From: Desulfobacca acetoxidans DSM 11109
Lineage (GTDB): Bacteria; Desulfobacterota; Desulfobaccia; Desulfobaccales; Desulfobaccaceae
Direction of reading: 5' to 3'
Length of the DNA: 64,000 nucleotides
NCBI RefSeq assembly: GCF_000195295.1
Contig: NC_015388.1
Coordinates: forward strand, 496,001 to 560,000
Part shown: piece by piece, positions 1 through 64,000 of the stretch
Numbering within the stretch: the stretch's first letter is position 1
Layout of the letters: each line of letters begins with the position of its first letter
Translations under genes and position numbers: made by a program
Notes under the pieces: generated by a model
Seen by the model: the letters and a program-made list of their open reading frames with translations, nothing else
What the model was told of the DNA's origin: nothing
Databases searched by the model: none

Positions 1-612
1 GCTGAAGCTGCCCTTGGGTACCAAAGGGGTCAGGTGTTCCGGTCGCACGTAAAATATTCCGACCATCACAACCACCAGCAAAATCCCAACCTTCAGAAAG
101 ACCAGACTGCGGGCTACCAGGGCGTTGGTTCTGGTGCGCAATATCAGGAGTGCCGCCAAGAGGAGAACTATCAGAGCGGCGGGGAGATTGATCAGGCCAT
201 CAGCGCGGCTCAAAGCCCCACCAGCCGCCCAGGCGGGAAGAACCACGTTCAGACCCTTGAGCAATTCCTGGAAATAATATGACCAACCCACGGCGGCGGT
301 GGCTGCACCCATGCCATATTCCAGGATGAGGTCCCAGCCGATGATCCAGGCGCAGATTTCCCCAAAGATGGCATGAGCATAAGAATACGCCCCTCCAGCC
401 GCCGGATGCATAGCGGCCATTTCAGCATAACACAAAGCCGCCAGCATAGCCGCTGAACCTGAAATAGCAAAAGAGAGAACGATGCCCGGTCCGGCGATTT
501 TCACGCCGACCCCGACGATGACAAAAATGCCGGCGCCGATTATCTGGGCCACACCGATAATTATTAGGTCAAAGCGGCTGAGGCAGCGATCAAGGGATAC
601 CTGCTGATTCGT
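1..612 (-). CDS. APC-family amino acid permease, N-terminal part
   Basis: Inner-membrane amino acid/polyamine/cation-type permease, cut by the left window edge. About 204 codons are visible. They start with a Leu-Ser-Arg-Phe-Asp segment, then the family's glycine-rich first helix (IIGAGIFVIVGVGVKIAGPG), followed by further hydrophobic helices with the usual second-helix pattern (CYAEMAAMHPAAGGAYSY). The frame is open from an in-frame TAA at 654-652 (complement), yet no ATG, GTG or TTG precedes the first helix. The best ribosome site, AGGGAG at 624-619, lies 6 nt before an ACG at 612-610, used here as a provisional start. An ATT at 639, a later GTG at 552, or a base error are alternatives. Family call is firm; substrate unknown. 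Confidence 0.8.
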
Positions 613-718
613 AGCTTTCTCCCTGTAAAAGAGAAAAATCTCTTTTAACGGTTACAGTATAGGCGACAATTTTCAACTGGGAAACAGGCCTCATAGAAAA
701 AAAGGCGGCGGCAAAGTT

Positions 719-1114
719 TCAAAAGAAAGGGTTTGATTTTTTCGGTTTTATTACCAAAGGTGCCTTGTCGCCATAGTAGGGTTTGCCATCCAGGGTTTCA
801 ATGAAGAGATAGCGGGCCTCCAAATCCAAAGGATTCACCCTGCCCCCCATCTTTACGGCCTTATTGCGCCTGGCCAGTTTTTTTAAGGTGTCATAATTCT
901 GGTTTAGGATTACCTTGTCTCCGGCCTGACCTGTCTGGAAAAAATAACCCCCCACCTCTTTGGCATAAGCAATCTTGCCGGTCAGGGTGACAGCCTGACG
1001 ACACCCGGAAATTTTCGGTCCCACATCCGGATCGGGAATAAGTTCCTCCGCCCGAACGGCCCCAGCCAAGACCACAAGCAGCACCGCCCAGAGCAACAAT
1101 ATTTTGCTGACCAT
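719..1114 (-). CDS. Small secreted hypothetical protein
   Basis: Predicted exported protein of 131 residues with no function I recognise. A basic start is followed by a strongly hydrophobic stretch ending in Ala-Val-Arg-Ala, a typical Sec signal peptide with cleavage near residue 22. The mature part has one Cys (SGCRQAV) and a beta-rich, OB-fold-like pattern with a Gly-Lys-Ile core and a VNPLDLEARYLF segment. Two ATGs occur two codons apart; the AAGGAGG site abuts the first, so the second (1114) has proper spacing and is preferred. It is transcribed away from the hopanoid genes. Confidence 0.65.
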   Translation of the reverse strand: MVSKILLLWAVLLVVLAGAVRAEELIPDPDVGPKISGCRQAVTLTGKIAYAKEVGGYFFQTGQAGDKVILNQNYDTLKKLARRNKAVKMGGRVNPLDLEARYLFIETLDGKPYYGDKAPLVIKPKKSNPFF

Positions 1115-1485
1115 TCTCATCCTCCTTTCACCCGGTTACTGTCGGTCATGATGTTTGTCGATGGTTTTCTTGATATCCTTTCCTCTTTTTTTACCTTACC
1201 CGATTACGGAATTTTATTCCACCTCATAAAGGAGGTGCAGTTACTCCGAAAGTTCCTCCCTGGCAAGAAGCTGCATTTCCCAGCAAATAATCTTCGGTTG
1301 CCGCATGATCCACAGGTCAGCGACAGGTTAAAGAGAAAAAACTATTTTTCGGCCAGTCACAGGCTTTGTTGAATAAATTGCTTGATTTTAGCTGCAATAG
1401 TGGTAACATCACCTGTTAATACTATTATCGCATATCTCACAAAATTATTGATTAATAGATCAACATCTAAGAGGAGGTGGCGGGT
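1115..1485. other. Intergenic region before shc
   Basis: Divergent spacer between the secreted-protein gene and shc. It holds a short hairpin (CACCTC ATAAAG GAGGTG, 1220-1237) and an A+T-rich tract from about 1370 to 1470, where promoters for both directions would be expected. The AGGAGG site for shc is at 1472-1477. A short open frame at 1148-1372 has no ribosome site and no protein-like features. Confidence 0.5.
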
Positions 1486-3441
1486 TTGCTCAGGGCCTTA
1501 AAACCGCACAAGACCGTTCTTTCTTGGGCCGATGCTTATATCAGCGACAAGGTTGAGCAGGCTGCCGCGAAGGCCCAGAAAGCGCTGCTCGAGCTGCAGC
1601 ATCCGGATGGCTATTGGTGGGCGGAATTGGAAGCCAATGTCACAATCACGTCTGAGTATATCATGCTGCGCTCCTTTCTCGGGTTGGCCGACGCCGACAG
1701 ATTTTCTCGGATGGCCAACTATATCCTGTCCCAGCAGTTGGACAATGGCGGCTGGTCGATCTATCATGGTGATGGCGGAGACCTGAGCACTACTGTAGAG
1801 GCCTATCTGGCATTAAAATTGGCCGGACTTCAGACCACCATGCCGGAAATGCAGCAGGCCCGCCAATTTATTTTAAGTCGGGGAGGACCGTTGCAAAGCC
1901 GGGTCTTCACCCGTATTTTCTTGGCACTGTTCGGCCAGGTAAGTTGGCGGGGCATTCCCACCATGCCGGTGGAATTCGTATTGCTGCCGCTGTGGACCGG
2001 ACTGAGCATCTATGAGTTATCCAGTTGGTCCCGGGCAACCGTAGTGCCGTTGTCGGTGGTGATGGCTTATCAGCCGGTCTGCCCATTGCCGCCGGATCGG
2101 GGAGTGAGGGAACTGTTTCATCCATGGGAAGATCCCCTCCGGGATCACCGGGTACGACTGAAAAAGAACGGTTTGAGCCTGGACAATCTGTTTGTCTTCA
2201 GCGATAAGCTCCTCAAGGTTTACCAGGGCCACCCCTATCCACCCCTGCGCCAATGGGCGCTGCGCCGAGCCGAAGAATGGATCCTGACCCATCAGGAGGA
2301 AACCGGAGACTGGGGGGGCATTCAACCGGCCATGCTCAATTCCATCCTGGCCTTGCACTGTTTAGGGTATAGCAACAAACATCGGGCCATTAAACTCGGA
2401 TTGGAGGCAATGGAATTTTTCACCCTGGCGGCGGGGAACCGGTTATGGCTGCAGTCCTGCATTTCACCGATCTGGGACACAGCCCTTTCCGTCAGGGCAT
2501 TAACGGCTTCGGGGCTTCAGGGAACGCATCCGGCGGTCTCCAAGGCCTGCCAATGGATCCTGCAGCAACAGATTTTTCGTCGGGGCGATTGGTCCGTGAA
2601 GAATCCTTATCTGGCGGCTGGCGGTTGGGCCTTCGAATTCCACAACAATTGGTACCCGGACATAGACGACAGCGCGGTTGTTTTGATGTCCTTGGCAGAG
2701 GGGTTGCAGGAACCTCAGCAGCACCGCACGGCCTTGGATCGAGGCGTCCACTGGTGTCTGGGCATGCAGTCGCAAAACGGCGGTTTTGCCGCCTTCGATA
2801 CCGACAATACCAAGGCCTGGCTGAATCACATTCCCTTTGCCGATCTGAAGGCGCTCATTGATCCACCCACTGAAGACGTCACCAGCCGGGTATTGGAGAT
2901 GATGGGGATGTTTGGCTACACGGCCGATCATGTCGCCGCCTCCAAGGCCATTGCCTTTTTAAAAAGCGCTCAGCAGCCGGATGGTTGTTGGTATGGCCGC
3001 TGGGGGGTAAACTATATCTATGGCACCTGGTCCGTGCTCTGCGGGCTGAAGGGCATCGGTGAAGATATGTCCAGCCCTTATATCCGGCGAGCCGTGGCCT
3101 GGCTGCAGGATCACCAGAATGAAGACGGTGGTTGGGGTGAAACCTGTGCGTCGTATAAATATCCGGAACTGCGTGGACAGGGTCCGAGCACGGCCTCTCA
3201 GACGGCCTGGGCCCTGCTTGGCCTGATTGCGGCGGGAGAAGCGGGCAGCCCTGCCGTTGCCAAAGGCATCCGCTATCTGGTCCAGACGCAGACTCCTTCA
3301 GGACGTTGGGAAGAGCCCTATTTCACCGGTACCGGCTTCCCCCAACACTTTATGATTCGCTATCATCTCTATCGGGACTATTTTCCCCTAATGGCCCTGG
3401 GAAATTATTTGAAGTCCCGGGGACACTATCCTGATGTCTAA
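1486..3441 (+). CDS. shc: Squalene-hopene cyclase
   Basis: Cyclises squalene to hopene/hopanol, the first committed step of hopanoid synthesis, as a monotopic inner-membrane enzyme. About 651 residues, within the family range. The catalytic Asp-rich motif is at residues 392-395 (DIDD, then SAVVL), and several QW repeats are visible (for example QQLDNGGWS, QSQNGGFAA, QDHQNEDGGWG, QTQTPSGRW). A GTG at 1477 overlaps the AGGAGG ribosome site, so the TTG at 1486, 8 nt after it, is the better start. The gene overlaps hpnA by 8 bp and begins a + strand run of at least six genes. Family and role are firm. Confidence 0.96.
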   Translation: MLRALKPHKTVLSWADAYISDKVEQAAAKAQKALLELQHPDGYWWAELEANVTITSEYIMLRSFLGLADADRFSRMANYILSQQLDNGGWSIYHGDGGDLSTTVEAYLALKLAGLQTTMPEMQQARQFILSRGGPLQSRVFTRIFLALFGQVSWRGIPTMPVEFVLLPLWTGLSIYELSSWSRATVVPLSVVMAYQPVCPLPPDRGVRELFHPWEDPLRDHRVRLKKNGLSLDNLFVFSDKLLKVYQGHPYPPLRQWALRRAEEWILTHQEETGDWGGIQPAMLNSILALHCLGYSNKHRAIKLGLEAMEFFTLAAGNRLWLQSCISPIWDTALSVRALTASGLQGTHPAVSKACQWILQQQIFRRGDWSVKNPYLAAGGWAFEFHNNWYPDIDDSAVVLMSLAEGLQEPQQHRTALDRGVHWCLGMQSQNGGFAAFDTDNTKAWLNHIPFADLKALIDPPTEDVTSRVLEMMGMFGYTADHVAASKAIAFLKSAQQPDGCWYGRWGVNYIYGTWSVLCGLKGIGEDMSSPYIRRAVAWLQDHQNEDGGWGETCASYKYPELRGQGPSTASQTAWALLGLIAAGEAGSPAVAKGIRYLVQTQTPSGRWEEPYFTGTGFPQHFMIRYHLYRDYFPLMALGNYLKSRGHYPDV

Positions 3442-4429
3442 AACACTGGTTACCGGGGCCACCGGTTTTGTCGGTCGCGCCGTAACGACGGAATTATTGG
3501 CCCAGGACCGAGAGGTCAGAGTTCTGGCCCGCCACCCCCAGCATCGCGCCTTGCACGGTCTGGAAGTGGAAATCGTTCGGGGCGATTTAACCGATGCAGC
3601 GTCGCTGCGATCGGCCCTGCAGGACTGCTCCCGACTCTTCCACGTAGCCGCAGACTACCGGCTCTGGGTTCCCGACCCTAAGGCTATGTACGCCGTTAAC
3701 ATCGAAGGGACCAGATCGCTGTTGCAGACTGCGCTAGAACTCGGCTTGGAACGGGTGGTCTATACCAGCACCGTCGGAACCCTGGGAAACCCCGGAGATG
3801 GCACTCCCGGTACCGAAGATACTCCGGTAACCCTGACGGAGATGGTAGGACACTATAAGAAATCAAAATTTCTGGCCGAGCAGGTGGCCTTGGATTTTTC
3901 CAGGCAGGGATTACCTCTGGTGATTGTCAATCCCAGTACACCGGTGGGCCCTTGGGATGTACGGCCTACTCCTACCGGGCAGGTAATCGTCGACTTTTTG
4001 AAGGGCAGGATGCCGGCCTTTTTGGACTCCGGCCTGAATCTTGTTCACGTCCGGGATGTGGCCCGGGGACATATCCTGGCCGAAGCCAAGGGCAGAATTG
4101 GTGAAAAATATATCTTAGGTAATCAGAACATGACCCTGGCGGAGATTTTGGGGCTGTTGGCTAAGATCAGCGGCCTCTCTGCCCCCCGATGGCGCCTTCC
4201 CTACTACCCGGTTTTAGGTCTGGCCTATGTCAATGAATTCTGGTCGACTTGGATTACCCGGCGGCCTCCCCGGGTACCCCTTACTGCTGTCAAAATGGCG
4301 AAAAAAATTATGTACTTCGATCCTCAAAAAGCCGTTCGGGAACTGGGGCTGCCGCAAACCCCAGTGGTCGCGGCCTTGAGGGAAGCGGTGGATTGGTTTC
4401 GCGCTCAGGGTTATGTGAAGGAGAATTAA
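3434..4429 (+). CDS. hpnA: Hopanoid-associated sugar epimerase/reductase
   Basis: Member of the extended short-chain dehydrogenase family found with hopanoid genes, 331 residues. The N-terminal NAD(P)-binding motif GATGFVG is at residues 8-14, and the catalytic Tyr-x-x-x-Lys appears as YKKSK near residue 141. An STVG segment supplies the expected upstream Ser/Thr. It starts 8 bp inside shc, so translation is probably coupled, and hpnH follows 1 nt after its stop. HpnA is generally thought to modify hopanoid side chains, but the exact reaction is not shown by the sequence. Confidence 0.92.
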   Translation: MSKTLVTGATGFVGRAVTTELLAQDREVRVLARHPQHRALHGLEVEIVRGDLTDAASLRSALQDCSRLFHVAADYRLWVPDPKAMYAVNIEGTRSLLQTALELGLERVVYTSTVGTLGNPGDGTPGTEDTPVTLTEMVGHYKKSKFLAEQVALDFSRQGLPLVIVNPSTPVGPWDVRPTPTGQVIVDFLKGRMPAFLDSGLNLVHVRDVARGHILAEAKGRIGEKYILGNQNMTLAEILGLLAKISGLSAPRWRLPYYPVLGLAYVNEFWSTWITRRPPRVPLTAVKMAKKIMYFDPQKAVRELGLPQTPVVAALREAVDWFRAQGYVKEN

Positions 4430-4430
4430 G

Positions 4431-5429
4431 ATGCGCTTTCCCCCCAGCCTCAATCTGGCCCTCATTACCTATATGGCCAAACAACGGCTGCAACGGCGGG
4501 AAAAGTTTCCATTGGTGCTGATGCTGGAGCCGACCCACCTGTGCAACCTCTCATGTCTGGGGTGCGGCCGTATTCAAGAGTACCAGGGAACCCTCAACCA
4601 GATGATGACCTTGCAGGAGTGTTTAGCTGCAGTGGAGGAATGTGGCGCCCCGGTGGTGACTGTCACCGGCGGCGAACCTCTGGTCTACCCGCCGGTAGTC
4701 GAACTGATTCAAGAACTGCTGCATCGGCGGAAACATATCTATCTGTGCACCAATGGCCTGCTGCTGGGCAAGGTCCTGCCGCGGCTGACACCTTCTCCCA
4801 GGCTGACTTTGAGTGTCCATTTGGATGGCTTGGCGGCCACGCATGATCATGTTATCGGTCGGCCGGGGGGCTTCCAGCAGGTGATAAGTGCCATTAAGAC
4901 GGCCAAAAAGGCAGGTTTCCAGGTATGCACCAATACAAGCATCTATCGCGAAACCGATATTCAGGAGATCGAAATTCTCTTTGCCTACCTAACGCAGCTT
5001 GATATCAACGGCCTGATGGTATCTCCGGGCTTTAGCTTTGAGGCGGTTGAAAAGGATTTTTTTCTCACTCGAGAGGAAATCCGACAAAAATTCCAGCAGT
5101 TAACTGAAAATGGCCAGGAATATAAATTTTACAACTCACCCTTATATCTTAAGTTTCTCCGGGGAGAGCGGTCTTATGAGTGTACCCCCTGGGCCAATCC
5201 GACTTGCAACCCCCAGGGCTGGCGGTCGCCTTGCTACCAGATCGCCGATAATCATTTCCCAACGTTTGCTGATCTCATGGAGAAGACGGAGTGGGAAAGA
5301 TACGGCGTCGAACGTGACCCGCGTTGTCGCCAATGCATGATGCATTCGGGTTTCGAACCTACGATAGTCCGCACTTTAGGCAAGAATATCCGTGATCTCT
5401 GGGAGATGCTACGGTGGAACCTATCCTGA
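4431..5429 (+). CDS. hpnH: Radical SAM adenosylhopane synthase
   Basis: HpnH joins a 5'-deoxyadenosyl group to diploptene, giving adenosylhopane, the precursor of C35 extended hopanoids. The 332-residue protein has the radical SAM cluster motif C38-x3-C42-x2-C45, a GGEPL SAM-binding segment and C-terminal cysteines (ECTPWANPTCNPQGW; CRQCM) typical of this subfamily. It follows hpnA directly in the shc-hpnA-hpnH run, which supports the assignment. Genes for later side-chain steps such as hpnG are not visible in the window. Confidence 0.93.
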   Translation: MRFPPSLNLALITYMAKQRLQRREKFPLVLMLEPTHLCNLSCLGCGRIQEYQGTLNQMMTLQECLAAVEECGAPVVTVTGGEPLVYPPVVELIQELLHRRKHIYLCTNGLLLGKVLPRLTPSPRLTLSVHLDGLAATHDHVIGRPGGFQQVISAIKTAKKAGFQVCTNTSIYRETDIQEIEILFAYLTQLDINGLMVSPGFSFEAVEKDFFLTREEIRQKFQQLTENGQEYKFYNSPLYLKFLRGERSYECTPWANPTCNPQGWRSPCYQIADNHFPTFADLMEKTEWERYGVERDPRCRQCMMHSGFEPTIVRTLGKNIRDLWEMLRWNLS

Positions 5430-5450
5430 GATGGCGGAGTAGACGATGCC

Positions 5451-6713
5451 ATGAAGCACTGGCAAGGTTGGTTCGGAATATTTTTATTGAGTCTGGCAAG
5501 TATCAGCCTGAGCGGCTGTAGTTCTTCCTTTCCCTCCGTGATGCTGCCACCGCCTCTGCCGGTGGAGCGGGAAAACAATCAGGTTAAATCAACTCTTTTT
5601 CCTTTGCCGGTAATGGCGACGGACCCCAACAGCGGCGAGGATTATGGTTTTCTGCCGGTTTGGGTATTTCCCCGGAAGGACAAAGCGATCGGCATGATTT
5701 TGGCGCCTTCGGCGATTTATAACGAAGTGGCAGGATCATCGCTGGCTTTCCGCCTGTTGGCCTATCCCAGCAAGGAGACCCAATATCGGATAATTGTCGA
5801 TCAATCCACCAAGATCAACAGTTTTTACGAATTTTCTTATGAGAAGAGCGCGACGCAGCCCCAGGAATGGCTCTATTCGGTTCTCTTCACCTATGATGCG
5901 GATATCTTTCCCCGTTTCTATGGATTCGGTAACGCCAGCAGTTCGAGTAAAGAAACCAGCTATACCTCCCGGAATCGAATACTGCAGGGATCATTCGGTT
6001 ACCGGATAACGGATAATTTGGAACTCTGCTTCAGTGAGACCTTTAGTCAGATATCACTGAGTGACAATCATCTGGCAAACCTGCCGCCGACTGCGTCCAT
6101 GTTCCCCGGGGTGATGACCGATCGCCGGAATACTGCGGTAATCCATGAAATCCGGTGCAATTATGACACCAGGGATTATAAAGATACCCCGACGTGCGGC
6201 TTCTTGGCAAAAATGTATGTTCAAACGGCCCGCCAAGACCTGGGCAGCGACAGTTCGTACGACCGGCTGGGATTTGAATTCAAAGGCTTTCAACCCTGGG
6301 ATTCGGATGATCGGCGGTTTATCACGGCGGTGCGCCTGGTAGGAGATTTCATGACCCGGGAAAGTGGTACTCCCTTCTATCGCTTGCCGACGCTGGGCGG
6401 TTTCGAGACCGATCGCGGTTATGGCCAATGGCGTTGGATTGACCGCAACATGGTGGCCTTTTCCCTGGAACAGCGGATCGATGTCTTTCAATTAAATCAT
6501 TTCGGAGTAGTGAGCCATTGGGAGGTGGCGCCCTTTATTGATGTGGGAAAGGTTTTCCCCACTTTTGGCAAGTTCAACTTCCACTATTTTCACCCCTCAG
6601 CAGGAATCGCCCTGCGGGCGGTGGTGCGGCCCCAGGTGGTGGGCCACGTGGAAGTGGGCGTCGGCAGAGGAGGAGATAACGCCGTCTTTATGGGATTGGG
6701 GTATCCGTTTTGA
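5451..6713 (+). CDS. Omp85/BamA-type outer-membrane barrel with lipoprotein signal
   Basis: Predicted outer-membrane beta-barrel of 420 residues. The N-terminus has a hydrophobic signal ending in the lipobox LSGC (Cys23), so lipid modification is predicted. The rest matches the Omp85/surface-antigen barrel: a DTRDY...GF strand, the loop motif GGFETDRGYGQW (the conserved R-G-Y), PFIDVGKVF, and a C-terminus GLGYPF ending in Phe, as BAM substrates do. There is no room for POTRA domains. It lies 21 nt after hpnH and its stop overlaps the next gene, so it is probably co-transcribed with the hopanoid genes. Substrate or role unknown; an envelope or lipid-related function is inference. Confidence 0.75.
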   Translation: MKHWQGWFGIFLLSLASISLSGCSSSFPSVMLPPPLPVERENNQVKSTLFPLPVMATDPNSGEDYGFLPVWVFPRKDKAIGMILAPSAIYNEVAGSSLAFRLLAYPSKETQYRIIVDQSTKINSFYEFSYEKSATQPQEWLYSVLFTYDADIFPRFYGFGNASSSSKETSYTSRNRILQGSFGYRITDNLELCFSETFSQISLSDNHLANLPPTASMFPGVMTDRRNTAVIHEIRCNYDTRDYKDTPTCGFLAKMYVQTARQDLGSDSSYDRLGFEFKGFQPWDSDDRRFITAVRLVGDFMTRESGTPFYRLPTLGGFETDRGYGQWRWIDRNMVAFSLEQRIDVFQLNHFGVVSHWEVAPFIDVGKVFPTFGKFNFHYFHPSAGIALRAVVRPQVVGHVEVGVGRGGDNAVFMGLGYPF

Positions 6714-8494
6714 GCCGAGAGAATTGGAAAAGCATTGGCATGGTAGCCGGCCTGATTGTTATTTGGCTGTGTATTTTTTGGCCTACATTAGGAAAGTTGC
6801 CGCTCATTCGTCCGGAAGCGATGTATGCTCAAATTCCCCTGGAGATGTTGCAATCGGGGGATTGGCTGACCCCGCGGTTGAACGGGGCGCGTTACCTGGA
6901 TAAACCGCCTCTCCTGTATTGGATGAATCTCATAGCCTTTAAAGTGGGGGGGATATCGGGAGAATCCGTCCGCTGGACAACCTTCCTGATCGGTTTAGGA
7001 GAAGTATTGGCGACCTTAGTGATAGGCGCCTTGCTCTTCTCTCGCCTGACCGGGTGGCTGTCGGCCATTGTCCTGATCAGCTCTATCGGTTTTTTTGCCA
7101 TGCACCAACAGATTCTTCCCGACCACCTGATCACTTTGACGCTGATCTGCTCTATCATTTTCCTCTGGTGTTGGCGGAGCCAGCCCCGATGGTATTACAG
7201 CTTGGGTTTTTATTTCTGTTGCGCCCTCGGGTTGTTGAGCAAAGGATTTATCGGGCTGTTTTTCCCCTTGGCCATCGGTGTGACCTTTGCGTTGATCACA
7301 CGCCAGCGAAGATTCTGGCGTTTTTTTTCCCACCCCGGCGCCCTGTTAGGATTTATAGCTCTAACCGTACCCTGGTTCTGGCTGATGGAACTGCGCCATC
7401 CCGGTTTTCTGAACTTTCATCTGGTCAACGAACAGATTATGCGTTTTTTGGGAAAACGTTTCCCGGCGGATGTCCAATCACTTCCTCTGGTAGGATTCTG
7501 GCTTTTTTCTTTCATCTGGCTGATGCCTTGGACCCCCTTCCTGCCGACGGCATGCATTGCTATCTGGCCCAAAAACTTTATGTCGCCTTCCCCAGAGGAG
7601 GAGGGACGGATACTTTTGGTGCTGTGGGCTCTGGTTGTCTTACTATTTTTCAGTCTCTCCTCCACTCGGATTGAATATTATACTCTGCCAGCGTTACCCG
7701 CCCTGGCTCTGATTATCGGCTGGCGCCTGGAACTCTATCTCAAGGAACCGCACACCCGGGCTATTAAACTGAGCATATTATTGTATGCTTTTTTGATTAT
7801 AGGCATGATTGCGCTGCTGCCGGTGCTGGAGAGCATCTGTGTGAACAATCGCCGGGAATTTATCGGGATGTTTGGACAACTGCAACCCTTGGCACATCGG
7901 TCGGCATTGGTATTCGCAATACTCTTGGTCGCTACAACCATTACCTGTTGGCGGGGGGTTCCACATTTTTGTCTGTTCAGTCTTTTTGGAGCTGCGCTGG
8001 TCTTGCTCTTCTTTACTTTTCAGAGTCTAAGGGTACTGTCCCCCCACCTCAGCGACGCCTGGGTGGGGGATTTTCTTCGGGATCAGGTCCAACCCGGAGA
8101 CGCAGTGGTCATGGGTAACATCGAAGAATTCGAATATGGCATGAGCCTAAGATTTTACACCCAAAGGCGGGTGCTCATGGTCCAGCGCGGTGAGCTGCCA
8201 GCTTTTGGATTTCCCTTGAAGCCCTCGGAAAATTTTCTCATAACTACCGATACATTATTGGAACTCTGGAAGGGTCCGCAACGAGTCTTTCTGTTAGTGG
8301 ACGACTGTTCCCCCGAAAATTATCTCCCGAACACCACGGTGTTGCAGGCCAGGGGCGGTAAACGGCTTATTGTCAACCATGCTTATCAAAGAGCGCAGTA
8401 CCTACCACCTTCTCCCGACCCACTATATTTAAAGATGGAACTGCCCCCGCAAGAAAAAAACGCCAACCGATCATATGATACCTTTACGCGATAA
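6710..8494 (+). CDS. ArnT/PMT-like membrane glycosyltransferase
   Basis: Integral inner-membrane glycosyltransferase of the GT-C fold (ArnT, GT83/GT39-like), 594 residues. About ten hydrophobic helices fill the first 440 residues, and a soluble C-terminal domain follows. The first periplasmic loop carries the conserved acidic residue (RPEAMYA, Glu36) and the family segment GDWLTPRLNG...YLDKPPLLYW. Such enzymes move a sugar from a polyprenyl-phosphate donor to lipid A, a protein or another lipid; here a hopanoid or lipid A acceptor is only a guess from context. The TTG start overlaps the preceding stop (TTGA), and the gene overlaps the rhomboid gene by 20 bp. Confidence 0.85.
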   Translation: MSRENWKSIGMVAGLIVIWLCIFWPTLGKLPLIRPEAMYAQIPLEMLQSGDWLTPRLNGARYLDKPPLLYWMNLIAFKVGGISGESVRWTTFLIGLGEVLATLVIGALLFSRLTGWLSAIVLISSIGFFAMHQQILPDHLITLTLICSIIFLWCWRSQPRWYYSLGFYFCCALGLLSKGFIGLFFPLAIGVTFALITRQRRFWRFFSHPGALLGFIALTVPWFWLMELRHPGFLNFHLVNEQIMRFLGKRFPADVQSLPLVGFWLFSFIWLMPWTPFLPTACIAIWPKNFMSPSPEEEGRILLVLWALVVLLFFSLSSTRIEYYTLPALPALALIIGWRLELYLKEPHTRAIKLSILLYAFLIIGMIALLPVLESICVNNRREFIGMFGQLQPLAHRSALVFAILLVATTITCWRGVPHFCLFSLFGAALVLLFFTFQSLRVLSPHLSDAWVGDFLRDQVQPGDAVVMGNIEEFEYGMSLRFYTQRRVLMVQRGELPAFGFPLKPSENFLITTDTLLELWKGPQRVFLLVDDCSPENYLPNTTVLQARGGKRLIVNHAYQRAQYLPPSPDPLYLKMELPPQEKNANRSYDTFTR

Positions 8495-9179
8495 CATTCC
8501 GTCTCAACGCCGCCCGATTATCAATTACAGTATCATCGGATTAAATTGCCTCGGATTCTTGCTGGAGCTGGCCAGCGGCCGCTATCTGCAGCAGGTGATT
8601 ACCGTTTTCGGTTTTATCCCGGCCCGTTTTTTTGCACTGCTGGAGACGCATCCGGAACAATACCTGGCCATTTATCTCCCTTTTCTCTCAACCATGTTTT
8701 TACATGGCGGCTGGCTGCACCTCATCGCCAATATGTGGACCCTCTATATCTTCGGCGACAACGTTGAAGACCGCATGGGCCACGGACGCTTCCTGTTGTT
8801 TTATCTTGCCTGCGGAGTGGTTGGCTCTCTCTTGCATGCCGTTCTATCGCCCCATTCCTGGGTGCCCTTAGTTGGTGCCAGTGGGGCCATTGCTGGCGTT
8901 ATGGGGGCGTATTTTCTCCTGTTTCGGCACGCACAAGTCCTGGTCTTCTTGCCTTTTTTCCTTGTTGCTCCCATCGTTGAAGTTCCGGCTTACGTCTTTC
9001 TGGGGGTGTGGTTTCTGCTGCAGTTCTTTAGCGGAGCCTTTTCGGTCCTGGGACCCAGGGCCGCCCAGGGAGGGGTCGCCTTTTGGGCCCATGTAGGAGG
9101 ATTTGTTGCAGGAGCATTGCTGGTCTTTCTCTTAGGGGCAGTCCGATTGGTAAAACCAGAGCCGGGTGAGGAGGAATAA
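8475..9179 (+). CDS. Rhomboid-family intramembrane serine protease
   Basis: Predicted six-helix intramembrane protease of 234 residues. The catalytic Ser is in GASGAIAG (Ser136) and the catalytic His in AHVGGFVAG (His206). The HGGWLHLIANMW segment supplies the usual His and Asn (Asn86) of the oxyanion hole. It begins 20 bp inside the glycosyltransferase gene, indicating coupled translation, and closes the run that starts with shc. Substrates cannot be read from sequence. Confidence 0.93.
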   Translation: MIPLRDNIPSQRRPIINYSIIGLNCLGFLLELASGRYLQQVITVFGFIPARFFALLETHPEQYLAIYLPFLSTMFLHGGWLHLIANMWTLYIFGDNVEDRMGHGRFLLFYLACGVVGSLLHAVLSPHSWVPLVGASGAIAGVMGAYFLLFRHAQVLVFLPFFLVAPIVEVPAYVFLGVWFLLQFFSGAFSVLGPRAAQGGVAFWAHVGGFVAGALLVFLLGAVRLVKPEPGEEE

Positions 9180-9526
9180 TAGCAGATTCTCTTTACGAAA
9201 ACAGTGAGCAGTGGGCGGTGAGCAGAGAAGGCATTATTGAGAACAGTTGCCACGGGTCTGTTTTCATGCTTCGTTGTGATCAGCCGAACATGCCAATTAA
9301 TATAGCCTGTAAAAGAGGTTCGCCTAAAGCGAATACAAGATTTGCCCTTCAATAAGAACCTACGCTTGACAACAATTTGATCTTGGAACCTCCAACTCAT
9401 ATGGTCGCTTCTGACAAAGTGCGGCGAAGTCGGATAGAATGATACCATTAGTTTCATTGCAGCCTCCTTGACTTGATAAGATGATGAATATAAAATAGAA
9501 TTATCTCTGGGTTGGAATTATTCAGA
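9180..9526. repeat. Intergenic region with a mosaic repeat copy
   Basis: No gene seen. Bases 9219-9333 closely match the complement of 48662-48760, sharing landmarks GTGAGCAGA, GCATTATTG, TTGTTGTGATCA or CGTTGTGATCA, TGCCAATTA and GGTTCGCC in the same order. The TTTTCATGCTTCGTTG piece (9260-9275) recurs near 21030. Bases 9323-9350 contain a GCGAATACAAGATTTGCCC motif that belongs to the array at 27.2-27.8 kb. Confidence 0.7.
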
Positions 9527-9555
9527 TTGACTTCGACGCTGGCAGAAATTACCTT
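9527..9555 (+). promoter_or_regulatory. Sigma-70-type promoter for tRNA-Leu
   Basis: A -35 box TTGACT (9527-9532) and a -10 box TACCTT (9550-9555) are separated by exactly 17 bp and end 11 bp before the tRNA-Leu gene. Position and spacing support it; it is read from sequence only. Confidence 0.6.
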
Positions 9556-9566
9556 ACCATAACAGC

Positions 9567-9650
9567 GCGAGAGTGGCGGAATTAGGCAGACGCACTGGAT
9601 TTAGGATCCAGCGGGCGACCGTGGGGGTTCGAGTCCCCCCTCTCGCACCA
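9567..9650 (+). tRNA. tRNA-Leu (UAG anticodon)
   Basis: 84 nt with encoded CCA end. The acceptor stem is GCGAGAG/CTCTCGC; the anticodon stem CTGGA/TCCAG encloses the loop TTTAGGA (anticodon TAG); a short variable arm and a TTCGAGT T-loop are present. A class II (long variable arm) tRNA fits Leu. Confidence 0.96.
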
Positions 9651-9740
9651 GGAAAAGGCGGCGCTTCGGAAAACAAATCCGACCGATTGACATCTGAAAT
9701 TTTTCTAAGCCGGAAGAAGAAAACTGAGAAATAGGAACTC

Positions 9741-11072
9741 ATGGTGCTCTCTATGAAAGTGGAATTAGAAGAAATCAGCCCGGTGCAGCGCAAACTTTCC
9801 GTGCTCGTGCCCTCACAGAAGGTGGATAAACAGATGGACTTAGCCTATCGTAAATGGGGTGGAAAAGCGAAGATCAAAGGCTTCCGTCCCGGCAAGGCAC
9901 CCCGGTCCATCCTACAGCGTTACTATGGGAAAGAAATTGAACAAGAAGTTTCGCAGGAGCTCTTTCACCAGTCGCTTAATGAGGCGCTACAAGAAGCCAA
10001 TCTCAAGCCAGTCGCCTTGCGGCCGCCGGATCAATTACCGCCCATAGTGCACGGTGATGATTATATGTACAGCATTGAACTTGAGGTGGCGCCTGAGTTT
10101 ACGCCGGAAAATTATCTCAACCTAAACCTGACCGCACCCGAAGTGGCGGTAACCGAGGAAATGGTCGAACAACGTTTGCATGAGATCCAGCAACAGCAGG
10201 CAACCTTGGAGCCGATTGCAGCAGATCGTCCTATCCAGGACAAGGATATTGTTGTCATCGACTATAAAGCCTTTGCAGAGGGCAAGCCTATTGAAGGTGG
10301 AAACAGCGACAACGCCTACCTGGAAATAGGGGCTGGTAAACTCCCGGCTGAGTTTGAACTTCACCTGATTGGCCTGAAAAAAGGTGAAGAGACAGCCTTC
10401 CCCCTGGAAGTCCCGGCTGACTTTATCAACCCGGTATTAGCCGGTCGGACCGCGGATTTTAAGATCAGGATTATCGATATCAAGGAACTTAAGATTCCTG
10501 AATTGGATGACGCCCTGGCTCAGTCACTGTCAGAAAGATTCTCTACTCTAGCTGATCTGCGGCAGGTGGTGGAGGCAGATTTGCAGCGGCGCGGGGAGCA
10601 GCAACGCTATGAAGAATTGCGGCGCCAGGCACTGGAGCAGATCCTCGAGAGCAATCCTGTAGATGCCCCTCCCTCTCTCGTCCGTCAGGAACAGGAGCGG
10701 ACGGTACGGCAACAACTCAACGTGTTACACCGTCAAGGTCTCAATGTTGCCGCTCTAGACCCGGAAAAATTATTGGAGCGGGCGCAGGAGGCTGCTGAGA
10801 AGCAGACCAAGATCAATCTTATCTTAGAAAAAATTGCCGCCCGCGAAGGTCTGATAGTCACAGAAGAAGACCTGGAAACCGGTTACCAGCGGATTGCCGA
10901 GCAGGCGGGCGATACCCCGCAGATGGTTAAAAAAATATATCAGGAAAAAGAGTTGGTCGACGACCTCAGGGGCCAGATACGCGGCGAAAAAACTATAGAG
11001 TTTTTGATTGACAAGGCCAGTATCACAAATCCGACAGAGGCGGCGACCGAAACGGCGGAAAAGGAAAGTTAA
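9741..11072 (+). CDS. tig: Trigger factor
   Basis: Ribosome-associated chaperone and peptidyl-prolyl isomerase, 443 residues, the usual length. The N-terminal ribosome-binding domain contains the signature GFRPGKAP (around residues 49-56), the FKBP-like domain lies around residues 150-245 (VVIDYKAF ... [14 protein letters not shown]), and a helical C-terminal domain follows. The ATG at 9741 has AGGA at 9733-9736; an ATG at 9753 is possible but lacks a ribosome site. It heads the tig-clpP-clpX-lon block, the classic order in many proteobacteria; clpP begins 2 nt after its stop. Confidence 0.97.
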
Positions 11073-11074
11073 AC

Positions 11075-11674
11075 ATGCCTTTGATACCAATAGTGGTGGA
11101 ACAAAGCAGCCGAGGGGAGCGGGCCTACGATATTTACTCCCGCCTGCTGCGGGATCGCATTATCTTTTTAGGATCAGCCATAAATGATGAGGTGTCAAAT
11201 CTCATCGTGGCCCAGTTGCTTTTCCTGGAGTCCGAAGATCCGGATAAAGACATTCATTTCTATATCAACTCACCCGGCGGCTTGGTCACCGCCGGACTGG
11301 CGATTTATGATACCATGCAATATATCAAACCTCCGGTTTCCACGTTGTGCATGGGTCTGGGGGCCAGCATGGCGGCTTTGTTGTTGGCTGCTGGCGCCAA
11401 GGGAAAGCGCTTTGCCTTACCCCACGCTCGCATTTTGATTCACCAGCCCCTGGGTGGCTTCCAGGGGCAGGCCACGGACGTTGAAATTCAAGCCCGGGAA
11501 ATCCTGCGGCTGCGTGAGGAATTGAATGAAGTTCTGGCCCGCCATACGGGGCAGCCTAGAGAGCGGATCAATACCGATACGGAAAGGGATTTTTACATGT
11601 CTGGAGATCAGGCCAAAGAGTATGGCCTGGTAGATGAAGTCATCACGACACGGATGTTAACTCTGAAAGAATGA
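11075..11674 (+). CDS. clpP: ATP-dependent Clp protease proteolytic subunit
   Basis: Cytosolic serine peptidase forming the tetradecameric ClpP chamber. The 199-residue length is standard. The catalytic Ser98 (GASMA) and His123 (LIHQP) are at canonical positions, with the Asp in the [10 protein letters not shown] region. It starts 2 nt after tig and is followed by a 261-bp gap before its partner clpX. Confidence 0.98.
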
Positions 11675-11935
11675 TACGTCAACGGCAGACCAACCATGGT
11701 AGGCACTGAGCATCACAGCGATGGGCGATTTTTCGAGCTTGAACTTTTGAGATCAGTTCTTATCTTTGAATTTGGGAATTTAATCTTTTCGAGGCTGTTT
11801 TAAGAAAACCGTGAAACATGCCGAACCTTTAGTTGAAGGGTGGATGAGGAGAACGCCACCCAGTAAACCAAACTTGACACGGGAGGTTGCCTCTCAGGTT
11901 AAAGGGCACCACTCGGAGTTTGGGAGGAATACTTT

Positions 11936-13189
11936 ATGAGCAAGCGTGGAAGCGATAAGAACTCAGATTTGTTATGTTCCTTTTGCGGTAAGTCGCAAAG
12001 TGACGTCAAAAAATTGATCGCCGGCCCCAGCGTGTATATCTGTGATGAATGCATTGAGCTGTGCAATGACATCATCGCCGAAGAAAATGAGAAAGAAGAA
12101 ATCAAAAACGCACGTCTTTCCATTCCGGATCCGGCAGAGATCAAAAACCAGATCGATGAATATGTCATAGGGCAGGAACGGGCAAAAAAAATTCTGTCGG
12201 TAGCGGTCTACAACCATTACAAACGTATAAACTCCAGGGTGGAAATGGACGGGGTGGAGCTCACCAAGAGCAATATCCTGCTGATCGGACCCACCGGTTC
12301 CGGCAAGACTTTGCTGGCCCAAACCCTGGCTAGAATCCTCAACGTGCCTTTTACCATCGCCGACGCTACTACCTTGACTGAGGCTGGCTATGTGGGTGAA
12401 GACGTTGAAAATATTATCTTGAATCTCCTGCAGGTAGCTGATTACGACATTGAGAAGGCAACTCGCGGAATAGTGTACATCGATGAAATTGACAAGATCG
12501 CCCGCAAAAGCGATAGTCCATCGATTACTCGGGATGTTTCCGGAGAGGGTGTGCAGCAGGCCTTGTTAAAGATTATCGAAGGCACCATGGCTTCGGTACC
12601 TCCCAAAGGCGGCCGCAAACATCCCCAGCAGGAATTCGTCAAGGTGGATACCACCAACATTCTCTTCATCTGCGGCGGTGCCTTCAACGGTTTGGAAGAT
12701 ATCATCAATACCCGCATTGGGAAAAAGACTATGGGTTTCGTAGCCGACATTCAGAGCCGGGTACACCGCAAACAGGGCAAGACCCTGGCCCTCGTGCAAC
12801 CGCAGGACCTCTTAAAGTTCGGCCTCATCCCCGAGTTTGTCGGTCGGTTGCCGGTAATCGCTACCTTGGAGGAACTGGACGAAGAAGCCCTGGTCCGCAT
12901 CCTGAAGGAGCCACGCAATGCCCTGGTCAAACAATACCAGAAGCTGCTGGAGATGGAGCAGGTACATCTGCGCTTTACCGAGGGAGCCTTGGCGGCTATC
13001 TCGCGCGAGGCCCTGAAGCGCCGCTCTGGAGCTCGTGGTCTCAGGGCGATTTTGGAACAGGCAATGTTGGATATCATGTATGATATCCCCAGCATGAAAA
13101 ATGTCCGGGAGTGCCTAATCAATGAGGAAGTTATTTTGAAACACGATAAACCAATTCTCATTTTTGAGCCTCAAGCTGAAAGCGCTTAG
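11936..13189 (+). CDS. clpX: Clp protease ATP-binding subunit ClpX
   Basis: AAA+ unfoldase that feeds substrates to ClpP, 417 residues. The N-terminal zinc-binding domain has Cys14/Cys17 and Cys36/Cys39. The Walker A motif GPTGSGKT is near residues 119-126, Walker B is [10 protein letters not shown], and the RGVQQALLK-like pore/sensor segments appear as [13 protein letters not shown] and SGARGLR. The separate 261-bp leader suggests its own promoter, although no clear sigma-32 box was found. lon follows after 25 bp. Confidence 0.98.
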
Positions 13190-13214
13190 CCGCGCCGGAG
13201 GAAGCGAATAACGT

Positions 13215-15683
13215 ATGATATTTAAATTGAACCGGCCCAAATCCTCGACGGAAGGCTTTAAAAAAGAGATTGAAATGGTCCCTTTGCTGCCCCTGCGGGA
13301 CATTGTCATCTTCCCTCACATCATGGTGCCATTGTTCATCGGTCGGGAGAGGTCTATCGCCGCTTTGGAACACGCCATGGGACAGGACAGTCTGATACTG
13401 CTGTGCACCCAAAAAGACGCCAAAAAAGATGACCCGAGTGAAAATGACATCTACCGGGTTGGTGTTCTGGGGAATATTCTGCAGCTCTTGCGGCTGCCGG
13501 ACGGCACGGTGAAGGCCCTCATCGAAGGCAAGAAGCGGGCTGAAATCCGTCATTTTCTGAGCAACCCGAATTATTTCATCGTTGAAGTAGAGGAAATTGT
13601 CGAATCTTATGAGCACACTACCGAAGTAGAGGCGCTCATGAGAACGAACCTGGTGTCATTCGAGCAATATATTAAGTTAAACAAAAAGATTCCCCAGGAA
13701 GTCCTTCAGGCCATCAACACACTCACCGATCCGGGCTGGTTGGCGGATAACATCGCCTCCCATCTGGCCATTAAGATCGAAGAGAAACAGCCCTTGTTGG
13801 AGATCGTCCATCCGGTGAAACGCCTGGAGAAAGTCCTCTATGTCATGCAGCGGGAAATTGAGGTGCTGCAGATCGAAGGTCGTATTAAAAGCCGGGTCAA
13901 GAAACAGATGGAAAAGACCCAGAAAGAATACTATCTCAACGAGCAGATCCGGGCCATCCAGAAGGAGATGGGTGAGAAGGACGATCTACGCAGTGAAATT
14001 CAGGACCTTGAAAAACGCATAAAAAGAAAGCGGCTGAGTTCCGAAGCCAGCACCAAGATGCGCCATGAGCTCAAGAAGCTGAAACTCATGAGCCCCATGT
14101 CGGCCGAAGCCACGGTGGTACGCAATTACATCGATTGGGTGCTGGCCCTTCCCTGGTATGAGAAGACCAAAGATAAGCTCGACATCGTCGAAGCCGAGCG
14201 GATTCTCAATGAAGACCACTATGGCTTGGAGAAACCCAAGGAGCGTATCCTGGAGTATCTGGCGGTCCAGAGCCTGGTGAAAAAAATGAAAGGGCCAATC
14301 CTCTGTCTGGTGGGTCCACCGGGTGTGGGCAAAACGTCGCTGGCCAAGTCCGTGGCTCGGGCCTTGGGGCGCAATTTTGTGCGGCTCTCTTTGGGCGGCG
14401 TCCGGGACGAAGCCGAGATCCGCGGTCACCGGCGGACGTATATCGGCGCTCTACCCGGCAAGATTATCCAGTCCTTGCGCAAGGCTAAAACAAACAATCC
14501 GGTCTTCTGTCTGGACGAAGTGGACAAAATGAGCACCGATTTCCGGGGTGACCCCTCCGCCGCCCTGCTGGAGGTCTTGGATCCGGAACAGAACAACGCC
14601 TTCAACGATCATTATCTGGACATGGACTATGATCTCTCCGAAGTCATGTTCATCACTACGGCCAATACCCTCTATTCTATTCCACTGCCGCTGCAGGACC
14701 GGATGGAGATTATCCGCATTCCGGGTTATACCGAAGTGGAGAAGCTCAATATTGCGCAGTTATTTTTAATTCCGAAGCAGCGGCAGGCTAATGGCTTGAC
14801 CCCGGAGAATATCGAATTTTCCGAAAACGCTATCCTGAACGTCATCCGCCAATACACTCGGGAAGCCGGAGTACGGAATCTGGAGCGGGAGATTGCCGGC
14901 ATCTGCCGAAAGGTGGCGCGGGAAGTAGCTAAAGAGGGGTTGGAACATAAAGTCCGGGTTTCTAGTCAAACCGTCTCCAAATACCTGGGTGTACCTAAAT
15001 TTCGCTTCGGCCGCAGCGAGGAAAAAGACGAAGTGGGTCTCACCACCGGGTTGGCTTGGACCGAATTCGGCGGTGAACTCCTTCTGACCGAGGTAGTTAT
15101 CCTCCCCGGCCGCGGGAAACTTATCATTACCGGCAAGCTGGGCGAAGTGATGCAGGAATCGGCCCAGGCCGCTATGAGCTATGTCCGCTCTCGAGCCAGC
15201 GATCTCGGACTGCCCCTGGACTTCTACCGGCGGGTGGATATTCATATCCACATTCCCGAAGGGGCCATACCCAAAGACGGTCCCTCGGCCGGCATCACTC
15301 TGGCCACTACTCTGGTTTCGGCCCTGCTCAAGATTCCGGTGCATCGGGATATCGCCATGACCGGCGAAATAACTCTGCGCGGACGAGTACTACCTATCGG
15401 CGGACTAAAGGAAAAGATCATCGCCGCCCACCGGGGACAGATCAAAACCGTACTTATTCCGAAGGATAACGAAAAGGATCTGAAAGATATTCCACCCCGG
15501 ATTCTCAAGGCCGTCGAGGTCATTCCGGTGGAGCACATGGATGAAGTATTGTTGCGGGCCCTGGTCCTCGAAAAACCTGAGACTTTATTCAAGCCCAGGC
15601 CAGACGCCGATCAGATGCCGTCCCCGGCCTTTCTGCCGGCTGCGGCCGAGACCCCCGGTGACCACGAGATTCATGCCCACTAG
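13215..15683 (+). CDS. lon: ATP-dependent protease La
   Basis: Homo-oligomeric AAA+ serine protease degrading misfolded and regulatory proteins. It has 822 residues in the LonA architecture: N-terminal substrate domain starting [15 protein letters not shown], Walker A GPPGVGKT at about residues 367-374, Walker [11 protein letters not shown], and a C-terminal protease domain with catalytic Ser691 in PKDGPSAG and the partner Lys in a [12 protein letters not shown] segment. It ends the quality-control block. A slightly longer Pro/Ala-rich tail than in E. coli is present. Confidence 0.98.
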
Positions 15684-15723
15684 GCAAGGTTAAGATCACG
15701 GGTGAATTAAGCAAGCACTAAGC

Positions 15724-15753
15724 TTGACAAACCATGGGGTCGTTTGATATACC
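15724..15753 (+). promoter_or_regulatory. Sigma-70-type promoter for the tRNA-Val/tRNA-Asp pair
   Basis: A consensus -35 TTGACA (15724-15729) is followed after 18 bp by TATACC (15748-15753), ending 20 bp before tRNA-Val. The two tRNAs lie 27 bp apart and share the terminator downstream, so they likely form one transcript. Confidence 0.65.
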
Positions 15754-15773
15754 ATTAAAACTTACGCAGAGGC

Positions 15774-15849
15774 GGGCGGATAGCTCAGCTGGGAGAGCAT
15801 CGGCCTTACAAGCCGGGGGTCACAGGTTCGAACCCTGTTCCGCCTACCA
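15774..15849 (+). tRNA. tRNA-Val (UAC anticodon)
   Basis: 76 nt with encoded CCA. Acceptor GGGCGGA/TCCGCCT, D arm GCTC..GAGC, anticodon stem TCGGC/GCCGG around the loop CTTACAA (anticodon TAC), and T arm ACAGG TTCGAAC CCTGT. Confidence 0.97.
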
Positions 15850-15876
15850 ACCTTGCAGAAAAAAGTCAGCCTAATC

Positions 15877-15953
<77 letters not shown>

Positions 15954-15963
15954 TGAATATCAA

Positions 15964-15996
15964 GGGGGTTAGCAATCTAAGCTAACCTCTCTTTTA
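15964..15996 (+). terminator. Rho-independent terminator after tRNA-Asp
   Basis: The stem GGTTAGC / GCTAACC with a seven-base loop is followed by CTCTCTTTTATT. It sits 11 nt past the tRNA-Asp CCA end and would end the two-tRNA transcript. Confidence 0.75.
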
Positions 15997-16009
15997 TTCT
16001 TCCCCCTCA

Positions 16010-16250
16010 TTCTATCCCACACATTAGCCTGAATACTCACTACCAAAGCCCAGAGGATGTCTGTCGAGAGGTGGTGCCCTTGGAATCCTACACCACCACC
16101 CTGCGGCGTCAGGTTATCGACGTGGCTGCCAAGATTGTGCGGCATGCAGGCCAGGTCATCTTCAAAGTGACCGAGGCCACCATGGCGCGGTTGCAGTTTG
16201 CCAAATTTTGCGCTCGCAGCAACATGCCACCACCGTTTGTTTGGACCTGA
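16010..16250 (+). pseudogene. Transposase C-terminal remnant
   Basis: An open frame ending at a TGA (16248-16250) encodes about 60-75 residues with a transposase-tail look: VVPLESYTTTLRRQVIDVAA, then KIVRHAGQVIFKV. The conserved Leu-Arg...Ala-x-Lys-x-Val-Arg-His-Ala-x-x-Val pattern is what I associate with C-termini of IS1380-like DDE transposases. There is no start, no catalytic core and no detectable terminal inverted repeats, so this is a decayed end fragment. The IS family is uncertain. It lies just past the tRNA-Asp terminator. Confidence 0.6.
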
Positions 16251-16411
16251 CGGCCGGATAGAGTTGGTGCATTCCTCACCTGCGTGATTGTGCCACTCCC
16301 TCGAAATTCCTAAGATGAAATGAATCGTTCATTGCAACCTAAATGTATAATAAACATTTAATAAAATATATTATTATTGTAAGTTCTCATTTCTTCTGGT
16401 ATCTTGTGATC

Positions 16412-18091
16412 ATGCGATCGAAAGCAGAAATCCGTATCTTGTTGAAGCGCCTGGATGGAGAGCCTGCCGATGCTCTGGAAGACGAGAGCCTCGAGTTTAA
16501 GCCCTGGGAGGGCGACCTGAAGACCTTGCATCGTCTCCTTCGCGAAGCGGTGGTGTGCCTGGCCAACGCCCGGGGAGGCACCGTTGTCCTGGGTGTCAGA
16601 GACAGAGTTAGAACCAGGCGGGAGGCTATACAGGGGGTGGGCCGCTACGACATCTTCGGACTCAAGCGGGCAATATATGGCGGCACCGACCCCCACATCC
16701 TGGTGGAGATCGAGGAACTTACAGAGCCCGAAGGTACACTCCTCTTGGTGCATGTGCCACGAGGTTTACCCCCACACACCACCAGCGATGGCGTTGCCAA
16801 GGTCCGCATTGGCAAGGATTGCCAACCGCTCACCGGCCGCCTTATGGCTCAGATGCTGGCTGCGGGAGGCCAGGTGGACCCTACCCAAGAGATCGTGGCC
16901 GACGTTGGCGAAGAAGACCTGGACCCAAAGGAGATGGCCGAGCTCCGTCAGATTATCCGTCGGGAGGCCCAGAGCGCCGATCTTGTCCGTTTAGGGGACC
17001 GTCCTTTGCTGGAAGCCTTAGGTTTGATAACGGACCAAGGGGTCACCCTGGCGGGACTTTTGCTCTTGGGAAAGGCCGAACCTTTGAAGCAGTATGTGCC
17101 TCAGCACGAGGTCACTTTTCTTAGGTACCGACAGCGCACCCGCTACGACCAGCGACGAGACCTTAAGGGTCCGCTCTTGGCCGTGCTTCGGGAGATGGAA
17201 CAACTAGTGTCCATCAACAACCGCATTCGCACCGTCCAAGAAGAGGGGTTTGGGCAGTTGGAGTTCCCTGATTTTACCTGGGAAGTAGCCAGGGAAGCGG
17301 TCCTTAACGCTGTAACACACCGGGACTATTTCCAACGCCAGGGAGTAATGGTAGAGCTTTACAAAGACCGACTGGAGATAACTAGTCCCGGAGGGTTTAT
17401 CGCTGGCATCAACCCAGACAATATTCTCCGGCACCCACCGGCGCACCGAAACGAATTACTGGCCCGTGCCCTTCATTCTGTGGGATTAGTGAACCGAGTG
17501 GGCCTGGGAGTGGACCGCATTTATGAGGAGCTATTGCGCCTGGGAAAAGATGTCCCTCGCTACACCGCGGACGAGGTGCATGTACGCCTTACAATGCCCT
17601 TGGCTACGAATTCTGGGTTCGCTATGTTTGTGGCACAAGAAGAGCGCCGGGAGCGGCCCCTGGAATTGGACGACCTCTTGATTTTACGAGCCTTTCTGCG
17701 CTTTTCCCTCCTAGATCGTTGGCGGGCCGCCCAAGTTTTGCAACTGACCGAAGAAGAAGCTGCCGAACGCCTGGCCAGCTTGCGTCAGCGCGGGTATCTG
17801 GCAGTCCGCGGCCGGGGGCGTGGGGCTAGTTATGAATTGCGGCGGGAACTGGCGGATCGCCTCCGAGGCCGAGCCGCAGTGGATGCGGAACTGCCTTTGG
17901 ACGAGGAAGCGGTGCGATTGCGAATAATAGCTCTTTTGAAAGAACGCGGCCGGCTTACCAATGCTGAGATTAGACGTTTCTCCGGTTTCCATCGCCTCCA
18001 AGTGTATCGCTTAATCAAAGGTTTGGAAGCCGAAGGCATGGTACGGCTGGTGGACAAGGGACGCTCGGCCCATATCGTCTTGTCAGAATAG
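16412..18091 (+). CDS. AlbA_2 / RecG-like ATP-binding regulator
   Basis: 560-residue protein of the type annotated as 'ATP-dependent DNA helicase RecG-related' or Schlafen AlbA_2 protein. Residues about 15-140 form the AlbA_2 domain (ESLEFKPWE ... NARGGTVVLGVRD). Residues about 280-400 form the HATPase_c_4-like module (FTWEVAREAVLNAVTHRDY, LEITSPGGF, NELLARALHSVGLVNRVGLG). Winged-helix-like segments fill the C-terminus, so DNA binding is likely. There is no helicase core. An upstream ATG at 16343 would add an A+T-rich, atypical leader; the ATG at 16412 begins the recognisable protein. It stands alone in the island; a transcriptional or defence role is possible but unproven. Confidence 0.8.
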   Translation: MRSKAEIRILLKRLDGEPADALEDESLEFKPWEGDLKTLHRLLREAVVCLANARGGTVVLGVRDRVRTRREAIQGVGRYDIFGLKRAIYGGTDPHILVEIEELTEPEGTLLLVHVPRGLPPHTTSDGVAKVRIGKDCQPLTGRLMAQMLAAGGQVDPTQEIVADVGEEDLDPKEMAELRQIIRREAQSADLVRLGDRPLLEALGLITDQGVTLAGLLLLGKAEPLKQYVPQHEVTFLRYRQRTRYDQRRDLKGPLLAVLREMEQLVSINNRIRTVQEEGFGQLEFPDFTWEVAREAVLNAVTHRDYFQRQGVMVELYKDRLEITSPGGFIAGINPDNILRHPPAHRNELLARALHSVGLVNRVGLGVDRIYEELLRLGKDVPRYTADEVHVRLTMPLATNSGFAMFVAQEERRERPLELDDLLILRAFLRFSLLDRWRAAQVLQLTEEEAAERLASLRQRGYLAVRGRGRGASYELRRELADRLRGRAAVDAELPLDEEAVRLRIIALLKERGRLTNAEIRRFSGFHRLQVYRLIKGLEAEGMVRLVDKGRSAHIVLSE

Positions 18092-18121
18092 CCATGAATT
18101 GGCCTGACGATAAATGTTACA

Positions 18122-18221
18122 AGGGAAAATGTTTTAAGCAAATATGCTGGCCGCTATCAAGAAGGAACCAATATTGTCTTGTTGGATGGGGATGTGGCCA
18201 ATGCGTTTCCAAACAAGGAAG
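18122..18221 (+). pseudogene. Truncated copy of the brnT-partner antitoxin
   Basis: Bases 18136-18221 match 19142-19228 (inside the antitoxin gene at 19060-19299) at most positions, and the reading frame is preserved for KYAGRYQEGTNIVLLDGDVA. The 5' half is shortened by an internal deletion and the 3' part ends abruptly before the HTH gene. It has no start codon in a usable place and is best read as a broken paralogue left by recombination. Confidence 0.75.
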
Positions 18222-18245
18222 GTTCCATTGTTGAGGTACAGCACC

Positions 18246-18548
18246 ATGAGTGAAATTTTGGATATTGCCAATGATATGGCGCAAGACTTGTTTAGGGCCG
18301 GGGCCATGGGCGAAATTACCATGCGCCAGGTTAAGGCGCTCTGCTTGCCACCTAAGCGGGAGTTCCGGCCTGAGGATATCCGCCGTATCCGCTTGGCGAA
18401 TCATGTCAGCCAGGCCGTGTTTGCCGCGATCATAGGCACTGGCAAGACTACGTTCCAGCAGTGGGAACAGGGCCAGAAGAAGCCAAGCGGCCCGGCGCAA
18501 CGGCTTCTCGATCTTATCGAGCGCAAGGGGTTAGCCGCGCTCGGTTAA
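18246..18548 (+). CDS. HigA/YiaG-type HTH antitoxin or regulator
   Basis: 100-residue cytosolic DNA-binding protein. The C-terminal half is a Xre-type helix-turn-helix: FRPEDIRRIRLANHVSQAVF, then AAIIGTGKTTFQQWEQGQKKPSG, followed by an amphipathic helix. This matches antitoxins of the HigBA/MqsRA type. No toxin gene accompanies it: upstream is the truncated antitoxin fragment, downstream a 249-bp gap. It may be an orphan antitoxin. An in-frame ATG at 18144 would read through the unrelated fragment and is not credible. Confidence 0.75.
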   Translation: MSEILDIANDMAQDLFRAGAMGEITMRQVKALCLPPKREFRPEDIRRIRLANHVSQAVFAAIIGTGKTTFQQWEQGQKKPSGPAQRLLDLIERKGLAALG

Positions 18549-18605
18549 TCCCGAGGGAACCAGAAAATACTACCCCGTCCCTATTGAATCTATTCCCGGC
18601 CTGGA

Positions 18606-18683
18606 TGCCGGTTTGAATATTCAAATCCTATCTTGAATATTTCCCGCTTCAAAGATAATTTCCGGAAGTGGCAAGATATGCGG
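18606..18683 (+). repeat. 78-bp direct repeat, left copy
   Basis: Matches 19360-19437 with three mismatches over 78 bp (begins TGCCGGTTTGAATATTCAAA). The pair brackets the brnT/antitoxin cassette 754 bp apart, in the same orientation. It contains the palindrome TTTGAATATTCAAA. Confidence 0.9.
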
Positions 18684-18797
18684 TTCTTTTGAATGTAACT
18701 TAGGAAAATCTCATATTCTTGCTTTTCAGACCAAATTTTCCTATATTCATACTATGTGAATGATTGAAATTAAAAATCTAGTTCGGCCTCACGACAT

Positions 18798-19091
18798 ATG
18801 CTCAGGTTTGAATGGGATCCAGCAAAAGAGAAAGCAAATCAAAAAAAGCACCGTGTTTCTTTTAAAGAGGCCGCTACTGTGTTTCGGGACCCCCTAAGCA
18901 TTACTTTTTATGATCCTGATCATTCCGAGGAAGAAGATCGTTTTGTGATCGTTGGGTTTTCCACTATCGGCCGACTTCTTATGGTTGCCCATACGGAGCG
19001 CGTTGACCAGATTCGCATCATTAGCTCTCGAGAACTTACCAAAGTGGAGCGAAAAGCTTATGAAGAAGAAATTAACAGAAGGAAAAAGTGA
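18798..19091 (+). CDS. brnT: BrnT-family toxin
   Basis: 97-residue RelE-fold ribonuclease toxin of the BrnT family (DUF4258-like). It begins with the hallmark FEWDPAKEKANQKKHRVSF and continues FKEAATVFRDPLSITFYDPD, EEDRFVIVGFS, LLMVAHTER and a C-terminal RIISSRELTKVERKAYEEE, where the Arg-x-Ile-Ser-x-Arg-x-x-x-x-x-Glu pattern is diagnostic. The partner gene overlaps its end by 32 bp in another frame, the normal toxin-first order. Predicted to cleave mRNA when unbound. Confidence 0.9.
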   Translation: MLRFEWDPAKEKANQKKHRVSFKEAATVFRDPLSITFYDPDHSEEEDRFVIVGFSTIGRLLMVAHTERVDQIRIISSRELTKVERKAYEEEINRRKK

Positions 19092-19299
19092 CGACCTTCG
19101 CCCAGAATACGACTTGGGAAAATTACTTAAAAGCGGCACTCAAGGCAAATACGCTGGCCGGTATCAAGAAGAAACGAATATTGTCTTGTTGGATGGGGAT
19201 GTGGCCAAAGCGTTTCCAAACGACGAAGCTGTCAATGAAGCCCTCCGTCTGGTAATCAAATTAACCAAGGTTCCACGATCAGAAGAAAAAATAACTTAG
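19060..19299 (+). CDS. Antitoxin partner of BrnT
   Basis: 79-residue antitoxin-like protein beginning inside brnT. Its C-terminal half (ETNIVLLDGDVAKAFPNDEA, then VNEALRLVIKL) is the ribbon-helix-helix-like module common in antitoxins paired with BrnT and RelE toxins. It would bind BrnT and the shared promoter. The N-terminal basic start (MKKKLTEGKSDD) follows the brnT ATGAAG overlap. A damaged copy of this gene lies at 18122-18221. I use no symbol because the sequence is not typical BrnA. Confidence 0.75.
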   Translation: MKKKLTEGKSDDLRPEYDLGKLLKSGTQGKYAGRYQEETNIVLLDGDVAKAFPNDEAVNEALRLVIKLTKVPRSEEKIT

Positions 19300-19359
19300 T
19301 AGCAGTTATCCCCCCCGAGACAATGAAGGTTGGCCTATCCTGATAATACCCGACCCGGC

Positions 19360-19437
19360 TGCCGGTTTGAATATTCAAATCTTATCTTGAATATTTCCCG
19401 CTTCAAAGATAATTTCCGGAAGTGGCAAGTTATGTGG
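19360..19437 (+). repeat. 78-bp direct repeat, right copy
   Basis: Second copy of the repeat at 18606-18683. The 316-bp gap 19300-19615 also holds the vapBC promoter and operator described separately. Confidence 0.9.
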
Positions 19438-19551
19438 CAAGCAAAGCTTCCTCATTTTGTTAGAGAAGAATCTTCAGAAAAGAGACAAATGTTTCCTGAA
19501 CTGTGATGGCGGGTGGGTGATATTCCTCTATTGATAACACAACCTTTCATA

Positions 19552-19580
19552 TTGACATGATGGTATTGTTATCATAATGT
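19552..19580 (+). promoter_or_regulatory. Promoter of the vapBC pair
   Basis: Consensus -35 TTGACA (19552-19557), exactly 17 bp, then -10 TAATGT (19575-19580). The vapB ribosome site AGGAGG is at 19606-19611, 4 nt before the ATG at 19616. Confidence 0.75.
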
Positions 19581-19595
19581 ATTAAAATGATAACA
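19567..19595. promoter_or_regulatory. Palindromic operator overlapping the vapBC promoter
   Basis: Perfect inverted repeat TGTTATCAT (19567-19575) / ATGATAACA (19587-19595) around an 11-bp centre that contains most of the -10 box. A further half-site GATAACA is at 19533-19539. This is the layout expected for autorepression by a VapB-VapC complex. Confidence 0.7.
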
Positions 19596-19615
19596 TGCTA
19601 TTTATAGGAGGTAGT

Positions 19616-19861
19616 ATGGTCCGCACTCAGATTCAATTAACTGAGGAACAGGCGGCGCAATTAAAAGAATTGGCACACGAAGGCAACGAGTCCATTGCGG
19701 CCATTATTCGCAAAGCACTGGACCAATATCTGGCGAAACAGCAGCCGAAGCACCGTACCCTTTACCGCCAGGCCATGTCCGTAGTGGGAAAATACCAAGC
19801 CGGGATGCACGACCTCTCCGTCAATCATGACCGCTATCTCGAAGAGGAGTTTGGAGCATGA
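19616..19861 (+). CDS. vapB: VapB-type RHH antitoxin
   Basis: 81-residue antitoxin. The N-terminus VRTQIQLTEEQAAQLKELAH is a ribbon-helix-helix DNA-binding motif, with the helix IAAIIRKALDQYL next; the acidic, aromatic C-terminus would wrap the toxin. The start at 19616 is set by AGGAGG four bases upstream; an ATG at 19595 lies before this site and falls inside the operator. It overlaps vapC by 4 bp, the standard coupling. Confidence 0.88.
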   Translation: MVRTQIQLTEEQAAQLKELAHEGNESIAAIIRKALDQYLAKQQPKHRTLYRQAMSVVGKYQAGMHDLSVNHDRYLEEEFGA

Positions 19862-20278
19862 TGGTCTTTGCGGATACTTCCGCCCTGTTCGCACTTCTGG
19901 TTCATGATGATGACATGCATGGGCGCGCCAAAGCCAATTTCGAATATTTTATGGCAAACCATACTCAGCTTCTGACCAGCTCTTACGTGCTGCTCGAGAC
20001 TTTGACGCTGTTGCAACGGCGGGTTAGCCTGGAATCTGTGTGGGACTTCAACCACAAAATCATGCCGCTGCTTGAGGTTGTCTGGGCGGACGCGGGCTGG
20101 CACTCCAGGGCCGTACAACGACTTCAGGTCGAAAAGAAACGCAGCGTCAGCCTCACCGACTGTCTCAGTTTTGAGATTATGGAGGCTTGGGGGGGTCCCT
20201 ACGGCTTACACCTTTGACAGGCATTTTATGGAGCGCGGTTTTACTATTGCGGCATTTCATAAGCCGGAGACATCCTAA
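19858..20278 (+). pseudogene. vapC: VapC PIN-domain toxin, frameshifted near its 3' end
   Basis: PIN-domain ribonuclease toxin paired with vapB. The zero-frame product is 119 residues: Asp in VFADTSALFALL, conserved Glu in LLETLTLL, and Asp in SLTDCLSF are present. The frame then runs through seven G's (about 20188-20195) and stops early at 20215-20217. In the frame obtained by removing one G, the family's normal ending follows (GVPTAYTFDRHFMERGF) up to a TAA at 20276-20278, restoring the last acidic residue of the active site. So the gene as read is broken; a base-call error or slippage at the G tract are alternatives. Confidence 0.8.
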
Positions 20279-20846
20279 AGTACTTATGAATTGGGCAAGA
20301 GGCCGTAACCACCATTCTAGGGGCCGAAGACGAATCCTTCCCCCTTCTTTTCGATTAACTATCCCAGCATCTTCATTTTTCTCAAATGAGTAATCTCTGG
20401 TGAAATGAATATCTACTGTTGATGCCGCACCCAAACATTATTTTTTCCGGTTTCAATATGCATGCAGACCTTATCTTCAGCTTATCGGGATCTCGAAGAC
20501 TTTTTGATCAAGGCAAGTGATGTTTAAATCAACCAACATAATGATAACCCTGCCAAGCGTGACTAACCTCAAACTGATCAGCGTCAACTATTTTTTCTTG
20601 TCAACGACAATTAGTATTCCCGTTACCCCACCAGTGAATATCTATTGCCTCCTTTAGATGTTTTTTAGATCAAGGATAAAGTCTACCCGAGAGATAGGCG
20701 GCCTTGCCAGCCGCCGGCCGGCCAAAGCGGCTTCGGCCTGCCGGCACCAAGCGTTTGCGGGGCAGGCCGAATCCGCCCCTCATGGCACCAATAAGTCTAC
20801 CCCGGCCAAGGCTGGCCCTCGTTAACAGCAACTTTTCTGCTAACCA

Positions 20847-20891
20847 GGGGGGTCAGTTTTCGATGACCAAAGGGGTCAATTTTCATTGACA
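20847..20891 (+). mobile_element. Solitary IS21-type terminal segment
   Basis: Two tandem imperfect copies of GGGGTCAATTTTCATTGACA-type sequence, GGGGTCAGTTTTCGATGACC (20849-20868) and GGGGTCAATTTTCATTGACA (20872-20891), end in ...GACA. Multiple such subrepeats at the tip are typical of IS21-family ends. No istA or istB gene lies inside the window, so only one end remains. Confidence 0.6.
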
Positions 20892-21022
20892 ATCTTCAAT
20901 CAGGGGGTTAGATACAATCTCAACCCCTTTTTATTTAACCTAGCCAATTTCTCCATCCCTATTTCCAACCTCATGAGGCCCACAGCGCCGCCGGGGTTTC
21001 CAAATATTTATTTATTCCGAAT

Positions 21023-21125
21023 CTGTTTTCATGCTTCGTTGTTTTCCTGAGAACATGAGGACTGTGGGCAATCGCTATAAACCGCAAACCATGAAAATCG
21101 TTTGCCGGTAGTTCAGACTTTCTTG
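21023..21125 (+). repeat. Composite intergenic repeat
   Basis: First part (TTTTCATGCTTCGTTGTTTT, then CCTGAGAACATGAG) matches the complement of 27541-27575 and the piece at 9260. Second part (CAAACCATGAAAATCGTTTG, then CCGGTAGTTCAGACTTTC) belongs to the family at 44061-44112 and 54008-54060. Two modules joined here occur apart elsewhere. Confidence 0.7.
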
Positions 21126-21167
21126 CCCGCGAACCGGGTATGTTCGATGCAAGCTGAAAGAAAGGGG

Positions 21168-24104
21168 CTAATGCAGGGAGACCGACTTCGTGTCCAGGGT
21201 GTGCCGCACTACTCGGGCCAATTCGTTGAGAGATACCGGTTTGGTGAGAACCTGCCGGATGCTGGCGGCTTTTTCCGGCTCTAACTTCGAACTATCGATC
21301 ATGCCGGTGCAAAGGATGAAAGGAAGGTCGGGGCGGATGCGATTTATTTCATGGGCCAGGGCAACGCCAGTAATGTGAGGCATTGTTTGGTCGGCAATGA
21401 TGAGGTCAAAAGCATCGGGTTGCGACTTGAACGTCTCCAGGGCTTCCAAACTGCTTGATTTAGCCACCACTTCATAACCGAGGCGTTCGAGCATGAGTTT
21501 GACGATTTCCATCAGGGTGGTTTCGTCATCCACGAAAAGAATCCTTTCGCGTCCCCGAGGTATCTTGGTAACTTCAACCGGTTCGGCCGTAACTTCCCGC
21601 TCGGAGGAGATATAAATGGGAAAGAGCAGGTGAAAGGTGGTTCCCTGTCCCGGAGAGCTTTCCAAAGAGATATCGCCACCGTGGGCTTTAACGATCCCGT
21701 GCACGACGGACAGGCCCATACCGGTTCCCTCCCCTGGCTTTTTCGTAGTATAGAAGGGTTCGAAGATTCTCTCCTGTATCTGGCGATCCATGCCCACGCC
21801 ATTGTCCTTGACCGTAAGTTGAACGTACGAGCCGGCAGCGGCATTCTGCCACTTGGCGGCTGCGGCTTCGTCCAGATGCGTATTTTTCAAGGCAATCTTT
21901 AAGATGCCACCTTTTTCGCGCATGGCGTGGGCTGAGTTAGTACACAGATTGAGCAGTACCTGATGCATCTGGGTCGCATCTCCAAGGATGGCATCGGTAT
22001 TATGGTCAACTTCCTGTTGGATGATGATGGTAGATGGCAGGGTGGCCCGCAGCATCTTCAGGCTTTCGGTAACGATCGGACTTAAACGGATAGGTTGGCG
22101 CTCGTGTTTCTGCGGCCGGCTGAAGGTCAGAATCTGTTTGACCAAATCCGCGGCCCGGCGGCCGGACTGGAGCGCTCGGCCTAATTTATAGCGCAATACC
22201 GAATCATCCGGCACATCTTGCATGGCATCCTCGGTATATGCCATCACCGCCATCAAGACGTTGTTGAAATCGTGGGCAATGCCGCCAGCCAGGGTACCGA
22301 TGGCCTCCATTTTTTGAGCCTGATGGAGTTGTTTCTCCATGCTTCTCTTTTCACTGATATCGATGAACATGATATCTGAACCGAGGTAAAGGCCGTTTTC
22401 ATCGATATTGGGAACCGAGCTCATCAACACTGCCACCTGACCGCGGTTTCTGGAGGTGATTTCCAGCTCTTCTTGGATAGCCCGTCCTTCTCGGTTCTGA
22501 GTGATGATATGCTGCAACTGCTTCTGATTGTCGGGATCAAAAAAGTCATACATATGACGACCGGTTTGATCGGCATACCCGCAAATTTCTTGCATGCGCT
22601 GGTTGACGGAACGGATGATGCCCAATTCATCAAGCATCCAGATACCGACAAGGGCATTCTCCCACACCTCCCGATAACGGCGCTCGGAGAGTTCGATCTG
22701 ACGGAAGAGGTTGGCATTATCCAACGCTATGGCAATCTGATTGGCAAAGCTCACCACAAAATCCTTGTCACTGGCGGTGATCTTGGAGTCGGAGGCCACC
22801 CTGTCAGCCAAAAGCACACCCTTTACCTTGCTGCGGACGGTAAGTGGAGCCGCAATGAAGGTCTTGGGACGGAATAATTGTAAGATCGGGTTATTGGGGT
22901 TTAGCTTGCTCTGAGCCACGTCATCCACTAACACCGATTGGCCGGTCATGGCGACCCGGGCAATCAAATTGTCCACTTTATAAAGAGGAATCTGGTAGTT
23001 TTTAAGTTTTTGCAGCATCTGCTCTCCAACCCCGACGGCATAGGCAAAGTGCAGAAATTGAGATTTTTCGTCCAACAAAAATATCCCGGCCCGGTCCAAC
23101 TGACCGAAATTCACCAGCATCCGCAGGGTCACCTGAAAAAGTTCTTCCGGATTGATGATGGATAAAATAGTGGTGCCGGTTTCCTGGAGGCACTCCAGTT
23201 GATTGATCTTTTCCTTCAACTGGATGTTCCTCTCTCCTAATTTCAGGTTCGCTTCCTGGAGCTGGATATTAAGATTATTGACCTCTTGCAAGCTTTGGCG
23301 CAGTAGTTCGGAATTTTCCCTCAACTTGATATTTTTCTGCTCCAGCTCCAGATTTTTTTCCTGAAGCTGGATATAGAGATTGTGCACCTCGTCCAGGTTC
23401 TGGCGCAGTTTTTCTTTGTCCTGCTCCATCTCCTCAATACTGAAACGCAGTGCTTGCCAGGGGATAAATATTTCGGCTAATTTTTTGCGCCAGGAGAATT
23501 TCATCTCCCACTTGGTGTGGTATTCACAGTATTCATCACCATCGAAAAAGCATTTGGTTTCGATTACCTGAGCTGGAGGCAGGTTCCAGACCGTAGGAAA
23601 ACCGCGGTAAATTCCCTGATTGAAACGGCAGAAATCCCTCGAGGTCGGGATATTTTTAAACCAATGTAAGCGGATGACGGCGCTGTCGCGCGTGGTTTGA
23701 ACAACTTCGACGCTTTTGGTGCGGTTGAACTTATCGTTGATGGCTTGGGCGCGTTTTAGGCTACGGCGCGGATTTTTATAGGCAAAGAGTAAAATCCGTT
23801 GGATATAACTAAACTTTTTCCGGGCTGCAGATTCATAGCCTATTTTATAAACCACATCATCATCTCCGGAAATTTTCTTGGCATTCTCAAACATCCGGAG
23901 GACGACATCGCTGGAGACCCAATTATTAACCTCAGTCAAAAATTCCAACGGGTCTGGCAAGGCGTCTATTTCTGAGCCCAGTCCCTCAAACAGCCGCACC
24001 ACTTCCTCAGGATAATTTTCCTGAAAAAACTCGATCACTGCCCGAGTAGTGAGGCAACTGTGATGCTTTTCCATATGCTTAGCATGGGGAATAGTTTTTT
24101 TCAT
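21168..24104 (-). CDS. Large soluble hybrid histidine kinase
   Basis: 978-residue cytosolic hybrid kinase without membrane helices. In order: an N-terminal sensor of about 200 residues ending CFFDGDEYCEYHTKW (resembles V4R-type ligand-binding domains); a coiled coil (about 235-310) made of two near-identical units (LRQNLDEVHNLYIQLQEKNL and LRQSLQEVNNLNIQLQEANL); a GAF domain (about 315-470); a PAS domain (about 480-600); HisKA with phospho-His near 611 (GGIAHDFNN); an HATPase domain (DNGVGM, GTGMGLS); and a C-terminal receiver with Asp near 905 (LIIADQTMP). A TATAAT overlaps the first ATG, so Met11 could be the start. Signal unknown; no partner regulator adjacent. Confidence 0.9.
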   Translation of the reverse strand: MKKTIPHAKHMEKHHSCLTTRAVIEFFQENYPEEVVRLFEGLGSEIDALPDPLEFLTEVNNWVSSDVVLRMFENAKKISGDDDVVYKIGYESAARKKFSYIQRILLFAYKNPRRSLKRAQAINDKFNRTKSVEVVQTTRDSAVIRLHWFKNIPTSRDFCRFNQGIYRGFPTVWNLPPAQVIETKCFFDGDEYCEYHTKWEMKFSWRKKLAEIFIPWQALRFSIEEMEQDKEKLRQNLDEVHNLYIQLQEKNLELEQKNIKLRENSELLRQSLQEVNNLNIQLQEANLKLGERNIQLKEKINQLECLQETGTTILSIINPEELFQVTLRMLVNFGQLDRAGIFLLDEKSQFLHFAYAVGVGEQMLQKLKNYQIPLYKVDNLIARVAMTGQSVLVDDVAQSKLNPNNPILQLFRPKTFIAAPLTVRSKVKGVLLADRVASDSKITASDKDFVVSFANQIAIALDNANLFRQIELSERRYREVWENALVGIWMLDELGIIRSVNQRMQEICGYADQTGRHMYDFFDPDNQKQLQHIITQNREGRAIQEELEITSRNRGQVAVLMSSVPNIDENGLYLGSDIMFIDISEKRSMEKQLHQAQKMEAIGTLAGGIAHDFNNVLMAVMAYTEDAMQDVPDDSVLRYKLGRALQSGRRAADLVKQILTFSRPQKHERQPIRLSPIVTESLKMLRATLPSTIIIQQEVDHNTDAILGDATQMHQVLLNLCTNSAHAMREKGGILKIALKNTHLDEAAAAKWQNAAAGSYVQLTVKDNGVGMDRQIQERIFEPFYTTKKPGEGTGMGLSVVHGIVKAHGGDISLESSPGQGTTFHLLFPIYISSEREVTAEPVEVTKIPRGRERILFVDDETTLMEIVKLMLERLGYEVVAKSSSLEALETFKSQPDAFDLIIADQTMPHITGVALAHEINRIRPDLPFILCTGMIDSSKLEPEKAASIRQVLTKPVSLNELARVVRHTLDTKSVSLH

Positions 24105-24220
24105 TATATCACTGTTACAATAATTTTCCCAAAGGAATAATTAATAATCGGCATAATTATCCGAAAGTTTAATTTAAGGATATAAAAAATAACTTTAATA
24201 TGAAGGAGGAGAACGGAATA

Positions 24221-24238
24221 ATGACAAGGGGGCGCTAA
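24221..24238 (+). other. Five-codon mini-ORF with strong ribosome site
   Basis: ATG ACA AGG GGG CGC TAA (peptide MTRGR) is preceded by AAGGAGGA at 24203-24210. It lies between the divergent kinase and zinc-protein genes, upstream of the promoter at 24284. It could be a leader peptide or a vestige of a lost gene; nothing further supports it. Confidence 0.3.
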
Positions 24239-24283
24239 CATTAATTGTTTGTCATCAGTCCCTTGCTGGGGGGTGAAGCGGGA

Positions 24284-24312
24284 TTGACGGATTCCTGGAT
24301 CATGGTTATATT
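24284..24312 (+). promoter_or_regulatory. Promoter of the Cys-rich small protein
   Basis: TTGACG (24284-24289), 17 bp, TATATT (24307-24312). The predicted transcript starts about 40 bp before the ATG at 24360. Confidence 0.6.
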
Positions 24313-24359
24313 GAAAAGGAATTATCGGCTGTTTTTATTTATTGTAAGGACTTACAGAG

Positions 24360-24746
24360 ATGAGCAAGGTCATTGATATCGAATACCGCCTGCAACAGGA
24401 ACAAAAAAAGAAGGCTAAGATAGACAAGGCTAAGAAACTCGAATTTATCCGCAAATTCCTGCAGTGCAAACGCTGCCTGGCCCGGTGCGCCATGTGCGGG
24501 GTGCAGTTTGAAACCCAGGATCTGTACAAGCGCCACAAAAGCCCTTACCGCTTTTGCGTCGGCTGTCAGGAGGAATATGAGGAGTTTATCAGAATCAAGG
24601 AGAGTGGTGAGCCAAGCCCCTATTATTGGCACAACCAGGAATGGCTGGATGTCTGGCAGAACTGGCTTAATTACCAGGAATCAGTGAAGGCATATATCGA
24701 ATCAACGGAATTCATCGAACTACTCCGGGAGGTAGACTGGCAATAA
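24360..24746 (+). CDS. Cys-rich zinc-ribbon-like small protein
   Basis: 128 residues, function not recognised. After a Lys/Glu-rich helical start come Cys36-x2-Cys39-x3-Cys43-x2-Cys46 and later Cys66-x2-Cys69, a layout suggesting two metal-binding knuckles. The C-terminal half is Trp/Tyr-rich (YYWHNQEWLDVWQNWLNYQE) and acidic. It has its own promoter and no close neighbours on the same strand. Could be a nucleic-acid- or protein-binding zinc protein; an iron-sulfur site is less likely. Confidence 0.65.
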   Translation: MSKVIDIEYRLQQEQKKKAKIDKAKKLEFIRKFLQCKRCLARCAMCGVQFETQDLYKRHKSPYRFCVGCQEEYEEFIRIKESGEPSPYYWHNQEWLDVWQNWLNYQESVKAYIESTEFIELLREVDWQ

Positions 24747-24786
24747 CTGCGCCCTCCTCCCGGATTTAGTCGGCACACAGTTTAGT

Positions 24787-24984
24787 TTAGGCTTCGCCCA
24801 GACGATAGAGGTGTTGCAGCATATCCATAGCCAGATCAAACGCTTTTTGTTTTTCCATTACAAGTTCCATGGATTGGCCGCCTTGCGGATAGAAGACTAG
24901 CTTTATCAGTCTATCCGGCCGTTCAACCACTGCTATTTCACCCTTGGGTTCGAAGGTCTCAAAAGTACGATGCTGCCCGCTCAT
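24787..24984 (-). CDS. Small hypothetical protein
   Basis: 65 residues with no family I recognise. A good ribosome site (GAGGAG, 8 nt from the ATG) supports expression. The middle is beta-like (GEIAVVERPDRLIKLVFYPQ) and the C-terminus a predicted helix (KAFDLAMDMLQHLYRLG). It converges with the zinc-ribbon-like gene, 40 bp away. Confidence 0.6.
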   Translation of the reverse strand: MSGQHRTFETFEPKGEIAVVERPDRLIKLVFYPQGGQSMELVMEKQKAFDLAMDMLQHLYRLGEA

Positions 24985-25347
24985 AGGTTTCTCTCCTCGT
25001 GTAAAGATGCAGGGGATCCCCCCGACAATAGATCCACATCAACAGTTTTTATGTTTAAACTATAACCTGTTTCATTTCAACCTAATAATGTCGGTCAGTC
25101 AGGAAATAAAGTTTCCGGTTCCGGCATTTCCGAGAAAATATTTTTTGAGTTTCAAGTTCCGACTTTCGATTGTATAAAAAAATTCTACCCTGGCTGGAAG
25201 CCGGCGCTACCGAAAGATGTTTTCATGGTTTGTGGATACTATTGAAAAAATGACCATTCGTATTTTTCTGATGAGAACCTGTTCGGCAGCACCGAAATGT
25301 AAGCTGGGGACAACCTGCTGACCGCCGGGCCCATAACTCAATCATCC
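24985..25347. other. Intergenic region before mnmG
   Basis: 363 bp without a gene. Contains an inverted copy of the CCGGTAGC repeat family at about 25190-25236 (complement reads ACAAACCATGAAAACATC, then TTTCGGTAGCGCCGG). No clear promoter for mnmG was identified and no ribosome site precedes its GTG. Confidence 0.5.
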
Positions 25348-27243
25348 GTGGCTTTCCATCCCGAATCATATGATCTAATTGTCATCGGCGCCGGCCATGC
25401 CGGCTGTGAGGGTGCTTTGGCAGCAGCCCGTATGGGTCTTAAGGTCTTGATATTTAACCTTAATCTGGACACCATCGCCCATATGGCCTGCAACCCCGCT
25501 GTCGGTGGGCTTGCCAAGGGTCATCTGGTCAAAGAGATTGATGCCTTGGGGGGGGTTATCGGCTACCTGGCGGATCAGACCGGCATTCAATTCCGGCTGC
25601 TGAATACTTCAAAAGGCCCGGCAGTCCGAGGCACCCGCATTCAATGCGACAAGCAGGCTTATCGTCTGGCCATGAAGGCTCATCTTGAAAAAGAGCCGCT
25701 TGTCCATATCCGGGAAGCCATGGTGGATCGCCTTCTGACCGAAGATGGTCGCATCGTAGGCGTCCAGGAATCCTACGGTTTCTGCTACCGCGCCAGGGCC
25801 GTACTCATTACCACCGGCACCTTTTTAAACGGTCTTATCCACATCGGCCCGCATCAAACTCCGGCTGGCCGAGCCGGTGAATTTGCCTCTACTAAATTGG
25901 CCGCCAATCTCCAGGAATTGGGTTTCCGCCTGGGACGCATGAAGACCGGAACTCCACCCCGGTTGCGCGCCTCCAGTATTGATTTTTCAGGAATGGATCG
26001 CCTCGAGGGGAGCGATCGACCCTATCATTTCTCCTGGCGCAGCACCCGGGTAGACCGACCTCAAATCTCCTGTTTCGTTACTCACACCAATGGCACCACG
26101 CATCGCTGGGTCAGAGATAATATTCGGCATTCACCCCTCTACAGCGGCGTCATCAAAGGCATCAGCGCCCGTTACTGTCCTTCCCTGGAAGACAAGGTCA
26201 TGCGCTTTCCCGAGAAGACCTCCCACCAGGTTACCCTGGAACCGGAAGGCCTGGATACGGTGGAAATCTATGCCAAGGGTCTGGGCAACTGCCTGCCGGT
26301 GGAAATCCAGCTCCAACTCTTTCGCAGCGTTCCCGGCCTGGAGGCTGCCGAAGTCATGCGGCCGGCCTATGCTATTGAGTATGATTATGTCTATCCCACC
26401 CAACTCCTCCCCACCCTCGAAACCAAAGCCATCCGCGGTCTGTTTCTGGCCGGACAGATCAACGGCACCTCCGGGTATGAGGAAGCCGCCGCTCAGGGCC
26501 TCTGGGCCGGAGTCAACGCCGCCTGCCAGATTCTCGGCCGACCGCCTTTCCTGCTCGATCGTTCCCAAGCCTATATGGCCGTATTGGTGGATGATTTAGT
26601 TACCAAAGGCACCCGCGAGCCGTACCGGATGTTCACCTCTCGCGCCGAATACCGTCTCCTGCTCCGCGAGGACAACGCCGACCTGAGACTTACAGAAATC
26701 GGAGCTGCGTTAGGTCTTGTAGATAGACAGGCACTGGAGGCTTTACAGGAAAAAAAACGGCTCCTGGCCGAAGAGGAAGCCAGACTGGCTGGAAAAAGAC
26801 TTTTTCCCCTGCCCGAGGTCAATCAAGCCCTGCGTTCCCGAAGCTCCAGCGAGCTCAAAGAGCCGACGCCATTTTTAAAACTTCTGAAACGGCCCGAACT
26901 CGATCTGCCCACGCTCTACACCCTGGCTGGCGAGGTCCCCGGGGCCCCAGCGGCCATCCTGGAACAGGTGGAAATCCGACATAAGTACGAGGGCTATATT
27001 AACCGGCAACTTGAAGCGGTTAAGCAATTTGTCCACCTGGAGAAAAAACGCCTTCCTCAGGACTTCGATTACGACGCCATCCCTGGCCTCTCCAATGAAG
27101 TCAGGCAGAAACTCAAAGACATCCGGCCCCTATCCCTGGGTCAGGCCGCCCGCATCTCCGGAGTCACTCCGGCAGCCATTGCTATTCTGTTGGTCTACCT
27201 CAAACGCTGGCCCACCCTGAGGCCTACTGATTCCCTTTTTTGA
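25348..27243 (+). CDS. mnmG: tRNA uridine-5-carboxymethylaminomethyl modification enzyme
   Basis: FAD-binding subunit that works with MnmE to modify the wobble uridine of several tRNAs. 631 residues, normal length. The N-terminal FAD motif [19 protein letters not shown] is clear, as are [20 protein letters not shown], the GTFLNG segment, MKTGTPPRL and [20 protein letters not shown] start at 25348 is used because homology begins at once after it. mnmE, rsmG and parAB, frequent neighbours elsewhere, are not adjacent. Confidence 0.97.
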
Positions 27244-27800
27244 GTCCTGTTTCCCGTTTGAGGCGCATACAAGCCTCGCCCCTATCGGATGGACCTATCG
27301 GTACTACAGTGTCAAGGGCGGGAATCTCAGATCGGCGTAAGCCAAAGTGGAGCGCATCCCGCCTTCTAAAATGCCCCGACACCAATTTTCATGGTTCGCA
27401 GGTGACTTACAGCCAATGGCAATTATCGAGAAATCGAGGTCTTTAAATGTACAGTGGGCACTACCCATCATTCCTTGATCTATTCTCTCAGATAACTGAT
27501 GTAGTAACACTTCAGTTGTTTGGGACAAATACAAGTGCTCATGTTCTCAAGAACACAACGAAATATGAAAGAATAATTGGTGGCATAGGCCTCCTGGCCT
27601 GTGCATCAGCGTACCGGCTGGAAAGCCTGCACCACCGTAACACTTCAGTTGCTTGGGTCGAATACAAGATTCGCCCCTACAGATGGGTCTGTCGATGCTG
27701 TAGTGCTGTAGGGTGGGCACCGCCAACCATGTTCCTGATCTATTATCTCAGATAGCTGAAGTATTACCTGATGTATTGCGAATATTCAATATCCGGCAAA
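27244..27800. repeat. Array of mosaic intergenic repeats
   Basis: 557 bp with no gene, built almost wholly from repeat modules. Module A (TGGGCAC...TGATCTATT..CTCAGATA.CTGA.GTA) is at 27454-27508 and 27714-27766. Module B (CTTCAGTTG.TTGGG.C.AATACAAG) is at 27511-27535 and 27643-27668. Module C (TTCGCCCCTA.AG/GATGG..CT.TCG.T.CT.TAGTG) is at 27276-27312 and 27670-27710. Palindromes GCATAGGCC/GGCCTGTGC (about 27583-27606) and a CCGGCTGGAAAGCCTGC piece follow. A GCGAACCATGAAAAT module (complement) is at 27383-27402. The same A-C-B order, inverted, recurs at 52208-52340. Confidence 0.8.
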
Positions 27801-28664
27801 TTATGCTGGTGAAATCATCTTACTGCCATAATCTCTATATACCAGTACCGGACGCGTAGTCAGGCGCACCAGATTAAGGGCCTCGTCACTGATGATTTTG
27901 AGGTACTTGGGACGTTGATGGCCATAAGCGCCCAGGACCAGCAGATCATACCGCTGCACTGCAACAGCCTTTAAAATTTCGTCCACAAAGTCGCCTTTGG
28001 CCACCTTCTTGATCGGGGTGTAGCCCCACTCCCGCAGGGTGTCTTCCCCGGTAAGCACGCAGGCCTGGGCAAACTCCTCGCTCTCCCCTAGTTCGGTTTC
28101 CTGCACGTGCATGATAGTAATTTCCGGCTTCTGTTTGGCAAAGAGAGGGGCAATAAACTGCAACGCTCCCTGATCGCACTGGGAACCACGGTAAGCCACG
28201 AGGATCTTTTGAATAGGACGGAAATTTCTCAGGATCAGCACCGGTTGCAGGGCGTGGTGCAGAATCTTGCTATGGACCGTCCCCAATAGGAATCCCCGGA
28301 GCGAAGAACGTCCGTGGGCCCCCAAGACGATAAGCTCATAGCGGCCCTTTTCGGCAAAATTGAGAATTTCCTCGGTCGGGTCGCCGACGGCGATCTGAGG
28401 CGTGCAGGGAATCTTGCCACCCATGCAGATTTCGCACGACTCCAGAATCGTATCCAATACCTTTTCGGCCTCGGCCGCAACCGCTTGTTCCACATCAGCT
28501 TTAGTGGCGAACGGCGCATAGGAACTATCGGCCACCATCTCCACTACATCGGGCTGAACGTAAAGGGCGTCTACTTTAGCCTCAAAGTGTTCCAGCAGGT
28601 GGCAGGTGCAGCGCAGGGCCTCCTGCGACTCTTCGCTCTGGTCCACAGCAACGAGAATTTTCAT
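27801..28664 (-). CDS. Tandem universal stress protein (UspA-like), copy 1
   Basis: 287 residues forming two UspA-type domains in tandem. Domain 1 begins MKILVAVDQSEESQEALR and ends with the ATP-binding G-x2-G-x9-G-(S/T) pattern (LGAHGRSSLRGFLLGTVHSKIL). Domain 2 begins KILVAYRGSQCDQGALQFI and ends LGAYGHQRPKYLKIISDEAL, where the loop is less canonical. It is the last gene of the putative seven-gene operon starting with tauE. Such proteins bind ATP or AMP and act in stress survival; the specific role is unknown. Confidence 0.88.
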   Translation of the reverse strand: MKILVAVDQSEESQEALRCTCHLLEHFEAKVDALYVQPDVVEMVADSSYAPFATKADVEQAVAAEAEKVLDTILESCEICMGGKIPCTPQIAVGDPTEEILNFAEKGRYELIVLGAHGRSSLRGFLLGTVHSKILHHALQPVLILRNFRPIQKILVAYRGSQCDQGALQFIAPLFAKQKPEITIMHVQETELGESEEFAQACVLTGEDTLREWGYTPIKKVAKGDFVDEILKAVAVQRYDLLVLGAYGHQRPKYLKIISDEALNLVRLTTRPVLVYRDYGSKMISPA

Positions 28665-28716
28665 GGTATCACCTCATAACCAAAAAGAAAAACTAGCGAT
28701 AGTCAGACAGGTTCCT

Positions 28717-29580
28717 TTAGCGCATGACCAGCACTGAGGTTTGACACTTACTGACAAAACGCCCCACCCAATCCCGCGGGAAGACCCGGTCCAGCAGGGA
28801 TTTACGCCCCATCCAGAGAGCCAACAGGTCTTGCTGCAATTCATCGGAGACAAAACTTTCAAAATCCCCGATATCCGTAAGCTTAGTAGAGACCTTGATC
28901 TGGCGGTCCTCATAATAGTCGCCGATCTCAATGAGCCGCCGGTAAACATCCTTTTTCATATCACCAGATTGGCTCAGTCCGACCAACTCTACCTCCGCCT
29001 GATGAATCGTGGCTATCTGGTTGATCATCTCCAGCGATTCCTGACTGATATAACTCTGGTCGAGACAGGCCAGGATGCGATTGAGAGGCTGTTCTTCTTT
29101 TACGAGGAGCACCGAACAATCGGCATCGTTTACCACCTTTTGGGGCACTGCGGCCGCGTCCTGCCAGATACATTCCCGTCCCTTGGTGCAGCCCACAATG
29201 ATCAGGTCGGTTTCCTCATCCTTTGCTTCTGCCACGATTTCCTGAACGATATTCCCGACCCGGAAACAGACCCGGACGTCCCTTTTGTCACCCCGGCAGA
29301 CCAGGAGCTCCTCCCAAACCCCGTTTTTTAAGGGAAGCCACTCATAACGCCACTCTTTCCGGGCATAAGGTGAGCCTTCAGCCTCCGAACTTTTTAAAAA
29401 ATGCTCCCGATACCCCTGCAGGGCCTGGATAAGAAGATGATCAGACTTAGGAACCCCTTTATCTCCCGGCGCCACGGCCAACATCGTGACGTCTGCCCAA
29501 GTGTTCCGGGCCAGCCGGATTACCTCTTTAAGGGCATAAGCGCTGTATGGGTGTTCATCACCGGCAAACAGGATTTTCAT
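28717..29580 (-). CDS. Tandem universal stress protein, copy 2
   Basis: 287 residues, again two Usp-like halves: MKILFAGDEHPYSAYALKEV at the start and LNRILACLDQSYISQESLEM in the middle. The first half keeps a partial nucleotide loop (IIVGCTKGREC ... VPQKVV); the second lacks a clean G-x2-G motif. GGGAG precedes its ATG. Same length as the next gene but strongly diverged from it, so any duplication is old. Confidence 0.82.
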   Translation of the reverse strand: MKILFAGDEHPYSAYALKEVIRLARNTWADVTMLAVAPGDKGVPKSDHLLIQALQGYREHFLKSSEAEGSPYARKEWRYEWLPLKNGVWEELLVCRGDKRDVRVCFRVGNIVQEIVAEAKDEETDLIIVGCTKGRECIWQDAAAVPQKVVNDADCSVLLVKEEQPLNRILACLDQSYISQESLEMINQIATIHQAEVELVGLSQSGDMKKDVYRRLIEIGDYYEDRQIKVSTKLTDIGDFESFVSDELQQDLLALWMGRKSLLDRVFPRDWVGRFVSKCQTSVLVMR

Positions 29581-29636
29581 ACCGCTCCCATCCTTTCTAA
29601 AGCCTTATTGTGACGGCCCGGTTAGTTGTTTCATCG

Positions 29637-30428
29637 TTAAAGCTGAACCAGTAACAGCGGGTTGCTTATCTGCGGCAGCCAGGAAAGTGGGGGAGAGTCT
29701 TTTCTAGTCCCTCTGCCTAGAGCTACGGCCACTAACCCGGAGGTTTTGGAAAGTTCCGGAGGAGGTCCGCCCTCCCCCGGAGTAAAGGCGATTCCCACTG
29801 CCGCCTGGCAGCCTTGGGCCTTCAGATCTGCTACAGCTTTCTGGACCATAGGCAACATATCGTCTCCTCCCCCACCGCTTTTGGCATAGGCCAGATTCAG
29901 GGGGAGAGGGCTTCCGACAAAAAGTCTTTTCAGAGCCTCGACCAGGACCTTGAGGCCCTCGGGATGTAAGCACACTGCCACCACCTGATCAATTTTTCGA
30001 ACGCTCCGAAGCCAGATCAAGGGGCAGATCAAACGCTGGTAAAATTTAGTATGCCAACGCTTATAAATTGTGGCCGGGGTAAAAGGATAAGGCGCTCCCT
30101 CAATGTATAGATCAAAGGGTTCCTGCTCAATGACGTGGAGAAGTTCGATTTCCCGGTCGCCATAGATTACCCGGGGTTCCTGCATGAGCGGGCAGGAGTC
30201 AGTCTCTGCAGAGAGCATCTCCTGAATTTCAATCCGGCCTTTTTCCACGACCTCCCTTTCCCAGCTATAGCGCACCCAACCGACACCGGTTATGGGAAAT
30301 TCGGCAGAGGGAAATTTCACGTAGATCGGGTGGATCTCCATCCGAATCAGGTTGCCCAACTGGCAGGCAAATCGGATGGCAAAGCTGGAGGCTAGGTCCA
30401 CTTCAATGGCTACAAGTGTCTTAACCAT
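29637..30428 (-). CDS. Universal-stress-like protein, degenerate copy 3
   Basis: 263 residues. The N-terminus (VKTLVAIEVDLASSFAIRFA) and the hydrophobic strands FDLYIEG and SGLVAVALG suggest two UspA-like folds, but the ATP-binding G-x2-G-x9-G motif is missing in both. The ATG at 30428 follows AGGAG by 9 nt; a TTG at 30437 would overlap the spacer. It lies between the response regulator and two better-preserved Usp genes. A non-nucleotide-binding partner role is possible; the family call is moderate. Confidence 0.6.
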   Translation of the reverse strand: MVKTLVAIEVDLASSFAIRFACQLGNLIRMEIHPIYVKFPSAEFPITGVGWVRYSWEREVVEKGRIEIQEMLSAETDSCPLMQEPRVIYGDREIELLHVIEQEPFDLYIEGAPYPFTPATIYKRWHTKFYQRLICPLIWLRSVRKIDQVVAVCLHPEGLKVLVEALKRLFVGSPLPLNLAYAKSGGGGDDMLPMVQKAVADLKAQGCQAAVGIAFTPGEGGPPPELSKTSGLVAVALGRGTRKDSPPLSWLPQISNPLLLVQL

Positions 30429-30468
30429 AAATAACAACTCCTTGATGCTTCAAACCGAGGATTAACGT

Positions 30469-30855
30469 TCAGGCTTTTGCCCCCTGAATCTTGGCCGTTG
30501 CCCTGGTGACCACTTCCTGGATTTCGCTCAGTTTGAACGGCTTGGCAATAAAGTCAAAAACCCCTTTTTGAAAGGATTCTTTGGCCGTTTCCAAGGTAGC
30601 AAAACCGGTAATAACGATAACTTCCGTGGCGGGATGTTGCTTCTTCGCTTCCTGCAAAAAGCGCATCCCGTCGATGCCCTTCATCTTGAGATCAGTGATG
30701 ATAATGTCATAGGTTTTCTCCTGAATCTCATGCAAGGCTTCCAGGCTCTGGGTAAAGGTCTCAACTTCGTATCCGAGCTTCTCCAGGGCCGGTTGCAGAC
30801 GCTTGCAGACAATGGGCTCATCATCCAAGACCATAATTTTGAGCTTCGTGCTCAT
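30469..30855 (-). CDS. Single-domain response regulator (CheY-like)
   Basis: 128 residues, a receiver domain only. The acidic pocket is DDEP at 11-14, the phosphorylation site Asp55 (IIITDLKMKG), the conserved Thr in VIVITGFA and Lys in FIAKPF. Start set by GGAGGGGAAAATG. It probably passes phosphate or signal to a protein in the same operon; the NtrC/kinase pair encoded just upstream is the nearest candidate source of phosphate. Confidence 0.92.
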   Translation of the reverse strand: MSTKLKIMVLDDEPIVCKRLQPALEKLGYEVETFTQSLEALHEIQEKTYDIIITDLKMKGIDGMRFLQEAKKQHPATEVIVITGFATLETAKESFQKGVFDFIAKPFKLSEIQEVVTRATAKIQGAKA

Positions 30856-30864
30856 TTTCCCCTC

Positions 30865-33435
30865 CTAGGCCAAAGGTGTTTCACGAGTTTGGGAGTCAGG
30901 TTGAAAGAATGACTCCATAAATTGCGGGATGTCGGCGTCGCTCTTCAATTGAATGTCCAGTTGGCGGGTAAACCCGATCAACCGGCCCAATACGATGAGG
31001 CGCGCCTGCATCTCTTCCTGGGGGAGGTGAAGAACCCGAGCCACCACCAGGTCCCCCTTAACATCCACTTTGAAATGAAATTTTGACAGAATGTTAGCCA
31101 GGAGCTGCGCCCGTCGCGATCTTCGAGTCATGTCCGTTACCCCGCCCACGAAGCGGAAATAGATGTGATTGTGCTGCGGCTCCGGATGCATGCGGGCATC
31201 CACCAGATTCAGGTGATAACCCAGCCGTAGATGCAGGTTCAGATAAAATTCACTGATGACCGCCAGGTTGAATCCCATATAGGCCGAGGCGCCGGGCGTT
31301 TCGGCCCGAGTCTGCGTGAGGCTCGACATCATGCCTTTAAAATCTACTGACACCGGCTCAGTACTCCAGACCCCGGGGGCCGAGACTCCTTCCCACAAGG
31401 CCTTGAGAGGCAACGATTGGATACCTTCCGGTAGAACCCGATCTCCTTTTTGAGGAGACGTGATTCCCCCTCCCAGATCCAAAATCTTCAGGTCGAGTGG
31501 TACATCAGAAATCAGAGAAAAAATCTTCACCCCTTTAAATCGCTTTAATAATCTCGGCAGGTCGATCACCTCATTCACAGCCTTTTCATGAATAAAGCGA
31601 ACGACATCATGTACCGACTCGCAGCCCTGGGGGGTGAAATCCACCGCCTGAGGATCGATGATATGCAAAGGGGCGATGCGCTTCAAGAGTCTCCTAAGCT
31701 GCCGAAACTCATGCGTTTCTTCGAAGGCCGGGGTTTTAACCAACTCATAGTGCAGCAGTTCTTTGACCCGGCCGGCATAGACCATCCGCTGCTTGGTATC
31801 TACGGTGATCTTGATACCTGCCGGGAGACGCTCGCACGCTCCTTCCACTCCCACCAGAGTCGGTACCCGGAACTCCCGCGCAATGGTGGCCAGATGTCCC
31901 GCCGCGGAACCCCGCTCCGCAATAATGGCCGCGGCCTTGGGCACCACCGGGGTCAGCCAGGGCGCCGTATATTTGATTACCAGGACTGCTCCTTCCGGAA
32001 AACGGCTGAGTTTGGCCTCAGAATCAACCTGGTAGACTGGACCGGAACCTACTCCGGCATGGGCTACCGCCCCCTGATCTCTCAGAATGACTTGATAGCG
32101 GCTCGCAACTAGAGCAATGTCCTCCTGCGGCGGCATAGCCGTCTTCGAGATATTCATAAACCTCGATTGCAGCAGCCAAAGGGCGCCGCTTTCATCTTGG
32201 GCCCATTCAATCTCCTGGGGCCGCTTAAAATACCTCTCCAGGTGGAGAGCCCATTTGACCAGCGTCTTGATGGCTTCGTCCGACAGTGAGGGATGTCGCT
32301 GTTCTTCCTGGGGAACGGGCACTTCTTCTTCGCCGCCACCCGGCTTCGGCCCTACCATGAACCGCTTGGCGGCGATCTCCCGAACCAGGATATGATTCGA
32401 ATGGTCTTTCTCCAGCACAAACCGGTCGACCGTGGCCCGCCCTTCCGCTACCGAGCGCCCCCACCCGAAAGAGGAATAGATCACCAGGTGATTTGCTCCG
32501 GGACAAGACAAATCCAGGGTTTGAATGACCCCAGCCGCTCGGCTGACAATGGTTTCCTGACAGAGAACGGCCATGGCTGCCTCTTCTCCTAAAAGCCCCA
32601 TCTTTTGCCGGTAGCTCAAGGCACCGGGACTAAAGAGACTGGCCAGCACCTCCTTGTAGGCCGAGATGATCTTCGTCGGTGGCACATGCAGGCGAGTTTC
32701 ATGGAGCCCTGCAAACGACAGTTCGCCGTCTTCGCCATAGGCGCTGCTTCGCACGGCCCAATAAACACCTTCCTTGGCTGTCCGGCGTCTGATCTCCCCT
32801 GCCACTTCCCGGCTCACCAGACCGGCCAAAATGCTGTACTGAATCTGTCGGGACGTCTGTCCGATATCCAACTTTCCGGAAGCCCAAGATTCCAGCCAGG
32901 CATGAATGCGTTCCTCAAGTTGATTGCTCTCCAAAAATCTTCGGTAGGCCCGGGTCGTGATAACAAACCCGGGCGGCGCCGGCAGCTTGAGACTCTGGAG
33001 GACGCGACCCAAGGCGTTTGCCTTGCCGCCCGTCAACTCCGGGTGATCCAAGGGAAGGTCCTGCAAGTCAACCACCAACGCCATCTCATCCGAAAGCAGC
33101 AGCCTTCCTCTTAATTCCGCTTCCAATGGTTGGAAAATGCGATCGAGGGTCGTGTAGAGCTCCAGATAGCGATTGGACGCAATATGGTTCAAGCTGTTCA
33201 CCATACGTAATAACACCGTGTGCATAATTTTTATTGTATCAATGAGATACGTCCGGTCGAAAATGTATTCGCCGCCGGATTTCTCTCCCAGATCGGCAAT
33301 GAGCTCCATAACCTGCTGATGATCCTGTAATAGTGTTTGGAATTGCTCAAAGATTCCGGGAAATGATGCCGCCTCCGGTTTCGACCGGCGAATTCTTTCC
33401 AATAACCTTTTCAAGGACGTAAGCAGATACGCCAT
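30865..33435 (-). CDS. PEP synthase-like phosphotransferase with novel C-terminus
   Basis: 856 residues. Residues 1-130 are helical and unlike PpsA. Then comes a PEP synthase/PPDK-type ATP-grasp domain (LTGGKANALGRVLQSLKLPA, APPGFVITT; YWAVRSSAYGEDGELSFAGL; EIEWAQDESGALWLLQSR) and a swivelling phospho-His domain with His514 in RGSAAGHLATIAREFRVPT. The usual PEP/pyruvate-binding TIM barrel is absent; about 250 residues of unfamiliar sequence (SVHDVVRFIHEKAVNEVIDL ... HMHPEPQHNH-like region ... FHFKVDVKGDLVVAR) follow instead. So the phosphate acceptor may not be pyruvate. The ATG at 33435 has GAGG upstream; a GTG at 33459 is an alternative start. Confidence 0.75.
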   Translation of the reverse strand: MAYLLTSLKRLLERIRRSKPEAASFPGIFEQFQTLLQDHQQVMELIADLGEKSGGEYIFDRTYLIDTIKIMHTVLLRMVNSLNHIASNRYLELYTTLDRIFQPLEAELRGRLLLSDEMALVVDLQDLPLDHPELTGGKANALGRVLQSLKLPAPPGFVITTRAYRRFLESNQLEERIHAWLESWASGKLDIGQTSRQIQYSILAGLVSREVAGEIRRRTAKEGVYWAVRSSAYGEDGELSFAGLHETRLHVPPTKIISAYKEVLASLFSPGALSYRQKMGLLGEEAAMAVLCQETIVSRAAGVIQTLDLSCPGANHLVIYSSFGWGRSVAEGRATVDRFVLEKDHSNHILVREIAAKRFMVGPKPGGGEEEVPVPQEEQRHPSLSDEAIKTLVKWALHLERYFKRPQEIEWAQDESGALWLLQSRFMNISKTAMPPQEDIALVASRYQVILRDQGAVAHAGVGSGPVYQVDSEAKLSRFPEGAVLVIKYTAPWLTPVVPKAAAIIAERGSAAGHLATIAREFRVPTLVGVEGACERLPAGIKITVDTKQRMVYAGRVKELLHYELVKTPAFEETHEFRQLRRLLKRIAPLHIIDPQAVDFTPQGCESVHDVVRFIHEKAVNEVIDLPRLLKRFKGVKIFSLISDVPLDLKILDLGGGITSPQKGDRVLPEGIQSLPLKALWEGVSAPGVWSTEPVSVDFKGMMSSLTQTRAETPGASAYMGFNLAVISEFYLNLHLRLGYHLNLVDARMHPEPQHNHIYFRFVGGVTDMTRRSRRAQLLANILSKFHFKVDVKGDLVVARVLHLPQEEMQARLIVLGRLIGFTRQLDIQLKSDADIPQFMESFFQPDSQTRETPLA

Positions 33436-33479
33436 GTTTCCCGCCTCAAGACCTTCCACCAGAGTTGAGAGGCCCTGCT

Positions 33480-34250
33480 CTAATGACCCCCTCCGCCTTT
33501 AAAGAGGTGTCCCATAACGAAACCGGTCAGAATGGCAATGACTACCGCCAGGACGCCATAAATAACCGAGTGCTGGTAGGCCAACGACATGAACAGAGCC
33601 GGGAAGCCTACCATTTTCACGGACAGAGCCATACACTGCCGTTCCACCAACCTGTCTCCAGCAACGGCCATCAGGCAGACCGAATAGGTATCGGGCTTTA
33701 CATTGGCAGGAAGCCAGAAGCTTCCAATAACTGACAAGCGGCCGTCCTTGGCCGGTGATACCTTGAGTCCCTCGGGCACCGCGGCATAGAGCTCCTCGCT
33801 TTCTTTCAACCTCAGAAATTGATCCCGCAACTTGTCCTCCTGGCCCGCCGGCACCTGCCCGGCGACCGTAATACGCTGCCTCATAGCTCCGAATCCCCAA
33901 GACGCGGCCCCAGTTAAAAGATCCGAGGCGCTGGCCAGAATAAGATAGAGTGATGGAGCACCGCTGATTTTCAACTCTCCCACATTCATCCACAGCGGCC
34001 CTCGGCGCCCTTTGCGCATCAGAATTTCCTCTCCAGTCGGTCCCACTATCTCCGCTACTGCCTCGTGCCCAGCAGGTATTGTTCCGGTAATGGCAACCTC
34101 GCATCCCTGATAGAAGGAATTGATTTCCACTACCGCCGGGTTTAGCTTCAAAGTGACCGATTCAGCCCGGACGGAACCAATCAGGTTTAAAAGCAAAAAG
34201 ATTGTCAACCCCCAGATAATCGCCGCTCTTTTTCCTACTCCTTCCTGCAT
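33480..34250 (-). CDS. TIGR02186-type predicted membrane protein
   Basis: 256 residues: an N-terminal signal or anchor (GLTIFLLLNLIGSVRAES, cleavage after Ala near residue 29), a long extracytoplasmic beta-rich domain (PAVVEINSFYQGCEVAITGT...), and a single C-terminal membrane helix (SVIYGVLAVVIAILTGFVMG). This layout matches the TIGR02186 family, often encoded next to TauE/SafE exporters as here. Only 1 nt separates it from the exporter gene. Function unknown; an accessory to the exporter is plausible. Confidence 0.75.
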   Translation of the reverse strand: MQEGVGKRAAIIWGLTIFLLLNLIGSVRAESVTLKLNPAVVEINSFYQGCEVAITGTIPAGHEAVAEIVGPTGEEILMRKGRRGPLWMNVGELKISGAPSLYLILASASDLLTGAASWGFGAMRQRITVAGQVPAGQEDKLRDQFLRLKESEELYAAVPEGLKVSPAKDGRLSVIGSFWLPANVKPDTYSVCLMAVAGDRLVERQCMALSVKMVGFPALFMSLAYQHSVIYGVLAVVIAILTGFVMGHLFKGGGGH

Positions 34251-34251
34251 C

Positions 34252-35181
34252 TCAGTGTCCCCCCTTGTAACTCAGCATCAGGTGCGGGGGCCAGACCAGA
34301 CCCACGAGAATCTGCACCATCACGACGAGCACGATGGAGGCCAGGAGAATCTTCAATTGGTCCGCCTTAAGATGACGGCTGAGGCGGGCTCCGAACTGCG
34401 CCCCCAGAGTGGAGCCCAAGAGCAGAATAATGGCCAGAACCAGATCCACCGTATGATTGGTAATGGCCTGCATCACGGTAACATTGATACAGGTAAAGAG
34501 GATCTGAAAAAGACTCGTGCCCACCACCACATGCATCGGCATGCGCAACAGGTAGACCATGACCGGCACCATGATGAAGCCTCCACCCACACCCATAATC
34601 GCCGCCAGTACCCCTACAAAAACACCCAGGATCAGAGGCAGGAAACCGGAAAGGGTGATGCCGGACTTCTCGAATTTCATCTGCCACGGCAGGGCTTGAA
34701 TCAGACGGGCATATGCCGAAGGCCGGGAAGGACCTGTCGGCCTTGCCTCCGGAACCTTCTGACGCATACTCTGAAGGCTTTCCACAAACATGTAGGAGCC
34801 GATAACCCCTAACATGATGACATAAGTGATTTTGATGACAAAATCTGCATTCCCCATGGCCCTGAGAACCATGATGAGCTGCACCCCCAGAGTACCACCC
34901 ACCACTCCGCCCAGAAGCAGCAGAAAACCCATCTTGAAGTCTACGTTGCCCAAGCGATAGTGAGCATAAGTTCCTGAGGTTGATGCCGCCACAATCTGAT
35001 TCGAATCACTGGCTGCTGCCACGGTGGAGGGTATACCCGCCATAATGAGCAGGGGCGTCATCAAAAACCCACCCCCGACGCCAAAGAGCCCGGAGAGAAA
35101 CCCTACCGCCCCTCCCAACCCAAAGAGCACTAATATGTTAATGGCATTACCAGAAATAGGCAGATACAGACTCAATACCAT
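34252..35181 (-). CDS. TauE/SafE-family sulfite/sulfonate exporter
   Basis: 309-residue inner-membrane transporter of the TauE/SafE (DUF81) family. Two homologous halves each carry the signature: GFLSGLFGVGGGFLMTPLL near the start and GVLAAIMGVGGGFIMVPVM in the middle, with about eight helices. The family exports sulfite, sulfonates or related anions; the substrate here is unproven, but a sulfur anion would suit a sulfate reducer. The ATG at 35181 with GGGGAG upstream is preferred over an in-frame ATG at 35250. It is the first gene after the sigma-54-type promoter. Confidence 0.88.
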   Translation of the reverse strand: MVLSLYLPISGNAINILVLFGLGGAVGFLSGLFGVGGGFLMTPLLIMAGIPSTVAAASDSNQIVAASTSGTYAHYRLGNVDFKMGFLLLLGGVVGGTLGVQLIMVLRAMGNADFVIKITYVIMLGVIGSYMFVESLQSMRQKVPEARPTGPSRPSAYARLIQALPWQMKFEKSGITLSGFLPLILGVFVGVLAAIMGVGGGFIMVPVMVYLLRMPMHVVVGTSLFQILFTCINVTVMQAITNHTVDLVLAIILLLGSTLGAQFGARLSRHLKADQLKILLASIVLVVMVQILVGLVWPPHLMLSYKGGH

Positions 35182-35279
35182 ACCACACTCTCCCCTTTCG
35201 GTATCGATAAAAACCCTTGCCTTGTGATGCCTTGCACTCCCACACCACACCCGACTTCTATCAGCCTTACTAAGGTATT

Positions 35280-35295
35280 AGCATCAAACATGCCA
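35280..35295 (-). promoter_or_regulatory. Sigma-54 (-24/-12) promoter of the tauE operon
   Basis: On the minus strand the sequence reads TGGCATG-TTTG-ATGCT, matching the consensus TGGCACG-N4-TTGCA with the invariant GG and GC at exact spacing. It lies about 99 bp before the tauE start. Together with the two upstream palindromes and a GAFTGA-bearing activator gene next door, the call is strong for a sequence-only prediction. Confidence 0.8.
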
Positions 35296-35357
35296 AACAA
35301 ATAATACAAGGCAATACCGATAGTTATATTGTTCCGGGAATCGGGGTTGGCTAATAA

Positions 35358-35435
35358 TGTTTCATTATGAAATTTTATCTGACTTTAGTGGAGAAAGAAT
35401 GGAATGAAGCGTGGAAACTGTTTCAGTATGAAACG
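35358..35435. promoter_or_regulatory. Paired upstream activator sites
   Basis: Two near-identical palindromes, TGTTTCATTATGAAATT (35358-35374) and TGTTTCAGTATGAAACG (35419-35435), are 61 bp apart, about six helical turns. They sit 63-155 bp upstream of the -24/-12 promoter, the usual place for bacterial enhancer-binding protein sites. The consensus is TGTTTCAnTATGAAAy. Confidence 0.75.
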
Positions 35436-35475
35436 AAATGATGAAATAGCTGGCGGGGATTGGATGAGGTAGGTA

Positions 35476-36813
35476 TTACGCCTTGGATAGATTATATTTC
35501 TTCATCTTGCGCCACAGGGTGGTGCGCGGCAGATTAAGGATGCGGGCTGTGTCGCCCACATTAAAGTTGGTATGCCGTAGAACCCTCAGGATATACTCCC
35601 GTTCCCGATCTTCCAGGGTGGTGTACGGCTCGGAAGAATCTCGCACGGATTCCCGCATCTCCGGTGGCAGTTCAGCTACGGTGATGGTTTCCCCTTCGGC
35701 CAGGGCTACAGCCCGTTCCAGGAGGTTTTTCAGTTCGCGGACGTTTCCGGGATAGTCGTAGGAGAGGAGTATCTCCCGGACGTCCGGGTTAAATATCCTG
35801 ACCTGTTTGCCAAATCTGTGGCTGTAGCGAGAGAGAAAGAATTGCATCAACAGAGGAATATCTTCGGGACGGTCTGCCAGCCGCGGCAGGGTGATTTCCA
35901 CTACCTTGAGGCGGAAGAAGAGGTCCTCTCGAAACCTCCCGGCCTGTACTTCCTGCTTCAATTCTTTATTGGTAGCGGCGATAAAGCGGAGATCAAGCTG
36001 GATAGGGCGGCTGGCCCCCACCCGGAATATCCGGCGGTCTTGGATGACCCGCAGGAGTTTCGCCTGCATGGATAGAGGCATATCGCCGATTTCATCCATA
36101 AAAATGGTGCCATGGTGGGCCGCCTCCATGAAACCGATCTTGGTCGCCGTGGCTCCGGTGAAAGCACCCCGTTCGTAACCGAAGAGTTCGCTGGCAATCA
36201 GCTCCTCGGTAAAACCGGCGCAATTGAACGCTAAAAAGGGCTGATCCCGGCGGGAGCTTTCCCGGTGGATGAGGCGCGCCACGAGTTCCTTGCCGGTGCC
36301 GCTTTCGCCCTGAATGAGGACGCTACAATCCAGGGGGGCCACCTTGCGGACCATCTGGAACACCTCTTTCATAACCGGGCTGACTCCGATCATCTCTTCC
36401 CAGCCCTGCAGGGGCTCAAGGCGCGCTTTGAGTTGGCGATTTTCCTCTAAAAGTCGTTTGTGCTCCAGGGCCTTCCGGGTCAGGTGCCGGATCTCTTCCA
36501 GTCTCAAAGGCTTGGAGACATAATGAAAAGCGCCCAGTTTCACGGCTTCGATGGCTGCGTCCAGGGAGGCATGCCCAGTGATGAGAATAACTTCCAGGTC
36601 AGGGGTGCGCGCCTTGATAGACTGCAGGATTTCCATGCCGCCGAGCCCCGGAAGGATCACGTCCAGAAAGACCAAATCAAAGGAGGCCCCTTCCAGGCTT
36701 CCCAAGAAGGCCTCTCCGGAAGGGTAAGTCTGCACCCGGTGCCCCTCCTTCTCCAGGGTCTTCTGCAGGCGCTTTCGGACAATCTCCTCATCATCAACGA
36801 CGGCAATACGCAT
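35476..36813 (-). CDS. NtrC-type sigma-54 response regulator
   Basis: 445 residues. Receiver domain with phospho-acceptor Asp51 (LVFLDVILPG), a sigma-54 AAA+ domain with Walker A GESGTGKE, the sigma-54 contact loop GAFTGA, Walker B TIFMDEIGDM, an R-finger segment (FREDLFFRL), and a C-terminal Fis-type helix-turn-helix (DTARILNLPRTTLWRKMKKY). It activates sigma-54 promoters when phosphorylated. It follows its kinase by 12 nt and ends 41 bp from the nearer palindromic site, so control of the tauE operon is the natural inference. Confidence 0.95.
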   Translation of the reverse strand: MRIAVVDDEEIVRKRLQKTLEKEGHRVQTYPSGEAFLGSLEGASFDLVFLDVILPGLGGMEILQSIKARTPDLEVILITGHASLDAAIEAVKLGAFHYVSKPLRLEEIRHLTRKALEHKRLLEENRQLKARLEPLQGWEEMIGVSPVMKEVFQMVRKVAPLDCSVLIQGESGTGKELVARLIHRESSRRDQPFLAFNCAGFTEELIASELFGYERGAFTGATATKIGFMEAAHHGTIFMDEIGDMPLSMQAKLLRVIQDRRIFRVGASRPIQLDLRFIAATNKELKQEVQAGRFREDLFFRLKVVEITLPRLADRPEDIPLLMQFFLSRYSHRFGKQVRIFNPDVREILLSYDYPGNVRELKNLLERAVALAEGETITVAELPPEMRESVRDSSEPYTTLEDREREYILRVLRHTNFNVGDTARILNLPRTTLWRKMKKYNLSKA

Positions 36814-36825
36814 AGTCTTCTCGAG

Positions 36826-38271
36826 CTAAGAGCAATGATCTCCTTTGGCAATCGGCAGGGTTATGGTGAAGACGGTTCCCTCCCCTTTTTTACTGTGAGC
36901 CTCTATGTGGCCTCCATGTTTTTCGATGATGCCATAGGTTACCGACAGGCCGAGACCCGTACCCCGACCTACTTCTTTCGTCGTATAAAAAGGATCAAAT
37001 ATGCGGGGCAGGTGCTCGGGATCAATACCGGCGCCGGTGTCCCCGACATCAATTTTCAGCCAGTGATCCTCTTCCGGGTACACCTTGATACGTAAATAAC
37101 CACCGTCAGGCATGGCCTGTATGGCATTGATAAAAATATTCAGAAAAACCTGCTGCAGGCTCTTGCGGTCTCCGGAAATCAGCGGCATCTCTGCCGGAAC
37201 CTCCTTGTCAACCTGAATACCGGAGAGCATCAATTGGTTGCGTACCAATTTGAGAGTTTCATCGACTACCGCAGGAATGGTCAAAAGCTCAAATTCCGGC
37301 CGCTCAGAGCGGGAAAAATCCAGCAACCCTTTGACAATTTCGGAAGCCCTATCCGCCTGCACCAGGATATCATGCAACAGGCTCACGGCCTCCTCCTCTC
37401 CTACATGACGGAAATCCTCCTTCAGGGTTTCGGCCGTCAGCACAATATTATTAATGGGATTGTTCAATTCATGAGCGATGCCGGACGTCAGGGTGCCGAT
37501 AGCGGCGATCTTGCGGGATTGCAGCAGCTGTTCCTGATGCTCTTCCAGCTCCTGGATCATTCGGTTAAAGGCCCGAAACAGACTGCGAAATTCTTCGGAA
37601 CGGCTGGATATCGGGATGGGAGAATAATCTCCATGGGCAATTCTCTCCATCGCCCCCTGCATCTGATTCATAGGACGCACCAATAACCGGGCCAGATAAA
37701 ATGCCACCAGAATGCCCAATACCACGAAGATGCCGATCGAGACCAGAAAAAGATAGATGGCCCGCTGGAATAGTAGGTCGATCTGAACCCGTTCCTCTTT
37801 CTGCCAGCGCTCCGTCACCTCAACCAATTTCTGACCCAGATTGCGCAGGGAATCCTCCAACTTAGAAAAATCTGATGATCCATCTCCGCCGCGCAGGAGA
37901 ATCTGGCTCTGAATCCGGGTCAAAACGGTTTTATAGGCTGACAAGGTGTGACCGAACTCCGGGTCTTTGGAGCCCTGTTTCAAGCGCAGTATTTCTTCGA
38001 CATGGCTGTTATAGAGATCGTCTACCCGCTGCACGAACGACATCGCCTCTTGTAGGCTGACGGGCTGTTTATACAGGAAGAAGTTTTTTTCAAAGCGCCG
38101 CGCCTCCAGGATATTGGAAAAGAGATCACCGGCCAGCTCCAGGAGCCGGAGGCGCCGCCCGATATCCCGATGTATCTGAAAACTGAAACCGGCAAAAACC
38201 ACCACCGACATAACGCAGAAGAGAAAGAGGGTGATCACCCGGTGCCTGATTTTGAATGCAGCCTTATCCAC
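36826..38271 (-). CDS. Membrane sensor histidine kinase paired with the NtrC regulator
   Basis: 481 residues. TM1 (about 12-32), a periplasmic helical sensor of about 140 residues (FSNILEARRFEKNFFLYKQP suggests a four-helix bundle), TM2 (about 170-195, YLFLVSIGIFVVLGILVAFY), HAMP (RPMNQMQGAMERIAHGDYSP), HisKA with His267 (SGIAHELNNPINNI) and HATPase (DTGAGI, GRGTGLGLS). The AGGAGG site gives proper spacing to the GTG at 38271 rather than the TTG one codon earlier. It forms a clear pair with the downstream NtrC gene. Confidence 0.93.
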   Translation of the reverse strand: MDKAAFKIRHRVITLFLFCVMSVVVFAGFSFQIHRDIGRRLRLLELAGDLFSNILEARRFEKNFFLYKQPVSLQEAMSFVQRVDDLYNSHVEEILRLKQGSKDPEFGHTLSAYKTVLTRIQSQILLRGGDGSSDFSKLEDSLRNLGQKLVEVTERWQKEERVQIDLLFQRAIYLFLVSIGIFVVLGILVAFYLARLLVRPMNQMQGAMERIAHGDYSPIPISSRSEEFRSLFRAFNRMIQELEEHQEQLLQSRKIAAIGTLTSGIAHELNNPINNIVLTAETLKEDFRHVGEEEAVSLLHDILVQADRASEIVKGLLDFSRSERPEFELLTIPAVVDETLKLVRNQLMLSGIQVDKEVPAEMPLISGDRKSLQQVFLNIFINAIQAMPDGGYLRIKVYPEEDHWLKIDVGDTGAGIDPEHLPRIFDPFYTTKEVGRGTGLGLSVTYGIIEKHGGHIEAHSKKGEGTVFTITLPIAKGDHCS

Positions 38272-38403
38272 CAAAACCTCCTGAAACGGACCGATGCCTT
38301 TGGCTGTCCGGCTTGACGCCTTTTGGAGGAAGAATATACCAAATAATATATGTAAGCCAACAACATAAATAGATATAAAATGTGTCAGACACTTATTATT
38401 AAC

Positions 38404-38440
38404 CTATAAAAAAGGGGGCTCCTTTCGGCTAACCCCATGA
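38404..38440 (-). terminator. Terminator after tRNA-Phe
   Basis: On the minus strand GGGGTT and AGCCCC form a six-pair stem (one G-T) around a ten-base loop, followed by CTTTTTT. It starts 7 nt past the tRNA-Phe CCA end. Confidence 0.7.
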
Positions 38441-38446
38441 ATTACC

Positions 38447-38522
<76 letters not shown>

Positions 38523-38544
38523 GTAAGTTGATTACGAATAAATC

Positions 38545-38573
38545 TATTTATAGAATATTGTGATCTATGTCAA
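38545..38573 (-). promoter_or_regulatory. Promoter of tRNA-Phe
   Basis: Minus-strand TTGACA (38573-38568), 17 bp, TAAATA (38550-38545), ending 22 bp before the tRNA gene. Confidence 0.65.
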
Positions 38574-38726
38574 GCTATATTTGGCTTGTCTCCGGCTAAC
38601 GTTGCTGAACTCCACCCTCATAAGGCTGACAAGATTCAAGCCATCTCAACTACTGATAAAAAGGTAGACTAAGACGGGGAAATCTGCTACCATGCACCCT
38701 CTAATGGAAAAATAGGGGACACAGGC

Positions 38727-40442
38727 ATGGCTGGATACAGAATTTTGCTGGTTGACCTCGCCGCCGAAGACTATCAGGCGTTGGCGGAGATCCTGACTTC
38801 AGAAGGACATGAACTATTCCTCCTGCCGGAGCACAGCGATGCCCTGATGGAAGCGCAACAATTCTCTCCTGATCTGGTCATCCTCAATATTCAAACGGAA
38901 TTCGGATTACAGCGTTTCCGGGAACTCAAGAGCCAGGACTTTTTAAAACACCTTCCTTTCATTTTCATCATCGCCACCCACCGCACTGATCTTGCCGCTC
39001 GCAGTTTGGAAATCGGCGCCGAGGATTTTATCCTGAAGCCTTTTCAGGGAGGTGAAATACTGGCCCGCATTGCAGTCGCCCTCAAGGTTCGGGAACATGA
39101 GTTGCGGCTGCAGGCGGTTCGGGATCGTTATCGGCGCCTCTTTGAGGATAGTCCCCAGGGAATCTTCATCACCGATCAAACCCGTCGCCTGTTGGATTGC
39201 AACCAGGCCCTGAAAGCTCTCTTGGGCTATGAGGCGGCAACCGAGATAACCGAATTCGATCTGGCCGCGGATCTCTTCTATACCCCCGCCGACTATCAGC
39301 GTTTTTACGCCATGCTGAACCGTGAGGGAGAAACCGGCAAGGTCAAGGTAAACCTGAAGCATCGTGACGGCCACAAAGTCACCGTCCTGATGAGCGGCCA
39401 GGTAGTCAAGGGCAAACCGGATCGCGTCATCGCCTATGCCGATGTTGACCTGGATTTATCAGAGGCACCGGCGCACCTGCCCGCTCACATCGCTTCTCTG
39501 AGCGGCCGTCCGTCCCGGAAAAAATCGCTGCTCAATATGATCTCCCGTCTGCTCCCTTTTGCCGGCAACATCCTCTCGGTCCTAAAACTGACGGAACTGT
39601 TGGGTGGACGCTACGAAAAGGTAAAGAAACTAGGACAGGGCAGCTACGGTGAAGTCTGGCTGGTTTTGGATACCGAAGCCGTGGAACAGGATCACTATTA
39701 CGTTGCCAAAATTCCCTTTTCCCGAGGCTATAACAAAAGTTTCCGCAAGGAGGCGGATATCTGCCAGAAACTGGCGCCTCATCCCGGCGCTGTCGCCTTG
39801 ATTGACTCGGTAGAGGAGGCCGGAAGGTTCATCATTATTCAGGAGTATGTCCGGGGCCGCACTCTGCAGGATTTATTGGAGGGAAGAGAATTGCCGGATT
39901 CCTGGAAGGAGCGCATCATCCTGAAGCTGATCGATGTCGTGGCCTTTGCTCACAGCCATCACATCATGCACCGGGACATCAAGCCCAATAACATTATTAT
40001 CGGACCGCATGACACTATCAAACTGTTGGATTACGGCGCGGCCAAGGAACTCAAGGACCGTGATATCAGCGCCACGATGGTGGGTTCGCGGCCTTATATG
40101 GCCCCGGAGCAGATCATGGGCCAAAGCCAGCGCCCCAGCGACGTCTGGGCCATCGGCGTTATTATGTACCTGCTTTATACCGGTCTGCTGCCGTTTTACG
40201 ACGACTTGGAGAAAAACCTCATCGACCTGATCCTGGAAAGCGAGCCGATCCCGCCACACGAGGAAAACCCAGACATTCCGCTGGCTCTGGAGGCCATTAT
40301 CCTCAAGTGCCTGGAAAAAGACCTCAGCAAACGCTATCCCGACGCCCAGGCCCTGCGGGATGACCTTGTGCTTCACTTCCCTTCGTTCGGCGCCGAACCC
40401 GTCGAACTTGAGCAACTGGAGGGAGAACTCCGATCCCCTTGA
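38727..40442 (+). CDS. Receiver-PAS-Ser/Thr protein kinase fusion
   Basis: 571 residues in three parts. Residues 1-125 form a receiver-like domain whose phosphorylation position is Asn54 (LVILNIQTE) instead of Asp; a KPF lysine remains (ILKPFQGG). Residues about 130-250 form a PAS domain (YRRLFEDSPQGIFITDQTRR). Residues about 288-555 form a Hanks-type kinase: GQGSYGEVWLV loop, AKIPF lysine, HRDIKPNN catalytic loop, DYGAAKEL in place of DFG, and MAPEQ. No transmembrane segment. It stands alone between tRNA-Phe and the ABC genes. Probably a phosphorylation-independent receiver gating a kinase; substrate unknown. Confidence 0.9.
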   Translation: MAGYRILLVDLAAEDYQALAEILTSEGHELFLLPEHSDALMEAQQFSPDLVILNIQTEFGLQRFRELKSQDFLKHLPFIFIIATHRTDLAARSLEIGAEDFILKPFQGGEILARIAVALKVREHELRLQAVRDRYRRLFEDSPQGIFITDQTRRLLDCNQALKALLGYEAATEITEFDLAADLFYTPADYQRFYAMLNREGETGKVKVNLKHRDGHKVTVLMSGQVVKGKPDRVIAYADVDLDLSEAPAHLPAHIASLSGRPSRKKSLLNMISRLLPFAGNILSVLKLTELLGGRYEKVKKLGQGSYGEVWLVLDTEAVEQDHYYVAKIPFSRGYNKSFRKEADICQKLAPHPGAVALIDSVEEAGRFIIIQEYVRGRTLQDLLEGRELPDSWKERIILKLIDVVAFAHSHHIMHRDIKPNNIIIGPHDTIKLLDYGAAKELKDRDISATMVGSRPYMAPEQIMGQSQRPSDVWAIGVIMYLLYTGLLPFYDDLEKNLIDLILESEPIPPHEENPDIPLALEAIILKCLEKDLSKRYPDAQALRDDLVLHFPSFGAEPVELEQLEGELRSP

Positions 40443-40571
40443 ACTCAAGCACCGCTATTCTTCCGCTCATCCCGACTTCGATCTTCCCTGCAGCAAACCG
40501 TGATCATAACAACTTGATCCTGCTTTAGTCGCCGAAAACCGGAACATAAGAACTCCTTCGCCTAAATCCGG

Positions 40572-41534
40572 TTAGCGCCTATGACAACTCAACCAATGAT
40601 CCGTCCCTACCTGCCGGAACTCCGGAAGCAATTCCCGACAGATGGAGTGAGCTTCCGGACAGCGGGGGTGAAAAGGGCAGCCGGGTGGGATGCGCAGCGA
40701 ACTGGGAGGGTCGCCTTTCAGGCGCGGGGTGGGTGGCCGCCGCCGGGGATCGGGAACGGGCGCCGCCTCCAGCAGGGCTTCCGTGTAGGGATGTAACCGC
40801 CGCTGGCTATACATCTGCCGAGGCGCCAGTTCCACCAGGCGGCCCAGGTACATAACGGCGATGCGGTCGCTGATGTGGCTGATAACGCTCAAATCGTGGG
40901 AGATAAAAAGATAGGTCAAACCTAATTTTCTTTTCAGGTCGTTAAACAGGTTGAGAATCTGCGCCTGCACGGAGACGTCCAGGGCCGAGACCGGCTCATC
41001 GGCTACGACTAGCTGAGGATTGAGGGCCAGGGCCCGGGCGATGCCCAGGCGTTGGCGCTGGCCGCCGCTAAACTCATGTGGGTACCGGTGGAGCGCTTCG
41101 CCGGTCAGACCGACGTCATCCAAAAGCTTTTCGCACCACTCCCGGCGTTGGTTCTTGGAACCCAGCTTATGGATAATATACGGTTCCTCCAGAATCTGCC
41201 GGACGGTCAGACGTGGATTAAGCGAAGAATAAGGGTCTTGAAAGACAATCTGCATTTTCTGCCGCAGTTGCCGCCGCTTCTCCCGGCTGAGACCCCACAA
41301 TTCCTCCCCGGTAAAAAAGACCTCGCCCTGAGTAGGTGGTATGAGAGCCAACACCAGGCGTCCGAGGGTTGATTTGCCGCAGCCTGATTCGCCTACCAGA
41401 CCCAGAGTCTCCCCCGCCGCCACCTCCAGAGAAACTTCGGTCACTGCTTGCAGGAGGCGTCGCGGCGCCGTCCAGCCGCCGGACACGGTAAAGGTTTTGC
41501 TTAAACGGCGGGCGGCCAGAAGCGGCTCAGACAT
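40572..41534 (-). CDS. Oligopeptide/dipeptide ABC transporter ATPase (DppF/OppF type)
   Basis: 320 residues. Walker A GESGCGKS, signature [15 protein letters not shown], Walker [14 protein letters not shown]-loop LFISHDLSV, and the subfamily's Cys-rich C-terminus ([15 protein letters not shown]). It would power peptide or nickel uptake with the preceding DppD-type ATPase. It overlaps that gene by about 8 bp from the ATG at 41534 (20 bp from an ATG at 41546). No permease or binding-protein gene lies near. Confidence 0.92.
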
Positions 41535-42522
41535 CGTCACTGCCATCCCGATATAGCCAACAACTCACGCCGCGCCCTTGATTGAAGACTTTCCAGGGCG
41601 GGGGTTGCGAACAGACCGTCAAGGCCTCGGGGCAACGAGGCCTGAATGGACAGCCCGCCGGTAGTTCAGAAAGATTAGGCACGTGCCCGGGAATCGTTGG
41701 CAGGTCTTCGGTGTGTTCGTTGAAATTCAGCTTTGGGGCCGAATCGAGTAAGCCGCGGGTATAAGGGTGAAGCGGCCGGGCGAACAACTCGGTCGTGGGG
41801 CCGGTTTCGACAATAAAACCGGCGTACATGACCGCTACCCGGTTGGCAATCTGGGCCACTACCCCCAGATTGTGAGAGATGAGCAGCAGGGCCAGGCCGA
41901 GTTTGGCCTGCAGCCGGGAGATGAGCGCCAGGATCTGGGCCTGAATGGTGACGTCCAGTGCCGTCGTCGGCTCATCGGCAATCATCAGATGCGGTTCACA
42001 GGCCAGGGCCATGGCGATCAGAACCCGTTGCCGCAGGCCACCGGAAAGTTGATGCGGGTATTGGCGGAGGCGCTGTTCGGGATCGGCAATCCCCACCCGC
42101 ACCAGGCCGCGTCCGGCTTCCCCCCAGGCGGCTGTCCGGTTCAAGCCCCGATGCAGCCGCAAGATCTCGGCGATCTGTTCCCCGATGGTCAATACCGGAT
42201 TCAAGGCGGTCATAGGCTCTTGAAAGATCATGGCGATGTGATTGCCTCGAATCCGACGGAGCTCGGCCGGTTTCAAGGTCATGAGGTCTTGACCTTGAAA
42301 AATCACCTGGCCGCTCTGCTGACTGATCGGTGCAGGAAGGAGACGCAGAATGGAAAGGGCCGTCACCGTTTTGCCACATCCCGATTCCCCCACCAACCCC
42401 ATCGTCTCGCCGGTTCCGAGGCGGAAGCTGACCCCATTGACTGCCGGGACCAGACCAAGCGGGGTATGAAAAGCGGTCCTCAGGTCTCGAACCTCTAAGA
42501 GCGTCCCGGCTATCTGAGACAT
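41527..42522 (-). CDS. Oligopeptide/dipeptide ABC transporter ATPase (DppD/OppD type)
   Basis: 331 residues with Walker A GESGCGKT, the signature [15 protein letters not shown], Walker [19 protein letters not shown] and the C-terminal [14 protein letters not shown]. OppD-like proteins pair with OppF-like ones to drive import. It starts 13 bp inside the upstream histidine kinase gene and overlaps dppF, so all three are translationally coupled. The absence of membrane components nearby is unusual. Confidence 0.92.
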
Positions 42523-43907
42523 ACGCCCGTTTCGATTTCCACCAACGGCAGTTTGATGGTAAAAACCGAGCCTTTGCCGGGCTGACTGACCACCTCCAGA
42601 TTGCCGTTATGGGCCTGGACAATGTTCCGGGAGATGGCCAACCCCAGACCGGAGCCCTTGGTTTTGGTGGTATAATAGGGAGTAAAGATGTGCTCTACGA
42701 CATCCGACGTCATCCCTTCGCCGGTATCAGCGACGGCGATTTCGAAATACGGGGGACGCCGGTGGGCCGTAATAGTAATCCGGCCTCCTGAGGGCATGGC
42801 TTCCGAGGCGTTTTTAATGAGATTCATCAACACCTGTTTCAACTGCTGATAATCTAAGCTGCAGAGCGGCATCGGGTCCGGCGGCTCCAGCGTCAGAGTG
42901 ATATTTTTTTCCTTGAGATTTTCACTGTACAGCTGAATGACCTCCTGGAGCAGGCCGGCGATTTCCCCGGACTGACGCTTCAGAGCCGGCGGTCTGGAAT
43001 AATCCTTCATTTCGGCCATCAGAGTCTCCAGGCGACTGACTTCCTCGGCAATGATGGCTAGTTTTTGCAGACCCTTGGTGTCCAGCGTGCCAGCCTTGAG
43101 AAGCTGTTGGGCAAACCCGCCGATTATCATCAGGGGATTTTTGATCTCGTGGACAATATGAGAAATGGTATTGCCGACGGCTGCCAACCGTTCGCTCTGG
43201 CGCAGCCTCTCCTCCATGGCAACATATTCGCTCATATCCCGGACAATACCGGTAAAATACAGGTTGCCGCCGATGTCCGCCACCGAAAAAGAGATGCTCA
43301 TGGGGAATTCCTCCCCGTTCTTGCGGATGGCGTTTAATTGGACATGTTTGCCGATCAGATGCGGTTTCCGAGTGGCGATATAACGCCTGACATACTCCCG
43401 GTGTTTTTCTTTATACGGCGGGGGGATGATGATATTCAGATCAGCCCCGATCGCCTCATCCCGGTCGAAGCCAAAAATTGTCGCCGCCCCTTGATTATAA
43501 CCCACGATGAGGTGATCTTCATTGATGGTAATGATGGCGTCAGCGGCGCTGTCAATAATGTCGGCCTGAATTTCGCCGGTTGAACAGGTACGCTGCAACT
43601 GCTCCAAAAGATCCCATACCACTGGCGCCGCCGCCTCTGAGACCAGACGGTTGGCCTTGATGATCTTCCCGAGGTCCGGATCACCCGATCTTTGCTCCCG
43701 CATATCGAGAATCAGATCGAATTCAGGATCGCTGAGATTCCTCCAAACATCCTTAAACGCCTCCGATGAGAGACCCGGAGGCAGACCTAACTCCACTACC
43801 TCAACCCGGGGACAGATGTCATGGCTGTACGGATGAGAGACGACAGTCTGCCTGACCTCCGGGAGGCTCTTCAGAAGAGCAACTCGCAAGATCGATTTGA
43901 GGCTCAT
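42510..43907 (-). CDS. PAS-domain histidine kinase
   Basis: 465-residue soluble kinase. The N-terminal 115 residues are unfamiliar (LPEVRQTVVSHPYSHDICPR). A PAS domain spans about 115-240 (DAADAIITINEDHLIVGYNQ-like; FGFDRDEAIGADLNIIIP, the PAS S-box type). HisKA follows with His in SHIVHEIKNPLMII, then HATPase (NLIKNASEAM, DTGEGM, GSGLGLAIS). It shares overlapping ends with the two ABC ATPase genes. No response regulator is adjacent. Confidence 0.9.
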   Translation of the reverse strand: MSLKSILRVALLKSLPEVRQTVVSHPYSHDICPRVEVVELGLPPGLSSEAFKDVWRNLSDPEFDLILDMREQRSGDPDLGKIIKANRLVSEAAAPVVWDLLEQLQRTCSTGEIQADIIDSAADAIITINEDHLIVGYNQGAATIFGFDRDEAIGADLNIIIPPPYKEKHREYVRRYIATRKPHLIGKHVQLNAIRKNGEEFPMSISFSVADIGGNLYFTGIVRDMSEYVAMEERLRQSERLAAVGNTISHIVHEIKNPLMIIGGFAQQLLKAGTLDTKGLQKLAIIAEEVSRLETLMAEMKDYSRPPALKRQSGEIAGLLQEVIQLYSENLKEKNITLTLEPPDPMPLCSLDYQQLKQVLMNLIKNASEAMPSGGRITITAHRRPPYFEIAVADTGEGMTSDVVEHIFTPYYTTKTKGSGLGLAISRNIVQAHNGNLEVVSQPGKGSVFTIKLPLVEIETGVCLR

Positions 43908-44245
43908 AATAGATCCATTATTTACTCAATAAGGTTTTACGATTACCGCGCAAAGAAATAAATCATGGATTTATCAGATAGATACGAATATCGCGGTCTC
44001 TTTTTCAAAACTCTGACTACTGATCTTGGAACGCTTGTTGCGTTAAAAATATCATGCTTTCAAAATCACCCGCGAACCATGAAAGCATTTACCGGTAGCA
44101 CAGGCTTTCTAGACTGGGCAGAATTGATGTTTCCAATAATTCGGAATCTGGAAACTTATTTTCTAACTATACAAATGATATACTCACTTGTAAAGTAATC
44201 TGCGGCGCGGTCACACCTATTGAATTATCCCGAGGCGTACTCTCA
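43908..44245. repeat. Intergenic region with a CCGGTAGCACAGG repeat
   Basis: 338 bp, no gene. Bases 44061-44112 match 54008-54060 closely: CAAAA.CACCCG.GAACCATG followed by an A-rich spacer, TTTACCGGTAGCACAGG and TTTTCTA. A short open frame at 43965 starts without a ribosome site and is not supported. Confidence 0.7.
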
Positions 44246-45571
44246 TCATACTTCATACCGTTTAAAGACCAGGCTGGCATTCGTCCCGCCAAATCCGAAG
44301 GAGTTTGACAGGGCATAGCGCAGGGGTATTTCCAGGGCTTTATTTCGGACCAGGTTCAGGCCGACGCATTCCGGGTCGATTTCGTCTACATTGATGGTCG
44401 GCGGTATGAGCCCTTGGGAAAGGGAGAGAATTACGAAGATCGCTTCTACAGCGCCGGCGGCCCCGAGCATATGGCCGGTCATAGATTTGGTGGCGCTGAC
44501 CAAGGGCATCCTTTGACAGGAAGAAAAGCACTGGATTAAGGCCGCGGCCTCGTTTCGGTCGCCGGTGGGCGTCGAAGTGGCATGCGGGTTGACGTAATCG
44601 ATCTGTGCCGGGGTCAAACCGGCATCCTGCAAGGCCATGTGCATACAGCGGACGGCACCGTTGATATCAGGATCGGTAATGTGGCGGGCATCTCCGGTCG
44701 TGCTAAAACCGATTAATTCCGCCAGAATCCTGGCATTGCGGCGCCGGGCGTGTTCCAATTCTTCCAGAATCAAAATACCGGCGCCCTCCGCCATGACAAA
44801 ACCCTGATGCTGCCGGTCGAAGGGACGACTGGCCAACGTCGGCCGATCATTGTAACCGGTGGCCAGGGCCCCCATGCGGTAAAAACCGGTTACCGTCAGT
44901 GGGGTGATAGCGGCTTCGGCTCCTCCCGTGGCCATGAGTTCGGCTTCCCCTAATTGAATCGAACGGAACGCCGAACCGATGGCGTGCGCCCCCGCGGCGC
45001 AGGCCGTGGAAAGCGCGGCATTGGGCCCCCGGGCTTGAAAACTGATGGAGACATTGCCGGCCGCCAGGTTGGGAAGAAGCTTGGGAACGGTGAAGGGAGA
45101 AACCTTTTTCACACCCTGGGTTAAAAGGTTCTCATGTTGCTCCTCCCAACTGCCGACGCCGCCCATGCCGCTGGCAATGATAATGCCGACCCGGTCCGGG
45201 TTCTCCTGCTCCAATGCCAATCCCGAATTATTCACTGCCTCGAGGCTGGCAGCCAGGGCATATTGAGTAAAGTGATCCGTATATTTGATCAGCTTATTAT
45301 CTTCCCTGGTTTGGTTTTTCTTGCGCTGTCTCAAGATGGTTTTTATCTCAAAGTCTTTGACTTCCCCGGCAATGAGGGGAAAATCATCCGGAGCCCGAAA
45401 TCGCTCCTGAAATTCTGCGACATTTTGGGCAAAATGGGTTGTGGGGCCGATGCCAGATTCACCGGCCAATAGTCGGCGCCAGGCCGTAGGCACGTCATTT
45501 CCCAAGGGGCTGATAAGACCCATACCGGTAACTACCACCCGGCGCAATTCCACGGTTTTATTAGTGAACAT
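44246..45571 (-). CDS. fabF: Beta-ketoacyl-ACP synthase II
   Basis: Condensing enzyme elongating acyl-ACP with malonyl-ACP. 441 residues. Catalytic triad Cys191 (STACAAG), His330 (NPHATSTPTGD) and His367 (KSMTGHMLGAAGA), with Lys362 and the C-terminal NSFGFGGTNASLVF. The 45-residue stretch around 50-95 (ending RQRKKNQTREDNK) is longer and more basic than in E. coli FabF. It is not within a fab cluster here, so it may serve a specialised lipid or be a second copy. Confidence 0.92.
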   Translation of the reverse strand: MFTNKTVELRRVVVTGMGLISPLGNDVPTAWRRLLAGESGIGPTTHFAQNVAEFQERFRAPDDFPLIAGEVKDFEIKTILRQRKKNQTREDNKLIKYTDHFTQYALAASLEAVNNSGLALEQENPDRVGIIIASGMGGVGSWEEQHENLLTQGVKKVSPFTVPKLLPNLAAGNVSISFQARGPNAALSTACAAGAHAIGSAFRSIQLGEAELMATGGAEAAITPLTVTGFYRMGALATGYNDRPTLASRPFDRQHQGFVMAEGAGILILEELEHARRRNARILAELIGFSTTGDARHITDPDINGAVRCMHMALQDAGLTPAQIDYVNPHATSTPTGDRNEAAALIQCFSSCQRMPLVSATKSMTGHMLGAAGAVEAIFVILSLSQGLIPPTINVDEIDPECVGLNLVRNKALEIPLRYALSNSFGFGGTNASLVFKRYEV

Positions 45572-46095
45572 GTATATCTCCTGCGGGATTTTTCCCGAGT
45601 ATCAAAAGAGTGGAGGGATCATTGTATTCTTTTTGGAAATCGGACGTCAGAGACAATTTTTCTGTCAAACTCCTCTTCCTTTGCCGTATACTTCTACGAA
45701 AGGCAGTTCGATCGCTGCCATCCAACAATCTATCGTTGTCTGGTAGGCTGAGCCGGCGCAAAGGAGAAGCTTTACTGCAGCAATCTAAAATTGCACCCCT
45801 TGCCAGCAGCACCGTTGACTTTTGATAGACTAGTGTTAATCGGTGGATTACAATACGGCAGGAAAGATTAAAGATAGTAACTGGGCAACAGTTCAGTCTT
45901 CTGAGGGTTTAGGTATGCTACTATGTTTACCCCCCCTTATCCCCCCGTAAACCGGGGGAAAGTTCCCTCCCCGCTTACGGGGAGGGTTAGGGTGGGGCTG
46001 TTTTTCATCTTTTCCTCAACACGCTGAACTGTTACGTAACTGGCAAAATCTTTAGCCGATTGATCTAGCAGCTTCAAAACCAATCACAGGCAATT
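45572..46095. repeat. Intergenic region with nested G+C-rich hairpins
   Basis: 524 bp, no gene. Two adjacent hairpins occur: CCCCCGTAAACCGGGGG (about 45942-45958) and CCCTCCCCG CTTA CGGGGAGGG (45965-45986), followed by TTAGGGTGGGG. Such units resemble REP-type intergenic repeats common in proteobacteria. The A+T-rich part before 45930 shows nothing definite. Confidence 0.55.
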
Positions 46096-47409
46096 ATGAC
46101 ATCCAGATTAGAAACTATTTCATGTACTGAATTTCTTGAACTCGTGGATTATTTTGCCGACGAGTTACTTGAGTTGTGCCAGTTTTTTGTAGCTCACTAC
46201 GAGGAGAAGCTACCTGACACCGAACGTCTCTACGCCCGCCTGTGCTACGCCTCTAAGTTGGTGGAAGACCTGCTGGACTACCACGGCGCCAAAAACAACC
46301 AAAAATGGTGTAAATTTCGCGAACTAGTGGCGTCGGTGTTGAATTTTGCTTCTGCCGCCTTTACGATGAAACATATTGTTAGCCGCATCTCCTTCTACGA
46401 AATCGGCGCTGACAGCTCTTTTATTTTCACCAGCCGACTCGTGCACCGCTTCTTGATTAACACCCTTATCAATATCTGTCAAGAATTGATCGCTGAGTCC
46501 AGAAAATTGGGGATCAGGTTAACGCCCCCAGCCCTGGAATGGGACAGATTCTCCAACCTGTCCTCAAACCGGTTTCTGGAATTCGATGTCTCCCCCCAAG
46601 ACTTACATGGCGAGAAACATCATATCGTCCGTATTACTACGGCGTACCTCAATATCAACCGGGATTTTGAAGCCCTGGGTTTTTATAAGAGATTTAAAGC
46701 CGAAGATTTTCGAGCTGTTATTCCTGCCCGGATTAACGAAGAAATTCTGCGCAAATTTGAGATGATTATTCACAACCTGCAGTCGTCCTACGATACCTAC
46801 ATCGGCAGGGATAGCAGCCGCACCGAGAGCAGTAAATTTAAGAGCCTGCGGGACCATATCTCCATCTCCCTGCATCTGTTGGAATTAAGCGGACGTATGT
46901 CCCATTATTTTGAACGTCACCTCTTTGACGTCGGCCGCATCGGTATTTTTCAAGAGATACAACGACTGTTGAGTCGACTGATTAAAACCGAATTCCTGCT
47001 CGACGCCATCATCAACTACGCGGTTTATTATTGTACTGAATTTCTCTCCAAAGGCAAATCATTAGCCCAGAGCCTCCTGAATCAATATATCGAACACGGC
47101 GAAATCACTGCCGGTGTTCCCGTTAAGCTCGGCTTCCACAGTCGGCCGTGCATGTTGGTGGCAAAAATCGTACAGCATTACGGCGGCCAGGTGGAGATGA
47201 TCGTCGGTGAGGACCATTTCGACGCCAGCTCCATACTTGATCTGCAGTGGGCCGGCGGCAAAGTCCACCGCGAAGACCTCTCCCAGGTGAAATTTCAGGG
47301 CGACGTTCGAGCCTTAGCCGACATCCAGATACTGGCCAGCATTAACTACGGCGAGGACACCATGGGCAAAGGCATACCCCTGCCGCCGGAGTTGTTCTAT
47401 TTACGGTGA
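46096..47409 (+). CDS. Uncharacterised protein with C-terminal HPr-like domain
   Basis: 437 residues. The first 330 are largely helical and match nothing I recognise; they contain an EFLELVDYFADELLELCQFF start and many His/Tyr/Phe residues. Residues about 338-435 resemble the PTS phosphocarrier HPr: GFHSRPCMLVAKIVQ with His348 where HPr has phospho-His15 (G-x-H-A-R-P-A), then FDASSILDLQWAGGK matching the Ser46 region, and a final helix (DVRALADIQILAS). HPr fused to a long helical partner is unusual. No PTS gene lies nearby; the PEP-synthase-like protein at 30865 is the only other phospho-His candidate in the window. Confidence 0.65.
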   Translation: MTSRLETISCTEFLELVDYFADELLELCQFFVAHYEEKLPDTERLYARLCYASKLVEDLLDYHGAKNNQKWCKFRELVASVLNFASAAFTMKHIVSRISFYEIGADSSFIFTSRLVHRFLINTLINICQELIAESRKLGIRLTPPALEWDRFSNLSSNRFLEFDVSPQDLHGEKHHIVRITTAYLNINRDFEALGFYKRFKAEDFRAVIPARINEEILRKFEMIIHNLQSSYDTYIGRDSSRTESSKFKSLRDHISISLHLLELSGRMSHYFERHLFDVGRIGIFQEIQRLLSRLIKTEFLLDAIINYAVYYCTEFLSKGKSLAQSLLNQYIEHGEITAGVPVKLGFHSRPCMLVAKIVQHYGGQVEMIVGEDHFDASSILDLQWAGGKVHREDLSQVKFQGDVRALADIQILASINYGEDTMGKGIPLPPELFYLR

Positions 47410-47898
47410 TTTCCCGGCCCAGGCACCATCAATGGAATATGGAAACCTGCTTCACTCAAAAAACTTTTCAGGTCTGGACAATCTTTATGCAAATTATGCA
47501 AAGTTTGGGTTTACATTTTAATATTCTTTGCGTTAAACTGCACAATAAACAATCCGGTGCCAATGTCTGGCTGTAAGCGTTCAGCAAGCAACCAAAACAG
47601 CTAGTTAAGCGAGGTAGGACGGCATGCTGCTGCTCATCCTACTCTCTTATGATTCTTGCATAATTGCATATTTCTCCGGCTTGTCATTCTGTACAAAGCG
47701 AAGAATATTATGTATTCAGCCTGTTAAGATTCCCCACGATATTGAGTGGGGTGAAGCAGGCTCTTTTGCAAGATGATTTTTCATCATTGGTCTCTGCCGT
47801 TGAAGTCGGCGGTTGCAGGCTGATTGCTGCATGTTTGCACCTGATAAACTTTTCCGGTTGGCACCTGCGAAATTAGTGTGATCAAGCGAGGCTGAAAG
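47410..47898. other. Intergenic region with structured leader before a methyltransferase
   Basis: 489 bp. A hairpin GTAGGA/TCCTAC spans about 47611-47641. A nested stem at 47718-47762 pairs AGCCTG with CAGGCT outside and CCCCAC with GTGGGG inside, and is followed by CTTTT. Bases 47683-47703 (GTCATTCTG...AAGCGAAGAAT) look like a common dispersed repeat, related to 52368-52390. No gene is supported. Confidence 0.5.
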
Positions 47899-48531
47899 AT
47901 GAAAACCAAGATCAATGGCCAATATATGGAACGTCTGTATTCCTTTTACTCTCCTTTTTATGATTTTGTGTTCGGTAAGATGCTCGAGCCCGGCAGGAGG
48001 GAGGCTTTTAAATACCTCTCCTCCCGCCCCCATCAAAAAGTTTTGGAGATCGGCATCGGCACCGGCGCCAGTTTAACCCTCTATCCCCCCCACACCCAGG
48101 TCATCGGCATCGATATCTCCGAAGGCATGATCAAAAAGGCGAAAAAACGGCTGGCAGCCCTAAAAAATGGCCATGATGTCGAACTCAAGGTGATGGACGC
48201 CTGCAATCTAGAATTTCCCAATGAGAGTTTCGACGCAGTTATCGCCTCCTATGTTATTACGACGGTTCCTGACCCCCATAGGCTCTGTAAAGAAATCCTG
48301 CGAGTTATCCGCCCGGGTGGACAGATTATTGCCGTCCAACATTCCCGCGGGGAAAATGGCCACTTATTGGAAAAGGCCAAAGACGCCTTGGCGCCCCTGT
48401 TTGTCCGCATCGGTTTTACTACAGATTTAGACGTCGTTCGGGTTATGCGGGAGTCCGGTATGTCCATTGAACATATCTGCGGCTGTAATATCTTTAAATT
48501 GCACCGCCTCATTACCGGAACCAAAAGATAG
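47899..48531 (+). CDS. Class I SAM-dependent methyltransferase (PmtA/UbiE-like)
   Basis: 210-residue cytosolic methyltransferase. SAM-binding motif I is VLEIGIGTGASL, motif II GIDISEGMIKKAKKR, then SFDAVIASYVITTVPDPHRL and a PGGQIIAVQH strand. The N-terminus (YSFYSPFYDFVFGKMLEPGR) is characteristic of phosphatidylethanolamine N-methyltransferases of the PmtA group. GAGG lies before the ATG. Lipid methylation is likely but not certain. An acyl-CoA ligase gene follows after 264 bp. Confidence 0.85.
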   Translation: MKTKINGQYMERLYSFYSPFYDFVFGKMLEPGRREAFKYLSSRPHQKVLEIGIGTGASLTLYPPHTQVIGIDISEGMIKKAKKRLAALKNGHDVELKVMDACNLEFPNESFDAVIASYVITTVPDPHRLCKEILRVIRPGGQIIAVQHSRGENGHLLEKAKDALAPLFVRIGFTTDLDVVRVMRESGMSIEHICGCNIFKLHRLITGTKR

Positions 48532-48661
48532 GGAACCTCGAGACTCTGCGGAACTTTCAGGAAAGGGGAAGAACATCTTCCCTTTTTCCTTCAATCCCCG
48601 GATGCACAACAATCCTCCTTTTTCCCGTCCCGGTGGTATAAATTATTACCAGACATGCTTT

Positions 48662-48760
48662 GGCGAACCTGCCATACTAATTGGCAATCCCTGGTGATCA
48701 CAACAAAATATGAGAACAGAACCGTGGATACTGCTCACAATAATGCTTTTTCTGCTCACT
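48662..48760 (-). repeat. Inverted copy of the 9219-9333 repeat
   Basis: The complement carries the same ordered landmarks as 9219-9333: GTGAGCAGA, AGCATTATTG, CCACGG, TTCTGTT.TCAT, TTGTTGTGATCA, TGCCAATTAGTAT and GGTTCGCC. The whole match spans about 100 bp at moderate identity. Confidence 0.75.
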
Positions 48761-48795
48761 GAACCTTGAACTTATCAGGCCGGGAAGAATAAATC

Positions 48796-50469
48796 ATGGA
48801 TTGCATCTGGCGACGGCACTATGATCCGGAGGTACCCGCTGAGGTCGATATACCAGACGTCACCCTCCCAGAATTGTTATACCGCTCCGCCTCCGATTTT
48901 CCAGATAATCCCGCAATCATCTTTTTAGGCCACACCCTGAGCTATCGCCGCCTAAAACAATCGGTCTGGCAGGCGGCTGCCGGCTTGGCCCGACTCGGTT
49001 TTAAACCCGGGCAGCGGCTGGCCATGATCCTGCCCAACTGCCCCCAGACGGTGATTACCTATTATGCCACCCTGCATCTGGGCGGTATCATCGTAATGTT
49101 AAATCCGCTGGCCGCGCCGCGGGAGATCCTGGACCAGATACAGCGCACCGAGGCCGACACGGTTGTGGCGCTCGATCATGTGGCGCCCAAGGTCGAAGAG
49201 GTCCGTAAGGCGCTCAATCTCAAACACCTGATCATCGCCAGTCTGGCGGATTACCTGCCCGTTCCCTGGAAGTGGCTCTATAATTTCCGGGCAAGGAGAA
49301 AGGGGCAACAGGTAGGACCGCGCCCTGGAACAGGGCAGATGAGTTTTCAAGACCTTCTCACTGACCACGCCCCGCCTGCACTGGCCGCCAGCAGCAGCGA
49401 TGTCGCAATACTGCAGCACACCGGCGGCACCACCGGCCTGCCCAAGGCCGCAGCCTTAACGCACCGCAATCTGGTCAGCAACGTCGCCCAGATCAATGCC
49501 TGGCTGCCCCATTGCCAGAGGGGCGGCGAACGGGTGTTGGCTGTGCTGCCCTACTTTCACGTCTTTGGCATGACCGCATCCATGAACTGGCCCATTAATC
49601 TGGCCGGCGCCATCCTCCTCCTCCCCCGTTTCGACGCCGCCCAGGTATTGAAGACTATTCACCAACGGCGTCCGACGGTCTTTCCGGCGGCTCCCACGAT
49701 TTTTATCGCCCTGATCAACCATCCACACCTGCGGCGTTATGACCTCTCTTCTCTTTGGGGTTGCATCAGCGGCTCGGCCCCCCTGCCCCAGGATGTCCAG
49801 GAGCAGTTTGAGGCCCTGACCAAGGGCAGGATTATCGAGGGCTATGGTTTGACCGAAACCTCACCGGTAACGCATCTCAATCCCATTGCCGGTAAACGCC
49901 GGCCCGGCAGCATCGGCCTTCCCTTCCCCAATACGTCCTGCCGGATTGTCGATGCCGAGAGCGGGCTTATCGATCTGCCGCCGGGGGATGTCGGCGAACT
50001 TTTGCTCCGGGGTCCGCAGGTAATGGCCGAATACTGGCAAAACCCGGAGGAGACGGCTCTGGCCCTGCGCCACGGCTGGTTTTATACCGGTGATCTGGCC
50101 CGCATGGATGAAGATGGGTTTTTTTATATCGTCGACCGCAAAAAAGATATCATTATTGCCAGCGGTTACAATATCTATCCTCGGGAAGTGGAGGAAGTCC
50201 TCCACCAACACCCGGCTGTTCAGGACGCCGTCGCCTTCGGCGTCCCCGATGCCTATCGCGGCGAAACGGTCATGGCCGTGGTTGTGCCAAAACCAGGCAT
50301 GCCGGTGACGGCCCCAGACCTGTTCGACTTCTGCCGCCAGCGCCTGGCAGTCTACAAAACCCCTAAAATTATCGAATTCCGACGGGAACTGCCCAAAACT
50401 GCAGTGGGGAAGGTTCTCCGGCGCGAGCTGCGCGCCGAAGCAGAGGCTAAACTGAAAGGAGCGGATTGA
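48796..50469 (+). CDS. fadD: Long-chain fatty-acid--CoA ligase
   Basis: 557-residue adenylate-forming enzyme that activates fatty acids to acyl-CoA. Motifs: the P-loop HTGGTTGLPKAA, YGLTETSPV, GDLARMDEDGFFYIVDRKKD, IIASGYNIYPREVEEVL and the catalytic C-terminal Lys in KTAVGKVLRRELR. The substrate chain length is inferred from family resemblance. Its end is 13 bp from the convergent membrane-protein gene. No clear ribosome site precedes the ATG. Confidence 0.92.
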   Translation: MDCIWRRHYDPEVPAEVDIPDVTLPELLYRSASDFPDNPAIIFLGHTLSYRRLKQSVWQAAAGLARLGFKPGQRLAMILPNCPQTVITYYATLHLGGIIVMLNPLAAPREILDQIQRTEADTVVALDHVAPKVEEVRKALNLKHLIIASLADYLPVPWKWLYNFRARRKGQQVGPRPGTGQMSFQDLLTDHAPPALAASSSDVAILQHTGGTTGLPKAAALTHRNLVSNVAQINAWLPHCQRGGERVLAVLPYFHVFGMTASMNWPINLAGAILLLPRFDAAQVLKTIHQRRPTVFPAAPTIFIALINHPHLRRYDLSSLWGCISGSAPLPQDVQEQFEALTKGRIIEGYGLTETSPVTHLNPIAGKRRPGSIGLPFPNTSCRIVDAESGLIDLPPGDVGELLLRGPQVMAEYWQNPEETALALRHGWFYTGDLARMDEDGFFYIVDRKKDIIIASGYNIYPREVEEVLHQHPAVQDAVAFGVPDAYRGETVMAVVVPKPGMPVTAPDLFDFCRQRLAVYKTPKIIEFRRELPKTAVGKVLRRELRAEAEAKLKGAD

Positions 50470-50482
50470 GGGGAATTGATTT

Positions 50483-51736
50483 TTACCTTCGGCTCTTTTT
50501 TCCGGTCATGCGGCCTGAAGATGCCGGGGTTTGCTGGGGTAAAGGTGAAAAAACGCCCTGCCACTGCTCTAGCCGCTTTTCCACCTCAAGACCTGTTTCC
50601 TTGCCATCAGGCTGCCAGGTCTTTAGATCCTTGTCTTTGATGGTGACTTTCCGGTCCTGGGCCAGTTTCAGCAGGGTCTGGTGCACCTGGGTACGTACCA
50701 TGGCGCTCTGAGTGCGCAACAACGGGATCAATACATCCGCCAGCGAGGTCTGGCTTCCCGGAGCAGTATTTCTCTGGGCCAACAGTAACTGCATCACCAC
50801 CTCGCGCCGATTTTCCGACAACTGCGGATGAATCATTACCTCCGCAAGCCTGGATAGACGCGCTTCTTTCTGTTCCCCTACAACAGCCAGAAAATACTCC
50901 CGGGCCCGGTGCAGATCTAACTCCGTGGTATCGGCCTTGCGCAGACGCCAGGCATAGTATCGGTCCTGCACCTCAGGACGTTGAAGATAACTGCTCACCG
51001 GAAAGGAAAGAAACGGTATAATAGCAATAACGGTTAGAAACAAGAAAACCGTCTTTACCCGGGGTTGCTCCCAAAAATATCTCACGTCATACCAATCGAT
51101 AATACCGTATTTTCTCAGGTTATATTTGAAGGCCTTCGGATCTAAGATTCTCTCCAAAATCTCCCGGACTTGCAGTTCCTGCGATGTAATGGTATTATAC
51201 CCCGCTATTTGTATATTATTCAAATTATTATTCAAGTTATTCTGATCAATGATTTTGTTATTGCAGGTGAGCGCCAGGCCCTTCAACTTCACAAACTTCT
51301 CATCATCGCGGGATACTTGGTATTGCAGGCGATCTTTAAACCGTTCTTCCCTGTAATCCTCTCTTTCCTGGAGGTGTTGAGAAACCTCATTAGACCAGTT
51401 CTTGATGCTCTGCCACCAGAAGAGGATAAAAACGGGCGCCTTGACTCCCTCCATTCCCCCGGCCAGGATGCGGTCATACGATAGGGCCACCACTACCGCG
51501 GCCAACAGCGAGGTGTCATTGATCACCCCGGTCCAGTCCAGGATGGCGAACAAGAGCAGCGGCATGAACACATAGACAAAGAGGAGAAGCCAGGTCTGCA
51601 CATACACCCACCGGCCCGGCAGTTCCTTCCCATCATTGAGACGGACTATCCTTACAACCGCAATCACCAGACCCAACAAAGCCACAATCAGGTAGCATTG
51701 CCAGGCATCTAAATCTGGGGAGGTAAATTGACTCAT
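50483..51736 (-). CDS. Uncharacterised multi-spanning membrane protein
   Basis: 417 residues, not recognised. Three hydrophobic helices lie in the first 95 residues (YLIVALLGLVIAVVRIV; YVQTWLLLFVYVFMPLLLFA; TSLLAAVVVALSYDRIL). Then come a long charged region with an Asn-rich stretch (DQNNLNNNLNNIQIAGYNTI), another helix around residue 230 (VFLFLTVIAIIPFLSF), and a soluble C-terminus with helical repeats (LAEVMIHPQLSENRREVVMQ; LAQRNTAP). The last 30 residues are basic and low in structure. Confidence 0.65.
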   Translation of the reverse strand: MSQFTSPDLDAWQCYLIVALLGLVIAVVRIVRLNDGKELPGRWVYVQTWLLLFVYVFMPLLLFAILDWTGVINDTSLLAAVVVALSYDRILAGGMEGVKAPVFILFWWQSIKNWSNEVSQHLQEREDYREERFKDRLQYQVSRDDEKFVKLKGLALTCNNKIIDQNNLNNNLNNIQIAGYNTITSQELQVREILERILDPKAFKYNLRKYGIIDWYDVRYFWEQPRVKTVFLFLTVIAIIPFLSFPVSSYLQRPEVQDRYYAWRLRKADTTELDLHRAREYFLAVVGEQKEARLSRLAEVMIHPQLSENRREVVMQLLLAQRNTAPGSQTSLADVLIPLLRTQSAMVRTQVHQTLLKLAQDRKVTIKDKDLKTWQPDGKETGLEVEKRLEQWQGVFSPLPQQTPASSGRMTGKKSRR

Positions 51737-51760
51737 CCGGCTTTACATCTTTTTGTATTC

Positions 51761-52003
51761 TTATTTCAAAAGATTCTTGACAGATGCCCTATCTCCCGGC
51801 AGGACCTGGAACCGGGCCGAGAAAATATTTTTCTCATCGATTTTGCCAGTCTTAAAAACGATGTTATCGTCAACCAGTTCTTGCACTTCTTTGACCAAAT
51901 CTTTGGGCTCCAAACCGGCTTCCAGCATCAATTCGCCCCCGCGAACCATGCCCTTATCGAGAATGACCCGCAACACCCGCTTTTTTTCGATGTTCATCGA
52001 CAT
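51761..52003 (-). CDS. Small hypothetical protein, winged-helix-like
   Basis: 80 residues with AGGAG upstream of its ATG. The pattern VLRVILDKGMVRGGELMLEA, then LEPKDLVKEVQELVDDNIV and a beta-like tail, is compatible with a small winged-helix fold. Not assigned to a family. It lies 24 bp from the start of the membrane-protein gene on the same strand and probably precedes it in one transcript. Confidence 0.6.
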   Translation of the reverse strand: MSMNIEKKRVLRVILDKGMVRGGELMLEAGLEPKDLVKEVQELVDDNIVFKTGKIDEKNIFSARFQVLPGDRASVKNLLK

Positions 52004-52478
52004 AGTTTCTTCTCCTGGCTTCCCGACCCAGAAACTTTGGGTTTTTCCTTCCCTGACCTCTTTAGCATGAGCAGACCTTCAAACTCACTGCAATACCAGA
52101 CAGGCAATCTGGGCGCAAGCCCGAAGGTCTGGATATCTTTCGTACTCTCGATTTACTTTTAATTACTTTTCTCTATTTGTCAAGCCAATGTTACTGCCGT
52201 GAAATTGGATGTAGCACTTCAGATATCTGAGAGAATAGACCAAGGAGTGGTGAGCGGTGCGCACCCTGCAGCACTATAGCACCGGCAGGCTCATCCATAG
52301 GGACGAATCTTGTATTGGCCGCAAACAACTAAAGAGTTAAGCTTTCAGAATACGGTCATTTTGAGCGTAGCGAAGCAACTAATGTATTTATAGGCTTAAG
52401 ATCTTTTGCGTCGTTCAGGACGACAAAAAAGGCTATTCGGCAAAAGGCTGGCCTTTTCAAGCGATAGGAGATTTACCC
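52004..52478. repeat. Intergenic region with a long mosaic repeat
   Basis: 475 bp, no gene. Bases 52208-52340 match, in inverted orientation, the modules at 27643-27766: GTAGCACTTCAG, ATCTGAGAGAATAGACCAAGG, GGTGCGCACCCTGCAGCACTA (each split here at mismatches), GGACGAATCTTGTATTGG and CAAACAACTAAAG. A TCATTTTGAGCGTAGCGAAG piece follows at 52370-52390. Confidence 0.75.
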
Positions 52479-53480
52479 TCAAAGCTCCTTTAGCCTGAAG
52501 TGATCAAAGCCCATGCCGGAGATATCCTGGGTTGCTTCAGGCCGTCGTAGCCATACCCTGTTGCCCCGAACGATCTTGCCGATACAGATTGGGGTTCCGA
52601 GGCCGGCTTCCGAGAAATGTAAGTATAGGGCTTTTTCCCGGTCAGGTGGCGAGGTAAAGAGGAGCAGATAGTCTTCACCTCCTTTGAGGGCCAACTCCAA
52701 GGGGTCTTTGCCTATCTGTGCCGCTACTTCAGCTACCGGAGCGGGAACTGGGATCAGGGTGCTCTCAACTACCGCTCCTACATTGCTGCGACGGCAGATC
52801 TGGAACAGGTCAGAAGCCACCCCGTCCGAAAGGTCGATCAGGGCGGTGGCCAGATGATTGCGGGCCAGAACCCGGGCCGCCAGGATCTGGGGTTGGGGGT
52901 CGAAAAACGCCTGCAGCAATAACGTGCGCTCTGTCTCGGTCAGGGTTAAACCCCTCCTGAGCGTCTCTAAACCGGCTGCCGCAAGTCCCACCGGACCGGT
53001 GAGATAAATCAGCTCGCCGATCTGCGCCCCATCCCGCCGGAGCAATTCCTCCTTTTTCACCTGCCCCAATACTGTCAGGCTCATGGATAACGACCCTGGT
53101 GAACTCACCGTATCCCCGCCGATTACGGTCACCCCGGTTTCCTGCGCCACTTCCTGCATACCTCTGGCCAGTTCCAGGGCGCCGAACAGATCGCGTTCCG
53201 GGGGCCATCCCAGAGCCAGCAGGGCATACCGCGGTTTTCCCCCCATGGCGGCAATATCGCTCAGATTTACTGCCAGGGCCTTGCGGCCGAGTTGTCTGAG
53301 CGGCATGTAGGTCAGGTCAAAATGGACCTTTTCGATAAGAGCGTCAACGGTCCAGAGAAGATATTCGCCCCCCTGTCCAGCAATAACGGCTGCATCATCG
53401 CCGATGCCGCACACTACCTGGGGAGGGGGGAGGCCGAAAATCCGGCTTAGCTCATCTATCAGGTCTCGCTCTCCGGTCAT
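52479..53480 (-). CDS. thiL: Thiamine-monophosphate kinase
   Basis: Phosphorylates thiamine monophosphate to the active cofactor. 333 residues. N-terminal GIGDDAAV, the VDALIEKVHFDL strand, NLSDIAAMGGKP, GGDTVSSPG and DLSDGVASDL are the ThiL/PurM-type ATP- and metal-binding motifs, and GGEDYLLLF follows. The ATG at 53480 has AGGAG 8 nt upstream and starts the recognisable protein; longer in-frame extensions run into ndk. It follows ndk by 43 bp. Confidence 0.95.
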   Translation of the reverse strand: MTGERDLIDELSRIFGLPPPQVVCGIGDDAAVIAGQGGEYLLWTVDALIEKVHFDLTYMPLRQLGRKALAVNLSDIAAMGGKPRYALLALGWPPERDLFGALELARGMQEVAQETGVTVIGGDTVSSPGSLSMSLTVLGQVKKEELLRRDGAQIGELIYLTGPVGLAAAGLETLRRGLTLTETERTLLLQAFFDPQPQILAARVLARNHLATALIDLSDGVASDLFQICRRSNVGAVVESTLIPVPAPVAEVAAQIGKDPLELALKGGEDYLLLFTSPPDREKALYLHFSEAGLGTPICIGKIVRGNRVWLRRPEATQDISGMGFDHFRLKEL

Positions 53481-53523
53481 GGCCGCATCTCCTGAACCAA
53501 ACCGCGTCTTAGCAGCGGTGGGC

Positions 53524-53943
53524 TTATATCCTCTCCAATTCGTTGAAAAAGAAATTGATTTCCTTTTCGGCAGTATCCGGAGCATCAGAGCCGTGCACAA
53601 TATTGGCTTCGATGTCTCGGGCAAAATCGGCCCGGATGGTTCCCGGCGCCGCTTTTTGATAATCGGTGTCGCCCATAAGCTCCCGATTTTTCAGAATAGC
53701 TCCTTGGCCCTCCAGGATCATTGCCACGATGGGCCCCGAGCTCATAAAATCCGTCAGGCTGTCGAAGAATTTTTTTTCCTGATGTACCTCATAAAATTTT
53801 TGAGCCTGCTGTTTGGTCAGGTGCAGCATCTTCATCGCTTTCAGCTTCAGGCCGGCCCGTTCAAAACGGCCGATGACCTCCCCTACCAATCCCCGAGCCA
53901 CCCCGTCCGGCTTGATCAAGGATAATGTCTGTTCTACCACCAT
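53524..53943 (-). CDS. ndk: Nucleoside diphosphate kinase
   Basis: 139 residues, standard length. LSLIKPDGVARG opens the protein and the catalytic His117 is in NIVHGSDAPDTAEKEI. It equalises NTP pools. AAAGGAGG lies upstream of the ATG at 53943; a longer frame to 54027 has no support. It precedes thiL on the same strand. Confidence 0.97.
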   Translation of the reverse strand: MVVEQTLSLIKPDGVARGLVGEVIGRFERAGLKLKAMKMLHLTKQQAQKFYEVHQEKKFFDSLTDFMSSGPIVAMILEGQGAILKNRELMGDTDYQKAAPGTIRADFARDIEANIVHGSDAPDTAEKEINFFFNELERI

Positions 53944-54007
53944 AGCGTTCCGATCCTCCTTTCCCTTCAGGTCTAGAACTACATCCCATTGCGCATTGTC
54001 ATTCTTC

Positions 54008-54068
54008 CAAAAGCACCCGAGAACCATGAAAATGGTTTACCGGTAGCACAGGTTTTCTAACCTATGCA
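54008..54068 (+). repeat. CCGGTAGCACAGG repeat copy
   Basis: Best-preserved partner of 44061-44112. It continues into a stem-loop: GCACAGGTT TTCT AACCTATGC (54045-54066). Confidence 0.75.
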
Positions 54069-54202
54069 GAAGTTATTGTTTGCCTAGCCCATTCTTAACT
54101 CAATTGAAAGGGGCAAACCTCCACCTCCGTGCTCTGCTATGCCACCGGAGCGCCTCGGCCAAAGCCACTGTTTCATCATCTGGCCGGTTTGGCCGGTCTG
54201 CA

Positions 54203-56242
54203 TCATTTGTCGCTAGAACCGTAGTGGTGGAATTGCATGGTAAAGGTTCCCCGACCTTGGGTCGCCGAACGCAGCGCGGTCGAATAGCCGAACATGCCTG
54301 ACAACGGCGCCAGGCCGGTAATAACCTTGCTGGTGCCTTTCGATTGCATGTCTTCGATCTTCCCTTTGCGGGCATTGAAGTCCCCGATTACCTCTCCCAA
54401 AAATTCATCGGGAATGATAATCTCCACTCTCATAATGGGTTCCATCAAGACTGGATTCGCCTCGCGGCAGGCCTGCTTCACCGCTTGCATGGCCGCGATG
54501 CGGAAGGCCATATCGCTGGCCAGACCCTCTCTTACTTCGACGTCAGTCAGCTCCACCAAGACATCTACCACCGGATGGCCGAAAGCCGCCCCGGCCAGCA
54601 GGGCGCTCTGCACTGCTTCTTCGATACCTGGCAAATACACTAATCCTGGATGCCCCTCGGGCAGGCGGGAGACAGTTTGGTTTCCCGTTCCACGCCTTCG
54701 AGGTTGTACCCGTACCTTAACCGCGCCATAGTGGCGTTTACCGGCCAGTTCCCGGTCAAAGGCGGCCAGGACCTCGGCAGTCTGGTGAATCGTTTCCCGA
54801 TGTACCACTTGGGGACGTCCGGCAAGCACGTGGGTATTAAAATCTCTTTCCAGGCGGTGGATCAAAACCTCTAAATGCAGTTCACCCATTCCGGAAAGGA
54901 TTATCTGGCCGGTATCTTCATCTGTTTCCACCCGGACGCTGGGATCTTCTTCCATCAGGCGGTTGAGAGCCAGTTCCAGTTTTTCCTGATCATCCCTGGT
55001 CTTAGGCTCTATAGCTAATGACATGACCGGGATATAAGAGCCTATCGGTTCTAACAGGATAGGCGCCTCCGGACTGCACAGGGTGTCTCCGGTGGTAGTG
55101 TATTTCAGGCCCATAATGCCGACCAGATTGCCGGCCCGCGCTTCGTCCAGGCGCTCTCTCTGATTGGCGTGCATCCTAAGGATGCGAGCGGCCTTTTCAT
55201 GAACCTTTTTCACCGGATTATAGACATCCTGTCCGGGTTTTAAGGTTCCGGAATAGAGCCGAACGTAGGTTAGCCGACGGCCCTGATCCATAGCGATCTT
55301 AAAAGCCAGGGCCGCCAAAGGCGCTTCGCGACGCGCCGGGCGTGATTCGCGTAGCCCGGTATGTGGATTTTCTCCTTCGATGGGCGGAACTTCAGTCGGG
55401 TTGGGCAAAAACCTCACAATACCGTCCAAAAGGGGCTGCACCCCCTTATTTCGGAGCGCCGCGCCGCAATAAACCGGGACCGCTTTCAGGGCAACCGTGG
55501 CCCGATGAATGCCCGCCGTCAAATCTTCCGGGGGCAAAAACTCTTCCGCCAGATACGACTCCATCACCTGATCATCTACTTCCGCCAAGGCTTCAATCAT
55601 CTCCTCGCGAGCCTGGTAAGCTTCTTCCTCATATGCTTTGGGAATATCTATTTCTTGAAAGACCGCACCCAAAGACACCTCATCCCAGACAATCGCTTTC
55701 TGCCGCAAGACGTCGATAACACCTTGAAACCGATCTTCCTGCCCCATCGGCATCGTGATGATCAAAGGCTGCACCCCCAATCTGTCCCGCAAGCTCTGCA
55801 CCGCCGCTTCAAAATCAGCTCCCACCCGGTCCATCTTATTGATAAAAGCAATCTTGGGAACGCGATATTTATCCGCCTGATGCCAGACGGTTTCCGATTG
55901 CGGCTCTACACCGCTTACAGCATCGAAGACACCTATGGCGCCATCCAAAACCCGCAAAGACCTCTCTACCTCGATAGTAAAATCCACATGCCCCGGAGTA
56001 TCGACGATGTTAATCAGGCACTCGCGCCACTGACAGGTGGTGACCGCCGAAGTGATGGTGATACCCCTTTCCTGCTCCTCCGGCATCCAATCCATAACTG
56101 CGGCGCCATTATGCACCTCACCCATCTTATGAGTTTTGCCGGTATAGTACAGGATGCGCTCCGTGAGGGTTGTCTTGCCCGCGTCAATGTGGGCTATAAT
56201 GCCAATATTGCGGATATTTTTCAATCTAGCGGCAACGCTCAT
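54203..56242 (-). CDS. fusA: Translation elongation factor G
   Basis: GTPase that moves tRNAs and mRNA through the ribosome, 679 residues. G motifs are AHIDAGKT (17-24), [16 protein letters not shown] and NKMDR; domains II-V follow with GEGHLEV-like ([14 protein letters not shown]) and a C-terminal domain V ([20 protein letters not shown]). It is not in a str operon, so this may be the only copy or a second EF-G paralogue, a common situation in Deltaproteobacteria. The ATG at 56242 is preferred over an upstream in-frame ATG at 56287. Confidence 0.92.
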
Positions 56243-56686
56243 GCCTCTTTCCCCATGCCCCCAATGATCCCGTAGGCTGGCCCACATCTGCAGTCAGCCC
56301 GTTAAGCCCCTTTCTTTTTAGGCAAATTTATCCTTGCTGTCAACCAGGAAAACCACTGCCCGGGCCTGGCCGGGAAAAAATGGCAAGCAGCTCCTTATGC
56401 CGACTCGCAATTAAAAAGGCATTAGAATGTAAGGGCGAAACTAATTGTTCACCCACATATGAGGGCGCATCGGCATTAGATCCGTGGGCAACCGGATGTG
56501 GAGACGGGTGAGAAAAATAAACGGTGGCGGCCAACAGGCGGGTGGCGCTTCGCTTTCAAACACCGGGGCACGGCGCCTCGCACCCCGGTGTTTTTCATTC
56601 TTCCGGTTTGTATTAAGCACAGGACCTGCGGCTGTGGTCCCTTGGTTGCCGAAATGACACCGCCACTTGAGAGAATGGCAGGCAGA
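56243..56686. terminator. Intergenic region with a strong hairpin
   Basis: 444 bp, no gene. A nine-pair stem ACACCGGGG / CCCCGGTGT (56560-56591) is followed on the + strand by TTTTTC; on the - strand, where the Fe-S gene ends 96 bp away, the run is only TTTG. It probably acts as a terminator or transcript-end stabiliser. A GGGCGAA...TTCACCC piece near 56430 resembles the module C repeat. Confidence 0.5.
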
Positions 56687-57964
56687 TTATTCCTCTTCCT
56701 CATCCAAGATCAGGGCGTCGGCGATCATCTCCCAGATGTACTTCACCTCAATATCAAGTTTGTATTTCGGCTTTATGTTTTTCATGATCTGATCCCGGCA
56801 GTTGGAGCAGCCGGCGATTACCAGGTCAGCGCCGGTAGCCTGGATGTCCCTGGCCTTGAAGCCGCCATGTTCGGTTTTCTCCTTCTCGAAGGGCCCCGGC
56901 CAGTTGCCCGATCCGGCGCCGCAGCAGTAGGCGTTTAACCGATTGTGGGGCATCTCCCGGAAATTCTTCATGTCGATCAGATAGGAGAGAATCTCGCGCG
57001 GTTTCTCCAGGTTGGAAGCGTCTCCAAAAGTCAGATAGGGGGCGCGCATATGTTTACAGGAGTCGTGCCAGGTAACAATCCGGTCGGCGTGCACGCTCTT
57101 ATCTACCTTGATGAGGCCCTCTCTCAGGAACTTCAACAAGACATCATAGAAATAGATATAATTATGTCCGGTTTCCGGCCCGAACTCGTGTTTGAAATAC
57201 TTCTCCAGATTGAGACGGGTGCCGTAGGAAGCTCCACCGCAGTCGGGCAGGATGAAGGTCTTGGCCTTCAGGCGCTTCATGTTTTCTACCTTGCGCCGGG
57301 CAATTTCTTTGCTGGCCTCCAGGTTGCCGGTAAAGATGCCCCAATCCACCGACTCCCAGTTGGTCGAAGAGGTGGTCCAACTTGCTTTGGCGGCATAGAA
57401 AATCTTCCACCACCACTTCATGTCATCAGGTTCGGCGTAGGCCTCCTTGGAATTCTGGAAATGGATATAGTCCACGTCTTCCTTGTCTATCGGAGTTACA
57501 AAACCGGGGCATTCATCCTCGGCCAGCTCTTCTCCCAACTCCTCCAGCAGGGTGACATAATCGTCGGTTGGGATGCCCATGTTATTGCCGGTCCTGAGGA
57601 CCATGTCCACCCCTTTATGCAGGACGCCGGGGACTTTCTCACGCGGCCGAGCCCCCTTGGCAGCTATCCACACTTTTACCAGCTTGATGCCCATGGGACA
57701 GCCGTACTCACAGCGTTGGCAGCCGGTGCAGATCCAGACAAAACGGGAATTGATCACCTCCTCGTCCATACCTAACATGGCCATACGGAGGACCATACGG
57801 GCATCCCAATTCTCGTCCTGATAGCTCTCCATGCCGGTCAAGGGACACCCGGCGGAGCAGGTGCCGCAGGTGAGGCAGGCTTGCATATACGATTCCGGAA
57901 TAATATCACGAAAGATACTCTTTTGTCTCCGTTCAGCCAGATTGCCCAAATCCATGGTTTCCAT
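56687..57964 (-). CDS. HdrD/TmcB-like iron-sulfur electron carrier
   Basis: 425 residues. Two [4Fe-4S] ferredoxin-type motifs come first (Cys30/33/36/40 and Cys79/82/85/89). CCG-type segments follow: LPDCGGASYGTR (degenerate), WHDSCKH, CCGAGSGNW and GCSNC. This is the HdrD/DsrK/TmcB family, which handles thiol-disulfide or membrane-linked electron transfer in sulfate reducers and syntrophs. AAGGAG places the start at 57964. No HdrE-, Dsr- or Tmc-type membrane or cytochrome partner is adjacent, so its electron donor is unknown. Confidence 0.85.
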   Translation of the reverse strand: METMDLGNLAERRQKSIFRDIIPESYMQACLTCGTCSAGCPLTGMESYQDENWDARMVLRMAMLGMDEEVINSRFVWICTGCQRCEYGCPMGIKLVKVWIAAKGARPREKVPGVLHKGVDMVLRTGNNMGIPTDDYVTLLEELGEELAEDECPGFVTPIDKEDVDYIHFQNSKEAYAEPDDMKWWWKIFYAAKASWTTSSTNWESVDWGIFTGNLEASKEIARRKVENMKRLKAKTFILPDCGGASYGTRLNLEKYFKHEFGPETGHNYIYFYDVLLKFLREGLIKVDKSVHADRIVTWHDSCKHMRAPYLTFGDASNLEKPREILSYLIDMKNFREMPHNRLNAYCCGAGSGNWPGPFEKEKTEHGGFKARDIQATGADLVIAGCSNCRDQIMKNIKPKYKLDIEVKYIWEMIADALILDEEEE

Positions 57965-58428
57965 GGTAGGTCTCCTTTCAATAATCAACATTGATGGCAA
58001 TTGTCATTACCACAAACCCTGAGGTCGAAGCCACCGATTGCTGATTTCCATTTTTTAAAGGTTCCACCTGTTTCCTCTAATACCATTAATACTTATTTGC
58101 CGTCAAACGCATATTCTACTTGTAAGGGCGAATCTTGCGTTCCCCCTCATTTGCCCACAAACATATTTTCTTTTCGTCGGGGCGAATCTTGTATTCGCCC
58201 TCGGCTGCTTCCTAACAGGCCAGCGAAACGCCGTTACGGGTCATTTCGAGGCCTTTGGTCCACCGCCATCTTATTATAAACTTCAATTCAACAATGGCAA
58301 AAGAATAATTATAATTTAGATATATTTTTGGGTACAAGGAAGCGGCGGCAGGGGAGCGGGGGAATCGATTCCATAGCGCATATCTACGATTTCATAGATA
58401 AATTCCCGGCAGGCAAGCTTGGGCGCGG
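57965..58428. repeat. Intergenic region with two GGGCGAATCTTG repeats
   Basis: 464 bp, no gene. TAAGGGCGAATCTTGCGTTC (from 58128) and CGGGGCGAATCTTGTATTCG (from 58178) are copies of module C seen near 27.7 and 52.3 kb. A further long stretch is A+T-rich and unremarkable. The selenium operon ends at its right side. Confidence 0.6.
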
Positions 58429-58686
58429 TCAGGGGAAATCACCCTTTTCACAATCGGATATTCGAGCCAAGGCATTTAAATCGGCCAACAATCTGTTGAG
58501 ATCCAACCCATATTTTTCGGCCGCCGCGGCCAGGGTGTCAAACAGGGCCCGGCAGCGGAGACAGACTCCGGCCTGTTCTTCGTAAGCCACAAACACCTGC
58601 TCGGTAGATCGCCAGCGGTAAATGATGTCGATCAGCGTCATCTGGGGAGTGATGGGGTCCTTTTGAAACCCGTCAGCTTGATCCAT
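58429..58686 (-). CDS. DUF1858-like small Cys protein
   Basis: 85 residues with two Cys (Cys42-x2-Cys45, GVCLRCRALF) set between a leading strand (MTLIDIIYRWRSTEQVFVAY) and two helices (YGLDLNRLLADLNAL). This arrangement matches the DUF1858 family, small proteins often near hybrid-cluster or Hdr-type iron-sulfur proteins. It overlaps the kinase-like gene by 14 bp, so it belongs to the selenium operon. Function unknown. Confidence 0.7.
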   Translation of the reverse strand: MDQADGFQKDPITPQMTLIDIIYRWRSTEQVFVAYEEQAGVCLRCRALFDTLAAAAEKYGLDLNRLLADLNALARISDCEKGDFP

Positions 58687-59554
58687 TGTCTGGGAGAGAT
58701 GCGGCCAACGCCTCTTTGAGCGCTTGCGGGATAAGATCAATAATAGCCGCCACCTGGGTAGCAGGGGTGGGGTTGGCGTAAAACCCCGCCAGCCGGTTGG
58801 CCTTGGCCGCAATCAAGGCCGCCTTCGGGATAGCCATGCCCGCGTCGATGAGGGCAGCGGCAATACCTGTGATCGTGTCACCGGTACCGCCAATGGCCTC
58901 CAGGGCGGCGATATGCGGTTCTGTCACGGTGGCCAGGATGCCATGGCGGTCGGCAACGTAATCAACCTTGCCTTTGACTAAAAGATATCTGGCGGCGTTG
59001 TCGTATCTGTAGGCGCGGGCCATGAGATCCGGCGCCTGGTTATTGTCTTGCAGGATGAACCCGCGGGTATAGAAAGGATGCGGCGCCTTTTCATCTGCCA
59101 GAAAAGCCAGTTCCCCGACGTCCGGGGTAAAGAGGTCGTATTCCGCGGCCTGGCCGCTCATCTTGGCTGCATACATAAAACCGGCGTCGGCAATGAGGAG
59201 AGGACGGGCGATCATAGCCTGGACGGCAAAGAGCACTTTATTATGCCAGTCCACGTCCGGCATGAGGTAATGGAAACATAAGGTGCTAAAGTCCGTCTCG
59301 CCCAAATGACGGCTGAGATGTTCATAGAGTTTTCTACTGCCATCGCCCAAGCCGATGTCGCCGATGAGATAGGCCCAGGGCCGAGGGTGGCTCAAGGTTT
59401 GGGCGGTTTTGACGGCTGCGGCCAAAAGCGCGGCCGTACCTCGGTTCAGCGAACAGGTATGCCCGGCCACGGCAAGACGCTCACCCTGCAATTCCGGCTC
59501 CCCGAGAGTCAGTGGAAAGTCCGTATCCGGGACGGTGCCGATTACTGCGAGCAC
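58673..59554 (-). CDS. Kinase-like protein of the YjeF-C/PfkB superfamily
   Basis: 293 residues. The C-terminal GGTGDTITG (222-230) is the ATP/anion-hole motif of ribokinase-type enzymes, including NAD(P)H-hydrate dehydratase (YjeF C-terminal). The N-terminus has an LAVAGHTCSLNRGTAALLAA segment that is atypical. It overlaps the DUF3343 gene by 13 bp and the DUF1858-like gene by 14 bp within the selenium operon. Substrate unknown; a selenium- or cofactor-repair link is inferred only from context. Confidence 0.7.
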   Translation of the reverse strand: MLAVIGTVPDTDFPLTLGEPELQGERLAVAGHTCSLNRGTAALLAAAVKTAQTLSHPRPWAYLIGDIGLGDGSRKLYEHLSRHLGETDFSTLCFHYLMPDVDWHNKVLFAVQAMIARPLLIADAGFMYAAKMSGQAAEYDLFTPDVGELAFLADEKAPHPFYTRGFILQDNNQAPDLMARAYRYDNAARYLLVKGKVDYVADRHGILATVTEPHIAALEAIGGTGDTITGIAAALIDAGMAIPKAALIAAKANRLAGFYANPTPATQVAAIIDLIPQALKEALAASLPDNGSS

Positions 59555-60099
59555 AGGCGCTGCATCTCCTCAAAGGCCAACTGCAGGGCGTAGCCACAGA
59601 GGGTATGGCCGATGTCCCGCGGCAAGGGCGCCGACTCGAGGATCTGGCCAACCATTCGCTGAGCCAGAAAAGGCACGTCAGGACAGCCGCCGCCGGAGAC
59701 GTTGACGATGCGCCGGCTGGTTTTATCGAGGGTGAGCTTCATGTTAGCGGCTCGTACCATAAGATAGTCCCCGAAGTCTTTGATCTGAAACAGGTCCACC
59801 GGCTGGAGCAGAGGGCTGTTGACCGGAACTACTGCCAGGGGTGTTGTCCTGACCTCTTTTAAGAGGCGGAGGAGGCGCAATTTTTCCATCAGGGGAAATT
59901 CGATGACCAGATCGCAGCCGGTCTGAATTTCAGGCGGCGGCCCCATGACCCGAATGGGCCAGCCGGCGTTTTTTAATACCTTTTCTGCCCGGATAACTTC
60001 GCTCGTATGGGCAAATATCAGAATACCGGCACCCTGACCATAGGTTTCATTTAAACTTAACGGCGCCGTTTTTCTCTTAAAGAGATTAAAAAAACTCAC
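59542..60099 (-). CDS. DUF3343-type putative Se/S carrier
   Basis: 185 residues. The N-terminal 90 or so (GILIFAHTSEVIRAEKVLKN ... DLVIEFPLMEK) match the DUF3343/YedF-C fold found with selenium genes. The remainder, including VSGGGCPDVPFLAQRMVG and a final Cys (RLCSQ), is unfamiliar. Its start overlaps the tusA stop by 4 bp (ATGA). Together with tusA this may form a split YedF. Confidence 0.75.
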   Translation of the reverse strand: MSFFNLFKRKTAPLSLNETYGQGAGILIFAHTSEVIRAEKVLKNAGWPIRVMGPPPEIQTGCDLVIEFPLMEKLRLLRLLKEVRTTPLAVVPVNSPLLQPVDLFQIKDFGDYLMVRAANMKLTLDKTSRRIVNVSGGGCPDVPFLAQRMVGQILESAPLPRDIGHTLCGYALQLAFEEMQRLCSQ

Positions 60100-60320
60100 A
60101 ATGAGGCCTTAGTCAGGGTGATATGATATTCCCCGCCCTGCTCTTGGATTGCCTCTTCTCGCCAACCTTGGCTGGCGGCGGCTCGTAAGACATTTTCTTT
60201 CGAGGTATCTGTGTCCACCAGCACGATGAGCGGTCCCCGGTCAATCTTTTTCATAGCCTGCAGAGCCAGCAATACCGGTTGCGGACACGAAAGGCCTCTC
60301 GCGTCAATCGTTGAACTCAT
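60096..60320 (-). CDS. yedF: TusA/YedF-like sulfur or selenium carrier
   Basis: 74 residues of the SirA/TusA family: IDARGLSCPQPVLLALQAMK contains the Cys-Pro-x-Pro active motif, which carries persulfide or selenium. GGAGGAG precedes its ATG. It is encoded between yedE and the DUF3343 gene; in many bacteria these two are one YedF protein. Role in delivering selenium to SelD is inferred. Confidence 0.88.
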   Translation of the reverse strand: MSSTIDARGLSCPQPVLLALQAMKKIDRGPLIVLVDTDTSKENVLRAAASQGWREEAIQEQGGEYHITLTKASL

Positions 60321-60340
60321 AACTATAACTCCTCCGGACC

Positions 60341-61432
60341 CTAAACCTTCTGTCTCATGGTAAATCCAATGCCCAGGCAGACCAGCAGGCCGATGACAAC
60401 TGCGGCAATGCCATATTGGCCTACACCTTGAGGGGAGCTGGCCAGCAGAAAATTATGGGCGATGCCGGCCCCTACGATCATGCCCAGAACAAAGACGGCG
60501 GCATCGCCATCACCTTCTCCGGCCAGAAAGAGCTGCCGTCCGGGACAGCCGCCCGCCAGGGCGAAGGCCAATCCGGCCAACACCATGCCGCCGAAATTCC
60601 ATAACTCCATGGTGTGGGCCACCGGTTGATTTTCAAAACCCGGCTTGAATTGCGACAACACCAGGTTGGTAATGCAGGCGGTTACCAAAAGGGCGATGAT
60701 GCCGGAAAGCAGATGGACCTGGCGGAATAACAGCAGATCCCGAAAGGCTCCCATAGTGCAGAAACGGCTGCGCTGGCAGATCACGCCCATCAGCAGACCG
60801 ATGCCCAGCGATATGAGCAGGGGGGCATGCTGCGCTCCCGGCCCTTTGACGCTATAAAACAGGATGCCGCTGAGGTCCTTGCCGGGAATCTGGGGAAAGA
60901 GCAACATCAGAATCAGCAGACCAAGCATTACCAGGGGGAGAAGCCAGCCTACCGAGGCATACGTCGTCTGGCTGCGCCCGAGATTATAACCGCTCTTGAA
61001 AAACAGGACGCCGAGGCCGACGCCGCCGACGAGTCCGAGCAGGCCGAAGATAGCATTGCCGTCCCCAGCCGCCAATCGAAATAACGCCCGCCAAGGGCAT
61101 CCTAAAAAGACCAGGGCGCCGATCATGGCGAACATGCCGAGAATGAACCGCACGATGGGAGCAGAGCCGGCCCGGGAACGAAATTCTTTAAAAAGATAGG
61201 CGGCGAGCATCGCCCCTAAAACAAAGCCAACGATCTCCGGTCGGATATACTGCACTACTGCAGCCCGGTGTAACCCCACTCCCCCGGCGATATCCCGTTC
61301 AAAACAGGCCACACAGATGCCCATATTCCCGGGATTGCCGAATTTTTGCAGCAATGGGGCCAACACGCCGATAACGGCCCCTACTGTAATGATACCATTA
61401 CGAGTGGCAAAAAAATTCCACTGCGCTGCCAT
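60341..61432 (-). CDS. yedE: YedE-type selenium/sulfur transporter
   Basis: 363-residue inner-membrane protein with about ten helices. Family motifs: FLGCPWRALFRLAAGDGNA, CQRSRFCTMGAFRDLLLF and GGCPGRQLFLAGEGDGDA, each with conserved Cys. It belongs to the YeeE/YedE family and is placed between selD and yedF, the configuration reported in selenium-using organisms. Transport of selenium or thiosulfate-like species is inferred. Confidence 0.9.
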   Translation of the reverse strand: MAAQWNFFATRNGIITVGAVIGVLAPLLQKFGNPGNMGICVACFERDIAGGVGLHRAAVVQYIRPEIVGFVLGAMLAAYLFKEFRSRAGSAPIVRFILGMFAMIGALVFLGCPWRALFRLAAGDGNAIFGLLGLVGGVGLGVLFFKSGYNLGRSQTTYASVGWLLPLVMLGLLILMLLFPQIPGKDLSGILFYSVKGPGAQHAPLLISLGIGLLMGVICQRSRFCTMGAFRDLLLFRQVHLLSGIIALLVTACITNLVLSQFKPGFENQPVAHTMELWNFGGMVLAGLAFALAGGCPGRQLFLAGEGDGDAAVFVLGMIVGAGIAHNFLLASSPQGVGQYGIAAVVIGLLVCLGIGFTMRQKV

Positions 61433-61506
61433 GCTGTTCCCCCCCTATCCAAGTGAATTGGCGGCAACCTGCCCAATGATCCGGTATGACCGCAAAAATC
61501 TTCCTG

Positions 61507-62559
61507 CTAAACTTCCAGACGGATAGTTCCTGTTCCCGACGCCGTGATTTCTCCCACTACCCCGGCCGATTCCTGACCTTCTTCCTGAAAACGGGCAACG
61601 ATATCGGCTGCCGCGGCCGCACTCACCGATAACAGTAAACCGCCGTTGGTCTGGGGATCACTCAAAAGGTCTAACACGAGCGGATCAATCCCCAGGGCAG
61701 GTTGCAGATGGCTGGCGCAAAAGCGGCGGTTGGCAAAGCTGCCGGCCGGAATCAAGCCCATGCGGGCAAAATCTCGGGCTGCATCTAAAACCGGCACCTG
61801 AGAGGCGTAAACGGTCATGATCACGTTGCTATTTCCGGCCATCTCCAGGGCATGGCCGAAAAACCCGAAGCCGGTGATATCGGTGGCGGCATGAATACCG
61901 CCCTGGGCCAAAACATCTTCCGGTATTCGGTTCAGGGTTCGCATAACCTCTGCAATCCGGGCTTCGATCGCCGGTGAGGCCAACCGGCCTTTGCTGGCCG
62001 TGGCAATAATTCCCGCCCCCAAGGGTTTGGTCAAGATCAGGCTGTCGCCCACCTGCGCCCCGGCGTTGGTTAAGATCTTATCCGGGTGGACCACCCCGGT
62101 TACCGCCAGGCCGTATTTTAATTCCTGATCTTCGACGCTATGGCCGCCTACCAGCAAAGCTCCAGCTTCGTGAATCGTATCTATTCCCCCTGCCAGGATG
62201 GCCTGCAGCACTTCTTTGGACACTGCCTTAAACGAGACACATAAGATGTTCATGGCCGTGAGCGGCCTGCCCCCCATGGCATAGACATCGCTTAAGGCAT
62301 TGGCCGCCGCAATCTGACCGAACAGATACGGGTCATTGACAATGGGGGTGAAGAAATCCACTGTCTGGATGAGGGCGATCTCCGGCGTTAAACGGTATAC
62401 CCCGGCATCGTCGCCGGTCTCGAGACCTACCAAGAGATTGGGATGCTTCTGCCGGGGCAGACCCGCCAAGATTTCCTCCAATTCCCCGGGAGGAATCTTG
62501 GCAGCTCAACCCGCCGCCCGCACCTGCTCCATTAATGGTTTATGGGGTGTTTCAGTCAT
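61507..62559 (-). CDS. selD: Selenide, water dikinase with in-frame UGA (selenocysteine)
   Basis: Makes selenophosphate for Sec-tRNA synthesis. 350 residues if the TGA at 62508-62506 is read as Sec18. The start ATG is 62559, preceded by AAGGGGAAAGG; the first residues (MTETPHKPLMEQVRAAG-Sec-AA) match the SelD active-site position, where Cys or Sec occurs before a Lys. The rest has the PurM-like GDDAGVYRL, DVYAMGGRPLTAMNIL, GGHSVEDQELKYGLAVTG and TDITGFGFFGHA. A clear SECIS-type stem-loop follows the UGA. A plain reading would start at 62481 and lose the active site. Confidence 0.95.
62465..62508 (-). promoter_or_regulatory. Selenocysteine UGA and SECIS element
   Basis: The UGA (62508-62506) is followed after 3 nt by a stem: GCCAAGATT pairs perfectly with AATCTTGGC, and CCTCC pairs with GGAGG above it, with one bulged A and a nine-base loop (CGGGGAATT). 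The loop starts 17 nt after the UGA, as in bacterial SECIS elements. SelB binding is predicted. Confidence 0.85.
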
Positions 62560-62859
62560 ACCTTTCCCCTTAGCAACGACTTTCCTCCGGTTTATTATGA
62601 TCTTGAGACGCTGGTCCCGCCAAGGATACTGCCAACTGCCGGAAATGTTATGAAATGAGATCTGAAAGAACGAATAGTGCGGCTTACTTGATCCCGGCAG
62701 CCGATATGAGGCGTACTCAGGTGAAAACGGCAGGAAAGATCAAAAGGGTTCTCGTTATCATAACTCATTATCACCTAGGTATTAGTTATTTGTCAAATCG
62801 GAAAATATAATGATAGAGAACCAAGGTATAGAAGATAAGATGAACATTCTACCCCTCTA
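62560..62859. other. Intergenic region before selD
   Basis: 300 bp, no gene. It is the leader of the selenium operon on the - strand. A+T-rich sequence around 62755-62830 may hold a promoter, but no confident boxes were placed. Confidence 0.4.
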
Positions 62860-64000
62860 TTAGAACTTGAAGTTGAACTCCAGGAAGAAAAAGTCGGCCT
62901 GCCGGCTATCGAAGAGCTGGTCTACGGCAGCGCCCCCGAAGGCGTGGGCATAATAAGCCTCCATCCAGGCGTACTTATTGAAATTATGTCGGAAGGTCAC
63001 CTCGGGAACCTGAGCCAGACTGCGATGTCCTCCGGTGTTGCGGCCGGCGTAGCCGAAAACCGTACTCCGGCGGGTTGCCCCGGCACCGAAATACCACAGG
63101 TCGGACGCGTCCGTCAGCCATAAGGAGTGATAGTCAAACCGGATAAAACCCTGTTTGTAGGGATATAAGAAACATTGAAAAAATAAGTCCTGGTTGTTCA
63201 TCAGGTTATAAAAGGGAAAAAAGGCGTAGAGCCTGGCCGTTGGCAGGATTTGAAAAAAAGTCTCATGGGTGCTGTCATCGGCATCCGGGTCGCCGGAGCT
63301 CATGAACCAGCCCAGTCGCATCCAGGGCTTCCAGGGCGCCTGGCGAAACTGGTAGCCGGCTTCCAGGGCATAGGCATAGGCCCGATGGTCTTGATTGCCC
63401 CAATTACCCCATTGCACCGCCCACCATCCGAGGGCATCCAGGGCGCCGCGATCAGTCGGATACACTCCTAAAACGTGTCCCCCTAAGGTGTAGATTTCCA
63501 AGGGGTCCACGTCTAAACGCGGTCTGGGCAGGCCCGCCAGAACCCGGTTGTCAGTCGGGGTCACACCCCGCTGATCCTTATAGGTAACGTGAAACAGGGC
63601 AAATTCAGTCTGAGGCAGGAGGACTCCGGACTTGAGGGTAGCCACCCCGGTCAACAGGTCAATATGGCTCATTTCATCCATGCCACCGATATCAAAGCCC
63701 CCCTGGGTGGGATGTGAGGCGGTGAAGGTGACATTCAGGCGAGAGTCGTTATAATTCGCTAAGATGCCGTCAAAACTACGCCAGACGTGGGAAAAGCCGA
63801 AAGGACCCACTAGACGCTGCCCCAACCTGATGGTACGGAGAAAATCCATGGCCTTATCGCCGGTTTTGAACTCGTCCTCCATAAAATATTCAAACCTCCC
63901 TGCTTGCAGGGCTAATCCGGGCAGCGCCGGAGGCTTGAGGCGGAGATAGCCTTGATGCAAAAAGACACGTGCCTGATTATGAACCGGCCGGTTGCCAAAA
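62860..64000 (-). CDS. Alginate-export-family outer-membrane porin, partial
   Basis: About 380 residues visible, open past the right edge (5' partial). Beta-barrel pattern throughout with many aromatic strand ends and a C-terminal FFFLEFNFKF ending in Phe. Segments LALQAGRFEYFMEDEFKTGD, RTIRLGQRLVGPFGFSHVWR and SFDGILANYN are typical of the Alginate_exp family, which also includes porins of unknown substrate. The frame continues upstream of an internal TTG at 63960 with FGNRPVHNQARVFLHQG, so the true start lies outside. Confidence 0.75.
   Translation of the reverse strand, partial: FGNRPVHNQARVFLHQGYLRLKPPALPGLALQAGRFEYFMEDEFKTGDKAMDFLRTIRLGQRLVGPFGFSHVWRSFDGILANYNDSRLNVTFTASHPTQGGFDIGGMDEMSHIDLLTGVATLKSGVLLPQTEFALFHVTYKDQRGVTPTDNRVLAGLPRPRLDVDPLEIYTLGGHVLGVYPTDRGALDALGWWAVQWGNWGNQDHRAYAYALEAGYQFRQAPWKPWMRLGWFMSSGDPDADDSTHETFFQILPTARLYAFFPFYNLMNNQDLFFQCFLYPYKQGFIRFDYHSLWLTDASDLWYFGAGATRRSTVFGYAGRNTGGHRSLAQVPEVTFRHNFNKYAWMEAYYAHAFGGAAVDQLFDSRQADFFFLEFNFKF

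Follow-up and report, generated by a model that had tools for sequence, protein, structure and literature searches.

The window, a stretch of 64,000 nucleotides, comprised bases 496001-560000 of one single contig of Desulfobacca acetoxidans DSM 11109. Coordinates up to 64,000 refer to the window and larger ones to the host genome. The repeat array spanned 557 bp (27244-27800) and filled the entire gap between the stop codon of mnmG (27243) and that of a convergent universal stress protein (Usp) gene (Table 1). Three consecutive Usp-like genes occupied 27801-30437. The trio was kept at one locus of a relative (L094), which held a single close Usp homologue (66%) with two Usp neighbours; neither an mnmG match nor an empty site was found there. 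Comparison of the window with itself gave direct repeats within the array (27448-27506 with 27707-27766; 27504-27535 with 27637-27668, 91%) and inverted matches to a block at 52.2 kb (27638-27762 with 52339-52216, 80% over 125 bp, E 4e-26; 27256-27311 with 52326-52272). Both kinds of match were far above chance level. This confirmed the mosaic array and the inverted copy described in a sequence-only reading of the window: the gap is made of dispersed repeats, and the block at 52.2 kb is a complete, inverted copy of core module B. That reading had named absence of the modules elsewhere in the genome as the observation that would count against it. The modules occurred genome-wide, with at least 62 matches to a 361-bp array query when 40 of 242 candidates were scored, and with the terminal repeat at 132 places.

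Table 1. Features of the intergenic array, its neighbouring genes and the inverted copy (window coordinates).
Feature	Position	Strand	Basis or remark
mnmG	25348-27243		upstream of array; MnmG/GidA domains
Older long element (B-long), left part	27242-27503	+	nhmmer pieces 27256-27326 and 27448-27505; order: left end (decayed) at the stop codon of mnmG, REP1 (decayed), third palindrome, spacer, REP2, right end as far as the insertion
Long-form palindrome GGGCGGGA...GGAGCGCATCCCGCC, a REP family	27316-27363	+	sequence
Target duplication CTGATGTA, left copy	27496-27503	+	8/8 match
Composite miniature transposon, 264 bp	27504-27767	+	in right end of older element
Outer left terminal repeat GTAACACTTCAGTTGTTTGGG	27504-27524	+	exact pattern match
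E-type insert, 133 bp	27536-27668	+	after ATACAAG (27529-27535); itself ends in ATACAAG
GTGG-footed palindrome pair, E cargo type c1	27579-27636	+	sequence; opposite orientation
Core module B, 131 bp, both terminal repeats	27637-27767	+	copies aligned with flanks
Left end of core module B, GTAACACTTCAGTTGYTTGGG			copies aligned with flanks
REP1 palindrome GTAGGGGCGAAT-CTTGT-ATTCGACCC (minus-strand reading)	27655-27680	-	GTAG-footed
REP2 palindrome GTAGGGTGGGCACCGCCAACC	27708-27728	+	sequence; GTAG-footed
Right terminal repeat GTAATACTTCAGCTATCTGAG	27747-27767	-	exact pattern match
Target duplication CTGATGTA, right copy	27768-27775	+	8/8 match
Final right-end bases TTGC of older element, severed by insertion	27776-27779	+	empty-site alignment
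Usp gene	27801-28664	-	convergent with mnmG
Core module B, full, inverted	52211-52340	-	flanks agree 3/8

Core module B is a miniature inverted-repeat transposon. Its ends are inverted repeats of about 21 bp (GTAAYACTTCAG...) and its target duplications measure 8 bp. The element is short and non-coding, with sizes of 131 and 264 bp. The terminal repeat pattern, counted for both ends with up to three mismatches, occurred at the 132 places against none for the reversed-pattern control. Ends lying 70-320 bp apart were paired within 373 kb of host DNA taken around matches, a non-random sample for both pair and array counts. Identical 8-bp flanks were present in 14 of 43 end pairs and 7/8 flanks in another five, the 43 including alternative pairings at a single locus, such as 523637-523767 inside the composite. 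Two of the 14 (1166850 and 1176836) share flanks and represent one duplicated locus, and another, at window positions 45885-46035, is a member of a second family. Flanks crossed between loci agreed at 8/8 positions in 0.11% of 1794 pairings. Many end pairs had poor flanks, as expected for old copies; the inverted module at 52.2 kb was among them, and its 3/8 agreement marks it as an old copy. The sole sizeable open reading frame of the array (27447-27755, 102 aa) had no Pfam match, and a coding role was rejected. By a rough test of 22 of 30 copies, one element lay inside an open reading frame of at least 100 aa. Twenty host stretches, mainly at unpaired ends, were likewise searched for repeat pieces.

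Both the terminal repeats and the target duplications suggest that an IS66-type transposase mobilises the unit as a whole. Published IS66 elements start with GTAA (PMC12888890), as do the ends of core module B, and 8-bp repeats are tabulated for two IS66 elements of Paracoccus (PMC3281130). A profile search found no IS66 transposase (Pfam PF03050) in the host genome. Among 29 genomes of the class, one of them the host, four had the end pattern with one mismatch allowed, and all four were of one family. In the related genome G028, an IS66 transposase (Pfam DDE_Tnp_IS66, in two overlapping frames) ended inside the terminal repeat GTAACACTTCAGTTAACTGAG; one of its transposase fragments scored below the NCBIfam IS66 cut-off (154 vs 180 bits). 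Other ends in this genome (L077 and L087) were similar to the right end of core module B. The sole element there with both ends visible (L105/L108) had diverged ends and no matching 8-bp flanks. In a second related genome, G024, an IS66 fragment lay about 130 bp from the same type of end. Judged from these sequences, the shell bounded by the GTAAYACTTCAG... ends would be recognised and moved in trans by an IS66-family transposase, which was probably since lost from the host genome, or may be too diverged for detection. The shell might instead belong to another DDE transposon family with 8-bp duplications, since the host has no detectable IS66 gene and such duplications are not unique to IS66, being made also by ISPve1 of the IS21 family (PMC3281130). 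This is unlikely, as G028 and G024 have such ends at IS66 genes and the ends share their GTAA start with the published IS66 ends. At a further G028 locus (L083, contig C34), a reverse transcriptase gene lay a few hundred bp inward of an IS66-type end and may belong to a group II intron carried by the element.

The array contains two such miniature transposons, one inside the other. The older one, B-long, carries an extra palindrome and spacer in its middle compared to the 131-bp form. The same layout was found at 751250 (243 bp between ends), 988842 (285 bp) and 1064620. The window copy corresponds to the approximately 243-bp form and comprises about 27242-27503 plus 27776-27779, with its exact left edge inferred by length. 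Removal in silico of the composite and one CTGATGTA restored the older element; across the junction, one other long copy agreed with it at 61/75 positions and another at 64/75. The composite jumped into the right end of this older B-long copy. A second copy of the composite at 2939542-2939805 was 260/264 identical and had its own duplication, AAAAATTT, in unrelated flanks; a third, at 2942785-2943038, lacked one end and was identical at 249/254 positions. The occurrence of the same composite elsewhere with its own target duplication indicates that it moved as a unit. Simple tandem duplication was ruled out by the 8-bp target duplication of the composite. The proposal of the sequence-only reading, a non-coding system built by mobility or recombination beyond simple duplication, was thereby supported by nested insertion, target duplication and the presence of the composite elsewhere. 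A mosaic arising mainly by homologous recombination and replication slippage among dispersed repeats, with no transposition at this site, would account for the short words ATACAAG and GTAGGG common to module joints and for tandem partial copies elsewhere (2531926-2532104), but it is very improbable given composites bounded by 8-bp duplications both here and, in unrelated flanks, at the second site. Recombination may still account for the joint within the composite and for the internal deletion; the 131-bp form looks like a long form that has lost the stretch between GTAGGG words.

The composite contains an E-type insert, which opens with E-family head sequence, holds the E core at 27540-27574 and has a copy of the element's left end as its final 32 bp. 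Deletion of the 133 bp in silico gave a plain 131-bp element, 126/131 identical to 289623-289753. The E core was present at 148 places in the host genome (control, 0) and in none of 18 genomes of relatives. Further single-unit cores were located in the window at 9258-9292, 21023-21057 and 48685-48715. In the sampled host DNA, 129 E cores formed 77 arrays, of which 46, 15, 12, 3 and 1 had one, two, three, four and five units, respectively. The units were arranged head to tail with core spacings mostly of 107, 114-116 or 121 bp, and these seven-bp steps tracked the number of CACGGCT-like heptamers. The cargo between cores consisted of a few recurring types. The arrays started after and finished in ATAYAAR, with left and right flanks otherwise unalike (59 of 77 arrays read). 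At 3205490-3205760, a two-unit array was found within a B-type copy, exactly at ATACAAG, as predicted by insertion at the motif. The single-strand fold of one E unit was not outstanding (z -1.32). Three long copies (166420-166556, 293100-293237 and 1064620-1064912) had two ATACAAG words, or a one-base variant, 15 bp apart, possibly a trace of E insertion or loss.

A tentative explanation is that E units are self-targeting, gene-less cassettes that insert at ATAYAAR, end in ATAYAAR and build arrays with exchangeable cargo such as REP pairs and heptamer runs. Each insertion would make the next landing site, which would produce the head-to-tail arrays. Non-autonomous elements of the IS200/IS605 type resemble E in insertion at a fixed motif and in the absence of duplication of other flanking bases. 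E would then be a concrete case of a repeat seemingly making its own landing site, its units could be transported within an IS66-type miniature transposon as in the window, and its arrays could be mistaken for CRISPRs, with which they share regularly spaced repeats. In contrast to CRISPRs, the E 'spacers' were few recurring cargo types, and the arrays were scattered over the genome and mostly single units. Unique spacers between repeats were absent, the same few cargo types recurring between cores. The host genome has Cas1 genes; one cas1 gene ended about 430 bp before the E array at 1488432, and E arrays were otherwise scattered. One survey records four 55-bp repeats, the longest of that survey, as a CRISPR of D. 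acetoxidans (PMC5011713). E arrays would fit this entry, and arrays such as the one at 1260421-1260913, which has five units and direct repeats longer than 55 bp, may be the listed CRISPR of the species. The E arrays offer one way in which repeat arrays of the host genome could be read as something other than CRISPRs.

The interior of the shell carries repeats of the REP class, a class already known (PMC2817692, PMC3733652). REP1 and REP2 face opposite ways in core module B. REP1 had 117 forward and 116 reverse matches genome-wide (control, 0); as a near-palindrome, it was counted on both strands. With at most one mismatch, 31 of 46 listed REP1 places were more than 150 bp from any of 113 listed terminal-repeat positions, and at least three of the 31 lay in decayed element pieces (1075881, 1446899 and 2689654). 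Short solitary matches to REP1 were found at many places in the relative G015 and also in G020. A further REP1 palindrome in the window, at 58176-58201, had no listed terminal repeat nearby. In relatives, the palindrome families adjoined genes for REP-associated tyrosine transposases (RAYT), called with the NCBIfam model. At L218, REP2-type copies stood 28 and 1 bp away from such a gene. The long-form family was 6 and 26 bp from such a gene at L225 and 13 bp at L228, and it flanked RAYT genes in G015. The GTGG-type family was 40 and 4 bp away at L217 and 4 and 22 bp away at L214, where one more copy overlapped the reading frame; it adjoined RAYT genes in G015 and G020. For REP1 the link was weaker, with a single case: at L200, two copies stood on the same flank of a short gene that scored below the curated cut-off. 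At 20 of 30 Y1-transposase loci of relatives, all four palindromes were absent.

Three Y1 genes were found in the host, all of the RAYT type. They were not flanked by the window palindromes; other palindromes or none were seen there. The suggestion of a genome-encoded REP-associated transposase was therefore borne out in part: the interior palindromes are REPs of families that flank RAYT genes in relatives and the host has genes of this type, but the window palindromes do not flank these three. Upstream of one of the host genes (L032, 2760536-2763856) lay its own palindromes in tandem (CATAGGGCGGCC...), which bear no relation to the window repeats. That the array is an ordinary BIME of RAYT-amplified palindromes with incidental GTAAYACTTCAG ends would agree with the opposite orientation of GTAG- and GTGG-footed palindromes within a module and with the RAYT genes of relatives and host, but it is highly unlikely, as the unit with 8-bp duplications is bounded by inverted ends and not by palindromes, REP1 also occurs away from such ends, the host RAYT genes have other palindromes, and no copies with the whole interior and without ends were seen in the sampled host DNA.

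With terminal repeats, target duplications, nesting and a composite at three places in the host, and with such ends at IS66 genes and REP families beside RAYT genes in relatives, the array is very likely a nest of non-autonomous miniature transposons in which an IS66-type shell carries REP passengers. An old B-long element would have landed at the end of mnmG. An E-type unit would have entered a 131-bp copy at the ATACAAG of that copy and so formed the composite, which later jumped into the right end of B-long, duplicating 8 bp. The REP palindromes, of the kind spread by RAYTs, would ride as passengers in the shell.

The array forms a mosaic mobile system and illustrates known classes of mobile DNA clearly and in rather elaborate form. 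The IS66 family and its miniature derivatives share GTAA ends, inverted repeats of about 20 bp or longer and 8-bp duplications (PMC12888890, PMC3281130). They differ in that the window element has no gene and no parent found in the genome, and contains REP palindromes instead of IS66 remnants. The REPs and BIMEs of RAYTs have GTAG- or GTGG-footed palindromes, opposite orientation and high copy number in common with the array; among the REP families that PMC2817692 gives are palindromes of the GTAGGGTGGGC type in Haemophilus. In the window, by contrast, an IS66-type shell carries the palindromes as passengers and generates 8-bp duplications when it moves. The BrickBuilt MITE of Porphyromonas gingivalis is likewise a miniature transposon, always intergenic, with an interior of repetitive DNA of another kind (PMC4596501). 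Whereas BrickBuilt holds one 23-nt minisatellite (PMC4596501), the window element shows several REP families, nesting and composites. A literature search on Desulfobacca repeats, IS66 miniature elements and MITEs with REPs or BIMEs, covering few subscription papers, gave no description of the element among the papers listed, and a review of prokaryotic MITEs makes no mention of IS66 (PMC10969869). Packaging of REPs of another transposase class by an IS66-type shell, in composites that then travel as units, offers an origin for bacterial 'mosaic' intergenic repeats.

At this site, the array is viewed as mobile DNA that is tolerated between two convergent genes. A role as RNA or terminator was rejected: no Rfam match was found in 27100-27950, the array had no terminator-like site, and single-strand folding of the 131-bp element was not outstanding (z -1.56). 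One promoter-like site was detected, with 1.0 expected. The second miniature transposon family in the window had a length of 151 bp and the ends GCAACAGTTCAG and GTAACAGTTCAG, with GTAACTGG on both sides (8/8); similar ends were also present at 3272355-3272506 in the host genome.

Follow-up and report, generated by a model that had tools for sequence, protein, structure and literature searches.

A protein related to phosphoenolpyruvate (PEP) synthase, hereafter PPSX, was found to lack the PEP/pyruvate barrel and to carry a new C-terminal domain, and the family that it represents was, where sampled, almost confined to sulfate-reducing bacteria. The protein was encoded in a window of 64,000 nucleotides of Desulfobacca acetoxidans DSM 11109 (contig NC_015388.1), in an operon with a TauE/SafE permease and a response regulator. 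There is about an even chance that, in sulfate reducers, PPSX supplies the phosphotransfer step of a module that is linked to two-component systems and controls TauE/TSUP (sometimes DASS) permeases for sulfur oxyanions. Regulation of sulfur-anion transport, rather than a drug-type modification, is the function suggested by the genomic context, by the almost complete confinement to sulfate reducers and by the phenotypes of Desulfovibrio mutants.

The coordinates given for the gene in a preliminary description, 30865-33435, were right, and the gene lies on the minus strand; an alternative upstream GTG start at 33459 would lengthen the protein to 864 aa. As orthologues from the same order (60-77% identical) span the whole frame, PPSX is not a chance ORF. 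The gene and its parts are:

30865..33435, minus strand: PPSX (PEP-synthase-like, without the barrel), 856 aa, ATG at 33435
33091..33435, minus strand: N-terminal helical bundle, residues 1-115, with four helices (residues 2-109) in the full-length model; also present in paralogues without ATP-grasp
32134..33084, minus strand: ATP-grasp domain (PF01326), residues 118-434
31750..32091, minus strand: phospho-His swivel domain (PF00391), residues 449-562
31894..31896, minus strand: codon of His514, the predicted phospho-acceptor, His in 89 of 89 relatives
30895..31719, minus strand: new C-terminal domain, residues 573-847, with no sequence matches in Pfam, NCBIfam or PDB
31585..31623, minus strand: C-x3-HD-x2-RF-x-HE motif, residues 605-617

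Pfam searches of PPSX returned PPDK_N (PF01326; residues 133-434, E 1.4e-69) and PEP-utilizers (PF00391; residues 479-548, E 4.8e-16), with no match N-terminal of residue 133 or C-terminal of residue 548. PEP synthase was the best NCBIfam match, but its score of 288.7 bits fell far below the cut-off of 598. The source genome possessed a separate, conventional, barrel-bearing PEP synthase (L006), so the PPSX of the window is not a missing copy of that enzyme. AlphaFold models were made from about 100 relatives, and the full-length model (pLDDT 85.4) superposed on rifampicin phosphotransferase (RPH; 5hv3, Z 39.5, 417 residues, rmsd 3.1) and on the PEP synthase of Neisseria meningitidis (2ols, Z 37.4, 371 residues, rmsd 4.8), in both cases over PPSX residues 115-557 only. 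The likeness to RPH proposed in the preliminary description thus did not extend beyond the two domains in common, and the order of the domains is that of PEP synthase: the His domain starts about 15 residues past ATP-grasp, with no drug-binding domain between the two, and the new domain comes next. RPH-type drug resistance was rejected because of this order and of the genomic context. The extra N-terminal helical domain announced earlier was present in the model, and the ATP-grasp and phospho-His domains were intact, as had been claimed.

The C-terminal part, when modelled alone (mean pLDDT 84.6, pTM 0.77), contained six main strands with interspersed helices, in the order helices and two strands, a four-strand stretch, a helix, two strands and a helix, and no (beta/alpha)8 arrangement. 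This structure prediction, which the preliminary description had named as the way to refute its proposal of a missing TIM barrel, bore that proposal out; the unfamiliar C-terminal stretch was likewise confirmed as novel, although it measures about 280-295 residues and not about 250. Alignment of the domain with the barrel of the PEP synthase from the same genome gave an hhalign probability of 0.3%, which together with the models ruled out a hidden PEP-binding barrel. Profile searches against PDB sequences yielded nothing above chance level, the matches being a UPF0166 protein, UCH-L5 and ornithine decarboxylase (best E 0.05). The best structural matches of the C-terminal model in PDB, by Foldseek (E 0.028) and by VIA (Z 6.1, 134 residues, rmsd 3.7), were within the usual background, and the scattered weak matches to PAP phosphatase, RecJ, red chlorophyll catabolite reductase and DCoH folds were treated as such. 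No solved fold therefore appears convincingly similar to the predicted domain, which does not by itself make it a new fold.

Across 89 aligned relatives, the invariant residues included K138, R229, E235, E410, Q423 and H514 in the ATP-grasp and swivel domains, and H609, D610, H616, H741, F762, G764, G765, R775 and D827 in the C-terminal domain, a pattern expected of a working enzyme with two sites. H514 lies within GSAAGHLATIAREF and aligned with the phospho-His of PEP synthase. PPSX showed all the features by which the family is defined, namely the N-terminal bundle, the ATP-grasp domain, the His domain and the C-terminal domain with the HD-x2-R-x2-H and GYH motifs. Four further full-length paralogues, 34-37% identical to the PPSX of the window, were encoded in the source genome, together with one 408-aa protein consisting of the N-terminal and C-terminal parts only.

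Six family members of about 390-410 aa lacked the ATP-grasp domain and possessed the N-terminal bundle and the C-terminal domain only (locus L156, 7667-8890, minus strand; L161-L164; L166). They fell into two distinct classes, with a TauE neighbour in every case seen. Four adjoined a TauE gene for a protein of 420-430 aa and had lost the HD-x2-R-x2-H motif; a partner, c6, was called in three of these four loci, while in L162 the TauE frame ends with the stretch. The other two faced a TauE of about 340 aa with a partner c4 and kept most of the motif. All six retained GYH/GFH, GG, RR-x-RR and two Asp. From this distribution, the retained core may be the permease- or ligand-linked part of the domain, and the HD-x2-R-x2-H motif the part that meets the phospho-His. 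The c6 partner represents an unnamed family of proteins of about 235-240 aa with two hydrophobic ends, encoded directly beside the long TauE permeases (L047, 2201-2917; L156, 9001-9723; L161, 2733-3431). A longer form of the PPSX family, of about 1060 aa, was encoded at L169 (2074-5253, minus strand) and L170 (1071-4229, plus strand); it has an extra stretch at the C-terminus with a weak resemblance to ConA-like lectin domains. Three family genes stood in tandem at L152 (5246-13624), with a small receiver gene between the first and second copies, and similar triplets were found in two genomes of the Nitratidesulfovibrio group (G043, G046).

In the window, the minus-strand gene order was histidine kinase, sigma-54 response regulator, TauE, Alph_Pro_TM, PPSX, receiver, Usp-like gene and two Usp genes, successive genes from TauE onwards being 1-56 bp apart:

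36826..38274, minus strand: sensor histidine kinase (HAMP, HisKA, HATPase_c domain matches), also in orthologous loci
35476..36813, minus strand: sigma-54-dependent NtrC-type response regulator (PF00158, PF00072, PF02954), in place in orthologous loci
35420..35434, no strand assigned: upstream activator dyad, copy 2, GTTTCATACTGAAAC
35359..35373, no strand assigned: upstream activator dyad, copy 1, ATTTCATAATGAAAC
35280..35295, minus strand: sigma-54-like -24/-12 site TGGCATGTTTGATGCT, upstream of tauE
34252..35250, minus strand: TauE/SafE (TSUP) permease, first gene of the operon (PF01925, E 4.2e-49)
33480..34250, minus strand: Alph_Pro_TM protein (PF09608, E 5.7e-49) with an apparent signal peptide and a C-terminal TM helix
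30469..30855, minus strand: single-domain response regulator (PF00072; D55, K105), 9 bp downstream of PPSX
29637..30437, minus strand: Usp-like gene, without Pfam match, its place conserved in orthologous operons
28717..29580, minus strand: universal stress protein (PF00582)
27801..28664, minus strand: universal stress protein (PF00582)

This order was kept, whole or in part, in seven orthologous loci, so that the co-occurrence with Usp and receiver genes, suggested earlier as a check, proved real. Where full length, TauE was 79-85% identical among the orthologous operons of the order, and the Alph_Pro_TM protein is its putative partner. The sigma-54-like site was the sole match with at most one mismatch in the window, and the dyad (GTTTCAT-NN-TGAAAC), present there in two copies, recurred in four orthologous loci (L171, L172, L174, L176); judging from these elements, the adjacent sigma-54 regulator is probably the activator that drives the PPSX operon. 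An Rfam search found no element within the operon, its sole match being a tRNA at 38450-38522. A 571-aa receiver-PAS-Ser/Thr-kinase fusion, which unusually combines two-component parts with those of a Hanks-type kinase, was encoded at 38727-40442 (plus strand), divergently from the histidine kinase gene.

The neighbourhood survey covered 80 related loci (1.0 Mb) with 103 family genes. Two-component genes were present in 70 of these loci and TauE/SafE permeases in 36, the 47 TauE genes observed comparing with about 2.7 expected from the density in the source genome (about 17 times denser). A small receiver immediately adjoined the family gene, or a histidine kinase or TauE lay within two genes, in 84 of the 103 cases, and none of the three was nearby in the remaining 19. 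Single-domain receivers were immediate neighbours in 41/103 cases and adjoined four of the five copies in the source genome (rough chance 1e-7); the copy at L002 in this genome had no receiver, kinase or TauE nearby. The phospho-Asp was retained in 35 of 37 neighbouring receivers. The products that recurred near family genes were a Cache- and PAS-containing sensor kinase (about 750 aa), a receiver-only protein (about 135 aa), TauE together with small membrane partners, DASS sulfate/carboxylate symporters, and CBS-domain and Usp proteins. As several members adjoined DASS symporters, CBS or GntR genes in place of TauE, the output may differ among paralogues. At L053 (3173-6205) and L054 (3138-6269), the family gene was directly preceded by the gene for a large sigma-54 regulator whose N-terminal sensor region is long; the regulator gene diverged from a TauE operon, and its product resembles the DVU0151 type (PMC4641369). 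An LCIB-type beta carbonic anhydrase was encoded at L078 (2617-3372, minus strand), with the same family in L080, L090 and L106, near the DASS symporter and/or CBS genes by the family gene in Nitrospirota-labelled genomes.

At least 497 loci with the C-terminal domain were detected in a scan of public species genomes, in Desulfobacterota, Nitrospirota, Thermodesulfobacterium and MAGs labelled Acidobacteria, Bacteroidetes and Deferribacteres; the best 80 of them were analysed, and sampling outside Desulfobacterota was biased towards close relatives. The domain was present in 32 of 40 genomes of relatives, at 2-9 copies each (3-9 per genome within the order of the window). In a sample of 118 near-complete Desulfobacterota genomes drawn evenly across the phylum, 47 carried the domain, all of which possessed dsrA, and it occurred in none of the 55 dsrA-negative genomes. 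The aprA gene exceeded the cut-off in 44 of the 47 carriers; the three exceptions (G077, G112 and G116) were MAGs of about 290, 400 and 130 contigs respectively, with a partial aprA in G077 and a weaker match in G116. The associations with dsrA and aprA gave Fisher values of 2e-19 and 5e-23, both of which overstate independence because the genomes are related. Among dsrA-positive genomes, PPSX also tracked aprA (44/49 compared to 3/14; P 2e-6, likewise inflated by relatedness), and aprA was found in all 22 bacterial families having PPSX. Among further carrier genomes, mostly non-Desulfobacterota or of unclear affiliation, 21 of 23 possessed dsrA.

Genetic data from Desulfovibrio bear on the same question. 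Insertional disruption of DVU0246, DVU0247 or DVU0251, annotated as PPDK-like, receiver and TauE respectively, abolished the inhibition of D. vulgaris by nitrate at 100 mM (Korte et al. 2014, PMC4001038), for which the authors proposed a leaky thiosulfate transporter; they also quoted unpublished data according to which G20 cluster mutants were mildly sick on thiosulfate. Simple polarity fails to explain the DVU0246 phenotype, since the permease gene is upstream of DVU0246 and disruption of DVU0245 did not confer nitrate resistance. The same cluster was found at a Nitratidesulfovibrio-group locus (L151), where the receiver has 119 aa (DVU0247 is 360 bp), a dual-specificity phosphatase is also encoded, and the new C-terminal domain is borne by a protein of 876 aa. 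As this cluster contains a true family member, DVU0246, annotated as shorter (2235 bp), is probably one too, on the basis of gene order and composition in the related genome and not of its own sequence.

By homology with PEP synthase, RPH and HpeHI (PMC4844700, PMC12167813), the ATP-grasp domain of PPSX would use ATP to pyrophosphorylate His514, releasing AMP and Pi. The phosphorylated swivel domain would then move to the new C-terminal domain, where the H609-D610/H616/H741/GG764-765/R771-R775/D827 set may bind an acceptor or effector and receive or sense the phosphoryl group. The Cache/PAS histidine kinase and the single-domain receiver from adjacent genes would tune the phosphoryl step, and the outcome would show in the neighbouring permease, in its expression or its activity. 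In this scheme, we infer the phosphorylation chemistry, the identity of the acceptor, the direction of signalling and the transported anion. The earlier idea of a novel acceptor is plausible but incomplete. That PPSX represents a new class of signal transducer, a phospho-His dikinase wired to two-component systems whose acceptor is the regulatory machinery of the permease or a phosphorylated messenger for it, and which is core equipment of sulfate reducers, can be advanced as a tentative and rather doubtful proposal.

A metabolic dikinase of the RPH, HpeHI or PpsAB kind, with a C-terminal domain binding a carbon or sulfur substrate and nearby regulators controlling expression only, would account for the intact set of dikinase catalytic residues and for the superposition of ATP-grasp and swivel on RPH and PEP synthase, and relatives whose third domain was exchanged for new acceptors are known (PMC12167813, PMC4844700). 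We nevertheless hold it to be unlikely, as the neighbours include no conserved metabolic enzyme whereas receivers, histidine kinases and anion permeases recur, the paralogues within a genome differ mainly by their adjoining regulators and permeases, and forms without ATP-grasp persist next to TauE. The receivers could instead exchange phosphoryl groups with PPSX directly, making it an ATP-driven phosphodonor or phosphorelay step between His514 and the adjacent receiver Asp. His-to-Asp transfer is standard chemistry for receivers, and those immediately adjoining the family genes have the canonical Asp and Lys. Such a relay would, however, have no need of a further domain of 280 residues in which a separate set of polar residues is invariant, the adjacent receiver is absent from many members and a histidine kinase is frequently present too, which makes this explanation improbable. 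Lastly, since sulfate activation yields bulk AMP and PPi, the tracking of aprA and the intact ATP-grasp site are compatible with a PEP synthase derivative that senses adenylate charge (ATP/AMP) only and signals by conformation with no true acceptor; the invariant H514 and the C-terminal polar cluster suggest chemistry over mere binding, and we consider a sensor of this kind very improbable. A defence role was rejected, PADLOC having returned no match.

Sulfate reducers need to keep costly anion uptake in step with respiration, and do so with permeases that are poorly assigned; predicting TSUP function in these organisms has been called 'not feasible' (PMC5840216). A multi-copy family that tracks dsrA and aprA across the sampled genomes, near TSUP/DASS permeases and sensor kinases, makes the question of permease function directly testable, the more so with a probable member, DVU0246, that has a strong transport-like phenotype. 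The dikinase superfamily also gains a third domain of a new kind and is extended to a regulatory setting.

Searches of the open literature found no domain name or family description for PPSX. One of the closest described systems is the Desulfovibrio nitrate cluster (DVU0251-DVU0245, Dde_0597-0605), in which TauE, histidine kinase, receiver, PPDK-like protein and dual-specificity phosphatase are encoded in the same order; it was called poorly annotated, and its description included neither the third domain nor the wider family nor the link to sulfate reducers (PMC4001038).

Among enzymes, PPSX shares with PEP synthase (EC 2.7.9.2; PRK06464/TIGR01418) the order from ATP-grasp to central phospho-His and the same catalytic residues, but lacks the PEP/pyruvate barrel and has an extra N-terminal helical bundle. 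Its ATP-grasp and swivel domains superpose on those of RPH (PDB 5hv3, 5fbs), with the third domain exchanged: the order is ATP-grasp, drug domain and His in RPH (PMC4844700), whereas it is ATP-grasp, His and third domain in PPSX, and this third domain aligned to no part of RPH. The phenol-type dikinases HpeHI, CreHI and PpsAB (PMC12167813) resemble PPSX in the predicted chemistry of the ATP-grasp and swivel domains with a non-pyruvate acceptor, but consist of two polypeptides and serve aromatic catabolism, whereas PPSX is a single 856-aa chain encoded in regulatory and permease operons.
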